From contig NZ_ABOX02000006.1 in the NCBI RefSeq assembly GCF_000172555.1, positions 62,001 through 126,000 of the forward strand: a stretch of DNA of 64,000 bases, given 5' to 3'. The notes under the pieces were generated by a model. It saw only the letters and a program-made list of their open reading frames with translations. It was not told where the DNA came from and did not search any database. How positions within the stretch are numbered: the stretch's first letter is position 1; each line of letters begins with the position of its first letter. Shown in pieces: positions 1 to 64,000 of the stretch. The position numbers and the translations under genes are program-made. The DNA comes from Pedosphaera parvula Ellin514 (GTDB taxonomy: Bacteria; Verrucomicrobiota; Verrucomicrobiia; Limisphaerales; Pedosphaeraceae).

Positions 1-60
1 TTTGTGTGAACCGTAACACGTATCACCGAAACGAAAGAACACCGGTGGCTCATTCGCGTT

Positions 61-83
61 CCGGAGCGCCGGTTTCCAAACCG
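61..83. repeat. Short palindromic dispersed repeat, copy 1
   Basis: A 23-nt unit containing GGTTTCCAAACC recurs with one mismatch at 1187-1209. The core is self-complementary and could form a small hairpin. The rest of 1-240 shows no convincing gene. Confidence 0.6.
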
Positions 84-250
84 ACTTACGATGCAGTAAC
101 AACCACACCGCCCAATGTCTCACCATCGTTTCCGTCCAAGCGACAGCCCATCTTCATCTCCTTGGATAATTAATAAGAAAACTCAGATGGCAGTATGCTG
201 CCGTCTCCTACTTTGCCACAGAAGATTCCCGGAACCATCAAGTGCCCTTT

Positions 251-300
251 CCCAGCCCCAACGGGGCGCTCAATACCAGCCTGGGGTGGAACCCCAGGAA
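251..300. repeat. REP-like double hairpin beside a transposase remnant
   Basis: Two adjacent palindromes (CCCCAACGGGG and CCTGGGGTGGAACCCCAGG) match the repeats flanking the REP-associated transposase at 50.6-51.3 kb, and lie in the same relation to a transposase 3' end. They mark the border of a decayed copy of that element. Confidence 0.75.
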
Positions 301-337
301 CGATTCCCAACAAACATCAAAGCCCTGAAGGGGCGCC

Positions 338-430
338 CTAATCCCATACATAAGCCTCGTCATATTCGACACCATATTTTTCCAGGAACATCCTGAATTC
401 TTCCTGGAAAGCGCGCGTTACATGAGGCTT
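338..430 (-). pseudogene. C-terminal remnant of a REP-associated (Y1) transposase
   Basis: Reading leftward, the last roughly 30 codons encode a segment ending FQEEFRMFLEKYGVEYDEAY-VWD. This is almost identical to the C-terminus of the transposase at 50739-51198, including the stop codon and the hairpin repeats beyond it. The HUH motif and catalytic tyrosine region are missing; upstream sequence no longer resembles the family. It is a dead fragment, showing that this repeat/transposase family has moved or been duplicated in the genome. Confidence 0.8.
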
Positions 431-478
431 CTCCCTTTTGACTGGTCTACGAACGCCCTGTGCACTATTTAAAAACCT

Positions 479-1138
479 GTGGGTAAACGATCGAGACTCA
501 TCCTGATAACTCTGGCACTGCTCATCGCAGTCTCCTTTACCTTTATTCTGTTCCGTCATCGTGAACCTGCTTACCAGGGCAGGACATTAACTCAATGGCT
601 GGAGCTGTATGATTATGGAAGCGGCTCCAGGCCTCGGTCAGGAGATTGGGAAACGAATATCCAACTTGCCGTCAAAGCAATAGGGACGAACGCAATTCCC
701 ATCTTATTAGAGTGGGTGCAGGCTGATTCTTCGGTAACAAGCAGATTGAACAACATGCTGGATCGACAGAGCCTGATTCCTCTTCGCTTTAGGCGTGCGC
801 AGGGGTATCAAAGCATGGCCTCCGCCGGGTTTGGCATGCTTGGTAATGACGCACTTCCTGCCGTCCCAGTTTTGTTAAAGATGGCTTCACCGACGAATTC
901 CTATGGAAACGCCGCCTTCGATTGCCTTTATGAGATAAAACATTCTGGAGCACTGCTGCTGCCAGTCTTGTCCAAGCAACTCTCTGAAAACGATGTCGAA
1001 ATTAGCTATAACGCTGCCGGCGCGCTTTGTGATTTATATAAAACAGAGGCCGAAGCACTTGGCCTTTTCAGGAAGTTCCCCGAATTCAAAATCCACGGAA
1101 CACCAATCATTCCCCTTCAAACAAATGCCGTTCCATAG
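479..1138 (+). CDS. Membrane-anchored HEAT-like repeat protein
   Basis: A 219-residue protein with a basic N-terminus and one hydrophobic segment (about residues 7-26), so probably anchored in the inner membrane with the rest outside the cytoplasm. The body carries helical repeats of HEAT type (around ALPAVPVLLKMA and GALLLPVLSKQL). Such proteins are common in Verrucomicrobiota and usually act as protein-binding scaffolds; no partner can be inferred here. The start is a GTG without a clear ribosome binding site, immediately after the transposase remnant, so the true N-terminus could differ. Coding quality is good in this frame and poor in the others. Confidence 0.6.
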   Translation: MGKRSRLILITLALLIAVSFTFILFRHREPAYQGRTLTQWLELYDYGSGSRPRSGDWETNIQLAVKAIGTNAIPILLEWVQADSSVTSRLNNMLDRQSLIPLRFRRAQGYQSMASAGFGMLGNDALPAVPVLLKMASPTNSYGNAAFDCLYEIKHSGALLLPVLSKQLSENDVEISYNAAGALCDLYKTEAEALGLFRKFPEFKIHGTPIIPLQTNAVP

Positions 1139-1186
1139 ATCTCCGAAAACGCCATGCGGAAGGCAGCGATGAAGCGTCGTGATTAC

Positions 1187-1209
1187 CCGGAGCGCTGGTT
1201 TCCAAACCG
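1187..1209. repeat. Short palindromic dispersed repeat, copy 2
   Basis: Second copy of the 61-83 unit. It is followed by GCTCCGG (1217-1223), which can pair with CCGGAGC at its start, giving a larger hairpin just before the IS110 leader structure. Confidence 0.55.
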
Positions 1210-1221
1210 TATAGGTGCTCC

Positions 1222-1396
1222 GGAGTTATTCACGGGCGAAGGCCGGGCCTTCTGTGCTGCCCGGACTTTGAGCCCGTGAATAACTCCGCCCGCGGGCCCA
1301 GAGATTTGCTACCCTCTAGTCCGGCCGCCGTACGAATGATCCAAACCGTTTGCGAAACGAACTTAAGCCGACTTTTCGACGGCGACCGGACTAGAG
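1222..1396 (+). ncRNA. Candidate IS110 bridge RNA / structured leader
   Basis: This non-coding stretch just upstream of an IS110 transposase contains two long stems. The first is a perfect 16-bp stem (1222-1237 with 1272-1287) enclosing a second 6-bp stem (CCGGGC 1243-1248 with GCCCGG 1259-1264). The second is an 18-bp stem with one mismatch (1314-1331 with 1379-1396) closing a 47-nt loop. IS110-group elements are known to encode a bridge RNA of roughly this length upstream of the transposase, with loops that pair with target and donor DNA. Size, position and folding fit; loop-to-DNA complementarity has not been established, and the stems could instead be a palindromic target. Confidence 0.5.
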
Positions 1397-1485
1397 AGCA
1401 GCAGCCATGCATCCTCAGATGCCGGCGTCACCACGCCTCGCACTATACGACCTGCAGCCTGCCGCTTCATTAACAAAGTAAAACG

Positions 1486-2778
1486 ATGAAAAACCAATCC
1501 TCTGACGCCACCCTCACCGGGTTTGCCGCCCTGATCGGACTGGACTGGGGCCACGGCGCTCATGCCATCGCCCTGGAGATCAGCGGCGCAAACACCGAAA
1601 CCTCCACGCTGGAGCATTCCGCTGAAAATCTCCATCAGTGGCTTGATCAACTGGAAAAGCGCTGCGGCGGCAGGCCGGTTGCCGTCGCGATCGAGGCCAG
1701 CAAAGGCGCCGCCGTTTACGCCTTGCTGGAACGGCCCTGGATCACGGTCTACCCGATCCACCCGGCCACCAGCACGCGCACCAGAGCCGCCTTCCGGCCC
1801 TCCGGCGCCAAGGACGACACGCCGGATGCCTTGGTGCTTTTGAGTCTCCTGCAACATCACCGCGACCGCCTGCGTCCGCTGCAACTGGATGATGAAGCCA
1901 CCCGCACGCTGGCCCGCCTGGTTGAGGCCCGCCGCAAGGCGGTGGACCGGCGCACGCTCCTGTCCAACCAGCTCCAAAGCACACTGCGCGATTATTTTCC
2001 CCAAGCCCTCGAGCTGGTTGGCGACAACCTGGCTGCGCCGCTGGCTTTGGACTTTCTGGAAAGGTGGCCCCGTCTGACGGACGTGCAGGCCGCCAGGAAC
2101 GCCACCCTCAAAAGCTTCTATCAGCGCCACAATGTGCGCCGGCCCGAACTGATTGAAAGCCGGGTGCAACGCATCCGTTCGGCCCGTCTGCTCACGCGCG
2201 ACGCCGCCGTGACCGAAGTGGCCGTGCGCACGGTGCGGCTGCTCGTGGCCGAGTTGCGCGTGCTCCAGGAACACATTGCCGCCTTTGAAACGGCCATTGC
2301 CCAGGCCTTTGCCGCGCATCCGGAGAAAAACCTTTTTCGGGAACTGCCCGGGGCCGGCGCGGTGCTGGCCCCGCGGCTGTTGGTCGCCTTTGGCACGCTG
2401 CGCGACCGGTTTGCCGATGCGGGCGCCATGCAGCGTTACTTTGGCGTCGCGCCGGTGACCGAAAAAAGCGGCGGACGGGTCTGGGTGCATTGGCGCTGGA
2501 ACGCGCCGGTCTTTGTGCGCCAAACCCTGGTCGAATGGGCCGGACAAACGGTGGTCTATTGCCCGTGGGCCAAGGCCTATTACGAGCAACAGCGCGGCAA
2601 ACGGGTCGGCCACTGGGCGATCCTGCGCGCCTTGGCGTTCAAGTGGCTGCGCATCCTGTGGCGCTGCTGGCAGAAATCCGAAGCCTACGAGGAAGAAAAA
2701 TATCTGCGTCAACTCGAACAACGCCGCTCACCCATTGCCGCCCTGGCCCGCCAGTTCGCCAAACAAATGGCCTCTTGA
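1486..2778 (+). CDS. IS110-family transposase (DEDD RuvC-like plus Tnp_20)
   Basis: A 430-residue recombinase, full length for the family. The N-terminal RuvC-like domain has the DEDD set: D20 in GLDWG, E70 in AIEASKG, and D111/D114 in KDDTPDA. The C-terminal Transposase_20 domain begins near LPGAGAVLAPRLL and carries the TEKSGG motif with S328, the likely catalytic serine. It would cut and rejoin DNA guided by a bridge RNA, which could be the structured leader just upstream. No terminal inverted repeats are evident, as usual for IS110. TCCTCAGATG occurs on both sides (1412-1421, 2803-2812). The frame is intact, so the element may be active. Confidence 0.93.
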   Translation: MKNQSSDATLTGFAALIGLDWGHGAHAIALEISGANTETSTLEHSAENLHQWLDQLEKRCGGRPVAVAIEASKGAAVYALLERPWITVYPIHPATSTRTRAAFRPSGAKDDTPDALVLLSLLQHHRDRLRPLQLDDEATRTLARLVEARRKAVDRRTLLSNQLQSTLRDYFPQALELVGDNLAAPLALDFLERWPRLTDVQAARNATLKSFYQRHNVRRPELIESRVQRIRSARLLTRDAAVTEVAVRTVRLLVAELRVLQEHIAAFETAIAQAFAAHPEKNLFRELPGAGAVLAPRLLVAFGTLRDRFADAGAMQRYFGVAPVTEKSGGRVWVHWRWNAPVFVRQTLVEWAGQTVVYCPWAKAYYEQQRGKRVGHWAILRALAFKWLRILWRCWQKSEAYEEEKYLRQLEQRRSPIAALARQFAKQMAS

Positions 2779-2932
2779 ATTAAAAATTATGTTGCGCGGT
2801 TGTCCTCAGATGTTGGCTTAAAATGAAAAACCAACAAGCCCCGCCAAGATTTTACCACCACCTCCATCCAACCCACACCCCTCTTTCATTCGCGTTAATT
2901 AGTGCAAATTAGCGGTTAAAAAAAGCCAAAAC

Positions 2933-2968
2933 AAAAAAGCCAGCCCCTCACGAGACTGGCTTTTTGCT
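2933..2968. terminator. Bidirectional rho-independent terminator
   Basis: AAAAGCCAG (2935-2943) pairs with CTGGCTTTT (2956-2964), followed by T-rich sequence on one strand and A-rich on the other. It lies after the leftward repressor gene and would also stop readthrough from the IS110 gene. Confidence 0.75.
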
Positions 2969-3007
2969 TTGAATTCGAAATTCGCAACTCGAAATTCGAA
3001 ATTTGTA

Positions 3008-3676
3008 TCATCTCCACTTGCGTTTCATTTCCACCGCAGGATAGATGAAGCGGAAGGCTTCAGCCGGAAGGGTGATGGGAGGATAATCCTGGTTCGTGCT
3101 TTCGAGGATGATGGTCCGGCCTTCGGGACCCGTGCGACGAAAACGTTTCACCAACACGCCATGATTCTCAGCGAGGCGCGCGACCACAATGTTGCCGTTG
3201 CGCGGTTCGGAATTCGGCGAGAACGTGATGACATCTCCCGCGGCAATTTCCGGATACATCGAATCACCTTCCACGATCAGCGCGAACGCATTTGGATCGC
3301 GGCTGTCCGTGTAAACCACCTCCTCAATCTGATTGGCGAGGTCGGCATAATCATGCGCCGTGCCTGCCGCCGCCCAACTCACTACCGGCGCACTATTTCT
3401 GCCTGGTATGAAAGTAAGCGGATTTATTGTGGTTCGAAGACCACTACTAGTTAGACTGTTAATGGGAGGATGGATGCCCGGCTGAGCCCCCATTTGAGGC
3501 AGAGTGGCATACATGCTTTCAAACAATTTCGTAAGTCCCTTGGAAGGGCGTTTTATGCCCTTTTCAATGAGATATATGTAATTTCCAGTGACGCCGAGCA
3601 TCTCGCCGAGCTCAGCCTGAGTGAGATTTCCATGCAATCTCCGAAACTCTCTAAACTTTTCTGTTAATTCTTTCAT
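3008..3676 (-). CDS. Phage CI/LexA-like repressor (XRE HTH plus S24 peptidase)
   Basis: A 222-residue transcription repressor. Residues about 8-50 form an XRE-type helix-turn-helix (TQAELGEMLGVTGNYIYLIEKG). Residues about 98-218 are an S24 self-cleaving domain with an Ala-Gly cleavage site (A104-G105 in WAAAGTAHDY), the serine nucleophile S139 (EGDSMYP) and the general base K177 (VLVKRFRR). Such repressors keep prophages silent until RecA-stimulated self-cleavage during DNA damage. It is transcribed away from the structural genes and faces a spacer holding a sigma70-like promoter and inverted repeats. All catalytic residues are present, so the repressor looks functional. Confidence 0.92.
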   Translation of the reverse strand: MKELTEKFREFRRLHGNLTQAELGEMLGVTGNYIYLIEKGIKRPSKGLTKLFESMYATLPQMGAQPGIHPPINSLTSSGLRTTINPLTFIPGRNSAPVVSWAAAGTAHDYADLANQIEEVVYTDSRDPNAFALIVEGDSMYPEIAAGDVITFSPNSEPRNGNIVVARLAENHGVLVKRFRRTGPEGRTIILESTNQDYPPITLPAEAFRFIYPAVEMKRKWR

Positions 3677-3683
3677 TTTTATG

Positions 3684-3727
3684 TTGACGGGTTTCTAACT
3701 ATTTACTATCTTGGTCCCACTAGATAG
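3684..3727 (+). promoter_or_regulatory. Rightward phage promoter with overlapping candidate operator
   Basis: TTGACG (3684-3689) and TATCTT (3707-3712) are separated by 17 bp, a sigma70-like layout pointing at the phage genes. An inverted repeat, CTATCT (3706-3711) and AGATAG (3722-3727), overlaps the -10. A second pair, AACTATTT near 3697 and AAATAGTT near 3761, flanks it. The divergent repressor gene makes these plausible CI operators. Confidence 0.5.
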
Positions 3728-3840
3728 ATAAAGCCTAACAAAATAAGGCGTTTTCGCAAGAAAATAGTTTGCAGAATAAAAGAGAGAAAAAAGTCAGGGT
3801 TCGGAAAACAACAAAACCAGTAGAACAAAAGGAGAGTAAA

Positions 3841-4230
3841 ATGAAAAATGTTTGGAAAACAAGTCTGGTTCTCACGGCAATTTTCGCCGCCAGTGCACTG
3901 GCTCAATCCACAGTCGCACAAACAAACAATGATTCCACAGTCATCACCGCCACGAGTAACGCGCTCCAACCGGTCCTGGATGGGATTGCCGGCAAATACG
4001 GCTGGGTGGCGACGGTGCTCATCGTAATCGGCACCTTGCGCATCCTTCTCAAGCCGGTGATGACAGCCATCGAGAATGCCGTGACCAACGACCCGGCCCG
4101 TCTCGCCGCTTTACAAAAATTTGAAGCCGGCCCGATCTTCGCGGCGGTCGCCTTCGCCCTCGACTTGGGGGCCTCCATCAAGCTCCCCCACGCTGTGGTG
4201 GTGGCTACCGTTCCCAAGTCGATCAACTAA
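3841..4230 (+). CDS. Small secreted/membrane phage protein, first gene of the late region
   Basis: The reading frame is open from 3769, but the ATG at 3841 is preceded by GGAGAG and begins a clear signal peptide (MKNVWKTSLVLTAIFAASALAQS), so I choose that start (129 residues). After the signal comes a segment with two hydrophobic stretches (about residues 52-70 and 97-120). I recognise no family. Its position directly behind the phage promoter and before the overlapping lipoprotein pair suggests a lysis or envelope role such as a holin-like protein, but this is inference from location only. Confidence 0.6.
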   Translation: MKNVWKTSLVLTAIFAASALAQSTVAQTNNDSTVITATSNALQPVLDGIAGKYGWVATVLIVIGTLRILLKPVMTAIENAVTNDPARLAALQKFEAGPIFAAVAFALDLGASIKLPHAVVVATVPKSIN

Positions 4231-4238
4231 CCCACCCA

Positions 4239-4520
4239 ATGACCGCCGCCATTCTGACCATCCTTGCCGCGTTGATTCCGTTTGCCATCTGGCTTTACCG
4301 CCAGAGCGCGGCAAGGAGGTCAGACCCTCTGGAACAAAACCGGAACCGTTATGAACAAATTGATGACGACCTCGCAAAAGGGAATGGCCTGCAGGCTGGC
4401 CTTCATGGCGCTGCTGATCTCGATGAGTTCGAGCGGCTGCAGAACGCCCGTCAAGGTAATCAGCGCGGATCAGACGTTACTCCGTGTCAACCAGGGAACG
4501 ACCCTCACGGCACCCGTTGA
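4239..4520 (+). CDS. Small single-span membrane protein (possible inner-membrane spanin-like)
   Basis: 93 residues beginning MTAAILTILAALIPFAIWLY, an N-terminal membrane anchor, followed by a charged soluble tail (RYEQIDDDLAKGNGLQ). It starts 8 nt after the previous stop. The tail resembles small proteins I have seen near terminase genes of Verrucomicrobial prophages, but no named family is certain. Its 3' half overlaps, in another frame, the lipoprotein gene starting at 4351. An N-terminal anchor protein overlapped by a lipoprotein gene is the arrangement of Rz/Rz1 spanins, which fuse the two membranes in lysis. It is shorter than typical Rz. Confidence 0.6.
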   Translation: MTAAILTILAALIPFAIWLYRQSAARRSDPLEQNRNRYEQIDDDLAKGNGLQAGLHGAADLDEFERLQNARQGNQRGSDVTPCQPGNDPHGTR

Positions 4521-4605
4521 TGGTTGGTTCATGACCGACGCGTTGTATCAACGCTACCGTCGCGCAGTGGCCGACAAAATTTTGGAAACGCAACAGACGC
4601 AATAA
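4351..4605 (+). CDS. Small lipoprotein overlapping the preceding gene (possible outer-membrane spanin-like)
   Basis: 84 residues starting at ATG 4351. The N-terminus has basic residues, a hydrophobic stretch (LAFMALLIS) and a lipobox-like MSSSGC, so it should be processed by signal peptidase II and lipid-modified at the cysteine. The mature part (TPVKVISADQTLLRVNQG) is short and hydrophilic. It overlaps 4239-4520 by 170 nt in the +1 frame. A longer start at 4282 exists but would bury the lipoprotein signal. Overlap with an anchor protein suggests an o-spanin; the mature region is not proline-rich as in Rz1, so the assignment is tentative. Confidence 0.6.
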   Translation: MNKLMTTSQKGMACRLAFMALLISMSSSGCRTPVKVISADQTLLRVNQGTTLTAPVDGWFMTDALYQRYRRAVADKILETQQTQ

Positions 4606-5040
4606 AAGAAAGTTTCGGAAAGGAGTGCCAATGAATTCAGCCATAATACAACCAGCAACGCCAGCCTTGCAACGAGGACTGGAAAATGTTTCACCCTCTC
4701 CCGTTGCTATGGGAGAGGGAGGGGTGAGGGAAGATGCGCTTGGGCTGTCAACTGCTATGGGGATGACCCGGCTTCCAGGTAGGGCGGGGTGCCCGTCCGG
4801 AAGGACCTCCGTGCGCGCCGCACTAACTTGGCCCACGATTCCAATCAATCCGCTCATGCTCGCGGCAAGCCTCATCAACAAAGACCAAAACAAAACGAAA
4901 CCCACAGCAGGATTCGCGCGATGCAGCCGGAAAGCAGGAAAATACTTCCACGCGCGCCAGCCATCGTTCCACTCCGTAGCATCTCGGCGTGAGCCGGATC
5001 ATACTTCTTCCCGTCTCAACGTCGCAACCAGCGCAACCCA
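4606..5040. repeat. Gene-free spacer built from dispersed repeats
   Basis: The spacer holds three repeat types found elsewhere in the window. A hairpin at about 4689-4770 (CTCTCCC...GGGAGAG) matches about 10738-10816. A 'CCAGGTAGGGCG' unit at about 4776-4850 matches 22847-22917. A 'GTAGCATCTCGGCGTGAGC' unit near 4977 matches 10516 and 12951. An open frame across it (4625-5071) is repeat-derived and not credible as a gene. Confidence 0.7.
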
Positions 5041-5063
5041 CACCTCCATTCACGCCGGAGGTG
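5041..5063 (+). promoter_or_regulatory. Hairpin that can hide a ribosome binding site
   Basis: CACCTCC (5041-5047) is exactly complementary to GGAGGTG (5057-5063), which is the Shine-Dalgarno of the gene starting at 5068. Folding would block initiation. Confidence 0.45.
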
Positions 5064-5067
5064 TCCA

Positions 5068-5559
5068 ATGAAATCATTTTTAGCCCAGGAAGCAGTACCT
5101 CAAGTCCCTTGGCCCGCAACCAGTACGTGGCTGTTGGGCGCAATCGGATTCATGGGAATCGTGTTGTTGATTCTCGGAGTGGTCAATCAAGCGCGCAAAC
5201 TCTGGGGACGCCAGCCGCCCATCGACGAAGAGTTGGCGAATCTCGATGAAGATTTCGACAAACGCGAGCGCACCATCCGCTTCGATATCCAGGCCGGCGA
5301 CGAACAGTTGGAGCAATTAATGGCCGAACTGCGGGCCGAGGTGGAATTCAAATTGGACGCGCTCGGCATTGAAAAGCAACAGCAGAGCAAGGACCTGCAC
5401 GACAAGATCGATGGCCGGTTCATGCACATGCTCGAAAAAATGGAGGAGATGAAAGGGGAACTGCTGGTCGCCGGCCAGCGTCGCGGCAAGGAGATTCACG
5501 ATCGCATCAACGAAGTCAGCGAACTCGTCGCCCGCGTGGACGAAAGGACAAAATCATGA
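5068..5559 (+). CDS. Membrane-anchored coiled-coil phage protein
   Basis: 163 residues with one transmembrane segment (about 21-41, STWLLGAIGFMGIVLLILGVV) followed by a long, highly charged helical region with heptad-like spacing, probably a coiled coil. The start is fixed by GGAGGT five bases upstream. Its stop overlaps the next start (ATGA). The layout, one anchor plus coiled coil, resembles i-spanins or other phage membrane proteins, but no family is recognised. It is probably an envelope-facing accessory of the phage cluster, co-expressed with the genes that follow. Confidence 0.7.
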   Translation: MKSFLAQEAVPQVPWPATSTWLLGAIGFMGIVLLILGVVNQARKLWGRQPPIDEELANLDEDFDKRERTIRFDIQAGDEQLEQLMAELRAEVEFKLDALGIEKQQQSKDLHDKIDGRFMHMLEKMEEMKGELLVAGQRRGKEIHDRINEVSELVARVDERTKS

Positions 5560-5810
5560 ACAGAACCCAGGAAATCAGACACGAATGTTTGTTGCAGCTC
5601 TATGGCAGCGGGAGCATTCCCATCTCGATCAATCACCTGCGCAAAGTCGCCAAACGACAAGGCTTTGACTACAGCGAATCCGAAGTGCGGGATCAACTGC
5701 ACTTCCTGCGTGGGCAAAATCTGTGCGAGGAAATCACGGACCGCATCACGGGCGAAAATAAATATATCATCACCAGCGAAGGGATGTTGGCTTATGAGCA
5801 AAATGATTGA
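5556..5810 (+). CDS. Small winged-helix-like phage protein
   Basis: 84 residues, translationally coupled to the upstream gene (ATGA overlap). The pattern ISINHLRKVAKRQGFDYSES...VRDQLHFLRGQNLCEEITDR...ITSEGMLAYEQ looks like a winged helix: helices followed by a beta-wing ending in a short 'T-GM-A' segment. It may bind DNA or assist packaging. Its 3' end overlaps the next gene by 17 nt, so it belongs to a tight operon leading into terminase. No named family is assigned. Confidence 0.7.
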   Translation: MNRTQEIRHECLLQLYGSGSIPISINHLRKVAKRQGFDYSESEVRDQLHFLRGQNLCEEITDRITGENKYIITSEGMLAYEQND

Positions 5811-6087
5811 AGTTCGCTGGCACCCCAAAGGCAGGACTACGGACATGGAATTGCTTCCTGAACCGGTAAGAGAGCAGGTGAATCTCAAGATCCTCAACGG
5901 AACCAGCCTGCGCGCCATACTCGCGTGGCTCAGAGGCTCAGGCTACGGACAAATAACCTATATGAAACTCTGGTGGTGGTATCAGGCCAACTACCAGGCC
6001 TGGTTGAATCGCCGTGAGTTCTCCGCCGTATTTGGTGCGGAATCAACCGCCAGCAGTGCCAAACACCAAAACAAATCTCCACGATGA
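5794..6087 (+). CDS. Small phage protein related to the terminase small subunit region
   Basis: 97 residues from the ATG at 5794, inside the end of the preceding gene. The segment LLPEPVREQVNLKILNGTSLRAILAWLRGSGYGQIT..MKLWWWYQANYQAWL resembles the helix-turn-helix half of the next protein (LPKDMRDQVSQRLRDGQHHIQVADWL...SWYHGGHQDWL). I take the two as paralogues of the Mu gp27/DUF3486 type. It ends in an ATGA overlap with that gene. It may be a partner subunit in DNA recognition during packaging; this is inference from similarity between neighbours. Confidence 0.65.
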   Translation: MSKMIEVRWHPKGRTTDMELLPEPVREQVNLKILNGTSLRAILAWLRGSGYGQITYMKLWWWYQANYQAWLNRREFSAVFGAESTASSAKHQNKSPR

Positions 6088-6671
6088 AAACCCGTATCAA
6101 AGAAAGAGTGGGGGACGGAATGCGTCGCCGCTGCGGCAAGATCGCCGGCCTGCCCAAGGATATGCGCGATCAGGTAAGCCAGCGCCTGCGCGATGGACAA
6201 CATCACATCCAGGTCGCCGACTGGTTGGCTCAAAATGGCCATCCGGATATCAACCGGGCCGCTGTCGGCTCATGGTATCACGGTGGTCATCAAGACTGGC
6301 TGCGCGAACAGGAACGGTTGACCGAAATGCGCGCCCAAAGGGACTTTGCCTTTGAACTCGCCGCCCAACATGTCGGCGGCTCCGTTCAGGAAGCCGGCCT
6401 GCGTCTCGCCGCTTCTCAATTGTTCGAAGTCTTTTGCGACTTCGACGTGCGCACCTTGAAAAACATGGTCGCCCAAAAACCGGAACGCTATGCCGTCCTT
6501 CTCAACGTCTTCGAACGCCTGAGCAAGGGCTCCATCGACATCGAAAAATACAAAGCCAACGTCGCCGAACAAAAAAAGAAAATCGAAGCGGAATTGGGCA
6601 GAGCCAAATCAGGCCGCCCATTCACCAGGGAAACGATTCGCAAAATGGAGGAAGCATTGAATTTGATGTAA
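6084..6671 (+). CDS. Terminase small subunit-like protein (Mu gp27 / DUF3486 type)
   Basis: 195 residues. The N-terminal half has the DUF3486 pattern: GLPKDMRDQVSQRLRDG, then a helix-turn-helix-like VADWLAQNGHPDINRAAVGSWY, followed by a long helical region. In Mu-like phages this protein sits directly before the large terminase and acts as the DNA-recognition subunit. Here too it lies before a Mu gp28-like terminase. The C-terminus (KKKIEAELGRAKSGRPFTRETIRKMEEAL) is basic and helical. It is coupled to the upstream gene by ATGA overlap. Confidence 0.8.
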   Translation: MKTRIKERVGDGMRRRCGKIAGLPKDMRDQVSQRLRDGQHHIQVADWLAQNGHPDINRAAVGSWYHGGHQDWLREQERLTEMRAQRDFAFELAAQHVGGSVQEAGLRLAASQLFEVFCDFDVRTLKNMVAQKPERYAVLLNVFERLSKGSIDIEKYKANVAEQKKKIEAELGRAKSGRPFTRETIRKMEEALNLM

Positions 6672-6704
6672 TGAAACCTTAGTCCCCACAACGCCAAACC
6701 CCCG

Positions 6705-6738
6705 GGCGGGATGCCCGGCCTGAAACGGGCATCCCGCC
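6705..6738 (+). promoter_or_regulatory. Strong hairpin between terminase genes
   Basis: GGCGGGATGCCCG (6705-6717) pairs perfectly with CGGGCATCCCGCC (6726-6738) across an 8-nt loop. No T-run follows, so it is more likely an mRNA-stability or attenuation element, or an inserted repeat, than a terminator. Confidence 0.5.
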
Positions 6739-6788
6739 AATAACAAAGACCGATTTTGATCACCACGCACGAGGTGTGTACACGAAAA

Positions 6789-8102
6789 ATGAATAACACA
6801 GACAAATACTTTCTCCCGTTTCAAACCCGTTGGATCAACGACTCCTCACGATTGAAGATCGTCGAAAAATCCCGCCAGATCGGTTTCTCCTACTGCACCG
6901 CTTATTCCGCCGTTCGCCGCGTCGCTGCGGAGGAGGAGCGCCTCGACGTTTGGGTTTCCTCGCGTGATGACGCCCAGGCGCGGCTCTTTCTCGAAGATTG
7001 CAAGGAATGGGCCAGGACGATGCAGATCGCTGAACCGGACGCGGATGAAGTTGTCTTCGACTCCAAAACCGATTTTTCAGCTCATGTCCTGCAATTCAAA
7101 ACCGGCCTGCGCATCTATTCCCTCAGCTCCAATCCCAACGCCCTCGCCGGAAAACGCGGCCATGTCATCCTCGATGAATTTGCCCTCCACGCCGACCAAC
7201 GTCTTTTGTATCGCATTGCCAAACCAGTTACCACCTGGGGCGGGCAACTGGAAATCATCTCCACCCACCGCGGTGCGAACTCCGTCTTCAACGAAATGAT
7301 CCGTGGGATCAAGGAAAACGGCAACAAAATGGGCTGGTCGCATCACAAGGTCACTCTCCACGATGCCATCGCCGAAGGCCTTGTGGAACGCATCAATGCG
7401 AAAACCGGCCGCAATGAATCTCGCGAAGCTTACCTCGCCCGCGTCGAATCCGAGTGCCTCGATCAGGAGCAATGGCTCCAGGAATATTGCTGCGTCCCTG
7501 CTGATGAAACCAGCGCCTTCATCACCTACGACATGATCTCCGGTTGCGAAGACGATTGCCTCAAGGATTTCAACTACCTGGCTGAATGCAAAAATCCCCT
7601 TTATCTCGGCGTCGATGTCGGTCGCAAGAGAGACCTCACCGTGATGGATGTGGGTGAAAAGATTGGCGACGTCATCTGGGACCGTCTGCGCATCGAGATG
7701 CAGGGCCGTACCTTTGCGGAACAGGAGTTTGAACTTGAACGTTTGCTTGCGCTTCCCAAATTACGCCGCGCTTGCATCGATGCCACTGGCATCGGCATGC
7801 AACTCGCCGAACGCGCCCGCGAACGATTTGGTTGGAAGGTTGAACCCGTGATGTTCACTGCACCCATGAAGGAGGAACTCGCCTTCCCACTGCGCGGTGC
7901 CTTCGAGGACCGCACCCTCCGCATCGCCCGCGATCCCCAATTACGCGCCGATTTGCGCGGCATCAAAAAGGAAATCACCACCAGCGGAAACATCCGGTTT
8001 GTCGGCGAAAGCGCCGACAGCCATTGCGATCGATTCTGGGCCAAAGCCCTCCGCCACCACGCCGCTGCCTATCGCGGCGGCGTCGGCGCCATGGTCGGCT
8101 GA
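6789..8102 (+). CDS. Terminase large subunit (Mu gp28-like)
   Basis: 437 residues from ATG 6789; an in-frame TTG at 6756 is less likely. The ATPase half has a Walker A-like EKSRQIGFSY and Walker B HVILDEFA, followed by a coupling motif in EIISTHRG. The nuclease half has RNase H-fold acidic residues in GVDVGRKRDLTVM, CIDATGIG and SHCDRFWAKAL. It would pump genomic DNA into proheads and cut it. The closest type appears to be Mu gp28, matching the gp27-like small subunit upstream. All motifs are intact. GAGGTG lies about 14 bases before the chosen start. Confidence 0.92.
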   Translation: MNNTDKYFLPFQTRWINDSSRLKIVEKSRQIGFSYCTAYSAVRRVAAEEERLDVWVSSRDDAQARLFLEDCKEWARTMQIAEPDADEVVFDSKTDFSAHVLQFKTGLRIYSLSSNPNALAGKRGHVILDEFALHADQRLLYRIAKPVTTWGGQLEIISTHRGANSVFNEMIRGIKENGNKMGWSHHKVTLHDAIAEGLVERINAKTGRNESREAYLARVESECLDQEQWLQEYCCVPADETSAFITYDMISGCEDDCLKDFNYLAECKNPLYLGVDVGRKRDLTVMDVGEKIGDVIWDRLRIEMQGRTFAEQEFELERLLALPKLRRACIDATGIGMQLAERARERFGWKVEPVMFTAPMKEELAFPLRGAFEDRTLRIARDPQLRADLRGIKKEITTSGNIRFVGESADSHCDRFWAKALRHHAAAYRGGVGAMVG

Positions 8103-8145
8103 CGTAGCAGCACGCAACCCGCAACACGCAACAATTTTACCAACT

Positions 8146-10047
8146 ATGAAATTACTCAAAGACATATTGCAGACCTGGAAATCCATCCGTAGCGGCACCT
8201 CACTCACTGAAGCCTGGTTGAAAGGGGAGGAGATGGACTCTCCAACACAAGGCACAACGCTGATATCACCGTTGCAACAAAGCACCTGGGTTTACTCCGC
8301 CGTCTCTGCACTAGCCACGAACGTGTCGCAAATCCCATTCTGCATCAGTCGCACTGGCCAACGTGATGGCGAACACGTAGTCACCGGACCCACCGCCGAT
8401 TTATTTAAACGCCCGCACGAAAACCTCGACCGCTATCAATTCTGGGAACTCCTCGTCTCGTGGCTGCAATTGCGCGGCGAAGTTTTTGTCGTCGCACTCA
8501 ATCGCGAAGGCCAGGTGATTCCAGTGCGGGAAGCGCGCGGCCGCAACACCATCGCCCAACTTCTCATTCTCTCACCACTGCGCTTCTGGCACATCATCGA
8601 AGGTGGAGAACTGGTTGGCTGGCGCTACACCGGCTTTGGCTACACCGACCCACCCATGGAATCGCAGGTTTTCCTGCCCGAGGAAATCATGCAGTTGCGC
8701 CTGCCCAATCCCTATGATTTCTGGCGCGGCTTGTCCCCACTCGCCACCGCGTTGCTCGCCGCCCAGACCGACTACGCCTCCGCCCAATATATGAAAGGCC
8801 TGATGCTCAACAACGCCGACACAGGCCTCATTGTCACCACCGATCAGCAAATATCACCGGAGCAGCGCGAAACCGTGGTGGCCGCCCTGAATCAACGCAA
8901 ACGCAAAGCCGGCACCGCTGATCGCCCGCTCTTTCTTTGGGATGGTGCAAAGGTTGAACGACCAATGGCCACGAGCGCAGATATGCAATTCCTCGAGAAC
9001 CGCAAACTCAATCGCCTTGAAATCGGCGCAGTCTTCCGTGTGCCGCCCACCGTCATGGGCTTCAGCGAAGATGCCAATCGCGCCGTCGCCCAGCAGGAAC
9101 GCTTCAATTTCATTGAACAAACCATCCTGCCGCTCTGCGCCCGCCTCGAAGCCTTTGTGGAACCCATCTTGAAGTCTTTCGGCAACGATCTCTGCGGTTG
9201 GTTCGATGCCGATTGCCTGCCCATCATGCAGGAAGCCCGTCGTGAACGCGGTGATGCCGCCGCCAAATTCTTCGCCATGGGCGTGCCACTGAATGACATC
9301 AACCGCGCCTTTGATTTGGGCCTGCCACAATATCCGTGGGGTGCCACCGGCTATTTGTCGAGCACCCTCCAACCCATCGCCGCCGCAAACCAGCCTGCCA
9401 GCAAGAGCAAAAAACCCGCAGAATCAGACGTCTTCTCCCGCCTCCTCTCAAATCTGGAACATGACTCCGGTGATCAGGCTTCGATTCGCCCTACCGGCCT
9501 GCGTGAACTCAAAAGCAAGCTGAGCCGCTTCTTCTTCGAGCAACGTGGACGCGTATTGGGCCTGCTGCAAACCACGGTCCCAACCGCCGGCCTGCAAGTT
9601 CAAGGTCTGGATGACGAACATCATCAAGCCGTGTGGAAGGTGCTGGCCCGAACTCTTGCCGAAGAGATTTTCGATGTGGAGACGGAGACCAAGGAGCTCA
9701 TGAATCGCTTGCGCTCCGTCATGACCGCTCACGCCGGCACGCAGGTCGGCGAACAGATTTTACTCGAGCGCACGGAGGCATTGACTGAAGTCAATTACCT
9801 GACGTTCGAAAGAATTAAAGAGTCGCTGGAACTAGGCCTCAGGCGTGGTGAAAACCACGCGCAACTGACCGAGCGACTCAAACCTATTTTCCAGGATGCG
9901 GCGGATTGCCGGGCCGGAGCCATCGCCCTGAGCGAAATCAAAGCCTGGTCGCAAGCCGGCCAGGCTCCCACCGAGCTCCGCAGCCACGAGCAACCGCACA
10001 TCCTGGATAACGATTTCCAAATCAAGGAGGGCGCAAATGAGAACTGA
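8146..10047 (+). CDS. Phage portal protein (HK97 type) with C-terminal extension
   Basis: 633 residues from ATG 8146; the open frame extends further upstream but overlaps terminase. Residues about 30-400 form an HK97-type portal domain (VYSAVSALATNVSQIP; FKRPHENLDRYQFWELL; LPNPYDFWRGLSPL; FRVPPTVMGFSED), which makes the ring through which DNA enters the head. The remaining roughly 200 residues (from FSRLLSNLEHDSGD) are helical and resemble the head-morphogenesis or minor-capsid region often following portal, here apparently fused. No Shine-Dalgarno is visible; the spacer is rich in CGCAAC words. It overlaps the next gene by 11 nt. Confidence 0.9.
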   Translation: MKLLKDILQTWKSIRSGTSLTEAWLKGEEMDSPTQGTTLISPLQQSTWVYSAVSALATNVSQIPFCISRTGQRDGEHVVTGPTADLFKRPHENLDRYQFWELLVSWLQLRGEVFVVALNREGQVIPVREARGRNTIAQLLILSPLRFWHIIEGGELVGWRYTGFGYTDPPMESQVFLPEEIMQLRLPNPYDFWRGLSPLATALLAAQTDYASAQYMKGLMLNNADTGLIVTTDQQISPEQRETVVAALNQRKRKAGTADRPLFLWDGAKVERPMATSADMQFLENRKLNRLEIGAVFRVPPTVMGFSEDANRAVAQQERFNFIEQTILPLCARLEAFVEPILKSFGNDLCGWFDADCLPIMQEARRERGDAAAKFFAMGVPLNDINRAFDLGLPQYPWGATGYLSSTLQPIAAANQPASKSKKPAESDVFSRLLSNLEHDSGDQASIRPTGLRELKSKLSRFFFEQRGRVLGLLQTTVPTAGLQVQGLDDEHHQAVWKVLARTLAEEIFDVETETKELMNRLRSVMTAHAGTQVGEQILLERTEALTEVNYLTFERIKESLELGLRRGENHAQLTERLKPIFQDAADCRAGAIALSEIKAWSQAGQAPTELRSHEQPHILDNDFQIKEGANEN

Positions 10048-10339
10048 GCGAAGATTTCAATTGGGTGCCGCCGAGGAAGCCTCATCCAGTCGCGCCGACC
10101 GGGCCTTGAAGGCTTACGTGGAGAATCACCGCCGCGTGAAGATGGCAATGATAGATTGCTTCGCCGGTTACATGTTGGTGTTCCGGGCAATCAAGGCCTC
10201 CGTCACCGACCCTCAAGCCATTCGCAAGGCAACAAAAATTCTCGCTGCCAGACGCGGCGCCTTCAAACAAGCCCTCGCCGTTTACCTGGCCAGCTACGTC
10301 GCCTGGAACGAAGCCCTCAAAACCAGCGCCAAAAACTGA
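10037..10339 (+). CDS. Small phage protein of unknown function
   Basis: 100 residues, mostly alpha-helical and basic (NHRRVKMAMIDCFAGYMLVFRAIKA; KATKILAARRGAFKQALAVYLASYVAW). It starts inside the end of the portal gene behind a strong AAGGAGGG, so it is clearly translated with portal. Position between portal and prohead protease suggests a head-assembly accessory, but I do not recognise the family. Confidence 0.7.
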   Translation: MRTERRFQLGAAEEASSSRADRALKAYVENHRRVKMAMIDCFAGYMLVFRAIKASVTDPQAIRKATKILAARRGAFKQALAVYLASYVAWNEALKTSAKN

Positions 10340-10396
10340 AATCAGAAAACATCCAAAATGAAACCCACGACAGCAACCGCGCAGCAGCTCTCTCCA

Positions 10397-10816
10397 GGTA
10401 GGGCGCGTCACTCCGTGCGCGCCGCACTGACATCGTCCGGGACCCTGTCATTTCAACTGCATCCATCCGCGTACGCGACCCATGATCCAATCCAACCGCC
10501 AGGCACCTTCACTCGCGTAGCATCTCGGCGTGAGCCGGATCAAACTTCTCCCCGTCCCCGAGGCCCAAAGGGCCGGCTTTATCTTAGCCCAGCCCAACGG
10601 GCTGTGGTTAGCCCGCAAGGAATTCCCCCGCTTCGGCCCGCGATCTCAAACAGCTCCGCTCACGCATCCGAAGCGGAACCAACGACGACACCCGCGCAAC
10701 GTGCAGTAATCCACGACGCCACCCCAGCCGGTTCCCCCTCTCCCTTTGCAATGGGAGAGGGCGGGGTGAGGGAAAATGCGCCCAGACTTTCCGTAACTCT
10801 GGGGATCTCCCACAAA
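10397..10816. repeat. Repeat-filled spacer between portal and protease genes
   Basis: Contains a CCAGGTAGGGCG...CGCGCCGCACTGAC unit (about 10397-10432), a CGCGTACGCGACCCA unit (about 10470), a 186-bp unit (10516-10701) almost identical to 12951-13136, and a CTCTCCC/GGGAGAG hairpin unit (about 10738-10816) also seen at 4689. No credible gene is present. Confidence 0.8.
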
Positions 10817-10861
10817 TCCAATCCAGTTTGAAACCTTCACACATCACCCATCACATCCCCA

Positions 10862-11569
10862 ATGAAACCACTCAACGAATCTGAATTTAACGGCCGCCTC
10901 ATCAAACTCCACAACGGCCAGCTCGGCCTGCGCGGCCAGGTCGCCGTGCAGGTCTCCGTCCCCGACGATGCCGCTGGCGATTGCATCGACATGCGCGCCA
11001 GCGACGAAACCCTCGACCGCTACGACGAAGTCATCAAAGCCTCCGGTTGGATGCTCGATAACTACGTCAAAAATCCCGTCATCCAAAATTGCCATCAATA
11101 TGGCGACATCATTTTCACCATCGGCAAGGCATTGAAAACCGAAGTGCGCGGCAACACCCTCGTGCAACGCTGGCAATTCGCCACCGATGTGAATCCGATG
11201 GCCAAGATCGCGTATGGACTTTACAAGGGCGGCTACCTCAACACCTCCAGCGTCGGCTTCATCCCGCTCGATTGGACCAATGGCACCAGGGCAGGGGAAC
11301 CGTCCCGCACTTATTTGAAACAGGAGTTGTTGGAAACTTCCGCCGTCGGCATTCCCGCCAATCCGAATGCCCTCGCGCTCGCGTTGAAATCCGGCGCGAT
11401 CGAAAAGTCCGACCTGCGCGAAACCGCCGCGCTCCTGAAACACTTTTGCAATGATCCGGCAGACTCCAGTACCGACGCCCGCGCCAGGGGAACCGGAGTC
11501 GATGTGGCGCAGTTGTTGCAGTTGAACCGGCAATTAACCGAAATCCGCTCGCTGCTGCAGCGGGCCTAA
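10862..11569 (+). CDS. HK97-type prohead protease
   Basis: 235 residues. The pattern matches the prohead serine protease family: SDETLDRYDEVIKASGW, then His78 in NPVIQNCHQYGD, then the serine region NTSSVGFIP (S129/S130), and a late ETSAVGIPANPNA motif. It cleaves scaffold or the delta domain of the capsid protein during maturation and then degrades itself. It lies directly before the major capsid gene with a 35-nt gap, as in HK97-like phages. The length is normal. A repeat block precedes it and no Shine-Dalgarno is seen. Confidence 0.9.
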   Translation: MKPLNESEFNGRLIKLHNGQLGLRGQVAVQVSVPDDAAGDCIDMRASDETLDRYDEVIKASGWMLDNYVKNPVIQNCHQYGDIIFTIGKALKTEVRGNTLVQRWQFATDVNPMAKIAYGLYKGGYLNTSSVGFIPLDWTNGTRAGEPSRTYLKQELLETSAVGIPANPNALALALKSGAIEKSDLRETAALLKHFCNDPADSSTDARARGTGVDVAQLLQLNRQLTEIRSLLQRA

Positions 11570-11604
11570 CCAATAGCCAAATAACCAAAGAGAAAATTCA
11601 GTTT

Positions 11605-12822
11605 ATGGAAAACACAATCGTTGAAGAGTTCCGCACGGGACTCAAGGAAATCAAAAGCGGCGTCGAACTCACCAAGAACGACATTCGCACCACCGCCGAA
11701 AGCATCAAGAGCTTGCAAGAGGACACCACCCAGTTGCGCGGCGACCTCGACCGTCTGCGCCGCCAGCAGCTGAACGGCGGCGGCAAGCCCAAGCTCCGCG
11801 CCGGTGAAGCCGTCTCCGAGGAATGCGCCCGTTGGTTCGGCGCGCTCGCCTTTGCCGGTGCCGAAGTGCAAGGCAAACTCCAGGGCAATCCCCGGCGCGA
11901 TGCCATCACGCACATCGCCCGCGAAGTGCTCGGCCTCGAAACCCGCTCCGCCATCACCAGCACGGACATCCCATTGCCCATCGTCTACGTCGGCGAAGTC
12001 ACCGAACTGGTTTACAAATACGGCCAGTTCCGAAAGTACGCGACCGTCTATCCCATGAGTGTCGGCACCGTGAAGTTGCCGCAACTCAAAACCTCGCCCG
12101 CCTTCGGTTTCATCAACCAAAGCGCGAGCATTCCTGAGAAGTCGCCCCAGATCAACTTCGTCACCTTCACCGCACAGAAAGCTGGCGGCATCGTCCGCAT
12201 CCCGAGCGAGATTGACGAAGATGCCGTCGTGCCGCTGGGCCAGTTCATCGCCCGCTACGTCGCCCGTGAAACCGCCCGCTGGGAGGACACCGTCGGTTAC
12301 CTCGCGGACGGCACCGGCACTTACAACAACATTTCCGGCATCGGCAAGTATGCCGTCACCGGCGGCCTCGTGCAGCAGACCGCCACCACCAAAACCAAGC
12401 CGAGCGACCTCACGATCGCCGACTTCCGCAACGTGCGGGCGAAGGTCAACGGTGCCGCGCTCTTCAACTCCGCTTACTACTGCCATCCCTCGATGGAGGC
12501 CTTGCTGGTGGCCTTCAACACCTCCGCCACCGTAACGCCTTACATCGCCAACGGCCCCGGCGGACCCACGCTCGACGGCTTCCCCGTGCGTTGGGTCGGC
12601 GTGTTGCCGGTCTATGACCAAAATGCGCACGTCAACCAGGTGCAGGCCCTGTTCGGCGACCACAGCTTTTGGTTCCTCGGCGAACGCTCCATGCTCAGCG
12701 TGGAGATCTCGCGCGACGTCTATTTCACCACCGACGAAATCGGCATCCGCGCCCTCGAACGATTCGATGTCGAAGCCATGGCCACCGACGCCATGGCCGC
12801 GATCCAATTGGCAGCCAGCTAG
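11605..12822 (+). CDS. HK97-fold major capsid protein
   Basis: 405 residues. The first roughly 85 form a charged coiled-coil delta domain (EEFRTGLKEIKSGVELTKNDIRTTAESIKSLQEDTTQLRG in outline), which acts as an internal scaffold and is normally removed by the protease. The rest has the HK97 capsid pattern: PIVYVGEVTELVYKYGQFRKYATVYPM, an E-loop region near ASIPEKSPQINFVTF, FIARYVARETARWEDTVGYLADGTG, and the C-terminal FTTDEIGIRALERFDV. It forms the icosahedral shell. A terminator-like hairpin follows. Confidence 0.94.
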   Translation: MENTIVEEFRTGLKEIKSGVELTKNDIRTTAESIKSLQEDTTQLRGDLDRLRRQQLNGGGKPKLRAGEAVSEECARWFGALAFAGAEVQGKLQGNPRRDAITHIAREVLGLETRSAITSTDIPLPIVYVGEVTELVYKYGQFRKYATVYPMSVGTVKLPQLKTSPAFGFINQSASIPEKSPQINFVTFTAQKAGGIVRIPSEIDEDAVVPLGQFIARYVARETARWEDTVGYLADGTGTYNNISGIGKYAVTGGLVQQTATTKTKPSDLTIADFRNVRAKVNGAALFNSAYYCHPSMEALLVAFNTSATVTPYIANGPGGPTLDGFPVRWVGVLPVYDQNAHVNQVQALFGDHSFWFLGERSMLSVEISRDVYFTTDEIGIRALERFDVEAMATDAMAAIQLAAS

Positions 12823-12844
12823 GCTGCGTATGTAGGTAACCCAC

Positions 12845-12881
12845 GGGCCGGCGACGCCGCGAGTCGCCGCCGGCCCCCTTT
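12845..12881 (+). terminator. Terminator-like hairpin after the capsid gene
   Basis: GGGCCGGCGAC (12845-12855) pairs, with a bulge, with GTCGCCGCCGGCCC (12863-12876), followed by TTT. It may reduce readthrough so that capsid protein is made in excess. Confidence 0.6.
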
Positions 12882-12950
12882 AAAATCAATATTGAGACTT
12901 GAACCAATGCAACCCACACCAGCTTTCGCGCAGCAGCCATCGTTCCACTC

Positions 12951-13136
12951 CGTAGCATCTCGGCGTGAGCCGGATCAAACTTCTCCCTGTCCCCGAGGCC
13001 CAAAGGGCCGGCTTTATCTTAGCCCAGCCCAACGGGCTGTGGTTAGCCCGCAAGGAATTCCCCCGCTTCGGCCCGCGATCTCAAACAGCTCCGCTCATGC
13101 ATCCGAAGCGGAACCAACGACGACACCCGCGCAACG
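12951..13136. repeat. 186-bp dispersed repeat, second copy
   Basis: Nearly identical to 10516-10701; I count about two mismatches. A shorter relative lies near 4977. It contains GGCCCAAAGGGCC and AGCCCAACGGGCT palindromes, so it can fold into several small hairpins. Confidence 0.85.
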
Positions 13137-13220
13137 AACAGCAACCCAATTAGCCCAGACCCCAACGCGACAAGCCTCAAAGCCTTAGCCAAAAACCAAA
13201 AATTAAAAATCTTTTTCCAA

Positions 13221-15275
13221 ATGAACAAACCCACTTTCCTGCCAATCCTGGCCGCCGTTTTTCTATCCTCCATCTTCCATCCTCAATCCTCATCACTTGG
13301 CGCCACCATCACCGGCACCATTGTCAACACCGCCGGCCTTCCACTGGCCACCAACATCACCTTCACCCCCTTAAGCACGCCGCAGGTAAACGGCACCAAC
13401 CTCGTTTCCTCCACTATCAACACCATCACCAGCAGCCCCAACGGCGGATTCACCAACATTCTCAATGCCGGCGATTACAAAGTGACCATCGGCGCCGCCG
13501 CGCGCGATTCCTTTGTCATCACCGTCCCCACGAATTCCGGCACGTTCCAGATGAGCACACTGATCACCTCCGCCCTGGCCTACAACAGTTCCGCCGCACC
13601 CGCGTATGAATTCAAACTGAACAAAGGGCAAACAAACGGCTACCCGGCACTGGACGGCAGCGCACACGTCCCGACGACGCAACTCGGCAGTGGCACCGCA
13701 GGCACGAACACCTTTCTGCGCGGCGACGGTGCCTGGGTGACCGGCGTCGCGCGTTTGCCGGATGCCACGAACATCTTCAACGCGTTGAATCCATGGCAGC
13801 CAAATGCCAATTCCGGCGGCATCATTGCCACCAACCCCGTGACCATCCAGGCCGCAAATGATGGAACCTGGCCCTCGTTGGAATTTTCATTATACGATTA
13901 CTCTGTCCCTTACCAGTTCGCGAGCGCCTCCCTGCACATGGATGATTTGGGCGAAACCGTCCTCGCTTCCTCCGTGCCCTATTGGGCTCAGCAAGGCATT
14001 TATCTAGGCGGCGGCTCCAACCCCAAACTCACCGCGGACAATATTGGCGGATTACTCCTGGACGGCAACCCCCTAAGGGCAAACGATCCGGCCGCCTTAC
14101 AAGCTGCAAATAATCTTAGTGATGTGGCGAGTAAGAGTGCGGCGGCACAAAAGGTTGGGGTGTATCCGCTAATCCAGTCCGGTAGTTCATGGGGAGGATT
14201 TGCCGCAGCAACACCCTCGTACGTTAGACAACTAGGGCTAATGGATAATGGTGGTGGAGTTCCATATCTTGTATGGTCTAAATCTACATCTCAAGGTGAT
14301 TGGCAGGGTGGATTTGCATTTTACGGACAATGCCAGTTCGGTGACCCAACCCACATGAACCCAACCCGCGATGTTGCAGAGTTTAAATTCATCGTCAATG
14401 GCACCGGAGCAACCCAAGACCCTGCAACATTATCATCCCCTGCTGACAACGTTATGCGCTGGAAAAACCAATGCAGAACGCACTTTTCTGCCACTGCTTG
14501 GGATTCGTGCGACGCTGACGGATTGGGTGAGCGTGGCGCAATGGGGTATGGGAATTCCGCCTGCCCAATATATGTCAAACTAAACTATCTCGAATCATAC
14601 GGTACATTAAGCAGCTTTCTGTTCGCTGGCAGCGGTTACATATATTCCGGAATGGAAAAACTTTCTGGCGACTTCGTGCGATACTCTTCCAACACCACAA
14701 CCGACGATGTATCAAGAGTGACCTACCGCGTAAAATCCACAGGAGAAACCAGGCAGAATGGGGATAGCTATGTGCAAGGTATCATTCGAGCTGGAACTGG
14801 AGTGTTAAGTGGCGGTGGATATCCGATAACCACAACCGATGGCCATCTAAACACGCAATACTTGGATCCAACTCAGACTGCTACAATCAACCGAACACTT
14901 TTTAACACTAAGGGCACTCCCGCAAATCCTGCAATTGATATTGCTCTCAACGCGACTGGATTCGACGCTCAAAATTATAATTTGAACGTTGATGTTGGCG
15001 GATTGCCCAAGCTGACGTTTGACTCAGGCGGGACATTTGCGCGATTTACCAACGCTTGTTCAGTTGGATTTGGAGGCACTCCCAATACAACATGCGCCCA
15101 GGTGGACATTCAATCCACTACCAAGGGGTTGTTGCTCCCTCGCCTGACGAAAGCCCAGCGGGACGCTATTTCTTCTCCGGTTGCTGGTCTGGCTATTTAT
15201 CAGACAGACAGCACACCAGGGCTTCGTGTTTACAACGGTTCAACCTGGATGAGGTACACAGAAACAGCTGATTAA
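13221..15275 (+). CDS. Tail-fibre or appendage-like phage protein
   Basis: 684 residues. The N-terminus is hydrophobic and signal-peptide-like (MNKPTFLPILAAVFLSS), followed by a beta-rich carboxypeptidase-regulatory-like domain (ATITGTIVNTAGLPLATNITF). Then comes a repeat-poor fibre region with the FLRGDGAWV motif typical of fibres, and a C-terminal STTKGLLLPRLTKAQRDAI...GLAIYQTDSTPGLRVYNGSTW, a widespread terminal module of phage and surface fibres. It probably recognises host receptors or decorates the virion. It lies, unusually, between capsid and connector genes, and its second half is visibly AT-richer than the neighbours, which suggests module exchange. Confidence 0.75.
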   Translation: MNKPTFLPILAAVFLSSIFHPQSSSLGATITGTIVNTAGLPLATNITFTPLSTPQVNGTNLVSSTINTITSSPNGGFTNILNAGDYKVTIGAAARDSFVITVPTNSGTFQMSTLITSALAYNSSAAPAYEFKLNKGQTNGYPALDGSAHVPTTQLGSGTAGTNTFLRGDGAWVTGVARLPDATNIFNALNPWQPNANSGGIIATNPVTIQAANDGTWPSLEFSLYDYSVPYQFASASLHMDDLGETVLASSVPYWAQQGIYLGGGSNPKLTADNIGGLLLDGNPLRANDPAALQAANNLSDVASKSAAAQKVGVYPLIQSGSSWGGFAAATPSYVRQLGLMDNGGGVPYLVWSKSTSQGDWQGGFAFYGQCQFGDPTHMNPTRDVAEFKFIVNGTGATQDPATLSSPADNVMRWKNQCRTHFSATAWDSCDADGLGERGAMGYGNSACPIYVKLNYLESYGTLSSFLFAGSGYIYSGMEKLSGDFVRYSSNTTTDDVSRVTYRVKSTGETRQNGDSYVQGIIRAGTGVLSGGGYPITTTDGHLNTQYLDPTQTATINRTLFNTKGTPANPAIDIALNATGFDAQNYNLNVDVGGLPKLTFDSGGTFARFTNACSVGFGGTPNTTCAQVDIQSTTKGLLLPRLTKAQRDAISSPVAGLAIYQTDSTPGLRVYNGSTWMRYTETAD

Positions 15276-15964
15276 ACATGTTTAACAAACCAAAATCTCC
15301 TTTGGCCGCGCGGAAACTGCTTGGTGTTTTTGAGAGGCCAGTCGTAGAAATGGCCAGACGCATTCAGTCGAGCATCAAAGAACCTTTCAAATTGCATACG
15401 CTCCTCGCTGAGAATTCTCTCAACCCACGCCTGTGCGGGCCTACATCCAACTCCGTCAACGGCTTGGTCATAAACGTAGGCAGTCTCTTCGGCTTTAGGC
15501 AAGAACTGCGGATCATCAGAGTCCGAGCATTCGGTTTCCAAAATCAAATGGTCACTACACTGACAAGATTCACGCAAGGACCGCTCTGGTGTCTGCAAAT
15601 GATACAGCACTCCAAAGTGAATAATAATGTCATAATGCTCTTTGGAAGGAAGTCCTTGGTTCAGATCGTGAGTGATTGCTTTCAAACTTGGATAGCGCTG
15701 AACCAGCATTCGGGTGTTGTCTTTCCTCCCTTCAACGCACGTGACTTTGGCGCCGAGCATGGAAAAGAAATGGCCAATATCACCATGACCGGCACCCAAC
15801 TCCAAAAGCGTCTTTCCATAAAAGAACTGATGGCCGTAGTGATCGAGGATCATCTGAATGCGTTTTGCGCGCCATTCCTCATACCCGCCTTGAAAATGAG
15901 ACTCAAGCTTGCCAGAGAGCTTTTTAAGTTGATAGCGAGCGTAGTTTTTAATTCCTGTGCCCAT
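15272..15964 (-). CDS. Class I SAM-dependent methyltransferase (phage moron)
   Basis: 230 residues with a Rossmann-fold SAM-binding motif LLELGAGHGDIGHFF (about residues 52-66), an acidic CVEG at the end of the next strand and a DIIIHFGVLYHL motif typical of the Methyltransf_11/23 type. The substrate is unknown; such enzymes often modify glycans, lipids or small molecules. It runs against all surrounding phage genes and overlaps the end of the fibre gene by 4 nt. Base composition is more AT-rich than the structural genes. It is likely a cargo gene acquired with the fibre, possibly altering a surface sugar. Confidence 0.8.
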   Translation of the reverse strand: MGTGIKNYARYQLKKLSGKLESHFQGGYEEWRAKRIQMILDHYGHQFFYGKTLLELGAGHGDIGHFFSMLGAKVTCVEGRKDNTRMLVQRYPSLKAITHDLNQGLPSKEHYDIIIHFGVLYHLQTPERSLRESCQCSDHLILETECSDSDDPQFLPKAEETAYVYDQAVDGVGCRPAQAWVERILSEERMQFERFFDARLNASGHFYDWPLKNTKQFPRGQRRFWFVKHV

Positions 15965-16038
15965 TTCCTGAGCATAAGGCCATAGATAACCATTTCCAGA
16001 AAATAATACACGTCACCTGTCCCTAACCCAAAATTCCC

Positions 16039-16632
16039 ATGACCCCACTTACACAACTTACCACTTTGAAAGCCCGCTTAGGCCTGGATGCTTTCGACAC
16101 CAAAGACGATGCCTTGCTGACCAATGCCCTCAGGGGCTTATCCCAGCGCATCGAAAGCGAATGCAATCGTTCCTTCGAACGACAGACCGGCGCCACCTTC
16201 GACTTCCGCGCCTGTGAAACCGAAATCTGCGTGGACCGCTATCCCGTCGACGCTGTCACCGGGTTCGCCATTAAAACCTCCGAAGCCGAGGGCTGGGTGT
16301 TCGACTTTCCGGCACCGCAATACTTCATCAGCCCGGCACGCAGCGTGATCGAACTCGAATCGCCCCTCGGCTCCTATCGCCAGTTGGGACGCGTGATCTT
16401 CAATGGCGGCTACGTGTTGCCCGGAAATCCCGTGAACGCAGACCAGACCGCGCTGCCAGACGATTTGGAACAAGCCGTCATCGAGCAGGCCGCGTATTGG
16501 TATCAGCGCCGCAATCAGCTCGGACTCATTTCCATCTCGGGTGATGGCGGCAGCATCCAGCAATTCCGCTCGCTGGATCTGCTGCCAAATGTGCAGGCCG
16601 TGGTGCGCAACTACGAGCGGTTCATGATGTAA
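16039..16632 (+). CDS. Head-tail connector protein (HK97 gp6-like)
   Basis: 197 residues. The N-terminus (LTTLKARLGLDAFDTKDDALLTNALRGLSQRIESECNRSF) matches the gp6-like adaptor pattern: a short helix pair used to form the ring below portal. The middle is beta-rich (RYPVDAVTGFAI) and the end has a helix before LPNVQAVVRNYERF, as in these adaptors. It would join portal to tail. Position before gp10-like and tail-terminator-like genes supports the call. Confidence 0.8.
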   Translation: MTPLTQLTTLKARLGLDAFDTKDDALLTNALRGLSQRIESECNRSFERQTGATFDFRACETEICVDRYPVDAVTGFAIKTSEAEGWVFDFPAPQYFISPARSVIELESPLGSYRQLGRVIFNGGYVLPGNPVNADQTALPDDLEQAVIEQAAYWYQRRNQLGLISISGDGGSIQQFRSLDLLPNVQAVVRNYERFMM

Positions 16633-16656
16633 TCAACCGGACCCAAAGGAGGCAAT

Positions 16657-17175
16657 ATGATCGATGCAAAAATTCAACAGGAAGGCCGCGAACTGCTTTT
16701 CGAAGAGTTGGCCAAACTGGACGCGACGATCCAGGCCAACGCCCTGGTCGGTCTCAAGCGCGGATTGCAAATGGCCGTGAGCATCGTGCAACGAGACTTC
16801 CTGAGCGGCCCGCGCCCAACCAAACTTGATGCCGTCACCGGCCGGCTGCGCAACAGCATCACGAGCATCGTGGAAATTGATGGCAACCAGGTCATTGGAA
16901 CCCTTGGCTCCGAGGCGCCCTACGCGGCCTTTCATGAGTATGGCTTTCATGGAGTGGAACAGGTGCGCGGCTTTGAACGAAGACTCTCCCGACTCGCGAC
17001 CACGCGTGGCGGATTCGTCGGCCGGGAGCAAACTCACGTCGCTGGCCGAAGCGCGGGCACCGTGCTTGTGCGTCCCCATCAACGCCGCGTCGATTACAAC
17101 GGCCGCCCCTTCATCGCACCTGGATTGGAAAAAGCCATGCCTTTGATCATGGCCGAAATTCAAAAGGAACTCTGA
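16657..17175 (+). CDS. HK97 gp10-like tail completion protein
   Basis: 172 residues behind a strong AAAGGAGG. The family pattern is visible: an N-terminal helix, then GRLRNSITSIVEIDGNQVIGTLGSEAPYAAFHEYG, and a C-terminal RPFIAPGLEKAMPLIMAEI. The insert around residues 105-145 is arginine-rich. It acts at the head-tail joint. It follows the gp6-like connector and precedes the terminator-like gene, the standard order. Confidence 0.85.
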   Translation: MIDAKIQQEGRELLFEELAKLDATIQANALVGLKRGLQMAVSIVQRDFLSGPRPTKLDAVTGRLRNSITSIVEIDGNQVIGTLGSEAPYAAFHEYGFHGVEQVRGFERRLSRLATTRGGFVGREQTHVAGRSAGTVLVRPHQRRVDYNGRPFIAPGLEKAMPLIMAEIQKEL

Positions 17176-17208
17176 CCCTCAACTTTCATCCTTCAACACT
17201 TCATTTCA

Positions 17209-17649
17209 ATGAGCGACTCAATAAAAAAGCAAATCATGGACAAGGTGCTCGCGGTGCTGGAACCGATGCATGCGGGCGGCCTGGTGCGCAGCATCACCCG
17301 CGAAGTCGATTTAACCATCAACGCCCCGGCACGTCCCGCTTTGCAAATCTACGACGGCCCCGAACGCCTGACCAACAAGGACACGCGCGGTCGCACCTTC
17401 CACTTCGACATCGCCGTCAAAGTGCTCGTGGAAAGCCAGCGCGATTTGGGCGCCGCGAAGGATGCCTTGGTACCCGAGGTCCAGCGCCTGCTCGAAAGCA
17501 ATCTCCAACTGGGCGGCCTCGCCGTAATCGTCGATGGCGGCGAAGAAGTCCCTTTCATCAGCGAAGTCCAGAAGCCACTCGGCGGCTCGCTGGTCATGTA
17601 CACCATCCAATACCGCCGCATCCTGGGTGATCCCACCACGACTTATTAG
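17209..17649 (+). CDS. Tail terminator-like phage protein
   Basis: 146 residues. Layout and secondary structure fit tail terminator or neck proteins (gpU/gp17-like): an N-terminal helix (IKKQIMDKVLAVLEPM), then strands with APARPALQIYDGPER, FHFDIAVKVLVES and a C-terminal GGSLVMYTIQYRRI. The last motif is typical for a protein that closes the tail tube. It sits right before the tube genes. No Shine-Dalgarno is visible; the start follows a CTTCATTTCA stretch. Confidence 0.7.
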   Translation: MSDSIKKQIMDKVLAVLEPMHAGGLVRSITREVDLTINAPARPALQIYDGPERLTNKDTRGRTFHFDIAVKVLVESQRDLGAAKDALVPEVQRLLESNLQLGGLAVIVDGGEEVPFISEVQKPLGGSLVMYTIQYRRILGDPTTTY

Positions 17650-17698
17650 ACACGCAACACAACTCATTAACCGTTCCCAATCCAAACTCACGTTATAT

Positions 17699-18667
17699 AT
17701 GGAAATTACAGAAATCGGCCTTTTGGCCATCAGACAGGAATTTACTTACGGGGTGGATGCTGCGCCTGGCGGGTCCAATGTCATCCCGGTCGTCGGGGAT
17801 TCGTTGACGTATGAAGTCCAGTCCACCGCAACCGATCGCAAGGCCATGGATGGCACGCTCGATCGTGTTGCGGGATTCAACAGCATGCCGCAAGTCACGT
17901 TAAAGTTCAGTTATGAGTTGCGTGGCAATGGCACGATCCAAAACGGGTACAGCACTAATCCCATTGAAATCGATCCCTTGCTCCAGGCGGCCAATTTGAG
18001 CTCGGCTTATATTGCGGAATCAGAGTATGAGGCTGGCGATGGCAACGTCGGTTATACGCCCGCCATTTATACGGATGCCGGGCCGGGCGTGACCTGCTGC
18101 TGGTGGTCCGGCCAGAAGTTGCACCGGTTGGTGGGCGGCAAGGTGGACCTGAAACTGACTTGCGAGGTGGGCAAAATGTTCATCCTCGAGTTCACTGTGA
18201 TCGGCAAGTATTCGTCGGTTGTGGATGCCGCGCTGCCGCTGGGGGTCTCCTTTAACAGCATCAAACCACCATTGGTGAATGGCTCGATGTTCACGCTGGG
18301 TGGCTTATTCCCCATCCTCAACAAGTTTGAGTTTGAGCTCGGCAACCAAATCAAGATGCGCAAGAGCTTATCCAGCCCTGATGGTGTCGCCGGTTTTGTC
18401 ATTGCCGGACGCGCACCAAAAGGTCGCCTGGACCCGGAGTCGACGACGATCACTTCTCAGCCATATTGGGCAAAATGGAAAAGTTCAACCCTCATCCCCA
18501 TAGCGGTTATGTCCTCAACTCAACCCGGGAACAACTTTAGCCTAAGCTTCAACGCCGCCGAACTGAAGAGCGTGAATTACACCGGCCGCGACGAGTTGCG
18601 CATTCATCAGGTAGAATACAATCTCGTTCGCAACGGCGGCTCGCTCATCAGCCTTTATTTCTTATAA
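17699..18667 (+). CDS. Major tail (tube) protein, paralogue 1
   Basis: 322 residues starting MEITEIGLLAIRQEFTYG at ATG 17699; the longer open frame runs into the previous gene. It shares the same architecture and many motifs with the next gene: RKAMDGTLD, GFNSMPQVTLKFSYELRG, ALLQAANL-type DPLLQAANL, KLHRLVGGKV, and GFVIAGRAPKGRLDPES. Tail tube proteins of siphophages have this beta-rich form. Having two tandem copies suggests one forms the tube and the other an initiator or a variant subunit. Confidence 0.75.
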   Translation: MEITEIGLLAIRQEFTYGVDAAPGGSNVIPVVGDSLTYEVQSTATDRKAMDGTLDRVAGFNSMPQVTLKFSYELRGNGTIQNGYSTNPIEIDPLLQAANLSSAYIAESEYEAGDGNVGYTPAIYTDAGPGVTCCWWSGQKLHRLVGGKVDLKLTCEVGKMFILEFTVIGKYSSVVDAALPLGVSFNSIKPPLVNGSMFTLGGLFPILNKFEFELGNQIKMRKSLSSPDGVAGFVIAGRAPKGRLDPESTTITSQPYWAKWKSSTLIPIAVMSSTQPGNNFSLSFNAAELKSVNYTGRDELRIHQVEYNLVRNGGSLISLYFL

Positions 18668-18692
18668 ACCACCAACACAAAAGGAAATCATC

Positions 18693-19715
18693 ATGGAAAT
18701 CACCTCACTCGGTCTATTGACCATTAAAGCTGAATCGACCTACGGCACCGACGCGGTGCCGACTCTGGCAGCGAATCTCATTCCTCCCATTGGCGATTCC
18801 GTCTCGTGGAACGTGCAATCGACACCCGTCGATCGCAAACTCATGGACGGCACCCTGGACAATCTCGTCGGCTTTAACACGATGCCGAACGTGAACCTCA
18901 AGTTCCGTTATGAACTCCGGGGTAATCGCACCGATGGCACCACGGCGGACATTTCGTCTGGCAACAGTGCGCATGCCATCGAAATCGATTCGTTGTTGCA
19001 AGCCGCAAATTTGAATCCCACCTACACCGCGGAAAGCACCACCGGTTCGCGCAATGGTTACGTTGTCTATCAACCAAAAGTTTACAGCGGCGTCGGTCCC
19101 AGCGTGACCTGCTATTGGTACACCGCCCTGAAGTTGCACAAACTCGTCGGCGGCAAGGTCAACGTGGAAAAAATCACCTGGGAGGCCGGCAAGATTGTAA
19201 CGCTGGATATCTCCATCACGGGCAAGTACGTCGCTCCGATTGACAACAACTTCCCCACCAGCGGCACCACCTTCCTGGCGACCAAACCACCCTTGTTCGA
19301 CACCGCATCCGTTTCGATTGGCTCCTACAACGGCGCTGTCCTGAGCCAGCTCACCGTCGATCTCGGCAACAAGGTCAAATTGCGCAAGAGCGCCATCGAT
19401 GCCGACAGCATCGCCGGCTTCGTCATCAGCGGCATGGACCCGAAAGGGACCTTGGACCCGGAAAGCGTGGCTGAGGCAACGAATCCCTTCTGGGCCGATT
19501 GGCGCAATTCCAATGTGAAGACCATCACCGTCACCACCGGCGGCACGACTGCCGCCACTTCCGGCAACCAGTTCACTGGGACATTCGTATCGGAATACAA
19601 AGGCCTTCCATACGGAGCCCGTGACGATGTGCGCATTCTCCAAGTGGCCTTCAACATCGTCAAAGCGGATTTGACTGGAGCCGCCGGCAGCCAGTTCCAA
19701 TTAAAATTCTCCTAA
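18693..19715 (+). CDS. Major tail (tube) protein, paralogue 2
   Basis: 340 residues, starting MEITSLGLLTIKAESTYG behind AAAAGGAAA. Motifs match paralogue 1 nearly one for one (RKLMDGTLD, GFNTMPNVNLKFRYELRG, DSLLQAANL, KLHKLVGGKV, GFVISGMDPKGTLDPES, GARDDVRILQV). It has the better ribosome binding site of the two, so it may be the abundant tube subunit. Divergence is clear, so the duplication is not recent. Confidence 0.78.
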   Translation: MEITSLGLLTIKAESTYGTDAVPTLAANLIPPIGDSVSWNVQSTPVDRKLMDGTLDNLVGFNTMPNVNLKFRYELRGNRTDGTTADISSGNSAHAIEIDSLLQAANLNPTYTAESTTGSRNGYVVYQPKVYSGVGPSVTCYWYTALKLHKLVGGKVNVEKITWEAGKIVTLDISITGKYVAPIDNNFPTSGTTFLATKPPLFDTASVSIGSYNGAVLSQLTVDLGNKVKLRKSAIDADSIAGFVISGMDPKGTLDPESVAEATNPFWADWRNSNVKTITVTTGGTTAATSGNQFTGTFVSEYKGLPYGARDDVRILQVAFNIVKADLTGAAGSQFQLKFS

Positions 19716-19775
19716 CCACAACCAGGGCGGGGAAGTGACTAACCTGCCTCTCTCAACTCGCAACTCTCAACCACA

Positions 19776-20300
19776 ATGAAATCCCAACTCTCAACCACCG
19801 ACTCTCAACTCGTCACCATTGCCGACCACGACGCCGGCTTCAAGGAACTCGAAGTACTTTACCGCAACGGCAAACGCGAAAACATCAAACTCACCGCGCC
19901 GACCTATCGCCACGCACAGCAGATCGCGTTCAAATTGTCACAGACCAAAAATCCCCTGGTCATCACCGAAGCCTGCCTGCCCGCGGAATTCCAAAAGGAT
20001 GTGGAACGGTTTCTCGGCCGCCTGACTCCCGAGTTCGGTGCCCTGGTCGAAGCCACCTCTTTCGCGTTGACCTTTGGCAGTGAGTTTCAAAAAAAAATGC
20101 TGCAGGTGGGCGAACGGCTGATGCAGGCGATGGCCTCGACGGACTCCGTGCCGAACTCGCTCTCGTCGCTGCCGGATTCCAGTCCTGCGAAGTCAGACGA
20201 TTCTCACTTCCCAAGTTGCGAATCTACTTCCAGCTCACCCGCGAGCGGCAAATCCAACTCGACCTCCGACGCGTCATCATCGCCAGTTGCAGCGGCATGA
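19776..20300 (+). CDS. Tail assembly chaperone, short form (gpG-like)
   Basis: 174 residues in the zero frame. The first roughly 107 are a compact domain (FKELEVLYRNGKRENIKLTAP; HAQQIAFKLSQTKNPLVITEACLPAEFQKDVERFLGRLTPE). After the A-run at 20089-20097 the zero-frame tail becomes serine/proline-rich low complexity (SSLPDSSPAKSDDS), as expected where the alternative frame is the one under selection. It sits between tube and tape measure genes, the classic site of G/GT chaperones that coat the tape measure protein before tail polymerisation. The first codons are encoded by CTCAAC micro-repeats. Confidence 0.8.
   Translation: MKSQLSTTDSQLVTIADHDAGFKELEVLYRNGKRENIKLTAPTYRHAQQIAFKLSQTKNPLVITEACLPAEFQKDVERFLGRLTPEFGALVEATSFALTFGSEFQKKMLQVGERLMQAMASTDSVPNSLSSLPDSSPAKSDDSHFPSCESTSSSPASGKSNSTSDASSSPVAAA
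20089..20097 (+). promoter_or_regulatory. Programmed -1 frameshift site
   Basis: Nine adenines, read CAA AAA AAA ATG in the zero frame, contain the heptamer A-AAA-AAA (20090-20096). Slipping back one base enters a frame that is open from 20084 to 20446. Confidence 0.8.
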
Positions 20301-20446
20301 CCGGCGACGGCATCAAACAGATATATCACCAAATGGAAAATGAGTTGCGGGATCTTTCCACCGACAACTCCCAACCTTCAACCGGCGAAACCTGGGAACC
20401 ACCCAGCCTGGAGCGGATCAAAAAGCGGATGGGCATGATGACATAA
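20096..20446 (+). CDS. Tail assembly chaperone, frameshift extension (T part of gpGT)
   Basis: This -1 frame has no stop from 20084 to 20446 and adds 116 residues to the first 107 of the short form, giving a roughly 223-residue fusion. It contains SLPKLRIYFQLTRERQIQLDLRRVIIASCSGM in outline and a C-terminal EPPSLERIKKRMGMM, a far more protein-like composition than the zero-frame tail. A TTG at 20216 could in principle start it independently, but there is no ribosome binding site. In known systems the T part binds the tape measure or tube subunits. The tape measure gene starts 12 nt later. Confidence 0.75.
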   Translation, partial: NAAGGRTADAGDGLDGLRAELALVAAGFQSCEVRRFSLPKLRIYFQLTRERQIQLDLRRVIIASCSGMTGDGIKQIYHQMENELRDLSTDNSQPSTGETWEPPSLERIKKRMGMMT

Positions 20447-20458
20447 ATAAGGACAAGG

Positions 20459-22792
20459 ATGAACACCTATAATACACAAATAAATATTGCCATGCAGGTC
20501 GCGGGCGATGGCGCGAAGAAGGCAGGAGACGATCTTGCCGAATTGGAGAAGAAGACCAAGGCTAGCGAGGAAGCCTTCAAGAAAATGAAGGAGCAGGCGG
20601 AATCCGCGATCAAAGTGCTGGAAGGCATTCATAAGCTGATGGAGATGTACACCGCTCATGAAAAGGTGGTGGACCAGCTCAATGGTGCCCTTCGCCTTTC
20701 CGGACAATACTCGCAATCCTACTCCCGGGAGTTGCAGGAACAAGCCGAAGCCCTCAGTCGCGTCACCACCGCGTCCGATACGACAATCATGAAAGTGCAG
20801 GCGCTGCTCTCCTCCTTCGGTGCCACGAAGGAGGAGATGCCCGGGCTGACCAAGGCGGTCCTGGACTTCGCCGCTGGGACCGGAAAGGACGTCGTGACTG
20901 CCGCACAGGATTTGGGTAAGGCAATTTCCGGGCAGGAAAGTTCCCTGAGTAACCTGGGGATGAAATTCGATAAAACTGCCGGCCAGGGCAAAAATCTTTC
21001 CCAGGCAGCCGAGCTGATTGAGTCCAAATTCAAAGGGATGGCCGAGGCTGCCGACCATTCATCCGGTGCCAAGGTGGAAGATCTCGATAAGGCGTGGGAA
21101 CATTTCAAAACCACGCTGGGCGGCCTCGCTGCCGACGGTTTAAAACCTGTCATCGAGGGCGTGACCTTGCTCTTAAACCAAACCTCCGATTTGTTCAAGG
21201 AGGGATCACAGGCCAGCGAATACGCCAAGTATTTTATCGAGTTTGCGGCGGGTGTCGCTGCCACTACCGCTGCCATTAACACTTTCAAGATGGGCTGGCA
21301 GCTCGCCAGTGGCGCCGCGATTCAAGAAATCGGCGCATTGCGTGGTGTTCTCGGCGCTCTGCCCCAGGCCATTCCCATCGCCATCACCGTTGCGGCTACC
21401 ATTCAAGTCATCCGCGCCGTGCAGGAAGGCGTCGCCATGAAAAAGGCGTTTGATCAGGAGAAAAACTCGGTGGACCAGGGATTGGGAGGGGCTGATAAAC
21501 AGCGTCAGGGATTACAGAATGAAATTCAAAAATATCTCCAGGAACATCCGGAGGAAAAGCATAAGGTCGCGGGATGGTTTGGCCTGATCGGTGATAACTT
21601 CCAGGACACGGGCGACAGCCAGACTGATCTGGAAAGTCGTCAGAGGGTTCTGAAATCGGTTCGCGAAGGCCTGGTCCGAAATCAACAAAGATTTTCTGCC
21701 GCTTCAAAAACTTCAACTGCTGCCACCGCCTCTGCTGCTGACCCGACAGATCCATTTTCCGTGGGCGACTTCGGCTTTGGTGTGCAGGATCCACTTGGGC
21801 CGCAGTTGCCCATTCCACTGGATACCAATGCAGGTTCCGATACCGCCATTCAGCAGGCACAAGCCACCGAGCAAAAAATAACCGAAATTAAAAAGGAAAA
21901 CCTGCAGGTGCGTCAGCAAGATACCGAACAATGCTGTGCCGATGAGCAACAGGCAAATGCAGCAGCCCAGACTGCCATCGCGACGGCCACAGATCAGACC
22001 ACCACAAAGATAAAGGCAAACAACCAGGCGCAGAAGCAGAGCTTTGAGGACATTGATGCCGAAGTGAAAAAGATCGCTGTGACGGCCGAAAACAGTTTTG
22101 CCAGCGGCCTTTCCCATGCCTTCATGTCCATCATTGATGGCTCAAAATCTGCCGGCGACGCCTTCAAGGATTTTGCCAAAAGTTTCCTCTCTCAAATAGC
22201 GGAGATGATCATGCAAATGCTGATCCTCGATGCGTTGAAATCAGTGCTTGCTTTTGGGGACGGTGGGCAGGCCGCGAGTCCCGCAGCCAAAGGGGGCATG
22301 TTTCCTTTCACCGCCGCCGCCACTGGCGTCATGCTCGCCGCGGCCGGGGTTCAAGGCGTCAACGACGTCAACGGCCCCACCTACTTTCCCAAATTCAATG
22401 TGCTCGCCGGTGAAGCCGGCCATGAAGTCATGACCGTCATGGCCAAACCTCAAATGGGAAACATCGACGGCATGCCGGTCATACTTGGCAATGTCGGCCC
22501 GGAAAAACTCGCCGTTCTCTCGCAGGCCAATCTCAGCCGCATGGTGCAAGGCAGCGGCAAAGCCACCTTTGCTGCCAGCGGCTATATGACCGCTGGCGTC
22601 AGTGAAACCGGCCTCAGCGTCAGCCGTCAAACTAACCAGCCCGATGGCCGCATCGTGGTGGAATTGACTCCTCATCCCGCCTACGAAACCCGCATCATCG
22701 AAAACTCCATCCAGGGCGCCCGCGTCGCCGTCGCTTCTGACCTCGCCACCGACACCCCCATCCGCAACCAGGTCAAAAGCGTGTTCTCCTGA
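20459..22792 (+). CDS. Tail tape measure protein
   Basis: 777 residues behind AAGGACAAGG. The N-terminus is charged and helical (GDDLAELEKKTKASEEAFKKMKEQ), followed by the lambda-type domain (VDQLNGALRLSGQYSQ; LSSFGATKEEMPGLTKAVLDFAAGTGKDV; AISGQESSLSNLGMKF). Hydrophobic helices lie at about 255-325, and a C-terminal glycine/alanine-rich region follows FMSIIDGSKSAGDAFKDFAKSFLSQIAEMIMQM. It sets tail length and may aid DNA passage. At 777 residues the tail should be rather short for a siphovirus. Confidence 0.92.
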   Translation: MNTYNTQINIAMQVAGDGAKKAGDDLAELEKKTKASEEAFKKMKEQAESAIKVLEGIHKLMEMYTAHEKVVDQLNGALRLSGQYSQSYSRELQEQAEALSRVTTASDTTIMKVQALLSSFGATKEEMPGLTKAVLDFAAGTGKDVVTAAQDLGKAISGQESSLSNLGMKFDKTAGQGKNLSQAAELIESKFKGMAEAADHSSGAKVEDLDKAWEHFKTTLGGLAADGLKPVIEGVTLLLNQTSDLFKEGSQASEYAKYFIEFAAGVAATTAAINTFKMGWQLASGAAIQEIGALRGVLGALPQAIPIAITVAATIQVIRAVQEGVAMKKAFDQEKNSVDQGLGGADKQRQGLQNEIQKYLQEHPEEKHKVAGWFGLIGDNFQDTGDSQTDLESRQRVLKSVREGLVRNQQRFSAASKTSTAATASAADPTDPFSVGDFGFGVQDPLGPQLPIPLDTNAGSDTAIQQAQATEQKITEIKKENLQVRQQDTEQCCADEQQANAAAQTAIATATDQTTTKIKANNQAQKQSFEDIDAEVKKIAVTAENSFASGLSHAFMSIIDGSKSAGDAFKDFAKSFLSQIAEMIMQMLILDALKSVLAFGDGGQAASPAAKGGMFPFTAAATGVMLAAAGVQGVNDVNGPTYFPKFNVLAGEAGHEVMTVMAKPQMGNIDGMPVILGNVGPEKLAVLSQANLSRMVQGSGKATFAASGYMTAGVSETGLSVSRQTNQPDGRIVVELTPHPAYETRIIENSIQGARVAVASDLATDTPIRNQVKSVFS

Positions 22793-22846
22793 ACTCCAAC
22801 GCTGAACACTTACCATGTCCTCCGCATTAATAAACACGGTGACCAA

Positions 22847-22917
22847 CCAGGTAGGGCGTGGTGCCCGTCCGGAAGGACCTCCGTGCGCGCCGCACTAGCA
22901 ATGCCCGGGATTCCAAT
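22847..22917. repeat. Dispersed CCAGGTAGGGCG repeat
   Basis: This unit, running from CCAGGTAGGGCG to GGATTCCAA and including GTCCGGAAGGAC and GTGCGCGCCGCAC palindromes, matches about 4776-4850 closely. It sits in the spacer between tape measure and distal-tail genes with no gene of its own. Confidence 0.75.
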
Positions 22918-22996
22918 CAAACTACAATCCAGATCGCGTATGCGACCCACCACTCCTTCTCCCGCGTCCCATTGAAAACCGACAACTGAAAATCCT

Positions 22997-24103
22997 ATGT
23001 CCAATTTTATCTACCCCTTGGGTATCATCGATAAACAAAAGGTCACCCTGCTAAACACGGTGGTCTCCGATCAATTTGAAGATGGCACCACGATGACCCG
23101 CCTCCTCTGGTCACCCCAAAACTTCAAACGCAAATTCGACATCACCCATGGCCCGCTCACGCTGGCGGAATACCGCTACCTTCGCAGTTTCTACAGCCAG
23201 CGCAGCGGCATGTTCGATTCCTTCTGGTATCGCGATAATGTGAACCGCAAAGGAAATGCCAGCGTCCGTTTCGCCAGCACGTTGGCCGATGACCACGACG
23301 GCGTGCTCTTCAACACGCAGATCACCCTGAACGAAGTGGCTGCCATTCGTACCCTGCCGGAATGGGATGAAGTCTCCATGGCAGCGAGCTCCGCGCCCAT
23401 CTTGTGGTATGATGCCAACCGGGAATTCTATTTAAGCCACGCTGGCAACCTCATCACCGAACCTGCAGTTTACGATTCCGCCAATCAACATTATCCCGGC
23501 ACCTGGACTGCCGGCTCATCATTGATCCTGGATGGCAGCGCCTCACAGTATCAATCCTACTCCTTCACTGGTGGCAATTGGTCTGATTCCCCCAGGGTCG
23601 TTGAATTGGCAGCTGGGAAACCGGGCTGCACGATCTTTGCATTCTGCCGTCATTCCTCGCCGGTTGCCGTTTACCGGGAGCTGCTTTTTTCTCTCGGCGT
23701 CGAAGGCACCAATAAAGGCATTGGTCTGCAACTGGGTGCGGAAAATTACTACGCCCCATGGATTGGAACCGATGAACCTTTCTACACCTGCCGGTTTGTG
23801 AACGATCCGCCCGATACCTGGCGCAGCATTGCCGTAACTTTCCCCACCGGTGCGGATGGTGCGAGCATGTATGTGAATGCCGTCGCCATTCCCAATACCG
23901 ATGGCGTGGGCCGCGCCTATCAACCAGGGCCAGCAGTGTTCGGCACTTCTCCCAGCCACAATTACCCCGCCAATCCGGCTGCTGCCGTGACCAACGCCAA
24001 CATGGCCCACGTCATGGTCTTCAACACCGCCCTGACTGTCGACCAAATCAAAGCCCTGCATAACCTGCTCGGCTATCAATACGGCCTTTCGATTATTTCT
24101 TAA
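22997..24103 (+). CDS. Distal tail protein (DUF2460-like) with LamG/ConA-like domain
   Basis: 368 residues. The N-terminal about 115 residues resemble DUF2460 proteins (FEDGTTMTRLLWSPQNFKRKFDITHGPLTLAEYRYLRSFYSQRSG), the distal tail ring protein also found in gene transfer agents. The rest is a concanavalin-like jelly roll (ILWYDANREFYLSHAGN; TIFAFCRHSS; RELLFSLGVEG; DTWRSIAVTFPTGADGASMYVNAV; ALHNLLGYQYG), probably a carbohydrate-binding extension for host contact. Position directly after tape measure fits. Confidence 0.75.
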   Translation: MSNFIYPLGIIDKQKVTLLNTVVSDQFEDGTTMTRLLWSPQNFKRKFDITHGPLTLAEYRYLRSFYSQRSGMFDSFWYRDNVNRKGNASVRFASTLADDHDGVLFNTQITLNEVAAIRTLPEWDEVSMAASSAPILWYDANREFYLSHAGNLITEPAVYDSANQHYPGTWTAGSSLILDGSASQYQSYSFTGGNWSDSPRVVELAAGKPGCTIFAFCRHSSPVAVYRELLFSLGVEGTNKGIGLQLGAENYYAPWIGTDEPFYTCRFVNDPPDTWRSIAVTFPTGADGASMYVNAVAIPNTDGVGRAYQPGPAVFGTSPSHNYPANPAAAVTNANMAHVMVFNTALTVDQIKALHNLLGYQYGLSIIS

Positions 24104-24126
24104 CCCGCAACCCGCAACACCGGACC

Positions 24127-24432
24127 ATGAAATCCCTCACCTCTCCCGTAACCACCCAGCGCGATGCCACCCAAAGCGGCTGGTGCGAGCTCTACGATTT
24201 CTATTTAAAGAGCACCATCACCACACCCTTTGGCCCCACCAGCGTTCTGCGCCTCACAAGCAATCCCGCCGGCCTGAGTTTCTTCACGCCGAAAGTTTCT
24301 CCCGAATCCCCGGCCACCCGGGGCAACGCGCAAAACTACAGCTTTTGGCCGCTCAAACGTCAAATTATCAAAGGCTCCAACAAATTCACCAACGACAAGC
24401 TCGCCATCGCCGCCAGCAATGTTTCCCAGTGA
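24127..24432 (+). CDS. N-terminal part of a DUF2163-like tail hub protein (split frame)
   Basis: 101 residues. The content (CELYDFYLKSTITTPFGPTSVLRLTSNPAG; TRGNAQNYSFWPLKRQIIKGSNKFTNDKLAIAASNV) looks like the start of a DUF2163/BR0599-type protein, which should continue into a C-terminal domain. It stops at TGA 24430-24432, where the next frame continues with SEWAQMLADVDW and so on. The two parts overlap by 14 nt. I read this as one gene split by a single-base shift, or as two coupled genes; no Shine-Dalgarno precedes the second start. Confidence 0.6.
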   Translation: MKSLTSPVTTQRDATQSGWCELYDFYLKSTITTPFGPTSVLRLTSNPAGLSFFTPKVSPESPATRGNAQNYSFWPLKRQIIKGSNKFTNDKLAIAASNVSQ

Positions 24433-25864
24433 ATGGGCACAAATGCTGGCCGATGTGGATTGGGAAGCGGTTCCCGTCGTGATCCGCAAGGTGAGCACCA
24501 CTGTCAGCAATCCCACTGCCGACGATTGCGCCATCATTTTCTCAGGCTCGATTGATTCCGTGAAAGTCACCAACGCATTATTGACGTTCACCGTCAGCAA
24601 TGATTTCGGCACTTTCAACGTCCTCGCCCCTCGTGAGAACATGCACGCCAACTGCCGGTTCAACTGGGGCGATGATCAATGCACCATGATCCGATTTCTT
24701 TCCCCCAATTATAAAACCAAAACGGTTGGCTCCGGATCGACCACCGCAAATGTCAAAAGTTCCGGCCTTACCGAGGACACCGGCACCTCCGGCAGCTATG
24801 GCACCGATCTGGTGGCCGCTCGCCCGGACGCTTCGTTTACTGCCTCATCATTTGATACCGCCTGGGCGGGCGTCCCTGTTGATTGGACGATCTTTCCTGC
24901 CACTCCCTTTAATACGGCATTTTCCTATTTTGGCTTCTCCAGCGGCAGCCATTCCTTGGGAGTCGGCCAACAGGTAAAGTTCAATATCACCGGAGTACCT
25001 GGCGATGGCTCGGCGATGCCGGGCGGTCTGACGGCCAATGTTTACTACTATGTTGTGAAAACTCAATATGGCTATTACCAGATTTCAGCTACCTCGGGAG
25101 GAACTGCCATACTGGTCAGCAGCACCGGTAACCTGGTCACTGCCACGGCTCAAAGCGGCTTCGGCCCCGAACAGGTAAAGTCTGGCAATCCCGGATTCTG
25201 GCGGCTCTCGCCCGCGGCCGGCGATTGGGGCGCCAACATCCAGGGTTACTGGCAGCTTCCGGACACCATGAACGGGCGCAGAAGTCCTTTGCTCACGCCT
25301 TACATCCAGATTGATTTCGGCACCACACCAGTTTCGCCCAAATTGTGGCAGCTTCAAGGCCGTAGTGATTCAGATCGCGAGGAACTGCCGCGCCTCATCT
25401 TCTTTTATTCCAACAGCTCCAGTGACTTCAGCACTGGCGCCGTCTTCGAAGGCTACTTTGAAATGCCACCCGGCATTGGTCAGCTCTATGACGTGCTCCT
25501 GCCCATTGCCAGCACCGCCCGTTACTGGCGGATTTGCGTGCGCACTCGCTGGTCGGACACGCAACGTTTCTCACTCTTCAAGCAGGTTTCCGCCTACGCC
25601 GGTTCACGCCACTATTGGCAGGACGGCCAGATCACTTTTGCCGGCAACACCACCACCGCCGGCCTGCGTAATGTCAGCCGGGCAGTGCGTGAGAGCTACC
25701 TGGGTGAACTCATCTGCGCGCCGTTGCCCATCGCTCCGGTGAGTGGCGATACCTTCATCATCGAACGCGGCTGTGCCCGAACATTCAACGCCTGTGCCGC
25801 GCGCGGCAACTGGGAAAACTTCGGCGGCTTCGACTCCATGCCCTTTGAAACCGTCATTCGCTAA
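24419..25864 (+). CDS. DUF2163/BR0599-like tail hub protein, main part
   Basis: 481 residues from ATG 24419. Early motifs (VPVVIRKVSTTVSN; GSIDSVKVTNALLTFTVSNDFGTFNVLAPRENMHANCRFNWGDDQC) and the C-terminal RGCARTFNACAARGNWENFGGFDSMPF match DUF2163-type hub proteins. Their cysteine cluster binds metal in gene transfer agent g13. Between these lies an inserted discoidin-like beta domain (about 115-400). In GTAs this protein follows DUF2460 and precedes the NlpC/P60 peptidase, exactly the order here. The frame relation to the upstream 101-residue piece is +1. Confidence 0.72.
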   Translation: MFPSEWAQMLADVDWEAVPVVIRKVSTTVSNPTADDCAIIFSGSIDSVKVTNALLTFTVSNDFGTFNVLAPRENMHANCRFNWGDDQCTMIRFLSPNYKTKTVGSGSTTANVKSSGLTEDTGTSGSYGTDLVAARPDASFTASSFDTAWAGVPVDWTIFPATPFNTAFSYFGFSSGSHSLGVGQQVKFNITGVPGDGSAMPGGLTANVYYYVVKTQYGYYQISATSGGTAILVSSTGNLVTATAQSGFGPEQVKSGNPGFWRLSPAAGDWGANIQGYWQLPDTMNGRRSPLLTPYIQIDFGTTPVSPKLWQLQGRSDSDREELPRLIFFYSNSSSDFSTGAVFEGYFEMPPGIGQLYDVLLPIASTARYWRICVRTRWSDTQRFSLFKQVSAYAGSRHYWQDGQITFAGNTTTAGLRNVSRAVRESYLGELICAPLPIAPVSGDTFIIERGCARTFNACAARGNWENFGGFDSMPFETVIR

Positions 25865-25998
25865 CCACAAATGCACTCAGATGCACACGGATAAAAACAA
25901 AAGCGACTGCAAGATCACGCGACCGTATGTTGTCCACCCTTCAGGGTGTCCCGGTCCCATCTGTGTTCATCCGCGTCCATCTGCGGTTAAAAAAATTT

Positions 25999-28104
25999 AT
26001 GCAACTCATCGACAAAACCTATTGCGGCCTTCCCTGGAAGGATGGCGGGCGCTCACGTTCCGGCCTCGATTGCGCCGGCCTCGCCCAGCTCTGGCTCACG
26101 GAACAAATGGGCCTCAACTTCACCGTGCCACCCACCGGCCCGGAACCGGATGCGGAAAAGCTGTTTAATCCCATTTATAAAGCGGGTGCCTTGGAACGCG
26201 GTGACGTCGTTTTTTTCCGTGTCGGCAAATCGGGCCGGGTCTGCCACGTGGCCACTTACCTGGGAGACAATCGTTACCTGCATATCTTGAAGGGCTCGGT
26301 TTCACGCATGGAGACTGGCACCACCCTTATGGAGCGAATCGGATTGAAAGTTGCCGGTGCCATCAGCGCCAGGGATGCCGAAACTCTCTGTCTGGCTTTA
26401 CGAGATAAACATTTGGGTGACCCTATCGACTGGGTAATAGTCGCGTTGTTGGTGATCTCCATAGCACTTTCAGCAGCTTCCGCCTTTTTGTTGCGTCCCA
26501 AGCTCGGCCAGCTCCGCAACCAAACCGGCCGTTATGGTTTCGATTCTCTCTTCACTCAATCCACCAGCGAGCTGCCCTTGCCTGATGTCCTCGGCGCGGT
26601 CACCATTGCCGGCAATTCTCCCTTCCAGTCACTGATCGATAAAAGCCAGACTCCGACTGATACCACGCAGCAAAAAGCCAACAAGGTGGTGGTCCTCTGC
26701 TCGGGGCCGATTGAAGATATCACGGCCAATGGTGTCGTGGCCAAGATCAACGGCTTGCAATACAACAATCCTTTCTTCTACAAAGCCAATCCGGATCGTG
26801 GATTATACCAGAACCCGATTCAGGACAAAACCAATGCTGTCAGCGGCACGATTGGCGCAGATCTCAATCGCCCCAGCTTCACCAACTATTTCGGGCAACA
26901 TGACATCGCCATCGCTCACGATGTGCGCGCCCATTTCGACCGTGGATTCCCGGTCTATGGCTTCTCCGGTTCCGCTTACATGGTGTTTCGCCTCATTGAT
27001 TCCACCAAGTTCCCCAGCTTCAATTTGAATGTCACCGTCAAAGGCAGGCAGTTTCGAAAATTTGACGCCAATGGTTTCACGGTCACCACAGTTACCGGCG
27101 AATCTCTCACCGGCGCTGATGGCAGCAAAGTGCGTTTCAAGCTCGCCCATTGGGACATCAAGGATGTGAGCAATTTGACGGTGAACGGCACCGCTTACAG
27201 CCAGATCAGCGCCACCAGCCAGACCGGCAATGTTTATCAGTTGAACAAAACCAAGGGCTTCGTGGAATTCATCACCGCCCCGGCCAGCTCCGCCACCATC
27301 AGCATCACCTACACCTGTTACCCGCGTGTCTGGTCTGCGAACCCGGCCGTCCATCTCGTTTATCTGCTCACGGAAAAACTGCGTGGCAAAGGCTTTGATG
27401 AATCGAAAATCAACTGGCCCGCTGCGGATGCCCTGCAGGATTATTGCGATGCCTCCGTTACCTGGGTCAATTCCAGCGGCACCTATACCAGGCCACGCTA
27501 CCAATGCAATTACATCCTCGATTCCAAAAAGCCTATCCAGGATCACATCCGCGCCGTGTTGGATTCCTGCTATGCTTATCTCTTTCTCGGCCAGGGCAAA
27601 TTCGTCATGAAAGCCCGCAAGGCGGAAACCAGCGTCATGGACTTCGACGAATCCAACATCCTTGCCGACAGCTTCAGCAGCGAGAAGATTGACCGTTCAG
27701 GCCGCTGCAACCGCATCCACGTCTTCTTCCACAGCGCCGATACTCTCAACGCCGAAACCGAAATCATCCGCGATGATATCAATGACCAGCAGTCTCGCGC
27801 CGATAGAGTGGGGGACAACGGTATCGTCGAAGAAACCCTCCGCGTCCCGGCTGTCACCGACCAACCCCAGGCCGAACGTTTCGGTGAACAAATCCTGCGC
27901 GAAGAAGTAAACACCCGCTGGACCTGCGAATTCAAAACCAACATCAAAGGCCTCGCCCTCGAACCCGGCGACGTCATCACCGTCACCCACAGCAGCCAAC
28001 CCGCCTGGAATCAGAAATTATTCCGCATCGAAGAATTCACCTACGACGACCAGGACCGCTGCACCCTCAGCTGCTCCGAATACTTCGACGGCGCCTACAT
28101 CTAA
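25999..28104 (+). CDS. Fused NlpC/P60 peptidase and TipJ-like tail tip protein
   Basis: 702 residues from ATG 25999. Residues 1-130 are an NlpC/P60 cysteine peptidase with C25 (SGLDCAGL), H83 (RVCHVATYL) and H95 (RYLHILKG), which would cut peptidoglycan peptides at DNA entry. A hydrophobic segment (about 144-165) follows, then a tail-tip/J-like region (LPDVLGAVTIAGNSP; PAVHLVYLLTEKLRGKGFDESKINW; CNYILDSKKPIQDHIRAVLDSCYAYLFLGQGKFVMKARKAE; LALEPGDVITVTHSS). In GTAs and lambdoid phages these are separate genes (g14/g15, K/J); here they are one polypeptide. No ribosome binding site is visible. Confidence 0.85.
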   Translation: MQLIDKTYCGLPWKDGGRSRSGLDCAGLAQLWLTEQMGLNFTVPPTGPEPDAEKLFNPIYKAGALERGDVVFFRVGKSGRVCHVATYLGDNRYLHILKGSVSRMETGTTLMERIGLKVAGAISARDAETLCLALRDKHLGDPIDWVIVALLVISIALSAASAFLLRPKLGQLRNQTGRYGFDSLFTQSTSELPLPDVLGAVTIAGNSPFQSLIDKSQTPTDTTQQKANKVVVLCSGPIEDITANGVVAKINGLQYNNPFFYKANPDRGLYQNPIQDKTNAVSGTIGADLNRPSFTNYFGQHDIAIAHDVRAHFDRGFPVYGFSGSAYMVFRLIDSTKFPSFNLNVTVKGRQFRKFDANGFTVTTVTGESLTGADGSKVRFKLAHWDIKDVSNLTVNGTAYSQISATSQTGNVYQLNKTKGFVEFITAPASSATISITYTCYPRVWSANPAVHLVYLLTEKLRGKGFDESKINWPAADALQDYCDASVTWVNSSGTYTRPRYQCNYILDSKKPIQDHIRAVLDSCYAYLFLGQGKFVMKARKAETSVMDFDESNILADSFSSEKIDRSGRCNRIHVFFHSADTLNAETEIIRDDINDQQSRADRVGDNGIVEETLRVPAVTDQPQAERFGEQILREEVNTRWTCEFKTNIKGLALEPGDVITVTHSSQPAWNQKLFRIEEFTYDDQDRCTLSCSEYFDGAYI

Positions 28105-28550
28105 CCATGGTAGCCATTCCAACCAACCATCAATCCCTCACGCCAACTCGCGTACGCGACCCACGATTCCAATTCAATCCGCGACCATCAATATGGCGTA
28201 GGAGTCGAGGTAACGAGACTCAAATCTTCCTTCCGCGATCCCATCCGCGTACGCGGTCCAAGATGCAAGTCCTCGCGCCAGCCATCAATTATCGGGTAGG
28301 GAACGCGCTGCGCCGCTTCCGTGACCTCCCTCGCGCTCCAATCCAATTCATCGTGCTTACCGCGTAGGCGATCTGCGATGCAGGCTTTCCAGGTAGGGCC
28401 CGGTGCCAGTCTGGAAGGACCCGGAATTCTAACCCCGTCGGTAGTTGTGCTCAGCCCATCGAGCTTATCCGCGGACGCGGTCCATCATACAATCCCACCG
28501 CCAGGCAACAATACTCTGCGTTGGTAGATATGTTGCTGCGCGATCCAGTA
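28105..28550. repeat. Repeat-dense stretch at the right end of the phage cluster
   Basis: Tandem pieces of several dispersed repeats: CGCGTACGCGACCCA (about 28150), GTAACGAGACTCAAAT (about 28210), GGTAGGGAACGCGCTGCGCCGCTTCCG (in outline, 28294-28380) and CCAGGTAGGG...CCCATCGAGCTTATCCGCGGACGCG (28389-28480). Related blocks occur at 35.9-36.6 kb. No gene is supported. Confidence 0.75.
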
Positions 28551-28901
28551 TTAGTCGGTGGGTGCGTGAGTTTCCTCTCCAGCGCGATCGCCATTTTCAT
28601 TGTATTGATTGGAACTACATAAATGCAGGTATATGCCCAGAGGCTTGTGCAACGCCGTGTGGTCATATGCCCATCCAAACGGTTTGTAAAACGCGATTAC
28701 CGGTTCACAGTTTGTGATACTTAAAACACCTCTTCCGTCCAACATAGCGATAGGTCCGGCGCTTAAAAAATAAATAAAAAGTGTGGCGAACGGCCACCAA
28801 ATAAAGCGCCTCCAGCCAAATATTCGTTTACTGAAGGCAGGGGCTTTATGCTCATGTTCACTCCCCTTCGACATCAAAGAACCCGCCTCAACCTTGTTCA
28901 T
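28551..28901 (-). CDS. Small membrane protein
   Basis: 116 residues from the ATG whose complement is at 28899-28901. A hydrophobic stretch (RFIWWPFATLFIYFLSAGPIAML) makes one membrane span; the rest (EPVIAFYKPFGWAYDHTALHKPLGIYLHLC) is soluble and has a pattern I associate with small Verrucomicrobial proteins, though no family name is certain. It follows the gene at 28951-29445 on the same strand. Its first codons and leader are duplicated near 30478. Confidence 0.55.
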   Translation of the reverse strand: MNKVEAGSLMSKGSEHEHKAPAFSKRIFGWRRFIWWPFATLFIYFLSAGPIAMLDGRGVLSITNCEPVIAFYKPFGWAYDHTALHKPLGIYLHLCSSNQYNENGDRAGEETHAPTD

Positions 28902-28950
28902 ATTTCGGAGGATGAATCTCTCCTTCCGCAAAATAAAGCTGAAATTCCAA

Positions 28951-29445
28951 TCAAGCGATTGCTTCTTTCTTCTGCGTCCCGGCAAAGATGCGCAGGACTG
29001 CCAATGCCACTGTCGCAAAGGACCAGAGGACGATGCTTTCGTAGGAGAACCAGTGCTCGCCGAGCTTTTCTGCATCCATATTGAAGTGATAGTGTTGAAA
29101 CTCGCGCGTGAGAAAGAACCAGCCAAGTCCGCCACCGAAAAGGAAACCAAAAATGGCTAGCCCAAATAGCACAATGACAGCAGGTAGACGCGGCATGCGG
29201 AAGTATGTGAACGTAGTCACACCAACGAGAATCACCACGCCTAACAGCAGCAGGAACGGCAGCCGAACCGGCGGCCACAATGTATTGGTCAAAACGGAAG
29301 ACCAGGATACCGGTACTGTATAGTTTGAGGTCGTTCCAGTTATTGAGGCCGCTTGAAACAGAAGGGTGCCCAAAACGAGGACGAGTGTGGAGAAGCCAAT
29401 CATGGCCAGTGAGGCGAAGCGAATGAATGAGCTCAGTGTGCGCAT
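28951..29445 (-). CDS. Polytopic membrane protein of unknown function
   Basis: 164 residues from an ATG at 29445; a TTG at 29505 would add 20 residues. About four hydrophobic segments (MIGFSTLVLVLGTLLF; LPFLLLLGVVILVGVTTF; LPAVIVLFGLAIFGFLFGGGLGWFFL; SIVLWSFATVALAVLRIFAG) indicate an inner-membrane protein. No motif points to transport or enzyme function. Probably co-transcribed with the small membrane gene 49 nt downstream. Confidence 0.6.
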   Translation of the reverse strand: MRTLSSFIRFASLAMIGFSTLVLVLGTLLFQAASITGTTSNYTVPVSWSSVLTNTLWPPVRLPFLLLLGVVILVGVTTFTYFRMPRLPAVIVLFGLAIFGFLFGGGLGWFFLTREFQHYHFNMDAEKLGEHWFSYESIVLWSFATVALAVLRIFAGTQKKEAIA

Positions 29446-29505
29446 GCTGGTTAGATGTTTTGATGCTGGATTAAAGTCTTCCTTTCCATAAACCAAACGG
29501 AACAA

Positions 29506-29848
29506 AAATCGGAAACAGTCTTTCAGGTCGCTCGCTAAAAATAGTGAGGCTTAAGGAGTCACCTTTCAAGCCATTCGTTATTTCTTTTTTGGAGAAAAGG
29601 GTCGAACCAGGGTCGGTCCAATTTGTTTACACACATCAGCCCAATCGGCTCTTGCATGATGCTCTCTTGAAACATCATCCAATTCCATCCTTAAACCGCG
29701 CTTCATCGGCTCACAAATGACCTGCCATCAAATTTCCCGATTTTCCCGTTTCTGCCATTTATTCTTTCCCGATCTGCCATTTTTTGCGCCTTTATACAGC
29801 CGCTATTTGAACATCTGCTCGTTTAGCATCGTCGTTACTCCGTAACTA
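29506..29848. other. Gene-free spacer
   Basis: No credible coding frame. It contains a degenerate near-repeat of TTTCCCGATTTTCCCG and CTTTCCCGATCTGCC words near 29735-29790, and otherwise nothing I can name. Confidence 0.5.
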
Positions 29849-30346
29849 TTATCCGCACCGTAAGTCCTCTTTTCGAAACGGAAACCAATACGCACCTTCT
29901 GAAAACTTCACGTATCCGCTTGGGCGTTCGATTTCCTCCCAAAGATGCTGATCGAGAACCAAGCCCCCAAAAGGCTCATGGGCCGGCCCCTTCGCTTCTA
30001 CCAACTCAGAATATGTATCAAATGGTATCACCTCGAAGCCCACAACTGCATAGCGGAAGGCGGGAGCAGTCTTAAGACGTTCATATAGGCCTTCAACAAC
30101 CTCAAATACCTGATTTTGTGATTTAATGACATTATCTTCCCTCCCGGTTTGACTTACGCCAGAGGGTACCACAATACACCACCAGTTGCCTTCGCTATCT
30201 TGCCAAACTTCAAATTGACACACGGTCGATAGTTCTTTGCTTGCTGCCAACAGAACTATCCGGAAACCATCAAAATGATTTCCGAAGACCTCTGCCGCCT
30301 CCCTTTCTGAACCGCATTCAGCGGCGAGTTCGAAGAAGTATGCCAT
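29849..30346 (-). CDS. Orphan soluble protein, unknown function
   Basis: 165 residues, soluble and acidic. Segments such as FEVWQDSEGNWWCIVVPSG and YVKFSEGAYWFPFRKEDLRCG look like a compact alpha/beta fold. I recognise no family. Gene size, isolation and neighbourhood (other small orphan genes, IS fragments, repeats) resemble immunity-type genes of polymorphic toxin systems, but there is no toxin next to it, so this is only a suggestion. Confidence 0.55.
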   Translation of the reverse strand: MAYFFELAAECGSEREAAEVFGNHFDGFRIVLLAASKELSTVCQFEVWQDSEGNWWCIVVPSGVSQTGREDNVIKSQNQVFEVVEGLYERLKTAPAFRYAVVGFEVIPFDTYSELVEAKGPAHEPFGGLVLDQHLWEEIERPSGYVKFSEGAYWFPFRKEDLRCG

Positions 30347-30625
30347 ATTCCTGCTATTGTGACCCCTTTTCCAAAAAGGTCGGGTTGCAACGGATTAAAG
30401 AGGTCGTAAAAGATCGGACCAAATTAATTATACTCATAATCAGGCCTCTTCGACGTGAGGGGAAACCACCTCAACCTTGTTCATATTGCGAAGAATGAAT
30501 CTCTCCTGCCGCCAGGTAAAGCTGAAACTTCAATTCCTCTTTAGCCACTGCCCCAACTCGCGTACGCGACCCACCACTCTAATCCAATCCGCGACCATCC
30601 AATCTCGCGTAGCAGGTAATTTGAA

Positions 30626-30711
30626 AAGCGGACGACCTGAGTTTCTGGTAGCATTGGGTTGTTGTTCAAAAACAAACCGGCTGCACCATCAACCCCAAAA
30701 ATCGTCCGCTT
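30626..30711 (+). ncRNA. Structured leader of the IS110 fragment
   Basis: AAGCGGACGA (30626-30635) pairs perfectly with TCGTCCGCTT (30702-30711), which ends directly at the start codon. An inner TTGGGTTG can pair with CAACCC-CAA. This may be part of a bridge RNA or a translation-blocking leader belonging to the truncated IS110 element. Confidence 0.4.
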
Positions 30712-31050
30712 ATGAAAACAGAGAACGAGAAAAGCATAGCGTGGCTGGGCCTGGATGCCCATGCCCATTTTTGTGTTTTGGCCTGGATGGATGACGCAGG
30801 TGAGCGCCGCGCTCACTGGCGCTTTCCCACCACCGAAAGCGAGTTGTGCCAACACTTGAAGGCCATTCCTGCCACCACCCGACAGCTGGCCCTGGAGGAA
30901 TGCGGGCTTGGCCGCTGGCTGGCCCAGGTGGCCCGGCCGCACGTCGCCGAGGTCCTCGTGTGTGATCCGCGCCAAAACCACCTCATCAGCCGCCACCACC
31001 ACAAGTGCGATGAGGAGGACAGCTACACGCTGGCCCGCGAGGTAACGCGA
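30712..31050 (+). pseudogene. IS110-family transposase, N-terminal fragment
   Basis: The first roughly 113 codons encode a DEDD domain: GLDAHAHF with the first Asp, ALEECGLGRWL with the Glu, and CDEEDSYTLA with the last acidic pair. After that the frame runs into a dispersed repeat (GTAACGCGACTCAAAT, CGCGTACGCG) and the Transposase_20 domain is absent. It differs clearly from the intact IS110 protein at 1486, so it is a separate element cut down by the repeat. Confidence 0.82.
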
Positions 31051-31224
31051 CTCAAATTTCCCTCTACGATCCCACCCGCGTACGCGGTCAACGACGCAAA
31101 TAATTTCCGCCAGGCACGTTCACTCCCGCAGCGACTCAACGTAAGTTGGTTCTAACATCAGCTTTTCATAAACCATTCCAATACGTGAACCGGAGATTGC
31201 GTATTAATAATCAGTCGGTAATAA

Positions 31225-31662
31225 ATGTCTCCTCACATGGACAAAGCAAAACGCAAACAACTCATCGAGATCGCAAAATCTCGTGGCTATACCGACATGG
31301 CTCCTCCGCGTGTTCTCGTCACGCGTCAGGAGTTTTTCGATGGCAATGACGATGACGGCTCCATCGGCTGCAACTTGATTGAACATCCCGGTATCGCCAC
31401 GTTCGACGCTGCCTTCAGACAGGTCGAGGAGATGGATCGAGTCGCTGGTGTGTATCTGGCCATCACCGAGATTGACGAAACCTATGACGGCATCTGGCCC
31501 TTCACCGACACAGCCCTAATAGTCACCCGGCTACCGGCGGCAGTTTTTGAACCATTATTCCGCCCATTGCAACCAGACGAGATTGCTTCTTCTGATGAGT
31601 CCTTCGCAAATCCGCCTGAGATTCCGGCAGGCTATCAGCTAATTCGTGCCTGGTGGGACTGA
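31225..31662 (+). CDS. Orphan soluble protein, unknown function
   Basis: 145 residues; a second possible start is ATG 31237 (MDKAKRKQ). Basic N-terminus, then an acidic alpha/beta body (RVLVTRQEFFDGNDDDGSIGCNLIEHPGIATFDAAFRQVEEMDRVAGVYLAITEIDE) ending in AGYQLIRAWWD. It reads as a real globular protein, but I do not recognise the family. It sits between an IS fragment and other orphan genes; an immunity-type or accessory role is possible, not shown. Confidence 0.6.
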   Translation: MSPHMDKAKRKQLIEIAKSRGYTDMAPPRVLVTRQEFFDGNDDDGSIGCNLIEHPGIATFDAAFRQVEEMDRVAGVYLAITEIDETYDGIWPFTDTALIVTRLPAAVFEPLFRPLQPDEIASSDESFANPPEIPAGYQLIRAWWD

Positions 31663-31834
31663 GTGGATGGTAGTGGCGATCTTCCAACACAGCCCCATAC
31701 CCCATTGCACAACTAAAACCTTCAACTACATTCGTTTAGACTTGGCTGCCCGGGTTTTTGGCTCAGCACAAGAAATGCTTAAATAAAATTGCGAATCAAG
31801 ATCGCCAGATGTCCCCAATTGGGACAATGACATT

Positions 31835-32122
31835 TTAATGGCAACCTAAGAGAGTTGACAGCACATTGGAAGCTGTGGTTATGTTAAAACCGAATAAGAG
31901 CTCAGGAACGCATATAGACGGCGCGAAAACCAGAATGGATGTTATGGCTAAAAACACCAAAAGCACCACGGTCATACTAAAAGTGTCCTCCACACCACCT
32001 TCCAAGGTGCCCGCACTCATTTCGCGTGGAGTCAATGCGCGGTTCCGGTTCTCCTCTGCGCTCGCCACTCCGGCGAACATCAAGCGTTCGCTCGATAACA
32101 CTTTCCACATCGGAGCTGCCAA
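31835..32122 (-). CDS. Doubtful small membrane ORF
   Basis: 95 residues with a hydrophobic stretch (MTVVLLVFLAITSILVFAP). The opposite strand also has a frame (31866-32141) of poorer composition. Neither has a ribosome binding site. I keep the leftward one as slightly more protein-like; it could be nothing. The rest of 31663-32156 shows no other gene. Confidence 0.25.
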   Translation of the reverse strand: MAAPMWKVLSSERLMFAGVASAEENRNRALTPREMSAGTLEGGVEDTFSMTVVLLVFLAITSILVFAPSICVPELLFGFNITTASNVLSTLLGCH

Positions 32123-32156
32123 AGTCGTTCCAGCAGCCTGATACCTTTAGGCTGGA

Positions 32157-32798
32157 ATGGGGATTTTTAGCGACGATACTGCTGAGGACATCAGTTCACT
32201 TCAGCATATAGCTCAGGCATCGGTAAACTTCTATAATTCCACACACTCCAAGCACAGTCATGCCGTGGAAGTTGATGCAGTTGAAGTGAAGGGGGATTTT
32301 GACCACATCAGCACCGTCGGAGGACGCATCCTGCGCGAATACTTCACCTCTCCCACCGCCCTCCATCGCGTCGCTGTGCTGCTGATTCTCAGTAATGCTT
32401 TCCCGGTGTTCGGTCTTAAAAGAAAGGGAAGACCATTATTAAGCCTGAACGAGCGAAAAGCTTTCCTATCCCAATTCACCTGCCTGTTCGTCCAAGCCGC
32501 GCTTTCGACCATGACCCTGGAATCAGAAGGCCAATCCTATTCCCTAAAATGGAACGGATTTCCCAACGACGAGTTTCGCGATCAATTCCTCACCTACCTC
32601 GAATGGATTGACCCCGCAAAAGTCGAAATCAAGGCCAATCAGGAGAAGGTGCAAAAAGACCACACCAAAATTCTCGCTCACCTAGTCCTCGGTGCCGCGA
32701 TGATGCTTCCCTACTGCGTCGTCCAACAACTCCAACCTCCGCCGCCAGATAATCAACTTTCATCCCACGGCAAACCACCACTCCTTCCAGGCGCTTAA
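32157..32798 (+). CDS. Hypothetical protein with C-terminal hydrophobic segment
   Basis: 213 residues. The region DDFxIS-like GDFDHISTVGGRILREYFTSPTALHRVAVLLILSNAFPVFGL is helical, and a second hydrophobic stretch (ILAHLVLGAAMMLPYCVVQQL) precedes a proline-rich end. No family recognised. It is followed within 5 nt by the SUKH-like gene, so the two are probably co-transcribed; it may be a partner of that protein. Confidence 0.55.
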   Translation: MGIFSDDTAEDISSLQHIAQASVNFYNSTHSKHSHAVEVDAVEVKGDFDHISTVGGRILREYFTSPTALHRVAVLLILSNAFPVFGLKRKGRPLLSLNERKAFLSQFTCLFVQAALSTMTLESEGQSYSLKWNGFPNDEFRDQFLTYLEWIDPAKVEIKANQEKVQKDHTKILAHLVLGAAMMLPYCVVQQLQPPPPDNQLSSHGKPPLLPGA

Positions 32799-32802
32799 TC
32801 CC

Positions 32803-33165
32803 ATGAAGGAAGAGAGCGAATACTTTGCCGCAAAAGCTGATTTGCCCGATTGGTTTGAATATCCACCGGGGTTCATAGTTTTGGTTAAACAAGGCATTGT
32901 GCATTTTGCACCATGGCGACTTGTAAACACTCAGTTTGCGTTAAATGTCTATCCGGCGCTTCGCGATAGATATAAAAGAGAGATTTTCCCGATTGCCCAT
33001 CGCGGAGGAAGTGACGATGTTGTTTGTCTTGAAAAAGGCTGCGGCGAAACCGTGAAAATTATAAATGCATATACTTCCTCTGGACATGAAAACATGGAGG
33101 AATTCGACTCATTCTGGTCGTGGTTTCGGTATGCTATTGATGATATGATCGACTTTAACAGCTAA
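32803..33165 (+). CDS. SMI1/KNR4 (SUKH)-like protein
   Basis: 120 residues. Motifs fit the SUKH superfamily: LPDWFEYPPGF early on, then IFPIAHRGGSDDVVCLE, and EEFDSFWSWFRYAIDDM at the end. Members often act as immunity proteins neutralising co-encoded nuclease or other toxins, though many are orphans. There is no toxin gene beside it here. It lies directly behind the hypothetical gene ending at 32798, suggesting an operon. Confidence 0.7.
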   Translation: MKEESEYFAAKADLPDWFEYPPGFIVLVKQGIVHFAPWRLVNTQFALNVYPALRDRYKREIFPIAHRGGSDDVVCLEKGCGETVKIINAYTSSGHENMEEFDSFWSWFRYAIDDMIDFNS

Positions 33166-33278
33166 CAATCCTGGCTGAGGACATCGGTTCGCTTCAGCAC
33201 AGATTTGAACAAACGAGAGGCATCCCTGTCTCTTCAACGTGCAGTGACAGTGAATCAAGGTGTTCTCGGGTTACATTT

Positions 33279-34328
33279 ATGGTCTTTCTCCATCGCATAG
33301 CACCGGCTTTTTGCGTCGTCCTGCTGACCGTCCAACTCAGGGGCGAAGACATCAAACCGGATTTCAACAAACTGGCGCCAGTGGCACTTTATCCATCGCT
33401 GATGGAAACCGCACGCACCAACAACATTCCCATCGAGGGAATGGATACACCAGACAACACGGACAATCTCAATCCAGGCGACTCGCTCACCGCCCTGATC
33501 ACGCTGTTCGAAAAGGGCGGCCACAAAACACAAATGCTCCTCTATGTCGAGGTCGCCGCTCCGACCGCTGAGGAACAGGCACGTAAACCCGGTCCGCCGA
33601 CGGTCTGTTATGTCGGCGCGGGAGACAAAATGGAGTTCACCAACGGCCTCACACCCGTGAACCTGCGCTTGCTCGGTCCTTTCGCAGAAACCACTGGCAG
33701 GAGCAAGCCGCCCAAATTTCAAGACAAGAAAGCGCACATCACCTTGAACAAGGGATTTCTCGCTCTCGGTCTGGATCAAGCCGGTACGGCGACCTGCCGA
33801 ATAAAGGAAAACCATGTGCATGGCAACTTCCTCATGAGTGGGCGGCCATTTACCGAAGCCCAGGTTGCTGAGGGCAAAAAGGCCATGACTGCTTTGCAAT
33901 TAAGTTTGCCCGAACAGCGCGCGATTGCCGGGGCGGACTTCGCACTCATGTCCTACGTTCAACTCGTCCAGGCAACGCCCGGGCTCGACACCCTTTTTGA
34001 AAAAGTCGTGAAACTGCCATCCATCTGGTCCATCGCGAGTCATCTGGGTGTAGACGTGAATCTAAAGATTGAAAGTCAATATGTGACCACCATGGACGCC
34101 TCAAAATGGAATCTGACGCCGCAGACACCGTGTTACGCTTATCCTCTCGCACTCCAGTTGAATGACCAACCGGCATTAATCACCACGCTGGTTGTGGCTC
34201 CGCCGCGACCACCGCTTCTAGGTTGCGCCGGAATCGTCGGCCTGCTCGCAGAAAAATCGGGTGACAAGGAAACCTATCTCACTTTGCGGATTATCAGCGC
34301 TCACAAGAAGCTCAGTCCTATTCGTTAA
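33279..34328 (+). CDS. Secreted protein of unknown function
   Basis: 349 residues with a signal peptide (MVFLHRIAPAFCVVLLTVQLRGED). The mature part is mixed alpha/beta with no recognised domain (PGDSLTALITLFEKGGHKTQMLLYVEVAAPTAEE; QATPGLDTLFEKVVKLPSIWSIASHLGVDVN). Probably periplasmic or exported. It stands alone between SUKH-like and leftward membrane genes. Confidence 0.6.
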   Translation: MVFLHRIAPAFCVVLLTVQLRGEDIKPDFNKLAPVALYPSLMETARTNNIPIEGMDTPDNTDNLNPGDSLTALITLFEKGGHKTQMLLYVEVAAPTAEEQARKPGPPTVCYVGAGDKMEFTNGLTPVNLRLLGPFAETTGRSKPPKFQDKKAHITLNKGFLALGLDQAGTATCRIKENHVHGNFLMSGRPFTEAQVAEGKKAMTALQLSLPEQRAIAGADFALMSYVQLVQATPGLDTLFEKVVKLPSIWSIASHLGVDVNLKIESQYVTTMDASKWNLTPQTPCYAYPLALQLNDQPALITTLVVAPPRPPLLGCAGIVGLLAEKSGDKETYLTLRIISAHKKLSPIR

Positions 34329-34362
34329 CATGGAGCGGTTTTTTCCACCGCTGAATTCGGGA

Positions 34363-34869
34363 TCAGTGTTTGCCTGGCTCAAATGAGAAGCTGGAATATG
34401 GGTTTGGTGCCACCTCGAACGGCTTGGTCTCAATATGTACTACACCGACTTCAGCAAACCCAGTACAACGCCAGCTATTCGAACTCCTTGCAAAGTGGTA
34501 GGAGTAGGTTGGGCCTTTACCTATATTTGCGCCACGCTCTACGGTTGCTGTTACCGAAACATCTCCATTGTCGCTAACCAGCATAACGAAAACGTGAGCC
34601 CTTATCGGTCTAAGTTTTTTTGGGAGCTGCTGAATCGTGCTCCAGGAGAAATCCGGAAAAGCCCTGTGCCATGCTTCGTGGCGCGCAAGTCGTTTCAATT
34701 GGTTCACATCTTCAGGCGCCAAGGTTCCAAAAACTTGAATAGGCATGTCCGGATCACTCGCGAAGTGCCATGCCACTCCGCCCAATAAGGCAACAACCAA
34801 ACCAGCAATCACCAAGCCCTTTGGCCTTCTGATCACTTTCCATTTGCTGCAATGTCGATCACTGCCCAT
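34363..34869 (-). CDS. Membrane-anchored protein of unknown function
   Basis: 168 residues: a short basic start, one membrane span (GLVIAGLVVALLGGVAWHFA, about 18-37) and a periplasmic domain (VFVMLVSDNGDVSVTATVERG; YSYHFARSSNSWRCTG). It begins 17 nt after the stop of the DUF3592 gene on the same strand, so the two likely form an operon. No family recognised. Confidence 0.55.
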   Translation of the reverse strand: MGSDRHCSKWKVIRRPKGLVIAGLVVALLGGVAWHFASDPDMPIQVFGTLAPEDVNQLKRLARHEAWHRAFPDFSWSTIQQLPKKLRPIRAHVFVMLVSDNGDVSVTATVERGANIGKGPTYSYHFARSSNSWRCTGFAEVGVVHIETKPFEVAPNPYSSFSFEPGKH

Positions 34870-34886
34870 TCGTTATGCTATTCCGC

Positions 34887-35780
34887 TTACTTCTGAAAAA
34901 GCTTCACCACAAATCCGCCTGCCACCGCGCTCCACACGAGCAGCAGCACCAGAATCACCTTCAACACCGCCCCAAACCTGCACGGTTTTATTTCACCCCG
35001 TTCCGTCAACGCAAGCTCACCCGGCAGATTATCGAGCAGCGCCGCATACTTGTAATCGTTGCGATCATAAACCAAAACTTCCCGCCGATCATCCTCCAGC
35101 CTTTCCGGCAGATGCGTCTTGGTGGATGCCTGCCGTACTTGCCCTTGCGAGTCGCAGAATGTGAAGGTGAGCTCATACACAGTCCTCTTGTTAACTTGCA
35201 CATTCGTCGCCGTTTTGCTGACCAATCGTCCTTCGGCCATTTCACCGTTGGCCAGCAAACGAATATTCTTCAATCCCCGCCAAAGCCCCGGCAACACCAC
35301 TCCCAATCCTACCATGGGAAAAAGGAATACCATCGCCACCGACGGCCCAAATACCGCCCGCCGCATTCCCTGAATTCGCGAGCGATCCGGCCTGCCTGCG
35401 GGAAACTCGACCGTCATATGACCGCCCGGCTTCTTGCCTATCCTTCCTGTTCTATACGAGATTCCTTCAAAGCCCGTCCCGCCGGTCTCAAACTTATAAT
35501 GGTATGCATAAATGGGCACGCCTCTGCTGTGCCTGCCCCCTCCCTCCGTGTAACTCGTGCTGTCAACCTGTGTTACTTCGGCACTCGCAGTTTCCAACTT
35601 TCCCCGCATCACAAAGGCAGACGTGTAATCTCCCTTGACCCCCATAGCCCAAACAAAAAACATCCCAAACCCAAAGAAAAACCACCCGAATGTCGAGAAA
35701 GTCCCGCCAAACAAAACCACCAACCGCGTGGACAACGGCACACTTCGCGGAGGACTGCTCGCTGAAATCATGGTGCTCAT
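34887..35780 (-). CDS. DUF3592 membrane protein
   Basis: 297 residues with three membrane segments (FGGTFSTFGWFFFGFGMFFVWAMG; VFGPSVAMVFLFPMVGLGVVLPG; AVLKVILVLLLVWSAVAGGFVVKL). Between them are beta-rich domains typical of DUF3592 (IYAYHYKFETGGTGFEGISY; GGHMTVEFPAGRPDRSRIQG; VYELTFTFCDSQGQ; EVLVYDRNDYKYAALLDNLPG). The function of the family is unknown; it occurs widely in membrane contexts. Upstream lies a repeat-dense gene-free block. Confidence 0.75.
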   Translation of the reverse strand: MSTMISASSPPRSVPLSTRLVVLFGGTFSTFGWFFFGFGMFFVWAMGVKGDYTSAFVMRGKLETASAEVTQVDSTSYTEGGGRHSRGVPIYAYHYKFETGGTGFEGISYRTGRIGKKPGGHMTVEFPAGRPDRSRIQGMRRAVFGPSVAMVFLFPMVGLGVVLPGLWRGLKNIRLLANGEMAEGRLVSKTATNVQVNKRTVYELTFTFCDSQGQVRQASTKTHLPERLEDDRREVLVYDRNDYKYAALLDNLPGELALTERGEIKPCRFGAVLKVILVLLLVWSAVAGGFVVKLFQK

Positions 35781-35869
35781 GACAATCCAATCAAACTCCC
35801 GGCAAATTCACCCCATCTCATGCCGCAAACCATCCCATCAGCCCCAACCAATTGAAAGTCCAATTTGAA

Positions 35870-36605
35870 GTGCGATGCAATCCCCCGCGCCAGCAATCAA
35901 TTTATGGTAGGGAATATTGCCCGTCTGGAAAGACCTGCGCCGTTTCCGTGACCTCCCTCATGCTCCAATCCAATTCACCGTGGTCAACGCGTAGGCGATC
36001 TACGATGCCGTCCGCAACCAGCCGTCCAGGTAGGGCGCGTCACTCCGCTGCGCGCCGCACTGACATGGCCCAGGATTCAAATCCAATCACGCCCAACTCG
36101 CGTAAGCGACCAGCAATCAATTAATCGGTGGAATGAGACTGGTGCCCGTCTGGAAAGACTCGAATTCTAACCTCGTCGGCCACCGTGTTCAGCCCATCGA
36201 GCCTGCACGCGAACGCACCCCGCGACTCCATCCTTTGCGCCAGCAATCAATAACTTGGTGGAATGACGCCGGTGTCCGTGTGGAATGGTGCCCGTCCGGA
36301 AGGACCCCGGAATTGAAGCACCGTCGGTGATTCTGCTCGGCCCATCGAGCTTATCCGCGGACGCGCCCAGATGAGTCCGTCCAACCGCCAGCCGTCCAGG
36401 TAGGGCGCGTCACTCCGTACGCGCCGCACTGACCTGGCCCAGGATTCAAATCCAATCACGCCCAACTCGCGTAAGCGACCAGCGATGCAATCCCCGCGCC
36501 AGCAATCAATTGAAAGGTAGGGAACGCGCTGCGCCGCTTCCCTGACCTCCCTTGCGATCCAATCCAATTCATCGTGCCAAGCGCGGAGGCGATCTGCGAT
36601 TCCAT
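35870..36605. repeat. Mosaic of dispersed repeats
   Basis: No credible gene. The stretch contains at least two rounds of a set of units: GGTAGGGAA...GCGCCG (35907, 36516), CCAGGTAGGGCGCGTCACTCCG (about 36026 and 36397), TCTGGAAAGAC/GTCCGGAAGGAC with CCCATCGAGC (36140-36215 and 36285-36370), and CGCGTAAGCGACCAGC (36090 and 36471). The order is partly duplicated, like 28.1-28.5 kb. Confidence 0.75.
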
Positions 36606-36665
36606 CACCAACGATCCAAATTATTTCTTCCTAATTGGCCAGTCAGGCCTGTTGAGCGCGAGCAT

Positions 36666-36923
36666 TCAATTATCAGTCTGCATTTTAATTCTCTGAACAA
36701 ACTTACTGATAACTTCTCTGCGTTCTTGGTCATAAGCCGCGTCCTTTTTGCGAATATCTTCATCAGTGTAAAAATGATATAATTCGTGCCACGCACTCTT
36801 TATCAATGCGTCTTGCTCCTCATCAATATTCGGCCATGAATCAATAGCGCGTTTTGCAGTGATTTCATTTGTCACTACTTGTTCCAGCAACTTGACGATT
36901 TGCTCTCGATGTTCAGGTTTCAT
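36666..36923 (-). CDS. Small helical protein, possibly immunity-type
   Basis: 85 residues from ATG 36923 (MKPEHREQIVKLLEQVV). All-helical, charged; the segment AWHELYHFYTDEDIRKKD resembles a pattern I have seen in small orphan proteins near toxin systems, but I cannot name a family. It is the last gene of a leftward group of small genes (37773 to 36666). Confidence 0.55.
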   Translation of the reverse strand: MKPEHREQIVKLLEQVVTNEITAKRAIDSWPNIDEEQDALIKSAWHELYHFYTDEDIRKKDAAYDQERREVISKFVQRIKMQTDN

Positions 36924-36939
36924 GGCCGCAATATTTAAA

Positions 36940-37381
36940 TTAATGAACCGTCGCCACCGCAAAAATCAGATGGAAATTCGTCGGTGCAAGAATCCCATTC
37001 TCTTCAAAATCAAAATAGTCCAAATGAAAGTGCTGCCCTTCTAAGACTTCGCCGCTAAAAAAGTTTAAAATCGATTGGCCCACCTTTTTTCGCCATTTCA
37101 ATCCCTCCAGAAAGAACCAGTTGTTGTCCATCGACTGTGATCGTCAATTGCGCTTTGCTTTCTTTCGCTGGCAGGAATACAAGCCGCTCAAAAGCCTCCG
37201 GGTAAAACCGCTTCGAAGATTTCTCTGCGCTAATCGCAAACTTATCGCCTCGAATGAAAGCATTTCCAAGTTCCAACGGCTCAGCAGACTTGCTGCTTAT
37301 CTCGATAGTCGACTCCTTGGGGCTGTGGTTTATGTGCATTATAATTCTATAGTGGGATGTTTGAGGCTGGGTATTAACCAT
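36940..37381 (-). pseudogene. Frameshifted orphan gene
   Basis: Reading leftward, a 108-residue frame (37381-37055) ends shortly after an A6 run, while the neighbouring frame continues in a protein-like way (VGQSILNFFSGEVLEGQHFHLDYFDFEENGILAP) to 36940. Deleting one A at 37085-37090 would join them into one protein of about 145 residues with a beta-rich start (STIEISSKSAEPLELGNAF; KAQLTITVDGQQLVLSG). Its start overlaps the stop of the gene at 37773-37381 (TAATG), so it was translated with it. It may be a mutation, a sequencing error or slippage. Confidence 0.6.
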
Positions 37382-37773
37382 TAGCCATTCGACGCATGGC
37401 CGATCAGATGATACTCAGAGCAGACAATGTCCACCGCAACTTCTCCGCCCTCGATGTGAATCAGCATGCTATGGCGCTCCATTCCACTGCCACGGAAGCC
37501 ATAACCGAGTTGCGACAAAACCAAACCAGACTCATCCATTCCAAGTTCTTGCACGGTCACTTCTCCAACATAGGCAGCCAAACCATCGCCACTGTCGAAG
37601 ATATTGTGATAGTGCAGCAGGATGACGCCATTTGCGATTAACCGGGCACACGGCTGTCCATCCGTCATGTTCAGAAACTCAATAGTTAAGGTTCGTCCGT
37701 CTTCTGAGAACCCGATCCCTGCCAGGTTAACGTCAGTTAAAAGATGATTCGATGTGTGGCTCACGTAGGTCAA
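37381..37773 (-). CDS. Orphan soluble protein, unknown function
   Basis: 130 residues, beta-rich and acidic (NLAGIGFSEDGRTLTIEFLNMTDGQPCARLIANGVILLHYHN; MLIHIEGGEVAVDIVCSEYHLIG). No family recognised, but size and fold type resemble immunity-like proteins. It shares a TAATG junction with the next gene, so they were co-translated. Upstream is the convergent end of the TPR protein region. Confidence 0.6.
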   Translation of the reverse strand: MTYVSHTSNHLLTDVNLAGIGFSEDGRTLTIEFLNMTDGQPCARLIANGVILLHYHNIFDSGDGLAAYVGEVTVQELGMDESGLVLSQLGYGFRGSGMERHSMLIHIEGGEVAVDIVCSEYHLIGHASNG

Positions 37774-37830
37774 TTATTAAATGCGTTTGAAAAAATCCCA
37801 GCAACAGGAAGTTCAGCTAAAAAAAGCACA

Positions 37831-39204
37831 CTAAACCGCCAACCTCACCTTCGGCTTCGCATTCACCTCCGCCGCCTTGCGCTTTTGAATCCGCTCCTCT
37901 TCCTCCATCAAATGAATATGCCTCTGCGCCGTGAAAGCCTGCGGTGACGCGGCATAGTCATGAATGAGACGCTCCAAAATCTTCCGCGCCGCCGCATGGT
38001 CGGAACGATATTTAATCTGCCACGAGGCCATCAGGCTCAACCATTCCGGGATCTTTTTCTCCGACTGCTCCGGCATGCTGATGAGCAACTCCATTTGTTC
38101 CATGGCTGCCAGCACAGAACCCAGTTGCTCCGCCAGAATCCGCGCCAATTGCTCGCGCACCTCCACATCATTGGGATCCTGTTTCAGCTTTTCCACGCAT
38201 TGGTTGGCCTGCAACGTCGCCACATTCACATCCATCTTCCGCGCTTCGCCATCGCCACTCCCCAGCAGGCCACCGCTCAGCGCCGGCATGCGCACTGTCT
38301 TCACCTTTTGCTGCTCTTTGTATTCCTCCGATGATTCCGGAATTTGGTTGATTCGCAACCACGCCATCTTCGCCAAGTGCGTATCCGGATATCTTTTGCA
38401 AATCTGTTCCAGCACCTTCCGCGCGGCTATCGGGTTCTCGCATAATTTGAGTTCCCAATCCGCCAACCGATGCAGCGCAATCGCCACCTGCGTCGCCGTC
38501 ATTTCCGGCTCTTCGATTAATCCGGAAATCGTCCGCTCCGCTTCCTTGATATCATGAAAATGGTTCGCATAAAGTTCAGCCAGCATCATCCAGCCCTGAA
38601 AATCCGTCTGGCATTTCTCAAGCTCGCGGATGACTTCGACCTCCGCCTCGGCGTATTTGCCGAACTTCATCGCCGCAACCGCCCGCGAATACATCGGGGC
38701 TGTCTTCTCTTCAACCAGGAGTGAAATACTCGAATGAACCAGCGGCAACATCCAGATCACGGCAGCATATCCCAGCGTCGGCAATCCGCCCGAATAAAGG
38801 ATCAGGCCGGCGATCGGTGTCACCAACGCGCACCAGATAAAACTCGCCAGCAGAAAATCCTTCCGGCTCTCCTTTTCAGAACGCATCACCACCACCACCA
38901 GCCACCAGGCCAGGGTGATTGCTCCCCAATAGGTAGCCACCATGCTGACTCCTGGTGACACTTGTCCCGACGTCCGAATCCACCAGTTCGGTGAGTTTGA
39001 AAATGTAAAGATCGGCGGCAACCGTGACGAAATGCCTGAGTTAAAAATCGTCCACAGAACGAGAGGAAAAATCACCCCTTTAATCGTCCACTTAACCAGC
39101 CACTTGCGGTTATAAGTCTCGTCGTCTCCGAGCAGGTGGCCGCGATAAAAGAACGTCCCCCACACGAATGCGACCAAGGTTAATATGGATACCTCCAAAC
39201 TCAT
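37831..39204 (-). CDS. Membrane protein with TPR-like repeats
   Basis: 457 residues. The first roughly 175 contain about five membrane segments (VSILTLVAFVWGTFFY; VIFPLVLWTIFNSG; ATYWGAITLAWWLVVVVM; LLASFIWCALVTPIAGLILY; LGYAAVIWMLPLVHSS). The cytoplasmic rest holds TPR-like helical hairpins (AVAAMKFGKYAEAEVEVIRELEK; GWMMLAELYANHFHDIKEAERTISGL; AIALHRLADWELK; AARKVLEQICKRYPD). Probably a scaffold tied to the membrane. Not obviously linked in operon with the neighbours. Confidence 0.75.
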   Translation of the reverse strand: MSLEVSILTLVAFVWGTFFYRGHLLGDDETYNRKWLVKWTIKGVIFPLVLWTIFNSGISSRLPPIFTFSNSPNWWIRTSGQVSPGVSMVATYWGAITLAWWLVVVVMRSEKESRKDFLLASFIWCALVTPIAGLILYSGGLPTLGYAAVIWMLPLVHSSISLLVEEKTAPMYSRAVAAMKFGKYAEAEVEVIRELEKCQTDFQGWMMLAELYANHFHDIKEAERTISGLIEEPEMTATQVAIALHRLADWELKLCENPIAARKVLEQICKRYPDTHLAKMAWLRINQIPESSEEYKEQQKVKTVRMPALSGGLLGSGDGEARKMDVNVATLQANQCVEKLKQDPNDVEVREQLARILAEQLGSVLAAMEQMELLISMPEQSEKKIPEWLSLMASWQIKYRSDHAAARKILERLIHDYAASPQAFTAQRHIHLMEEEERIQKRKAAEVNAKPKVRLAV

Positions 39205-39287
39205 TTGGTGCTGTTGTAACAGCGTTTTGACTTACATTAGACCCAACGTCGTTGGATTCCAAGCAGAGTTTCGTGCCTGATTTCGCG

Positions 39288-40547
39288 TCATTGTTCCACC
39301 CGTAACAACACCCCGGCGCCCGGAGCCAGCCAAACCTGTTCCCCCTCAAACGCAACGAGGTCGCCCGTGTATGGGGAAACCTTCAGCACCTTCCTGGGAG
39401 CCTTCCGGAATTGCGGTCCGCACGGAATCGATTTCTGCACATCCTTGTTCACCAGCATCACATATCGGGTGCCATCCTTATGGGTAAAATCCCCAACCAC
39501 CATCTGTCCGCCAACCGTTGTGACCAGGCTGTTGGTCGAAGGCCCTTTGCATCCACTTGGAATCGAACCAAAATGATAAACCTCATCGCATTTCAGCTGG
39601 AGCAGGGTGGGGGCAAGCTTCTGAATCTGCAGATTCACATTCTGCATGTTGTGCCAGTTGGCCGTCTCATTGCCGAACTGGTCAATCGGCGCCATGCGAT
39701 AGTTCCCCACCTGCGGCGCAAAGTAAGTGAAATAGGCAATCCCTTTCGCTCCATACGCCAGGCTGCTGTAAACCTGGAACTGAAAGTCCGCCGCCGTTGG
39801 CTCCCGAAAATTGAATGACCCCACCGAAAGCACGATGTTCCAGAACGGCAGATTATATTTTCTCGCCACCGCACTCATCTGCTCCAGGTTGGACCAGTAA
39901 ACGTCCCGCAACGAACCATCGTCCATGATGGAATAATGATCGTAACTCAACGTCGTGGGATGAATCGTGTTCACGAACTGTTCCAGGTAATCATTGTAAT
40001 TCGTGGCGTGCATTTGCCAGTTCTCGGCATAGTTCGGGAAGCAATTGATGTAAGCCCATTTTCCCGGAGCCATCTCGTTGAAGAACCCTGCCACCGTTGC
40101 CAATCCTGGAAAAAAGTCCGCACCCGGTTCATCGCGCAAATAATATCCATAGGTGGCCGGATGCTTTCCCGTTTCCGCGACCACGCTCGCCACATTGCTC
40201 CTGGCCACGTTCGCATCAACCTTCGTCCAGTCGTATCCCATCGTGCGCGCATCCCAGACTATTCCCTTTAATCCCGCAGCCTGACACGCATCCAGCGTTC
40301 CCGGCGCGACAAATCCCGCCACTGTCAATCCGCATTCCTTCATCTTTTTCAACACCGCTGGATCATTCGGCGCAGAATTCCACGCCATCACCGGGAAGAT
40401 TGGCTGCTCAACCGCATTGCTCATGGAAGAAGCCTTCGTGGTAACCTCAGCTTGCCGCCTGGAAATAGGTTTTGGGTCTGTCGAAGAGCAGCCGCACGCA
40501 ATGAGCGCCGCCGCTGCGCCGCACAGAAAAGGCCGAAGGAATTTCAT
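39288..40547 (-). CDS. Lipoprotein with glycoside hydrolase-like TIM barrel
   Basis: 419 residues from ATG 40547. Lipobox LIACGC follows a short signal, so it is exported and lipidated. The body reads like a GH-type (beta/alpha)8 barrel: CGLTVAGFVAPGTLDACQAAGLKGIVWDART, GYYLRDEPGADFFPGLATVAGFFNEMAP (acidic residues in the RDEPG loop), WAYINCFPNYAENW, TLSYDHYSIMDDG, FWNIVLSVGSF and GAKGIAYFTYFAP. It then has a beta-rich end (YVMLVNKD). It could be a glycosidase or carbohydrate-binding protein; catalytic residues are not certain. Alternative start at 40577. Confidence 0.7.
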   Translation of the reverse strand: MKFLRPFLCGAAAALIACGCSSTDPKPISRRQAEVTTKASSMSNAVEQPIFPVMAWNSAPNDPAVLKKMKECGLTVAGFVAPGTLDACQAAGLKGIVWDARTMGYDWTKVDANVARSNVASVVAETGKHPATYGYYLRDEPGADFFPGLATVAGFFNEMAPGKWAYINCFPNYAENWQMHATNYNDYLEQFVNTIHPTTLSYDHYSIMDDGSLRDVYWSNLEQMSAVARKYNLPFWNIVLSVGSFNFREPTAADFQFQVYSSLAYGAKGIAYFTYFAPQVGNYRMAPIDQFGNETANWHNMQNVNLQIQKLAPTLLQLKCDEVYHFGSIPSGCKGPSTNSLVTTVGGQMVVGDFTHKDGTRYVMLVNKDVQKSIPCGPQFRKAPRKVLKVSPYTGDLVAFEGEQVWLAPGAGVLLRVEQ

Positions 40548-40649
40548 GCCTTCAGAATAATCAGATGCGTGACGCATGCAAGCGTACGCAACACCGCCGG
40601 TCCCACTTGGTCACAGCCCTTCAATTGTTCAACGTCGGCTGGCGCATGA

Positions 40650-41663
40650 TTAATGGCCCGGGCCGCGTATGACAATTTTGCCGAATGCACCTTGATAAAG
40701 ATGGTCGTATGCAGCCAGGGCATCCTCAAATGAGTAAACCTTGTCAATGACCGGATGAATTTTAAATTGGGCAAATGCCTGATTCATTCTTTCCAGAGCG
40801 CGCCTCGGGCCGGTGGAGATTCCGCGCAGTGTCGCTTGTTTCGCCAGCACCGGAAAGAGGGGAAGGTCCGAGGTCATATCGTCGAGAAAACCAATGATTG
40901 CTATGTGGCCAAAAGCCTTGAGCGAATTCAGCGATTTGATCAAACTCCCGCCTCCGGCGACTTCCAGGACTTGGTCAACTCCCTTTTGTGAGGTCAATTC
41001 AAGAGCGGTTTTATCCCAGTCGGGAGTTGTTGTGTAATTGATCGTATGGGTCGCGCCGAGGGATTTGGCGCGCTCCAATTTCGCATCACTGCTCGACGTC
41101 ACAATCACGTCCGCGCCAAGCATGCGCGATATCTGCAAGCCAAAGATTGACACTCCACCGGTGCCTTGTACCAACACTGTCTCTCCCCGTTGGAGATTGC
41201 CTCTTTCCACCAGTGAATACCAGGCCGTCAGGGCGGCGCATGGCAGGGTCGCAGCTTCGGTATCGTCCAGATAATCCGGCACGAGAACGAGCGCCTGCTC
41301 ATTTAGCACAAGATATTCAGCCAGCGCACCAGGGATGGTATTTCCCAGGGTGTGGAGATATTCACCAGATTGCGGCGGGCCATCAATCCAGCGCGTGGCG
41401 TATTGCGTCATGACACGGTCGCCTTCCCGAAATCGGGTGACGTTTTTGCCGCATTCCACCACGGTGCCGACTCCATCCGCCACCTGCGTGAGTGGAAAAC
41501 TCATATCAGGATTATAGATCTTTTCGATTATCAGTTTGTCCCGGTAATTGAGGGAAACGGCGCTCACCCTGATCATTACCTCGTTTTCAAGGGGCCTGCG
41601 GATTGCCACGTCTGACATTTCAAGGTTGCCACGACCAAAACCTTTGAGTATCCACGCTTTCAT
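40650..41663 (-). CDS. NAD(P)-dependent MDR-family reductase/alcohol dehydrogenase
   Basis: 337 residues, a medium-chain dehydrogenase/reductase. The N-terminal GroES-like domain has VSAVSLNYRDKL and FPLTQVADGVGTVVECGKNVTRFREGDRV; the usual zinc-binding cysteine/histidine pair is missing, as in quinone oxidoreductase-like members. The Rossmann domain has VLVQGTGGVSIFGLQ. It would reduce a quinone, enal or aldehyde using NAD(P)H. The gene faces an ArsR-type regulator across a perfect palindrome; expression is probably controlled by it. The start is preceded by AAAAGG. Confidence 0.9.
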   Translation of the reverse strand: MKAWILKGFGRGNLEMSDVAIRRPLENEVMIRVSAVSLNYRDKLIIEKIYNPDMSFPLTQVADGVGTVVECGKNVTRFREGDRVMTQYATRWIDGPPQSGEYLHTLGNTIPGALAEYLVLNEQALVLVPDYLDDTEAATLPCAALTAWYSLVERGNLQRGETVLVQGTGGVSIFGLQISRMLGADVIVTSSSDAKLERAKSLGATHTINYTTTPDWDKTALELTSQKGVDQVLEVAGGGSLIKSLNSLKAFGHIAIIGFLDDMTSDLPLFPVLAKQATLRGISTGPRRALERMNQAFAQFKIHPVIDKVYSFEDALAAYDHLYQGAFGKIVIRGPGH

Positions 41664-41677
41664 AATTTAACCTTTTG

Positions 41678-41713
41678 TAGTATAGTTTGATTGTTCGAAG
41701 ACAATCGAACAAT
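41678..41713. promoter_or_regulatory. Palindromic operator between reductase and ArsR regulator
   Basis: ATTGTTCGA (41690-41698) and TCGAACAAT (41705-41713) form a perfect 9-bp inverted repeat with a 6-bp centre. A TATACT -10 for the leftward reductase gene lies at 41683-41678. This is the expected operator position for the ArsR-type regulator. Confidence 0.65.
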
Positions 41714-41749
41714 AGAACCAAGTTGAAACCTGTCAAGGTCTGAAAAATT

Positions 41750-42097
41750 ATGAGAATACAATTGCCCAAATTTCCTTCGGTGGACGAATTGGAACTCACG
41801 AGTGTTCTTTACGCCCTGAGCGATCCGATCCGACTGGACATTGTCCGGCAACTCGCACAAGTCGAGTCGTTGTCATGCGGATGTTTTAAAATCGACATGC
41901 CCAAGTCTTCGCTGTCGCATCATTTCCGCATTTTGAGGGCATCTGGAGTCGTGGCGACGCAGAGAAAGGGAACCACGCTATTTAACGAATTGCGTCGCGC
42001 CGATCTGGAACAAAGATTCCCCGGTCTCTTGCGCGCTGTCCTTGGCGAGTCAGACCTTCAGAAAAATGAAAACGGGCGGGGGAAGCCTAAAAAATAA
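41750..42097 (+). CDS. ArsR-family transcription regulator
   Basis: 115 residues with a winged helix: VLYALSDPIRLDIVRQLAQVESLSCGCF, then the recognition helix in MPKSSLSHHFRILRASGVVATQRKG and the wing. ArsR/SmtB members often repress a divergent gene and are released by metals or, in redox-type members, by cysteine oxidation. Two cysteines (CGC) lie just before the recognition region. The target is very likely the reductase divergent to it, with the palindrome between them. The C-terminus is a basic tail. Confidence 0.88.
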   Translation: MRIQLPKFPSVDELELTSVLYALSDPIRLDIVRQLAQVESLSCGCFKIDMPKSSLSHHFRILRASGVVATQRKGTTLFNELRRADLEQRFPGLLRAVLGESDLQKNENGRGKPKK

Positions 42098-42189
42098 CAA
42101 CTGCGCCCGCGCCCAAACAGCGAACGGTGGCTTTCAAACCAGAAGTGAGTGAAGCCGCACAGGCGACGGGAATTGCCGCTGTCTCAGAC

Positions 42190-43617
42190 TCATGCAGACC
42201 CCACCAGATTCTTCAAATCCGCCCGCACCGTCTGGTAAGTGGTCGAATACGACAGCACTTTCGGATCAGGCTTGATACCCCAGCGTTCACACGCCGCTTT
42301 GTAAACCTCCGGCCACCAGTTGCGATGCTGCGTCAATCCCTGCTTCTTCCACGATTCCCAGTTCATCAACACCCGCGACCAACATTCATCCCCGTAATGA
42401 ACCGCCTCGGAAGCATTCTTGAAATCCTTCACATACCAGTCGCGACCAATCCGCGCGTGGAGCACTTCATCCGCCCAATCGTAATCTTGAAACAATCCTG
42501 ACAGCGGATTTTGCGAGGCCAGTCCCACCTCCCATTCAAACCGCTTGCCCGTCTTCGGCATCAACCCCTGCTCAATAAAGTAAAGCACCGCATGACGTTC
42601 AATCGGTTTCAATTGTGTATTCAACGCCAGCGACCAGGTGTAATTCACCATCACTCGCTTCGGCCACTCAATACCCAGATTCGCAAAGCCCACCTCGCCC
42701 ATCATTGCATGACGCGCCTCATCCCAAAGCTGCCGCGTCATGTCGCGATAATAGTCCCACGGCTTATCCTCCGTTTCCGCAATGATGCTCGCCATCATCT
42801 CCGGCACATCAATCTCCCGCAGTCGTTTGTAAAACATCATCAATGTTTTTGGCGCGGGCGGGTATTGCTCGTCGTAAAGAAATACCTCGGCATTCACCCC
42901 CATGTTATAGGGATCAGGAAACCGTTCGTCGCGCTTGGGATGGCCGTCATACTTATAGGGTTTGGCGGAATAAAAACGTCCGGTCGGCACATCTTCGGAA
43001 AGCTGTCCAGTTCCATCCAGTTTCCCAGCCGCTTCCAGGCATTCTTCCAACATCTCCAGCCATGATTTGGCCCGCTCACGGCACTTCGCATCCACCAGGC
43101 TCTCGATCGCTTGCCGGCCATACTTCTCCATCTCCTCCACTTCCAGCAGCGCGAATCGGCAGATGCGCACACTCGGATGATCCGCCAGTTGATTGGTATC
43201 CTGCAAATGCTGCTCCAACGCAGCTTTCAGCGCCGGCACCGCTTTTTCATAGAGCCCCAGCAGCAATTCCTCAGTCGTCGGGCTACAAAGAATTTCATCG
43301 AAAAAGATTTCCAGATTCGCGCCCGGAATTGCCTCCAAACCCAGCGGTGGTTCGCGCATTTCGCCCACCCGCTTGCGCAAGGCCGAGACATGCTCGGCGC
43401 AATAATGCGAGTGCAGGCTGAAACCCATCTTCAACTCATAAATCGGTTCCGCGGTGAGGCGGGCCGTGAAAATCTCATGCAAACGTTTGTAGGCGTAGTG
43501 ATAACGTTTTAACCGGGTGACGCATGCCTCCACGGACAACCCCGGTTTCATGGCCTCCGGCATCGAGCAGATTCCGGCCAGGGCGGGCAGATTGCGATAA
43601 GTTTGATAGGCGTTCAT
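42190..43617 (-). CDS. Ferritin-like (DUF455-like) protein
   Basis: 475 residues, almost all helical. Motifs that could bind a di-iron centre occur twice: YELKMGFSLHSHYCAEH near residue 62, LLEVEEMEKYG near 160, then LWDEARHAMMGE near 295 and DEVLHARIGRDWYVKDF near 395. The E..H spacing is that of ferritin-like proteins and resembles DUF455. Function is unknown; tRNA hydroxylase-like or oxidase roles occur in relatives. It stands alone, with no ribosome binding site seen. Confidence 0.65.
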   Translation of the reverse strand: MNAYQTYRNLPALAGICSMPEAMKPGLSVEACVTRLKRYHYAYKRLHEIFTARLTAEPIYELKMGFSLHSHYCAEHVSALRKRVGEMREPPLGLEAIPGANLEIFFDEILCSPTTEELLLGLYEKAVPALKAALEQHLQDTNQLADHPSVRICRFALLEVEEMEKYGRQAIESLVDAKCRERAKSWLEMLEECLEAAGKLDGTGQLSEDVPTGRFYSAKPYKYDGHPKRDERFPDPYNMGVNAEVFLYDEQYPPAPKTLMMFYKRLREIDVPEMMASIIAETEDKPWDYYRDMTRQLWDEARHAMMGEVGFANLGIEWPKRVMVNYTWSLALNTQLKPIERHAVLYFIEQGLMPKTGKRFEWEVGLASQNPLSGLFQDYDWADEVLHARIGRDWYVKDFKNASEAVHYGDECWSRVLMNWESWKKQGLTQHRNWWPEVYKAACERWGIKPDPKVLSYSTTYQTVRADLKNLVGSA

Positions 43618-43801
43618 AGTGGCATCCAGAGCTATCGTTACTTTACTATTTCTGCTAAAAAACTCGACTGGATTCTGTCACCTTTTATTCGTTTTTATCG
43701 TCTTATAAAATAAAACGAGGCTTGAATTTGGGGTAGGCGACTTTAATATGACCCTGAGTCGGCAAAGCCATTAAAACTATTTACCGACCACCAACACCAT
43801 C

Positions 43802-44566
43802 ATGGCTACGAACCAGGCGACATGGAACACGTTTGAGGACCTGAAAAAGGCAGCGGAAAGCGGGGATGCCGCCTCTCAATGCTATTTGGGTATCTGTTAT
43901 CAAACCGGCCAGGGCACTCAGCAGGATTATGTCGAAGCCGTGAAATGGCTGCGCCGTGCCGCCGAACAGGAAGATTCCGCCGCCCAATGCTATCTGGGTG
44001 TTTGCTACCAGGCTGGTTTGGGCGTGCCTCAGGAACTGGGCCAAGCCACCCGCTGGTTCCGCGAAGCAGCCGAGCAGGGCGACCCTGCTGCTCAATTCAA
44101 TTTGGGTGTGTGTTACGAGACCGGGCAGGGCGTACCCCAAAACTATGCCGAAGCTTTCAAGTGGTATCACGCCGCTGCCGAACGCGGTGAACCTCAGGCC
44201 CAATTCAATCTGGGTGTTTTCTACGAAAGCGGCCAGGTAGTGCCTCAGGACTACGAGGAAGCAGTCAAATGGTATCTCGCTTCAGCCGAGCAGGAAACCG
44301 CCCCTGCGCAATGTAATCTGGGTCTCTGCTATCAAACCGGTCGCGGCGTGGAAAAGAACGAAGCCATGGCCGTGAAGTGGTTCTGCAAAGCTGCGCGCCA
44401 GGGTGACAAGACTGCCCAACATAACCTGGGCCTTTACTACGCCACCTTGGAAGAAGCCCGCGCTGCCATGAAGGTCGCTGCCGCAGCCGAAGCCGAAGCC
44501 AAAGCTATTGAGGAAGCCACCGCGAAGGCTGCGGAAGAAGCCGGTGCTTCTGTGGAGACTGACTAA
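43802..44566 (+). CDS. SEL1-like repeat protein
   Basis: 254 residues made of about six SEL1 repeats of 36 residues, each with the form AAxCYLGVCYQxGxGVPQxxxxAxxW (for example DAASQCYLGICYQTGQG and DPAAQFNLGVCYETGQG), followed by an alanine/glutamate-rich helix (AAAAEAEAKAIEEATAKAAEEAG). SEL1 proteins act as binding scaffolds in signalling or assembly. No signal peptide, so cytoplasmic. Confidence 0.9.
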   Translation: MATNQATWNTFEDLKKAAESGDAASQCYLGICYQTGQGTQQDYVEAVKWLRRAAEQEDSAAQCYLGVCYQAGLGVPQELGQATRWFREAAEQGDPAAQFNLGVCYETGQGVPQNYAEAFKWYHAAAERGEPQAQFNLGVFYESGQVVPQDYEEAVKWYLASAEQETAPAQCNLGLCYQTGRGVEKNEAMAVKWFCKAARQGDKTAQHNLGLYYATLEEARAAMKVAAAAEAEAKAIEEATAKAAEEAGASVETD

Positions 44567-44576
44567 GTTAAAGTTC

Positions 44577-44680
44577 CAACAGATCCTAAAGAGTCCCAAA
44601 GGGACGCCGTCATTAGCCAGGGGCGTGAGCCCCTGGAAAGGTGCAAATAAAATCAGCCCCAACGGGGCGGCAGTACCTCC
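44577..44680. repeat. REP-like hairpins without transposase
   Basis: Three small palindromes in a row: GTCCCAAAGGGAC, CCAGGGGCGTGAGCCCCTGG and GCCCCAACGGGGC. The last is the same core as in the REP elements at 0.25, 50.6 and 51.27 kb. Confidence 0.65.
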
Positions 44681-44706
44681 GATCTAATCCGCACGCCCCA
44701 ACACAA

Positions 44707-45510
44707 TCACGCACTCAATCCTTTTTTCTTTTTCACCCTCTGCTTGAGGTGATCAATTCTCGACCGCACTTGGCTCTTAAATTTGGTCCTCAATTGCGAA
44801 ATCCTGTGCGGTGTCATCTCCCGCTTCAACACATACCGAACGTGCGGCACCGGCGTGCGGGAAATATCCTCCGGCGTCGTATTTTTCGCGTGCACTCCGG
44901 GTGCCAGTTCAATCTCCGCCTTGCGAAACAAATGCTGCACAAAAGCTGAGCAATACATCGAACTCTCGCGCGCCAATGGATTCCTCTCGGCGCGCATCTT
45001 CGCATCACGCAGCGCAATCATGGTGCCGAACAATTCCCGCACGGAATAACGCGCCCGGTTCGCCACCAAATCCAGCGCCTCGCAGAGCAGGGTGGATACT
45101 TGTTTCTCCGAAAGCCCGAAATCCAGGACTGCCAGCGTGCTGTACAGATCCTCATCATGATATTTGGTGGCGCGATTTTCCTGCACCCCAAGTTGGATAT
45201 GCTTCCGATGCACCTGCAAATCCGACTCAATCACCCAGTGATGCCCATCATGCCGCTTGCCTTGGAACAAAAAGGCGTGCGACCATGAACCCCATGCCTT
45301 GGCCGCATCCACGTGCCGCTCCGCCCGGGCAATCGCCTTATCAATCAACGTGATTCCACCGGAGAGCCCGATGCGTCCCGGACTGGCGTAAAGCTCAAGA
45401 AATTCTCGATTGGTCATGCCCGTCACCTCCACCGTGCGGATGGGGATTTGACCAGAAGAAATACCTTGGGAAAGTTGCGGAACGGATTCAATTGGGCTGA
45501 CGTCTTCCAT
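44707..45510 (-). CDS. Permuted NlpC/P60 (YiiX-like) superfamily protein
   Basis: 267 residues from ATG 45510. Early motif WGSWSHAFLFQGKR with a His and later SSMYCSAFVQHLF with a Cys, in the reversed order typical of circularly permuted papain-like NlpC/P60 proteins (YiiX/LRAT-like). These cleave amide or acyl bonds in cell wall peptides or lipids; the substrate here is unknown. The C-terminus is basic (RIDHLKQRVKKKKG). It is next to, but probably separate from, the TPM/LemA operon. Confidence 0.65.
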   Translation of the reverse strand: MEDVSPIESVPQLSQGISSGQIPIRTVEVTGMTNREFLELYASPGRIGLSGGITLIDKAIARAERHVDAAKAWGSWSHAFLFQGKRHDGHHWVIESDLQVHRKHIQLGVQENRATKYHDEDLYSTLAVLDFGLSEKQVSTLLCEALDLVANRARYSVRELFGTMIALRDAKMRAERNPLARESSMYCSAFVQHLFRKAEIELAPGVHAKNTTPEDISRTPVPHVRYVLKREMTPHRISQLRTKFKSQVRSRIDHLKQRVKKKKGLSA

Positions 45511-45576
45511 GAGCAACCCGATTATAGAACCCTTTTTGAAAATCAAAACAAGATTTTACGAACTCTCCCTCGACGC

Positions 45577-46011
45577 CTAATCACGGCCGATCTCATCCGA
45601 AAGCTCATTTTTATCACCGGGCTTGCCGGGAAAGTGCCGTGCGAGCAGTTCACCCGCCTTGTGAACCCCATGCAAAATCCCCTGTGTAAACTCGGACTTC
45701 TTGAAATGACCCGTCATTTCCCTTGCCACCAGTTCCCAAAACTCCTGCCCACACTTTTCGTGCACTGCCTGATCACCAACCACCGCAAATCTTTGAACTC
45801 TCGGCGCGACATAAATCAACACGCCATTTCTCTCTGAGGTTTTGTGCATTTCCAGGGCTGTAAACTGTGCCTGCGCCGCCACGATGGCATCTTCCGGCTC
45901 TTGTCGGCTGACAAAAACCCTGATTTCACCGGACGTCGTCTGTTCCGCCTTCTGAATGGCAGACACAATATGTTTATCATCCAGTTTGCTGATGAAATCC
46001 CTTGCTTTCAT
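45577..46011 (-). CDS. TPM-domain protein (short)
   Basis: 144 residues. The TPM domain is visible: IVSAIQKAEQTTSGEIRVFVSR, then ERNGVLIYVAPRVQRFAVVGDQAVHEKCGQEFW, and a C-terminal GILHGVHKAGELLARHFPG. No signal peptide, unlike the upstream TPM protein. It is the third gene of a LemA-TPM-TPM operon, with 6 nt between it and the preceding gene. The role of such operons is not settled; envelope homeostasis is suspected. Confidence 0.85.
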   Translation of the reverse strand: MKARDFISKLDDKHIVSAIQKAEQTTSGEIRVFVSRQEPEDAIVAAQAQFTALEMHKTSERNGVLIYVAPRVQRFAVVGDQAVHEKCGQEFWELVAREMTGHFKKSEFTQGILHGVHKAGELLARHFPGKPGDKNELSDEIGRD

Positions 46012-46017
46012 AAGATT

Positions 46018-46794
46018 CTACCAACTCCCGCTCGCTCCCCCGCCTCCAGTGGATCCGCCACCTCCCGAGAAACCTCCGCCACCACCACCGCCGCCTCCCC
46101 AACTCCCCCCACCACCGCCTGATGTCCAACCCCCGCCACCCCAACCGCCAAAGCCGCCACTGCCCATGGTCCAGCCTGAATACCCCCGCCTTCTCGGCCC
46201 GCGGAAGAAGAAGGAAAGAATGAAAAACCCCACGATTACCAGGAAAATGATGCCCCCGAGGCTGTGGCTGCCGTTCTGTCCGGTTTGATCTGCGACCGTT
46301 CCACCAGTCCCTTTATATTCACCCTTTGCGGCCGCCATCATCGCGGCCACTCCTGCCGTCATTCCGCCATCCCAATCATTCTGTTTCAGATGCGGTGCAA
46401 TTTCATCCTGCACGATGCGCTTGCAAATGGCATCCGGCATCGCCCCCTCAAGTCCATAGCCGGTTGCAATCCGCATTTTGTGCTCTTGCACGAAAACAAA
46501 GAGAACCGCCCCGTTATTCTTGTCTTTCAACCCCGGCTTCCACTCCCTAAATACCCGCACCGTATAATCCTCAATGGACGAATCCGTCTCCATTTTCGGA
46601 TAGATCGCCACCAAAAGCTGGCTCGAAGTCTGCCGCTCAAAATCCTCCAATTGCTGGTTCAAACGTTGGGCCGTGCCCGCCGAGACCACATGTGCATAAT
46701 CGTTGAAATAAAGTTTCGGTGCGGGCGGGATGACCTCCGCAGCCGAGAGGCAAAAACACCAGATCAGCCCGAGGATAAAACACAGTTGCTTCAC
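46018..46794 (-). CDS. TPM-domain membrane protein (YgcG-like)
   Basis: 258 residues: signal peptide (QLCFILGLIWCFCLSAAEV), a periplasmic TPM domain (FNDYAHVVSAGTAQRLNQQLEDFERQTSSQLLVAIYP; GLKDKNNGAVLFVFVQEHKMRIATGYGLEGAMPDAICKRI), one membrane span (LGGIIFLVIVGFFILSFFF) and a glycine/serine-rich tail ending SGGGGSTGGGGASGSW. This is the standard YgcG architecture. It lies 6 nt after lemA, so the two are co-expressed. Confidence 0.9.
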   Translation of the reverse strand: MKQLCFILGLIWCFCLSAAEVIPPAPKLYFNDYAHVVSAGTAQRLNQQLEDFERQTSSQLLVAIYPKMETDSSIEDYTVRVFREWKPGLKDKNNGAVLFVFVQEHKMRIATGYGLEGAMPDAICKRIVQDEIAPHLKQNDWDGGMTAGVAAMMAAAKGEYKGTGGTVADQTGQNGSHSLGGIIFLVIVGFFILSFFFRGPRRRGYSGWTMGSGGFGGWGGGGWTSGGGGGSWGGGGGGGGGFSGGGGSTGGGGASGSW

Positions 46795-46800
46795 AGATTG

Positions 46801-47451
46801 CTACCTGGTTGCCGGAGCGGACGTGGCCGGCGGATTCCCGAAATTAAACTCCACTTTGGGCGGCGCTTCAGCACCCGCCGTGGCTTGGAAGTAAGGTTTT
46901 TCCTTGAATCCCAAAAAACCCGCATACAAAACCGTGGGAAACGCCTTCAATCTCGTATTATAGGCTGCAACAGCTTCGTTGAAATCTCTCCTGGCCACCG
47001 CAATCCGATTTTCCGTCCCTTCGAGTTGCGCCTGTAAGTCACGAAAGTTTGTGTTTGCCTTCAACTCCGGATAGCGCTCTGACACCACCAATAATCGAGA
47101 CAGGGCTCCACCCAGTTGATTCTGCGCCTGCTGATATTTTGCGAGTTGTTGAGGATCAGTCGGTGCGTTGTTGGGATCAACCTTGACCTGTCCCACCGAT
47201 GCCCGGGCCTGGGTAATTTCAACCAGGGTGGATTTCTCAAAGTTGGCGGCTCCCGCCACTGTATTGACCAGATTGGGCACCAGATCAGCCCGCCGTTGAT
47301 AATCATTCTGCACCTGTGCCCAGGATCTGTTCACCCCCTGATTCAACGTGTTCAGGCGATTATAACCTCCGGCGCCGGCCATTGCCACAATGATCACGCC
47401 CACAATCACGATCAACAGCACCACCCCACAACCAAGCCCAAGTTTTTTCAT
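46801..47451 (-). CDS. lemA: LemA family protein
   Basis: 216 residues. An N-terminal membrane segment (LGCGVVLLIVIVGVIIVAMAG) precedes the LemA helical bundle (YNRLNTLNQGVNRSWAQVQNDYQRRADLVPNLVNTV; FEKSTLVEITQARASV; RLLVVSERYPELKANTNFRDLQAQLEGTENRIAVARRDFNEAV). It commonly pairs with YgcG-type TPM proteins, as here. Function unknown, probably at the inner membrane facing the periplasm. First gene of the operon. Confidence 0.93.
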   Translation of the reverse strand: MKKLGLGCGVVLLIVIVGVIIVAMAGAGGYNRLNTLNQGVNRSWAQVQNDYQRRADLVPNLVNTVAGAANFEKSTLVEITQARASVGQVKVDPNNAPTDPQQLAKYQQAQNQLGGALSRLLVVSERYPELKANTNFRDLQAQLEGTENRIAVARRDFNEAVAAYNTRLKAFPTVLYAGFLGFKEKPYFQATAGAEAPPKVEFNFGNPPATSAPATR

Positions 47452-47652
47452 AATATCACAATTATCTGACTCTTAGATTAGCACACTCACCGTCCGAGGG
47501 CGAATCAGGAACGCCCGGCGTAAGTGCCTCTTGTTAAATGAGAATGCCCTGATAGGTAGCCTTCACTCACTTGTAAATCATAAACCATCCATGGGTTGCC
47601 CGTGAAGGGGAAACATCGTTTCCAGTGGAGACCTTGAGGGGAAACATCCGCT

Positions 47653-47895
47653 TCTATCAACGATGGGAGCTTTGCCGTCGCCATGGATCCAACTTCCGGT
47701 TGGATCCATGTTCCCTTAACTCTTCATGGGGGCGCAGTCGGCATTTCATTCTTGGATGGCCACGCAGAGCTTCATAAATGGCAGCATTTGGATAGGTTGC
47801 CCAAGGTAATGTATTCAACTCTCTTCTCCTTTAATAACACGGGCAATAACTCGGATGTTCAGTGGCTGCAGTCGAAGACATCGGCTCTCAGATAA
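47653..47895 (+). pseudogene. C-terminal fragment of an H-X9-DG prepilin-like protein
   Basis: About 80 codons (NDGSFAVAMDPTSGW; LHGGAVGISFLDGHAELHKW; NSDVQWLQSKT) matching the C-terminus of the intact protein at 48380-49255. The N-terminal prepilin part is absent. It is a partial duplicate. The following 47896-48379 has no credible gene. Confidence 0.75.
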
Positions 47896-48379
47896 CCATT
47901 AAATTGTTTTTTCCCTTCCTCTTTAGAAAGCCATCCCCGTTAGGTGGCTCGGTGATACCATTTGCAGGCAGGAGATGTTGTTCTGCGCTTTCCCCGCGTG
48001 AAGCTGTGCCAGACTCCTGATGAAACGTCCAAACCGCAGGGGGATTTTAACTGGAGAGAAAACAAAGGCATCCGAAGCTGCGTGCAATCATTTCCTTTAA
48101 TCAAAAGCCTCCCGGCTCGCAGTTATGTTTTAAATCAATTTTCCCATCAGGCACTCTCCGATTCGGCGCGATCTCAGGTTGCTTTACTGGGTGACGTTAC
48201 TACTTGTAAAAAGTTAGTGACTCTGAGTTACATTTGAGCGAGCTGAAATACCGGGCTTAACTGCCGGGCGGAGTTACCCATGTGCATGCAAAAGCACAGT
48301 TGACTACGTAAGAGAAACAATTAATATTCGACGCATAGCCATTAGTTCTGTAAAACACTCAGCGCCCAATTTAACTCGT

Positions 48380-49255
48380 ATGCGCAACTCAAATCTAAAA
48401 CCCACTGTGCGTCTCCGCTCCACCCCTGGAAGGGGCGCGTTTACCCTGATTGAACTCCTGGTGGTGATCGCTATCATCGCCATTCTTGCCGGACTCCTGT
48501 TGCCCGCCCTGGCCAGGGCCAAGATGAAGGCGCAGACCATCTCCTGTACCAGCAACAACAAGCAGTTGATTCTCGCCTTCAAGATGTACGCCGATGAGAA
48601 CAACGGTACTTATATTGTTAATCAGGATGATTCTTCTGGCGGCTGGATTTATGGATCGATGAATTATGCTAATGGGACGCCCAATGGTGCTGATACCAAT
48701 ACAGCCTATCTGACAGACGTTACTCAGGGTGCCAGGTTGGCTCCTTACACAGGCAAAAACTCTGGAATTTATAAATGCCCCGCTGATCGGAGTACGCAAT
48801 TCTCCGGCCTCAAAGGAGCCTTGCGTGTTCGCAGCGTTTCGATGAACCAGGCCGTAGGTCCCAATACAAATGGTAATATCATAAACCCAAATCGAGGCGG
48901 TTGGCTCCCTCAATCTGCTGGATGGAATGTTTACGAGAAAGAATCCAAGGTCACCAGGCCTTCCGAGCTTTTCGTTTTCATTGATGAACATCCGGATTTT
49001 ATCAATGATGGTGGTTTTGCTGTTGCAATGGATCCTGCTTCAGGGTGGATAGACGTCCCGTCACTCGTTCATGGCGGTGCAGTTGGTCTATCCTTCGTTG
49101 ATGGACATGCAGAGGTTCATAAGTGGCGGTATCTGGATCATTTGCCCAGGGTAATCTACTCCAGCCCCGGGGCTGGCTTTAATAACGGTCCGGTTTCTCC
49201 TTATAGTTTTAACCCGGACGTGCAATGGTTGCAAGCCCACACATCTTTTAAATAA
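48380..49255 (+). CDS. Type II secretion/prepilin-like protein with H-X9-DG C-terminus
   Basis: 291 residues. The N-terminus has a prepilin cleavage motif, [30 protein letters not shown], where a prepilin peptidase cuts after the glycine. A beta-rich domain ends in [19 protein letters not shown], the H-X9-DG motif common in Planctomycetes and Verrucomicrobia, where this family is greatly expanded. The function is unknown; probably a pseudopilin-like surface protein. A terminator follows. Confidence 0.9.
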
Positions 49256-49290
49256 CGCCAATTCGTTCAAAATTGTTATCCCTGAATTCT

Positions 49291-49322
49291 GCGCCCCTGC
49301 TTTCATTGCAGGGGCGTTTTTC
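49291..49322 (+). terminator. Rho-independent terminator
   Basis: CGCCCCTGC (49292-49300) pairs with GCAGGGGCG (49308-49316) across a 7-nt loop and is followed by TTTTTC. It ends the prepilin-like gene and insulates tgt. Confidence 0.85.
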
Positions 49323-49424
49323 ATTGGGGCATGCTAGTGTGGGGCGGATGTCGCCTGCTCCCGTCCCCTGCGTGATTGAACTTTCGCTCCGAAAAAAATC
49401 ATGTTCAAACCACCTCTTTCCTGA

Positions 49425-50585
<1,161 letters not shown>

Positions 50586-50599
50586 TTTTCAGTCCAAAT

Positions 50600-51290
50600 T
50601 TTCCCAGCCCCAACGGGGCGCTCCATACCAGCCTGGGGTGAAACCCCAGGAAAGGGCCCACCCCAAACAGCTAAGCCCTGAAAGGGCGCCCGAAACGTCC
50701 CCTCTGGACTGGCAAAATTCAAACCATTGCCTTAAATCATGACCATGCCGCAATCCCTGAGCCTGGTCATCATTCACATCATTTTTAGCACAAAGGAACG
50801 CTACGCTTTCCTTGATATTGATACCCGCCCCACACTCCATGCCTATCTCTCCACCGTCGCGCGCAATGTTGATTGCGAGTGCCATCGGGTGGGGGGGCGT
50901 GGCCGATCATGTGCATCTGGCCATTCGCCTGTCACGGAATATTACCATTGCAGAACTGGTGAAAAAATTGAAAACCTCCTCATCGCAGTGGTTGAAAACA
51001 CAGTCTCCAAGCCTGGCGACATTCGCATGGCAAACCGGTTATGGTTGTTTCTCGGTCGGTCCGACCGATCTGGATGCTTTATGTGCCTATATTGATCAAC
51101 AGGAAAAGCATCATGCCACGCGCTCCTTTCAGGAGGAATTCAGAATGTTTTTGAAAAAATATGGCGTCGAGTATGACGAGGCCTATGTATGGGATTAGAG
51201 CGCCCCTTTAGGGCTTTGATGTTTTGTTGATGATTTCCTGGGGTTTCACCCCAGGCTGGTATGGAACGCCCCGTTGGGGCTGAAAAGCGG
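50600..51290. mobile_element. REP-flanked transposase element
   Basis: Inverted copies of a double hairpin flank the transposase: CCCCAACGGGG plus CCTGGGGTGAAACCCCAGG at about 50610-50653 and their complements at about 51236-51285. Inner CCTGAAAGGG / CCTTTAGGG arms lie at about 50677 and 51207. This is the usual layout of REP-associated (RAYT) elements. Confidence 0.75.
50739..51198 (+). pseudogene. REP-associated Y1 transposase with one frameshift
   Basis: Two overlapping frames make one roughly 150-residue protein. The first runs from ATG 50739 (MTMPQSLSLVIIHIIFSTKERY) to CHRVGG; the second continues VADHVHLAIRLSRNITIAELVKKLK to the end at 51198. The break is in a G7 run at about 50891-50897; one G less would restore the frame. 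HUH motif DHVHL and the likely catalytic Tyr in AYIDQQEKHH are intact. Such enzymes move or multiply REP sequences. It might be dead, a sequencing error, or expressed by slippage at the G-run. Confidence 0.8.
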
Positions 51291-51381
51291 CCTCCAATAG
51301 TTATTGGATATGCCAGTCTCATGAGGGGGCCGACTTTTGATTTTCTTTTTCTTCAACCCCAACAGAAATGGCCACTAAATC

Positions 51382-52005
51382 CTACTTCTGCAGATATTTT
51401 ACCACCGCATCTGTGCGGGAATGGACGTGGAGTTTGTTGTAAATGCTGTTCAGGTGCTTGCGAACGGTATCAATGCTGATGGAAAGACGATCCGCAATTT
51501 CCTTGTAAAGATAGCCTTGGGCCAGGTGATGCAACACCTCCTCCTCCCGCTTGGAAAGGCTCGCGATCTCGTTCGGCGCTGGAACTTGATGAAAGTACTG
51601 GACCACTTTGCGGGCAATGTGGCTGGACATCGGCGAACCTCCATCATACACCTGCTTGATGGCCTGGCTTAACTCACCCCGCGAGGTCCGTTTCAGCAGG
51701 TAACCGCAGGCGCCTGCCGCGAGTGATTGGAAGATTTTTTCCGTGTCCTCATAGACCGTGAGCATGACAACCAGCAATCCGGGCATGGTGGCCTTCAATT
51801 TCCGCACACATTCAATGCCGCTCATCGCGGGCAGATTGATATCCATCAGCAGAACGTTGGGCTCATCCATCGGAACTCCCACCATCGCCGCCTCGGCCGT
51901 CCGGTATTGGCTCACACAACGAAAACCTTCCTCTTGATTCAACAGAAAGACGAAGCTTTCACGTATTTCATCATCATCATCTACAACTGCAATAGTGATA
52001 GCCAT
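51382..52005 (-). CDS. NarL/LuxR-family response regulator
   Basis: 207 residues from ATG 52005 (longer start at 52047). The receiver domain has the acidic cluster AVVDDDDEIR, the phosphorylated D55 in LLMDINLPAMSG, a Thr in VVMLTVYED and K in YLLKRTSRGE. The C-terminal LuxR-type helix-turn-helix is SLSKREEEVLHHLAQGYLYKEIADRLSISIDTVRKHLNSIYNKLHVHSRTDAV. It pairs with the histidine kinase 77 nt upstream on the same strand. Targets may be the hydrolase genes beyond it. Confidence 0.93.
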   Translation of the reverse strand: MAITIAVVDDDDEIRESFVFLLNQEEGFRCVSQYRTAEAAMVGVPMDEPNVLLMDINLPAMSGIECVRKLKATMPGLLVVMLTVYEDTEKIFQSLAAGACGYLLKRTSRGELSQAIKQVYDGGSPMSSHIARKVVQYFHQVPAPNEIASLSKREEEVLHHLAQGYLYKEIADRLSISIDTVRKHLNSIYNKLHVHSRTDAVVKYLQK

Positions 52006-52082
52006 CTGTAAGCCTAGTTTCCTACCAATAAACGACTCTGAGCACAATTACCTAAATATGTAATTCGCATTTTAAATGAAAT

Positions 52083-54920
52083 TCATTTTTCCAGGTTGAT
52101 CGCCAGGGCTACCGTGGTGCCGTGGTCAAGTTGGCTCTTCAACGTGATCACTCCGCCGATTTTGTCCATTCGCTTGCGCATATTGCCTAAACCATTTGAG
52201 AACGGCTTTAGCTTGCCGGTTTCAAACCCTCTGCCGTTGTCTGAAATCGTAACCGTAAACTCCGTCCCTGCAATCCCCATCTGCAGTGATACCTCAGTCG
52301 CTTCCGAATGTTTTACCACGTTGTTCAAACATTCCTTTACCACCAGAAACAGGTTATGGCGCACATCGGAGCCGAGATAATAGTTCGGCAGCATGGTTGG
52401 CACGTCCAGGCGGTAATTAATCACGGTTACTTTCAGCAGTTCTTCCGCCAAATGGCAGATATAGCTGGCAAACTTTTCCAGGCTGTCATTTCCCGGATCA
52501 ACGGCCCAGACAATCTCATCCACATTCCTGACCACCTCGCGGGACATGGCGGAAATCTTTTGGATCCTGGCCCTGGATTCCTCCGGGGCCACGATCTTTC
52601 CGGAGGCAATTTCGGCTTCTGCAATTTCACTCAACAGCGTGATGCGTGTTAAACTCCCGCCCACATCATCGTGCATGTCGCGGGCGATCCGATCGCGTTC
52701 CTTTTCCAGGGCCCGTTGTTGTTCGAGTTGCTGGATTTTCCTCTGCACTCGCTTGCTCACCGTCATGTCCCGGATGACGCTCAGGCAAAGAGTAGGCTGT
52801 TCCTCCACCTCCAACAGCGAATTGGTGAGTTCCCAAAACAACACCTTCCCGTTCCAAAGCGTCACCTCTTTCTCCCGGTGTGGTGGAATCAATCGTTCCC
52901 GGAAACGCTCACAAAAGACTTGGGCGATTTTCTTCGCCTGGCCCGGTTCGTACACACTGGCGAGTGATCGCCCCAGTAATTCCTCGCGCGGCTTGTCCAC
53001 CATGCGGCAAAACGTTTCGTTTACCATCAGGAAAATGCCATGTTCATCCAGCAATCGCATGCCATCGAGCGAATTTTCCCAAACCAATCGCAGCTGGGCC
53101 TCGGATTTCCGCAGTTCGTCCTCGGCGCGCTTATGCTCTGTGGTGTCCCGAAACAATCCCAACACCATCCGCTTGCTCTCGGGCAGTTCGATGACAGAAT
53201 TGGTTACTTCCAAATCGACAGTCTTGCCGCTCCGAATGGTCAATTTGCGCTCAATCGTCTTCTCCACGTTCTTGTTTTTAAAACGTTGGCGGTATCGAAA
53301 GAGCAGCTGATCGTGATTCTCGGCCTGCGAATAGATGGTGGTAAATGGTTTTCCAACCAGCTCATTTTCCTGAATGCCCACCAGTCGGCAAAAAGCCTCG
53401 TTTACGGCCACGATCATTCCCGATTCGTCGGTCAGACGCATCCCGTCAACAGAGTTTTCCCAAATCGAATGAAAAAGTTTTTCCGAACTCTTCAGTTCTT
53501 GTTCAGCCCGGATACGCTCCAACGCCCCCCCACAATGGTCCGCCAGACTTTGCAGCAGGTGCAAATCCTCCTGCTTATACGCGTTGATGTGATAGCTGTG
53601 AATGGACAGGATTCCAATCACCTTGGTGCGATTCCGTATCTGCACCAGCATGATGGAGGCCGAAGGGCGGGCCAGGTCCCCAAATGGAAAGGTGTCGGGA
53701 GAAAGCTTCAGCGGTTCGTTTTTCAACACCAGTTCTGCTCCGGCCTCCAATATCCGCCGCGACCGCATGCTGGGAGTATTATCCACCAACGGTATGAAGA
53801 GTTCCTGCTTCCGGCCCTGAATGGTGTCCACGTTGAGCACCGGATGCACCTTATCTTGATTAGGACTGTATAAATTCAACGAATAGGCGTCCCAATGGAA
53901 TAACTCGTCAGAAACATCTCCAATAATACGTGCCGCTTCCTTTGGAGTCGTGGCCGAACTCAGGCTTTCTCCCAATTTCGAAAGCGCCAGATGCCGGTAT
54001 TCGACACGCTTGTGCTCTGTGATATCCACGCCCATGCCGAGCACACAAGGCTGGCCATGAAACAACATCAGGGTGCCGGTAAAATAATAAGGCGTTGCAT
54101 CACCCAGCTTGGATACAAGGTTTGCTTCTACATTAGCTTGCCCATTCTCAAACACGGATTGGATCCGCTCGGCAATCCGGTTTTTGTCGCCATCGCCAAA
54201 GAATTCCAAGGGACTCATGCCGGCTATCTCCGAGTTGGAATAGCCAGTTACCCTTTCCAAGTTGCGATTCCATCGAAGAAACTCTCCTCCTTTGTTAAAC
54301 AGGTAAAATATCCCCGGGAGGCTGTTGATTATGGAGTCGGAAAGGTTTCGTTCCCGGAGCAAGTCTTCTTCGGCTCCGTTCCTCGCGAGAGTCAAGGCCC
54401 GCACCAGGTCATTTTCCCTGGTCGGCCTTGGAATCCCAGGCTTCCTCACTGTCCGGATCAAAAGTTGTTCCGGCTTTAATTCCGTCAACGCCAACCGGCC
54501 TAATTTCCGGAGTGCCAGTTGGTCCTCCCGGGTCATCTTACGTGGTCTTCGGTCGAGAACGCATAGTAGTCCCAGAATCTTTCCGGATGGATGGAGCAGG
54601 TGAATCCCGGCGTAAAACCGCATGGGCGCTTCTCCTCCCGGCCATGGTTCTGCCGCAAATCGATCGCTCTTCTGAATGTCTTCCAGAATAAGCTCCTCGG
54701 TTTGTTCCTCTGAAAGAACTGATAAACGGCCAATTTCCTCTGCCTCTCCGGCGGTTAAACCAAACCACGAAATGGGTTGTGCCTGCCCATGTTTCCAAAG
54801 GCAGATCAAGGAATACGGAACCTGGCAGATTCGGGCTGCCAGACTGGTAAGGTCATCTAAAAGAGACTCCCGTGGAGAGCGGTCCGCTTCGCCCTGCAGT
54901 GTGATTTCTCGGTTCTTCAT
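52083..54920 (-). CDS. Cytoplasmic multi-PAS/GAF histidine kinase (HisKA_3)
   Basis: 945 residues, with no membrane segment. Domains in order: GAF (about 20-150), PAS (about 190-310), GAF (about 315-475), PAS (about 485-600), PAS (about 610-735), HisKA_3 with H750 in IARDMHDDVGG, and a HATPase_c (LFLVVKECLNNVVKHSEATEVSL; DNGRGFETG; GLGNMRKRMDKIGG). It senses an intracellular signal, unidentified, and passes phosphate to the NarL-type regulator encoded next. The promoter region is shared with the divergent hydrolase gene at 55246. Confidence 0.93.
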   Translation of the reverse strand: MKNREITLQGEADRSPRESLLDDLTSLAARICQVPYSLICLWKHGQAQPISWFGLTAGEAEEIGRLSVLSEEQTEELILEDIQKSDRFAAEPWPGGEAPMRFYAGIHLLHPSGKILGLLCVLDRRPRKMTREDQLALRKLGRLALTELKPEQLLIRTVRKPGIPRPTRENDLVRALTLARNGAEEDLLRERNLSDSIINSLPGIFYLFNKGGEFLRWNRNLERVTGYSNSEIAGMSPLEFFGDGDKNRIAERIQSVFENGQANVEANLVSKLGDATPYYFTGTLMLFHGQPCVLGMGVDITEHKRVEYRHLALSKLGESLSSATTPKEAARIIGDVSDELFHWDAYSLNLYSPNQDKVHPVLNVDTIQGRKQELFIPLVDNTPSMRSRRILEAGAELVLKNEPLKLSPDTFPFGDLARPSASIMLVQIRNRTKVIGILSIHSYHINAYKQEDLHLLQSLADHCGGALERIRAEQELKSSEKLFHSIWENSVDGMRLTDESGMIVAVNEAFCRLVGIQENELVGKPFTTIYSQAENHDQLLFRYRQRFKNKNVEKTIERKLTIRSGKTVDLEVTNSVIELPESKRMVLGLFRDTTEHKRAEDELRKSEAQLRLVWENSLDGMRLLDEHGIFLMVNETFCRMVDKPREELLGRSLASVYEPGQAKKIAQVFCERFRERLIPPHREKEVTLWNGKVLFWELTNSLLEVEEQPTLCLSVIRDMTVSKRVQRKIQQLEQQRALEKERDRIARDMHDDVGGSLTRITLLSEIAEAEIASGKIVAPEESRARIQKISAMSREVVRNVDEIVWAVDPGNDSLEKFASYICHLAEELLKVTVINYRLDVPTMLPNYYLGSDVRHNLFLVVKECLNNVVKHSEATEVSLQMGIAGTEFTVTISDNGRGFETGKLKPFSNGLGNMRKRMDKIGGVITLKSQLDHGTTVALAINLEK

Positions 54921-55052
54921 GGTGCCTGGCGAAAACCGGGCTCGATTTTTCGTGTGCCGTTGAGAACAATTTTTATTATTATCTTAGTCAGGAACGACTG
55001 CCAAGCAAAAGTAATCGTGTTTACCCGTCAAATGTCCCTGGGCCTGCTTTTT

Positions 55053-55085
55053 AGACGTGTAACAGACATGTAACAGACGTGTAAC
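55053..55085. promoter_or_regulatory. Three tandem 11-bp repeats, candidate regulator sites
   Basis: AGACGTGTAAC, AGACATGTAAC and AGACGTGTAAC follow each other without gaps at 55053, 55064 and 55075. The spacing is one helical turn. They lie in the intergenic region between the kinase and the lytic transglycosylase. A related ACATGTAAT is at about 55129. The remainder of 54921-55245 has no gene. Confidence 0.55.
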
Positions 55086-55245
55086 TCTTTGGTTGCGAAC
55101 TTGCTTTGTAGGACACCACTTACATTAACATGTAATTCTAACCTCCCTCATTTCGTGTTCCAATCAGGCAGATTCCACCACGACTGACTATATGCCTGTG
55201 CACAGGTTAACTGCTGCAAAAGGTCACACACCGGATGGCTTGTTT

Positions 55246-56223
55246 ATGCATTTCCCCTCTCTACCCTCTTTTTCTCTCCTCATCTTGCTCGCCTTGGCAG
55301 CCACAAATCTCAGTCGCGCTCAACTTTCTGCTGAAACTCCCGCAGTCGGCCAACCTCCTTCTGCCGCCGACTCCGCCCCGATCAGGAGCCCGGAGGATCT
55401 GGCGCGGGAGAAGGCCATCGCGGAGTTCACGCAGCGGATGAAGGATGCCAATTATCCGGCCCTCTTCGAAAAGGCGGCCAGTGAGTTTGGCGTGCCCACC
55501 GATGTCCTGGCGGGCATTGCCTTTGCCGAAACCCGGTGGGAACACCTGCAGTGGCCGCCCGGGGAGACGGTGTCCCCGGAAACGGGCATGCCCCGGCCCT
55601 ACGGGATCATGTCCCTGTGGGATAATGAATACTTTGGGCACAGCCTCCTGGATGCCGCCAAACTGATCGGCAAGGACCCGCAGGAACTTAAGGATGACCC
55701 CTACCAGAACATGCGCGGGGCGGCCGCGCTTTTGAAGCAGCTCTATAGTGAGACGCCCAAGCCCGCCGATGCCCAAGGGGATGAGATTGAGAGCTGGCGC
55801 AAGGCCATCGTGAAATACAGCGGCATCCCCCAGCCCGAACTGAGTGAACAGCATGGCTTGGAGGTTTATGAGTACATGAACGACGGTTACCACCAGTATG
55901 GCATCGAATGGGAGAAGCACCCGGTAAAGCTGGAGGCCATGCGGGCGGAAGTGGCCAAAATCAAGGCGGATGCCCAAGCCCTGGCTCTGGCCAGGGAGAA
56001 AGAGCAGCAGGAAAAGGATGCTAAGCTGATCCCGGCCCTGGCCAAAAAGAATGTAAATAATGAAGCTCCTAAAGCCCAATCAGGTGCTGCGGTGCAGGTA
56101 GCCGCCAGCACACCTTCCACCAAGCCTTCCTGGATGATTTGGGGGGCGGCTCTAGGAATTTTAGCATTGGTTGTAGTCATCTACTTCGCCTTACGGCCGA
56201 AGGATATTTCGAGCAGGAAGTGA
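55246..56223 (+). CDS. Secreted lytic transglycosylase-like protein with C-terminal anchor
   Basis: 325 residues from ATG 55246; a longer start at 55192 adds 18. Signal peptide (FSLLILLALAATNLSRAQ), then an SLT-like domain (FEKAASEFGVPTDVLAGIAFAETRWEHLQW) where the Glu of AETRW is the likely catalytic acid, followed by GMPRPYGIMSLW and NMRGAAALLKQLY. A charged helix and a C-terminal membrane span (WMIWGAALGILALVVVIYFAL) follow. It would cut glycan strands of peptidoglycan while tethered to the membrane. Two amidases follow on the same strand. Confidence 0.8.
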   Translation: MHFPSLPSFSLLILLALAATNLSRAQLSAETPAVGQPPSAADSAPIRSPEDLAREKAIAEFTQRMKDANYPALFEKAASEFGVPTDVLAGIAFAETRWEHLQWPPGETVSPETGMPRPYGIMSLWDNEYFGHSLLDAAKLIGKDPQELKDDPYQNMRGAAALLKQLYSETPKPADAQGDEIESWRKAIVKYSGIPQPELSEQHGLEVYEYMNDGYHQYGIEWEKHPVKLEAMRAEVAKIKADAQALALAREKEQQEKDAKLIPALAKKNVNNEAPKAQSGAAVQVAASTPSTKPSWMIWGAALGILALVVVIYFALRPKDISSRK

Positions 56224-56270
56224 AGTAACGGAATCCCCAAAAAACCCCAACTAACCGAAAGATAAAGCCA

Positions 56271-57284
56271 ATGAACAACATCCCAAAATCAATAGTGCTC
56301 GCCGCGGGCATTGTTGCAGGCACAACCGCAGCTAATGCCAGCAGTGATTACGCTCCAGCCATCTGGAATCCGGCCTACTCCGGCCACTGGTACACCTCAG
56401 GCAATGGTCACAAATTTGTGGTCTGCCATGATATGGAAGGTTATTACCTCTCCACCATCTCCTACTTCCAACAATCAGGAACTCAGGCCAGTATCCACTA
56501 CTGCGTCAACGGCAAGCAGGATACCGGCACTGATGCGCCAGCCGGTGAACTCACCCAGATGGTATCGGAAGCCTATTATGCCTGGCACGTCCTCTGTTGG
56601 AATACCTACTGCGCCGGAACTGAGCATGAAGGGTTTGCCAGCAATCCTGCCTGGTATACCGATGCGATGTACAACACCTCCGGCCTGCTCCAACGCCATC
56701 TCTGTGATCATTACGGCATTCCCAAGGACCGCAATCATATCGTCGGCCACGATGAATGGCAGAATGCCGCCTGGTGCACCTATGCCTCTGCTCACTTCGG
56801 CATCGACACCACCTGCAATTCCCACACCGATCCCGGCCAATATTGGGATTGGAACAAGCTGATGAGCATCGTCAATCCCACCACCACCACCATCGTGGTG
56901 GATAATGCAGACGCTGGTTTCAGTACCTCAGCCAACTGGGCCACCGGCACCTCTGCCACGGACAAATATGGCGCTGATTATCGTTACCGCAGCAATGCCT
57001 CGCTCAGCGATGCAGCGACCTTCTCCACCAGCCTGCCGTCCGCTGGCACATGGACGGTGTACGTCTGGTATCCTGAAGGCGCAAATCGTTCGTCCTCCAC
57101 TCCGTTCATCATCTCCACCTCTGCTGGCGATCATACCGAGGACGTTAATCAGCAGATAACCGGGGGGCAGTGGGTCAATCAAGGCTCGTACACCATGAAC
57201 TCTGGTGCCAATTACATCAAAGTATCCTGCTGGACAGCCGCTGCGGGCGTAGTCGTTGCCGACGCCGTCAAATGGGTTCAATAA
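56271..57284 (+). CDS. Secreted N-acetylmuramoyl-L-alanine amidase (Amidase_2) with C-terminal binding domain
   Basis: 337 residues. Signal peptide, then an Amidase_2 domain (about 25-205) with zinc ligands H in VVCHDMEGYY and H in NSHTDPGQYW, and a GTEHEGFASNPAWYTDAMYN motif. The C-terminal domain (VDNADAGFSTSANWATGTSATDKYGADYRYRS...GTWTVYVWYPEG...AGVVVADAVKWV) is a golvesin-type beta domain, thought to bind glycan or protein. It would remove stem peptides from peptidoglycan. It is 47 nt after the transglycosylase, so probably in one operon. The catalytic domain is very similar to that of the giant protein downstream. Confidence 0.88.
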   Translation: MNNIPKSIVLAAGIVAGTTAANASSDYAPAIWNPAYSGHWYTSGNGHKFVVCHDMEGYYLSTISYFQQSGTQASIHYCVNGKQDTGTDAPAGELTQMVSEAYYAWHVLCWNTYCAGTEHEGFASNPAWYTDAMYNTSGLLQRHLCDHYGIPKDRNHIVGHDEWQNAAWCTYASAHFGIDTTCNSHTDPGQYWDWNKLMSIVNPTTTTIVVDNADAGFSTSANWATGTSATDKYGADYRYRSNASLSDAATFSTSLPSAGTWTVYVWYPEGANRSSSTPFIISTSAGDHTEDVNQQITGGQWVNQGSYTMNSGANYIKVSCWTAAAGVVVADAVKWVQ

Positions 57285-57298
57285 TTAACTCGAAAATG

Positions 57299-57341
57299 CG
57301 GGCAGGGGCGCCAAAAAATGTAGGTGGCGTTCCTGCCTGTA
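57299..57341 (+). terminator. Imperfect hairpin after the amidase gene
   Basis: GGCAGGGGCGCC pairs with GGCGTTCCTGCC through ten normal pairs and two G-U pairs. No T-run follows, so it may be a weak terminator or an mRNA-end structure. The rest of 57285-57686 has no gene. Confidence 0.45.
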
Positions 57342-57686
57342 TCTGACCTCAATCCTGTTGTAGTAACTGCAAGTCTTTAATTCGTAACAATTTTCTTCTT
57401 GAAGACTGCACCAGGAAACGTTTTTATTAATGCTTCATCTGTAATAAAAAAAAGCGCCAAGTGCGGAAAAATGTAAATGTAACAGGCGCAATTCGTCGCA
57501 GTTTCACAAAAGTTTTTTCAACTCGCTTCAACACTGAAGCATCCGGAGTGATAAGTGGCAGTAAACCGGGCCGAAGCCGTTCCAAGGCCTTTAACTTTTA
57601 ATTTAATAGAAGACAGTGATTAGGTTAAATATCTGATGTCCAGCAGTAGAAAACTCCCAATCGGGAACAGATCAGAAAGTAACAAA

Positions 57687-60600
57687 ATGAAAACCCACCA
57701 TAAGCACGTCAGTTACAGTCAAACCCGTAATCCGGCCTGGTTAAAGTTGTTGGTCCCCATGTTCATTGGCGCATCATGTGCGAACATGGTAACCGCAAGT
57801 ACTGACTACGGCCCGGCAGTTTGGCGGCAGGCCTATTCCGGCCATTGGAGCACATCAGGTTATGGTCACAAGTTCGTGGTTATCCATGACATGGAAGGTT
57901 ATTATGCTTCCACCATTTCCTATTTCCAGCGTTCCAGCACGCAGGCCAGCGTTCATTATTGCGTCAACGGCAAGCAGGACAGCTCCACTGACTATCCCGC
58001 CGGCGAAGTAACACAAATGGTGCGCGAAGCTTATTATGCCTGGCATGTGCTCTGTTGGAATCATTACTGTGCAGGCACAGAACATGAGGGTTTTGCCAGC
58101 AATCCTGCCTGGTACACCGATGCCATGTACAACTCTTCCGGATTGCTACAACGGCATCTTTGTGATCATTACGGAATTGCCAAGGACCGCAATCATATCG
58201 TCGGCCACAACGCCTGGCAAAGTTCCGCCTGGAGAACCTATGCTTCTGCTAATTTCGGCATTGATCCCAACTGCAATTCGCACACCGATCCCGGCCCATA
58301 CTGGAACTGGACGAAGTTGATGAATGTGGTTCTCGGCACTTCCTCCGTCCCTTCCGCACCCAGCACCCTGGCCGCGACGACTGTTTCTGCCAGCCAGATC
58401 AAGCTGACCTGGAAGGATAATTCCTCCGTTGAAACCGGTTTCAAAATAGAAGACGCCACTGCCTCCGGTGGCCCCTTCACGCAGATTGCCACCGTGGGCG
58501 CCAATGTAGTCACCTACACGGCTGGCAGTCTCGGATCGGGAAACACCTACTACTTCCGCGTGCGCGCTTATAATGCCTCCGGCAATTCCGGCTATTCAAG
58601 CGTTGCCAATGCCACCACCAAGGACACCATCCCCGGCGCTCCCAGCGCTTTGGTGGCGACTGAGGTTTCCTCGAGTCAAATCAACCTGACCTGGACTCAA
58701 GGTGCCGGCAATGAAGATGGTTTCAAAATTTTCCGCTCCACCGATAACATCAACTTTACCCAGGTCGGTACTGTCGGAATCAACGTGGTGAGCTATTCCG
58801 ACACTGGCTTGCTTGGAAACACCCAGTATTACTACAAGGTTTGTTCTTATAATACTGCGGGTAACTCGACCTTCTCGAATGTTGGGAATGATATCACTGC
58901 TCCCCTGGCTCCAAGCGCGTTGACTGCCGTTCGTGGCGCAACTTATGACAAGATCAACTTGAACTGGACCGACAATTCCAGCAGCCAGGCAGGGTTCAAG
59001 GTCGAGCGAGGCACCGCTGCCGCCGGACCTTTCACCCAGATTGGCACCAACGCCGCTGGCGTCAGCACTTACACTGATACCGGTCTCACAGCTCTCACCA
59101 CTTATTATTACCGGGTTCGCTCTTACAATGCGAATGGCAACTCGGGTTACACCAGTGTCGCCAGCGTGCAGACTCCAGATGCTCCTCCGGTCCTGGCTGC
59201 CATTGGTGACAAAACCATCGCGGTTAGCAATGCGCTGACCTTCACTGCCACAGCCACCGATCCCAATCAAAGTGTGGTTACCACGACCTGGCAAACGTTT
59301 GAAAGCTTTACGAACAACACCCCCAACGAGAACGTGATGTTCAATCGTCCTTCCAACTCCAGCACAACCAGTGCCTTCCAGGATACTTCGACAAATTATA
59401 CGACGGTTACTTCCACCTTCCCGACTGGCCATACCGGCACTCGCGTTATGAAGGTCGGTTGGGGCTTCAAGACCGGACAGACGAATCCTTGGGTGCGGTT
59501 GAATACCTTCAATCCTCCTTTCGTGATGAACCCGACCATTGATGGCGCTCAAATTATTAAATTCGACATCTACTCGACCAAGGCGCTGAAAGTCGGCGTC
59601 GGTTTCCGTGAAACCGGCACAGCCGCTGCCTATGGCGCAAACGGCGGCACGACTGGAACCATTGATTGGGCCGGCGTTACCAACGTTGTAAGCGGTGCTC
59701 CTCTCGCCAGCCATCAAATTGCAGCCAGCAACTGGACCACGCTCTCCCTCAACATCCCGTTTGAACCGCAGGCCGCCTTCACTGGTGACGGCAAGGTGAG
59801 TGAAGCCAAAGGGGTCTTGGAACACCTGATACTCGGCGCGGTTGCCAATGCCTCCGGCGCTTACACGGTTTATCTCGATAACTTCGCCGTGGTGGCTCAG
59901 AACACCTTGACCTACAGCCTGAGCAACGCTCCGTCAGGTGCAACCATCGATGGAAAGACCGGCAAATTTGCGTGGACGCCCACTTCAGGTCAGCTGGGCA
60001 CCTTCCCAATCACTGTTATCGTGACCGACCAATTCGGAGTCGCTGATAGCGAAATGATCAAAGTCACCGTAACCGGCACGGGCAACAATCCGCCAGTCCT
60101 TGCAGCAATTGGCAGCAAGACTGTCAACGAAGGCACTGCTTTGACATTCACAGCTTCAGCGACGGACGTTGATGTCGGGCAGACCCTAACCTTCAGTCTC
60201 GATGCTGGTGCGCCTGCTGGTGCCAGCATTAACTCAGCCAGCGGTGCATTCACCTGGACTCCGACCGAGGCTCAAGGTCCAAGCACCAACACCATCACGG
60301 TCCGCGTGACTGATAATGGTTCGCCTGCACTGAGTGACTTCGAAACCATCACTGTTACCGTCAAGGAAGTGAACACCGCTCCGACTCTGGCTGTCATTTC
60401 AGACCAGACAATCAACGAAGGCAGCACTCTCAGCCTCACTGCCTCTGGCAGTGACAGCGATGTTCCCGCGAACACTTTGACCTACAGTCTTGATCCAGGT
60501 GCTCCAACAGGTATGACGATTAACTCTTCATCCGGTGCCATCACCTGGACTCCAACTGAAGCCCAGGGTCCGAACGTCTATCCAATCACAGTGCGTGTGA

Positions 60601-63116
60601 CCGACAACGGCTCACCCAGCCTGTTCGCCACCCAAAACTTCAATGTCACTGTGAATGAAGTGAACACCGCTCCAGTGCTTAGCCTTGGAACGAGCGGCAC
60701 GATGGTCACACTCATTGATGACTTCGAAACCGAGGATCCTGGGGCTGATAGCGGAACGGTCATGTTCCGTGTGGCAAATTACTCTGGCAGCACGTCGGCC
60801 TTCGTCGACCCTGCTGTTACTCCCATGACAGAAGTCTCGACCAATTATCCGGACTTCGATGTGAACACCAGCCTGCAAACACTGCACGTTCAATGGGCCT
60901 TCAAGACCGGCACAACGAATCCATGGGTCCGCCTGACCACCTACACAACCAGCGGTTACACCAACACCTATTCCGATCCAAATCCAACCATCGACTTCAG
61001 CCAGCGCGTTCGCTTCAAAGTCTGGACTGACAAAGACCTGCGTGTTGGCTTGGGTGTTCGCGAAACAGGAACAGGTGTGCCGGTTGGCGACAACGGCGGC
61101 ATTACCGGTGCGTTGGAGTGGGTTGGCGTTACCAATAACATCGGCGGTCAGCCACAACCAACTCGCACCGTTACGGCCAGTAACTGGACGACGCTGGAAT
61201 TCAACATGCCAGCCGAGCCTGTCACTGCCTTCCCTGGTTCCGGAAACGGAGTGCTTGCCTCCGGCAAGGGTGTGCTCGAGCACCTGGTCCTGGTGCCGGC
61301 TGGTGGCATGGGGACTTACAACCTCTACCTGGACGATTTTCAGGTCGTGAATATCAGCACCAATTTGATGCTGAACACTCTCGACACTATTACCGTTCAG
61401 AACTCCGCCACGGACAGCGACGTGCCGGCGAACAACCTCACCTACAGCCTCGGTGTCACTGCGCCAACCAATGCAGTCATTGATCCTATCAGCGGTTTGT
61501 TCACCTGGACTGCAACGCCGAATTACAATGGGACGAATGTAATTCCTGTTATCGTGACGGATGACGGAACTCCGAATCTGAGCGATACCAAGAACCTCAT
61601 CGTCGTGGTGAACGCGATGAATACTCCTCCTCGTTTGGGCGGACTGCCTGATCAGGCGGTTGAAGTTTCCTCAGGTGGAACCATCTCCTTCACGGCCACC
61701 GGCGAAGATGATGATATCCCAACCAACACGCTTACCTTCAGTCTGACCGGCACCGTGCCCAGCGGTGCGAGCATCGATTCGAGCACGGGCGTGTTTACCT
61801 ATACTCCTTCAGGAGGTGCGAGCACGAACTCGGCAACCATCCGCGTGACGGACAATGGCACTCCGCCACTCTATGACGAGCAAACAGTAGTGCTGATCGT
61901 GGCACCTTCCAACGCTGCACCAGTCCTGACGCTCCCGAATGGTGCCATTACGAAGACCATCGCCGACTACGAAAGCTTCACGAACAATACTCCCAATGAG
62001 TACGTGATGTTTAATCGTCCGGCGAATTCCAGCACAACCTCATCGTTCCTGGATTCTTCCACAAACTACACCACTGTGACCACCAGCTTCCCGGTGGGTC
62101 ACTCGAGTTCAAATGTGCTCCAAGCGGGTTGGGGCTTTAACACCACCACCAGCAATCAGTGGCTGCGTTTGGACACTCAGAACACCACCAAACTTGGCAA
62201 CCCAACCATCGACTTCAATCAGACCTTGAAGTTCGACATCTATACCACCAAGGCCTTGCAGGTTGGCATAGGCGTTCGTGAAACCAGTACTTCGGCCGCC
62301 ATCGGGGCGGATGGTGGCACCACGGGCACCTTGGAATGGGTGGGCGTTTCCGGCAAAAATGGCAGCGCTCCAATTCCGACTCATACCGTCCCGGCCAACA
62401 CCTGGACGACACTTACATTCAACCTGCCAACCGAGGCAATCACAGCCGCCTTGGGCAGTGGCGATGGAGTGCTCCAATCCTCCACGGGCAAAGGCGTGCT
62501 TGAAGAACTCGCCCTGGTTCCCACCGGTGGCACGGGTGCTTACACGATCTATCTGGATAATTTCCAGGTGGTGACCAGTTCCAATCTGGCCAATGTGTTC
62601 ACCGTCAACGTGGGCAGCACCCTTGCCTTCACGGCTACCGCCACGGATGCCGATCTTCCAGCTCAAGTCCTTGACTTCGCACTGGATGCGGATTCCCCGG
62701 CCGGAGCCAGCATTGATCAGGCTACGGGGGCGTTCACTTGGACTCCAGCCTCCACCGATGTGGGGACCAACGCGATGACCATCTTCGTAACGGATGAACC
62801 CACCAATGGTGGTATTCCCAAGTCGGATTCGAAGACCATCACCGTTATCGTGGTGAATGATCCAGCGCCCGCTCAACGCATCGCCCCGGCGCCCGTTCCT
62901 ACCGGCAGCATGAAGCTGTCCGTCAGTGGTGGGACAGCGCTGACCTGGCCTGCGAGCTCCGGTAAACTCTATCGCGTCCAATACAAGAGCAGTCTTGCGG
63001 ATGCGACCTGGACCGACATTAAGCCGGACGTTCTCGCCACCGGTTCAACAGCTTCGTTGAATGTGCCGCAAGATGTGCCCCAGCGCTTCTACCGCATCAT
63101 TCTGCTGAATGAATAA
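57687..63116 (+). CDS. Giant secreted amidase with FnIII, cadherin-like and jelly-roll modules
   Basis: 1,809 residues from ATG 57687 (an upstream ATG at 57636 adds 17). After a signal region (LLVPMFIGASCANMVTAS) comes an Amidase_2 domain with the same motifs as its neighbour (VVIHDMEGYY, GTEHEGFASNPAWYTDAMYN, NSHTDPGPYW). Then three FnIII domains (about 58350-59170), cadherin/He_PIG-like domains (VLAAIGSKTVNEGTALTFTASATD and others), and three copies of a roughly 200-residue jelly-roll module (59282-59890, 60701-61345, 61955-62570). It ends in a Verrucomicrobial LTWPASSGKLYRVQYKSSL domain. Probably a surface or secreted cell-wall hydrolase with long adhesive arms. Confidence 0.88.
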   Translation: MKTHHKHVSYSQTRNPAWLKLLVPMFIGASCANMVTASTDYGPAVWRQAYSGHWSTSGYGHKFVVIHDMEGYYASTISYFQRSSTQASVHYCVNGKQDSSTDYPAGEVTQMVREAYYAWHVLCWNHYCAGTEHEGFASNPAWYTDAMYNSSGLLQRHLCDHYGIAKDRNHIVGHNAWQSSAWRTYASANFGIDPNCNSHTDPGPYWNWTKLMNVVLGTSSVPSAPSTLAATTVSASQIKLTWKDNSSVETGFKIEDATASGGPFTQIATVGANVVTYTAGSLGSGNTYYFRVRAYNASGNSGYSSVANATTKDTIPGAPSALVATEVSSSQINLTWTQGAGNEDGFKIFRSTDNINFTQVGTVGINVVSYSDTGLLGNTQYYYKVCSYNTAGNSTFSNVGNDITAPLAPSALTAVRGATYDKINLNWTDNSSSQAGFKVERGTAAAGPFTQIGTNAAGVSTYTDTGLTALTTYYYRVRSYNANGNSGYTSVASVQTPDAPPVLAAIGDKTIAVSNALTFTATATDPNQSVVTTTWQTFESFTNNTPNENVMFNRPSNSSTTSAFQDTSTNYTTVTSTFPTGHTGTRVMKVGWGFKTGQTNPWVRLNTFNPPFVMNPTIDGAQIIKFDIYSTKALKVGVGFRETGTAAAYGANGGTTGTIDWAGVTNVVSGAPLASHQIAASNWTTLSLNIPFEPQAAFTGDGKVSEAKGVLEHLILGAVANASGAYTVYLDNFAVVAQNTLTYSLSNAPSGATIDGKTGKFAWTPTSGQLGTFPITVIVTDQFGVADSEMIKVTVTGTGNNPPVLAAIGSKTVNEGTALTFTASATDVDVGQTLTFSLDAGAPAGASINSASGAFTWTPTEAQGPSTNTITVRVTDNGSPALSDFETITVTVKEVNTAPTLAVISDQTINEGSTLSLTASGSDSDVPANTLTYSLDPGAPTGMTINSSSGAITWTPTEAQGPNVYPITVRVTDNGSPSLFATQNFNVTVNEVNTAPVLSLGTSGTMVTLIDDFETEDPGADSGTVMFRVANYSGSTSAFVDPAVTPMTEVSTNYPDFDVNTSLQTLHVQWAFKTGTTNPWVRLTTYTTSGYTNTYSDPNPTIDFSQRVRFKVWTDKDLRVGLGVRETGTGVPVGDNGGITGALEWVGVTNNIGGQPQPTRTVTASNWTTLEFNMPAEPVTAFPGSGNGVLASGKGVLEHLVLVPAGGMGTYNLYLDDFQVVNISTNLMLNTLDTITVQNSATDSDVPANNLTYSLGVTAPTNAVIDPISGLFTWTATPNYNGTNVIPVIVTDDGTPNLSDTKNLIVVVNAMNTPPRLGGLPDQAVEVSSGGTISFTATGEDDDIPTNTLTFSLTGTVPSGASIDSSTGVFTYTPSGGASTNSATIRVTDNGTPPLYDEQTVVLIVAPSNAAPVLTLPNGAITKTIADYESFTNNTPNEYVMFNRPANSSTTSSFLDSSTNYTTVTTSFPVGHSSSNVLQAGWGFNTTTSNQWLRLDTQNTTKLGNPTIDFNQTLKFDIYTTKALQVGIGVRETSTSAAIGADGGTTGTLEWVGVSGKNGSAPIPTHTVPANTWTTLTFNLPTEAITAALGSGDGVLQSSTGKGVLEELALVPTGGTGAYTIYLDNFQVVTSSNLANVFTVNVGSTLAFTATATDADLPAQVLDFALDADSPAGASIDQATGAFTWTPASTDVGTNAMTIFVTDEPTNGGIPKSDSKTITVIVVNDPAPAQRIAPAPVPTGSMKLSVSGGTALTWPASSGKLYRVQYKSSLADATWTDIKPDVLATGSTASLNVPQDVPQRFYRIILLNE

Positions 63117-63171
63117 TCAACGGGCGGGCAATTATAATTTGCCCGTTCACCTCTGAAAAATTAAACCAGAG

Positions 63172-63206
63172 CGGGGCTGCTGTTACGGCAGCCCCGCTTT
63201 TTTTGC
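63172..63206 (+). terminator. Strong rho-independent terminator
   Basis: GCGGGGCTGC pairs with GCAGCCCCGC across a short loop and is followed by TTTTTTT. A smaller hairpin with CGGGC/GCCCG arms precedes it at about 63122-63147. Both end the giant gene. Confidence 0.85.
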
Positions 63207-63347
63207 CAATACTTATCTGGAAAAGGAGAGCAGGGGAGGCCCGGTTTCCGCAAGATCCAGGTGTGGGGAGATATCCTAAAAAAATGGTTGAGAGTTGCCT
63301 CTCAACCATAAAGAAGACAGGACAAGGTAAAAAATCTACCAGGGAAT

Positions 63348-64000
63348 TTAGCGGGGTGCTCGCTGCTTTTTGTTCGCCCGTCTTTCTGCCTTCAACTGAG
63401 CCTCAGCTTCCAACCAGTTCTCAACGTCGCGCCCTGGTTGCATTCCAGTATTGACGTAAATCTCCTGCGCCCGAATCGCGATTTCTTCCCGGGTCAGTTC
63501 AGGCATTGCTACTTCTTTGCCATTGTTGGTGGCGGTGGAGGCAATAATGACGGGAGGAACTCCAGTCGCAGTTTTGCTGGTGGCAGAACCTGCAATTTCG
63601 GAGCCGCCTGAAACCGCCTGAGTAGTGACTTTCCGCAAACGAGGTTTCATCTCCTCGCGCTCTGCTGCTCCTTCTTTTCTGCCTTTGGTTTTGGGTGCAG
63701 CTTCACCGGCTGAGGCAATGTCTTCAGCGCCAGCATTTTCGAAAATCGCTTTTGCCTTGTCGGCATTGCGACTGGAATCGGTGTGGACCGAAATTAAAAT
63801 GTTTCCGCTGCGGATTTTCCCCTCATAACGCTTGGCTTCATATTCCGGTATGCCCATTCCAATCAGCGCCCCGGTAATTCCTCCCAACGTCGCGCCCACG
63901 GCTGCGCCGCTCAGAGCCGCCATGAGCGGTCCGGCTGCTATGAATGGTCCTATGCCTGGAATGGCCAGCGCGCCGATTCCGGCCAGCCAGCCGAGTGCAC
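63348..64000 (-). CDS. DUF2934 protein with glycine-rich stress-protein-like N-terminus (partial)
   Basis: The frame is open to the window edge, so the start lies outside. The visible N-terminal part (GIGALAIPGIGPFIAAGPLMAALSGAAVGATLGGITGALIGMGIPEYEAKRYEGKIRSGNILISVHTDSSRNADKAKAIFENAGAEDI in outline) resembles general-stress-type proteins with a glycine-zipper membrane segment. The C-terminus (REEIAIRAQEIYVNTGMQPGRDVENWLEAEAQLKAE) is a DUF2934 domain, common in stress-related proteins of soil bacteria. The middle is low complexity. Confidence 0.75.
   Translation of the reverse strand, partial: ALGWLAGIGALAIPGIGPFIAAGPLMAALSGAAVGATLGGITGALIGMGIPEYEAKRYEGKIRSGNILISVHTDSSRNADKAKAIFENAGAEDIASAGEAAPKTKGRKEGAAEREEMKPRLRKVTTQAVSGGSEIAGSATSKTATGVPPVIIASTATNNGKEVAMPELTREEIAIRAQEIYVNTGMQPGRDVENWLEAEAQLKAERRANKKQRAPR

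Follow-up and report, generated by a model that had tools for sequence, protein, structure and literature searches.

The bridge-RNA mechanism was published in 2024. In the IS1111 group, the RNA lies in the right end (RE), downstream of the gene. IS110-group elements have a long left end (LE) and a short RE (PMC11208160), and IS621 of Escherichia coli (PDB 8wt6; PMC11208160, PMC11208158) encodes in its LE an RNA with a 5' stem-loop, a target-binding loop (TBL) and a donor-binding loop (DBL). Insertion into REPs is a known habit of the IS110 family (PMC1525189, PMC11208160); in one element found in REPs, ISPpu9, the transposase is regulated by two small RNAs encoded within it and by structure in the 5'UTR (PMC8450116). 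Here we describe an element with the same three-part RNA plan in the window, the whole 64,000-nt stretch of DNA analysed. We are highly confident that it is an IS110-group insertion sequence, complete and probably mobile in the recent past, with a predicted bridge RNA of ~240 nt that would guide its insertion into a REP-like palindrome of the host. A first-pass annotation of the same DNA had proposed a candidate bridge RNA of 175 nt (1222–1396) ahead of an intact IS110 transposase.

Element boundaries and the repeated target

Element boundaries were fixed at ~1208–2815 by comparison with a second copy in the same genome (contig C56), which is 100% identical over window 1186–2821 and has unrelated flanks (Table 1). 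The first 24 bases (1186–1209) and last 6–7 bases of the identical block belong to a dispersed target repeat and not to the element, leaving a CG core dinucleotide on the left and TG on the right. Two identical copies at different sites point to recent transposition. The non-coding LE (276 nt) is longer than the RE and contains the predicted RNA; membership of the IS1111 group was rejected because the RE measures only 35 nt and the RNA is upstream of the gene.

The insertion site of both copies is a REP-like palindrome dispersed in the genome, GGAGCGC(C/T)GGTTTCCAAACCGGCTTA, that is uninterrupted elsewhere, with a further copy at window 61–88. Allowing at most one mismatch, GGTTTCCAAACCGGCTTA occurs 17 times in the genome compared with 0 for its reversed control, and it is found in some relatives too; the centre of the repeat, GCCGGTTT-CC-AAACCGGC, is a palindrome. 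Facing copies are an arrangement typical of REP-like repeats, and two copies on one contig (G000 C29:58139 and C29:58304) are inverted, facing and ~165 bp apart (REPIN-like). Because the repeat abuts the left end of the element, we asked whether the left-end hairpin could be part of the repeat rather than of the element. This has virtually no chance of being correct and was rejected: intact repeats are without hairpins, CCAAACCG running directly into GCTTA, and the full-length leader is matched in the two IS copies only. End mapping from the two copies and the intact repeats thus places the hairpins inside the element; the first-pass annotation had named the opposite outcome as grounds for abandoning its proposal.

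Table 1. Window coordinates of the element, its target and the predicted RNA features
Feature	Position	Strand	Basis or remark
Left half of REP-like target repeat, ending in core CG (1208–1209)	1187–1209	+	Uninterrupted repeat at several other genome sites and window 61–88
Left target (LT), TCCAAAC	1201–1207	+	Within left half of REP-like repeat
IS110-group element between cores	1210–2813	+	C56 copy 100% identical, flanks different
LE; transposase gene (tnp); RE	1210–1485; 1486–2778; 2779–2813	+	Parts of IS110-group element
TATAGG, right-donor sequence and -10-like box, left end	1210–1215	+	TATAG or TATCG kept in relatives
5' stem-loop of predicted bridge RNA	1222–1287	+	Fold z -7.6; compensatory changes in relatives
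TBL and stem; bulged A at 1332, then CGAA/UUCG	1307–1403	+	Fold, covariation
Left target guide (LTG), UCCAAACCG	1340–1348	+	Identical to 1201–1209, 9/9
Right target guide (RTG), CUUAAGCCG	1362–1370	+	Reverse complement of CGGCTTAAG
TBL handshake guide, AC	1371–1372	+	Complementary to donor positions 6–7 (GT); position definition PMC11208158
DBL; GCAG/CUGC and UGCA/UGCA stem	1401–1462	+	Stem pairing maintained despite substitutions in close relatives
Left donor guide (LDG), CAGAUGCCG	1416–1424	+	RE positions 1–6 matched 6/6, then two mismatches
DBL inner hairpin, GGCG-UCACCA-CGCC	1424–1437	+	Sequence
Right donor guide (RDG), CUAUACG	1443–1449	+	Reverse complement of CGTATAG at left junction
IS110-group DEDD transposase/recombinase, 430 aa	1486–2778	+	PF01548 and PF02371; NF033542 above cut-off
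TTGCGC, -35-like box; 18-bp spacer to TATAGG in circular form	2792–2797	+	Sequence
Left donor CAGATGT and core TG (2814–2815), right end	2807–2815	+	Copy comparison
Right target half, GCTTAA	2816–2821	+	Common to both copies, flanks diverge beyond; matches intact repeats

Several other features were observed in the window and elsewhere in the genome. Two Y1_Tnp (PF01797) genes that may encode RAYT transposases are located at window 50887–51102 and G000:C18:96276–96617, and ~1.8 kb separates the latter from one occurrence of the REP-like repeat. The element adjoins a prophage-like region (window 3008–28104; S24 repressor-like gene, portal, capsid, tail tube and tail proteins), and a fragment at window 30745–31047 weakly resembles the IS110 DEDD domain, scoring under the PF01548 cut-off.

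The transposase reading frame is intact and combines a DEDD RuvC-like domain (PF01548) with PF02371 and its conserved serine, the combination by which the IS110 group is recognised, and the NCBIfam model it matches is 'IS110 family RNA-guided transposase' (NF033542). Residues D20, E70, D111, D114 and S328, whose positions had been given correctly in the annotation, are invariant across 21 homologues. A homologue profile matched the solved recombinases of ISCro4 (E 3e-25) and IS621 (E 4e-25); the profile was needed for this match, as a single-sequence phmmer search against PDB returned nothing. Other genomes in the order and phylum, and Gammaproteobacteria, contain related elements that share 31%–62% protein identity; a plasmid collection, when searched, matched the transposase only in part.

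Leader fold and its conservation

Two strong hairpins are predicted in the leader. The first is the perfect 16-bp stem previously described (1222–1237/1272–1287; 17 bp counting 1221 and 1288), together with a 6-bp inner stem and an additional stack of 4 bp. The second had been described as an 18-bp stem with one mismatch closing a 47-nt loop; the loop was recovered as such, and the stem comprises 17 positions (1314–1330/1380–1396) within 25-nt arms (1307–1331/1379–1403) that are 88% complementary. Folding of 1222–1403 gave -94.8 kcal/mol (z = -8.5 versus dinucleotide shuffles; none of 200 reached this stability), and each of the two hairpins folded alone gave a z of approximately -7.2 to -7.6. 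The DBL folded alone was no more stable than its shuffles. In each loop stem, a 4-bp stack follows an unpaired A (ACGAA/UUCG in the TBL and AUGCA/UGCA in the DBL). The range first annotated covers the 5' stem-loop and the TBL and stops before the DBL; judged from the sequence, the RNA continues through the DBL to ~1462 and is ~240 nt long rather than 175. An Rfam scan of the sequence matched no bridge-RNA family, and returned a sub-threshold match to Acido-Lenti-1 RNA at window 254–298 on the reverse strand (32.2 bits versus a cut-off of 37) and a chance-like Thr_leader match.

Leaders of the nearer relatives share the left-end TATAG, the 5' stem-loop, the ACGAA loop and a CTCAG...CTATA donor loop. 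Across 11 leaders, 23 of the 31 helix pairs in the 5' stem and TBL carry double changes, and the covariation score was 0.469 compared with 0.170 when shuffled (reached by 0 of 500 shuffles) and ≤0.171 when slid, although the structure was derived from the same alignment (RNAalifold), which favours it over the slid versions. Because the stems covary across these leaders, they are not a product of chance. The TBL stem was 85% paired versus 48% with arms swapped among relatives, and the outer six positions of the DBL showed a weaker difference (44% versus 30%). The 4-bp stacks of the DBL also stay complementary in close relatives (TGCA/TGCA, CGCA/TGCG, CGAA/TTCG and CGGA/TCCG), as found by a regular expression that favours such forms.

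Guides, target and donor

The loop complementarity that the annotation had put forward as a check is present. The TBL, the first loop, is complementary to the target, with the bottom-strand guide followed by the top-strand guide, and the DBL, the second loop, is complementary to the joined element ends. Taken together, the LTG and RTG would spell TCCAAAC-CG-GCTTAAG. This 16-base target, TCCAAACCGGCTTAAG, has one exact, intact occurrence (G000:C46:53513–53528), where the RTG fits exactly; at the right flank in the window the RTG fits at 7/9. Two further sites were found with one mismatch, both in the same REP-like repeat, and the 21 sites found at two mismatches (versus 13 for the reversed control) carry little weight.

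Guides also followed targets among relatives. In a permutation test with fixed positions and the core excluded, the LTG matched its own left flank at 5.33 of 7 positions (3.22 when swapped among elements) and the RTG its own flank at 4.62 of 6 (3.03 when swapped), with p ~5e-5 in each case and neither observed sum reached in 20,000 permutations; the elements were chosen and their boundaries curated by hand, a near-identical gammaproteobacterial group was thinned, and the statistics ignore shared ancestry. When guides were allowed to take their best match at any loop position, own and swapped pairs were only moderately separated. These results bear on the possibility that the hairpins form a regulatory leader and no guide RNA, acting as a small RNA or through 5'UTR control of the transposase. 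ISPpu9 provides a precedent (PMC8450116), and a strong hairpin does precede the gene here, yet we consider this very unlikely, as regulation alone does not predict loops that match target and ends or guides that change with the target in relatives. The leader very probably makes a bridge RNA guiding the element into the repeated host palindrome, and the original proposal is supported by hairpins inside the element, complementary guides and covarying stems.

Pairing with the donor was less regular. The LDG resembles the right end CAGATGTTG (2807–2815), mismatching it at position 7 and the first core base, and the RDG pairs with the left junction at 7/7 positions including one G-U; in one relative (L063), left end and RDG change together (TATCG/CGATA). 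Cores are TG in the closest relatives (on both sides in L018) and CT in a sister group. The DBL handshake guide AC (window 1450–1451) fits the element's own donor and not the target AC, and in IS621 such pairing with the own donor lowers recombination (PMC11208158). Target position 7 is known for 11 elements, and the first DBL handshake base fits the target in 8 of them, all but L018, L069 and the window element. The CG/TG disagreement of the cores, the LDG mismatches and the complementarity of the handshake guide to its own donor could together mean that a formerly working bridge RNA is now impaired. We regard this as unlikely given the signs of recent transposition in the two identical copies, and L017 and L018 have the same A at the DBL handshake position. 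An equally doubtful suggestion is that the window element, L017 and L018 (with L063 nearby) form an IS110 subclade with a YG core, in which pairing of the DBL handshake guide is with the element's own donor and not the target; if so, its strand-exchange rule would differ somewhat from that of IS621.

For the working bridge RNA that we favour, a route to expression is suggested by the ends. Joined on paper, RE and LE form a promoter-like TTGCGC-N18-TATAGG, and TTG-type -35 boxes lie 17–18 bases before TATAG in eight of nine listed elements (L019 has CTCGAC). We infer transcription, RNA-protein binding and recombination as follows. Excision would join the right and left ends and create this promoter, which would drive the bridge RNA from a start near 1222; the TBL would pair with the target and the DBL with the joined ends around the core, and the DEDD/serine recombinase, guided by the RNA, would insert the circle into the host palindrome.

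Comparison with known systems

The first-pass annotation had held that, if its proposal were correct, this would be a new programmable recombinase-RNA pair; it is new as a member of the known IS110 family, and systems of this kind have been described before. It offers a bridge-RNA recombinase decoded in full by prediction (target, donor, guides and core). Its lineage is far from that of IS621 and its core is TG/CG, and, if active, it would add to the cores available for RNA-guided insertion. It is also a test case for the generality of the handshake-guide rule.

Likeness to IS621 extends beyond the layout of the RNA. In both, LTG/RTG and LDG/RDG are complementary to bottom and top strands in the same order and strand sense, an unpaired A in the loop stem resembles the flipped-out A of IS621, a promoter spans the joined ends (predicted here), insertion is into REP or REP-like sequence, and the catalytic set is D, E, D, D and S. 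By contrast, the IS621 core is CT, its RNA is 177 nt and has a shorter 5' stem, and its chain in the PDB entry is 328 compared with 430 aa for the window protein, which is recognisable against IS621 only by profile. The ISCro4 transposase (PDB 9t56), compared by protein alone, is the best profile match among solved structures, albeit distant in sequence. ISPpu9, ISPpu10 and ISPa11 (PMC1525189), likened by description only, show similarly REP-specific insertion in other hosts and other repeats.

Follow-up and report, generated by a model that had tools for sequence, protein, structure and literature searches.

The window, by which we mean the whole 64 kb stretch of DNA analysed here, comes from a host genome available as a 7.41 Mb draft in 102 contigs. 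Around the site of interest it carries a phage head-tail module with genes for the terminase, portal, prohead protease, major capsid protein, connectors and tail terminator. The same module continues with two tail tube genes, an overlapping pair of reading frames that we refer to as G and T, the tape measure gene and further tail genes (Table 1). The initial annotation placed the pair between the tube and tape measure genes, and this position was recovered, with a Phage_tube_2 gene on the upstream side. The two tail tube paralogues are arranged in tandem (17699-18664 and 18693-19712) and are 46% identical; in each of seven related loci searched, the stretch covered holds a single tube gene, versus two in the window.

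G is read in the zero frame and overlaps an open reading frame in the -1 frame. The run of nine A's (A9) in the overlap, reported initially as giving A-AAA-AAA in the phase of G, is exact in the sequence, where the surrounding zero-frame codons are TTT CAA AAA AAA ATG. It is the sole A9 or T9 across the 64 kb window, and A_AAA_AAA is the sole in-phase heptamer of the form X_XXY_YYZ within the window's G/-1 overlap. Frame analysis bore out the openness of the -1 frame over the whole interval described. When G is read through the second AAA codon and then continued in the -1 frame, the fused product, GT, has 223 residues, the same length as first predicted. The junction peptide proposed at that time (QKKNAGGR) was one A short; the actual peptide is QKKNAAGGR, with the change of frame falling between QKK and NAAGGR. 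A second copy of the 5' end of G (19742-19815) was not found in the genome.

Table 1 Features of the G/T locus in the window and positions of the A9 run in three related viral-contig loci
Feature	Position	Strand	Remarks
Tail tube protein gene (Phage_tube_2)	18693-19715	+	Just upstream of G
Gene G, tail assembly chaperone (predicted)	19776-20300, stop included	+	Zero frame, 174 aa
G protein core	Residues about 15-123		Followed by an S/P-rich, low-confidence tail
-1 frame ORF, stop to stop (T domain)	20084-20446	+	Translated (predicted) from 20096, 116 aa
Slippery A9 run	20089-20097	+	In-phase heptamer A_AAA_AAA at 20090-20096
Post-slip stretch	20097-20138	+	Zero frame better conserved (end of G helix); -1 frame a variable linker
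Tape measure protein gene	20459-22792	+	Just downstream of T
A9 run, L003	4284-4292		
A9 run, L004	4336-4344		
A9 run, L020	2549-2557		

Conservation of the run, its phase and the T frame

Viral contigs were scanned seven times, with between one and four contigs obtained per scan and four different ones overall, the window's own included. Loss of the A run or of the -1 frame among relatives was looked for, as the initial annotation had suggested, and both were found to be kept: A9 is exact and the -1 T frame is open in all four viral-contig loci (window, L003, L004 and L020), down to about 30% protein identity. G is 51, 29 and 34% identical to the window protein in L003, L004 and L020, respectively, and T is 54, 30 and 31% identical. 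The L004 run begins at the third base of a codon (TCA AAA AAA AAG), versus the second in the window, and still consists of nine A's; relative to the run of the window, it is displaced downstream by about ten residues in the G alignment.

A tube profile searched over 320 genomes of the order matched eight genomes, including the window's own, and six loci were fetched. Based on a search of five sequences, G and T of loci L045-L048 are both homologous to those of the window (profile E-values of 2e-12 to 2e-6 for G and 4e-8 to 2e-6 for T). Their slip codons fall at the same alignment column, that of the aligned KK, and read A6G in L045 and L048, A7 in L046 and A8 in L047. Together with the four viral-contig loci these make up eight homologous loci. 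Runs of at least eight or nine A's are found in the window, L003, L004 and L020 (A9) and in L047 (A8), and the run is shorter in L045, L046, L048 and L049. A first profile scan of genome contigs gave no match; a second gave four contigs, which their equal tube match identifies as those of L045-L048. In L048 (G817:C176) the tube ORF is continuous but encodes an extra segment of roughly 80 residues, inserted within the protein.

To place these loci in a wider sample, 16 loci picked by tube homology were examined, comprising the viral-contig loci, the six loci of the order and six named phage records. The named records are 6 of 11 that matched the tube; the remaining five are Rhizobium phages, one of which duplicates an opened record. 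An in-phase A_AAA_AAN was found in 13 of the 16 tube-gene loci and G_GGA_AAC in two, and L050 (G844) has only C_CCT_TTG. The G frame of each locus was chosen from ORF lists with the -1 overlap in view, and the heptamer and its phase were scored afterwards; the presence of an overlapping -1 ORF is therefore not an independent count. Extra in-phase heptamers occur in L003 (C_CCA_AAT), in L004 (a second register of the same run) and in L045 (G_GGA_AAA, overlapping A_AAA_AAG). Alteromonas phage P24, Microcystis phage Mae-JY22, Synechococcus phage S-LBS1 and Rhodobacter phage RcZahn resemble the window in having a related tube gene followed by an ORF with an in-phase A_AAA_AAC and a -1 ORF. They differ from it in that the slip site lies 3-30 nt before the G stop and has six A's, and their relationship to the window is by the tube protein.

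We asked how often such a site appears by chance. When the codons of the window's G gene alone were shuffled, an in-phase A_AAA_AAN arose in the overlap in 4.8% of shuffles, and the same shuffle applied to each of the eight homologous loci gave 0.6-4.8%. Because the heptamer is obtained by chance this often, the window sequence alone is weak evidence for a slip site; the evidence is strong because the site is conserved in relatives. At all eight homologous sites the slip is preceded by a codon with a final A, and AAA comes next; such codons are often uncommon in those loci. The codon-usage chances multiplied over the eight sites come to 1e-9, which is an overstatement, since the loci are related by descent and the sites had been located with this same heptamer.

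Two points of the window locus are unusual, the strict A9 and the long tail of G after the slip. The zero-frame tail measures 204 nt in the window, 216 nt in L003 and 186 nt in L046, and 3-102 nt in the remaining 13 of the 16 loci. By comparison, the mean reported by PRFect for SEA-PHAGES is 26 nt (PMC10885494, in extract).

Several candidates were set aside. L049 was left out of the homologues despite its A_AAA_AAC, as its G and T compare with those of the window at E-values of 0.7 and 0.3. Three weak matches to the T profile among 387 genomes of the phylum (L014, L015 and L016) were dropped because their ORF lists indicated unrelated contexts, and G487 (L036) was left out on account of a match of just 62 residues to the tube profile. 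The first 123 residues of G, searched against the 387 phylum genomes, gave a match in the window's own genome only.

Selection along the overlap and predicted structure

The ratio pN/pS was calculated from one sequence pair, the window and L003, for which synonymous sites are near-saturated. Zero-frame values are 0.40 upstream of the run, 0.65 for the 14 codons that follow it and 1.38 between 20139 and the stop of G; the last of these leaves selection on the zero-frame tail itself unsupported beyond about 14 codons. The -1 frame gives 1.2 for the first stretch after the run. The initial impression that the -1 frame is the selected one agrees with its values over the next two segments, 0.44 and, beyond the G stop, 0.47. 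About 14 codons past the run, purifying selection as seen in this pair passes from the zero frame to the -1 frame. Based on the pN/pS by segment, the first post-run stretch is part of G, where the -1 frame forms a linker. Of the first 14 zero-frame codons after the run, 7 are identical to L003. The earlier description of the zero-frame tail as low in complexity does not hold for these conserved codons; the S/P-rich, low-confidence part begins after them.

In the structural model of G, a single helix spans residues 85-123 and runs through the slip site at residue 107; most of the model beyond it falls below a pLDDT of 50. This agrees with the segmentation by pN/pS, in that G continues through the slip site. 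The G model aligns with YqbN (3klu) at Z 7.5 over 84 residues with 14% identity and with the HK97 tail chaperone (2ob9) at Z 4.7 over 80 residues with 10% identity. Because both Z scores are below 8, we read these matches as a shared arrangement and not as proof of kinship. Three Foldseek searches gave no match reaching an E-value of 0.001. The best viral match of G was to the 'Pre-tape measure frameshift protein G' of Xylella phage Sano (E 0.01, probability 0.90, TM-score 0.25). Searching with the structural model of T (mean pLDDT 70) yielded nothing meaningful.

Neither G nor T of the window matched a chaperone family in Pfam or PHROG. Their nearest family matches are at chance level, as for T with phrog_166 (tail protein, E 0.2). 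The G proteins of homologues L045-L048 likewise matched no tail family, and the set is thus considered divergent. Among the G proteins of ten relatives, those of L023 and L024 match phrog_569 (named tape measure), and that of L024 also matches phrog_313 (tail assembly chaperone). The G protein of L049 touches Phage_TAC_16 below the cut-off.

Probable frameshifting at the A9 run and alternative readings

Xu, Hendrix and Duda reportedly described, in 2004, G/GT tail assembly chaperones in lambda and other long-tailed phages. The lambda slip site is G_GGA_AAG. As in lambda, the window has two overlapping ORFs beside the tape measure gene, a -1 shift predicted near the end of G and a T that would be reached through the shift; unlike lambda, its slip site consists of nine A's and it has no family-level sequence match. 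Conservation of the G/GT frameshift is widespread in long-tailed phages; in lambda, the tape measure protein is bound by gpG and by the corresponding part of gpGT, and the tube protein by T, with a G:GT ratio of about 30:1 and both products absent from the finished virion (PMC5009743, in extract). Frameshifting has been measured at 6% and 7% for two phage tail chaperone genes (PMC3711429, in extract).

The programmed -1 frameshift of the G/GT type put forward in the initial annotation is supported by the position of the pair, the phase of the heptamer, the -1 ORF, the missing T start, the conservation in relatives and the switch in selection. A lambda-type G/GT frameshift, most likely ribosomal, is in our judgement quite probable. 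G and T would then encode the paired tail assembly chaperones of a siphophage-like prophage. We infer slippage at a rate such that the majority of ribosomes would read G to its stop, giving the short product, and a minority would slip back one base on A_AAA_AAA, with the two Lys codons re-pairing one base upstream. The slipped ribosomes would go on in the -1 frame to produce GT. If lambda is a guide, the tape measure protein may be coated by G, either free or as part of GT, while T recruits tube subunits, and G and GT would both leave the virion afterwards. Position, architecture and the modest fold match point to this job for G and GT.

The same two proteins would result if RNA polymerase added an A on A9, so that part of the mRNA carried A10 and read G into T. 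The length of the run would permit this: polymerase slippage is listed for runs of more than 7 A's, and Thermus dnaX uses nine (PMC3711429, in extract); in Citrobacter tssM the slip occurs at A11, and an A9 is present in Yersinia tssM3 (PMC4256274, in extract). The window resembles Thermus dnaX and Citrobacter tssM in combining nine or more A's with two (here predicted) protein lengths per gene (PMC3711429, PMC4256274, in extract), but its relatives keep the frame relation with just six A's plus G. The presence of exactly nine A's in 4/4 close loci, in two codon phases, is as expected under selection on run length. However, the conserved codons Q-K-K fix part of A9, the in-phase runs of the homologous G/T pairs from this order are A8, A7 and A6G, and A_AAA_AAC occurs in 4 of the 6 named phages opened, so that the common denominator of the loci is the ribosomal heptamer and not run length. 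A run of six A's is not known to act as a polymerase slip site. Slippage by the polymerase is on balance unlikely. Since the run is shortened to A_AAA_AAN in relatives that nevertheless keep its phase, the frameshift is most likely ribosomal, and these sequence comparisons favour the ribosome as the slipping machine. Both UUU and CUU anticodons of tRNA-Lys are present in the host, compatible with either machine. Downstream RNA structure was assessed in eight pseudoknot-free folds (two lengths in four loci), none of which stood out from shuffles (z scores of -0.80 to 1.55), and inspection by eye found no conserved Shine-Dalgarno-like element. A change of machine within this one family of homologous chaperones is also doubtful: the branch with the window may have lengthened its slip site to exactly nine A's, with the polymerase, alone or with the ribosome, setting the G:GT ratio and the sisters with six or seven A's relying on the ribosome only. 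If true, a gene for phage morphogenesis would show the kind of switch that separates the dnaX genes of Thermus and E. coli.

Readings that dispense with a slip at A9 fare far worse. T could be a separate gene with its own start, as in Rhodobacter phage RcZahn, where the corresponding -1 ORF is annotated separately as gene 28, a tail assembly chaperone, with an ATG at the end of G. This is very improbable for the window, whose earliest ATG, GTG or TTG in the -1 frame is the TTG at 20216, inside the conserved T domain and after the DGLRAELALVAAGF block; a T begun there would miss the conserved DGLRAEL block. The first starts are also late in L003 (TTG 4423) and L046 (TTG 2590). The argument is strongest for these three loci, since L004 offers a TTG nearer the run (4375) and L020 has -1 frame ATG codons upstream of it. 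A homopolymer sequencing error (a true A10), or a decayed gene in a broken prophage, might be suspected, given that homopolymers are error-prone and the prophage sits in a draft of many contigs, but three other contigs carry the same A9 and open -1 frame, other run lengths preserve the register and purifying selection acts on each frame within its own segment; we regard error or decay as scarcely credible. It is equally hard to credit a switch to the -1 frame elsewhere in the overlap, near 20139, where the selected frame changes. Zero-frame conservation does extend about 14 codons beyond the run, but a conserved zero-frame end is expected because G is itself a product, the window's overlap has no further in-phase heptamer and the slip column is shared by the eight homologues.

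A programmed -1 frameshift in G/T would be a known recoding trick in a new lineage, and is not surprising. It would extend a well-known phage recoding system to prophages of the Verrucomicrobiota. The initial statement that the locus shows recoding in this phylum goes too far, as recoding here is a reading of the sequence and is preceded by predictions, namely 690 frame transitions in four Verrucomicrobia genomes (PMC3711429, in extract). Among the matches listed in a literature search, judged by titles and the openings of abstracts, there were no papers on frameshifting in phages of Verrucomicrobia. For annotation, the correction is a predicted 223-residue GT that start-to-stop ORF calling misses. 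The series from A6G to A9 at homologous in-phase sites is suited to asking when a translational slip site turns transcriptional.

Other features of the window and its contig

The genes for the protease and capsid are flanked by a direct repeat of 198 bases (10516-10713 and 12951-13148, 97% identical). Matches to parts of this repeat occur at 38 or more other places across the host genome (40 of 76 candidates scored), and it thus looks like an interspersed host repeat. Within the head-tail module, a methyltransferase-like gene (15272-15964, minus strand) lies on the opposite strand in a stretch of lower G+C. An Acido-Lenti-1 small RNA (RF01687) was detected above the gathering score at 44592-44636 on the minus strand. 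Outside the window, at 187800-202500 of the same contig (L081), 15 tRNA genes form a one-strand array; several of their anticodons are also present elsewhere in the genome, and the array is possibly another mobile element.
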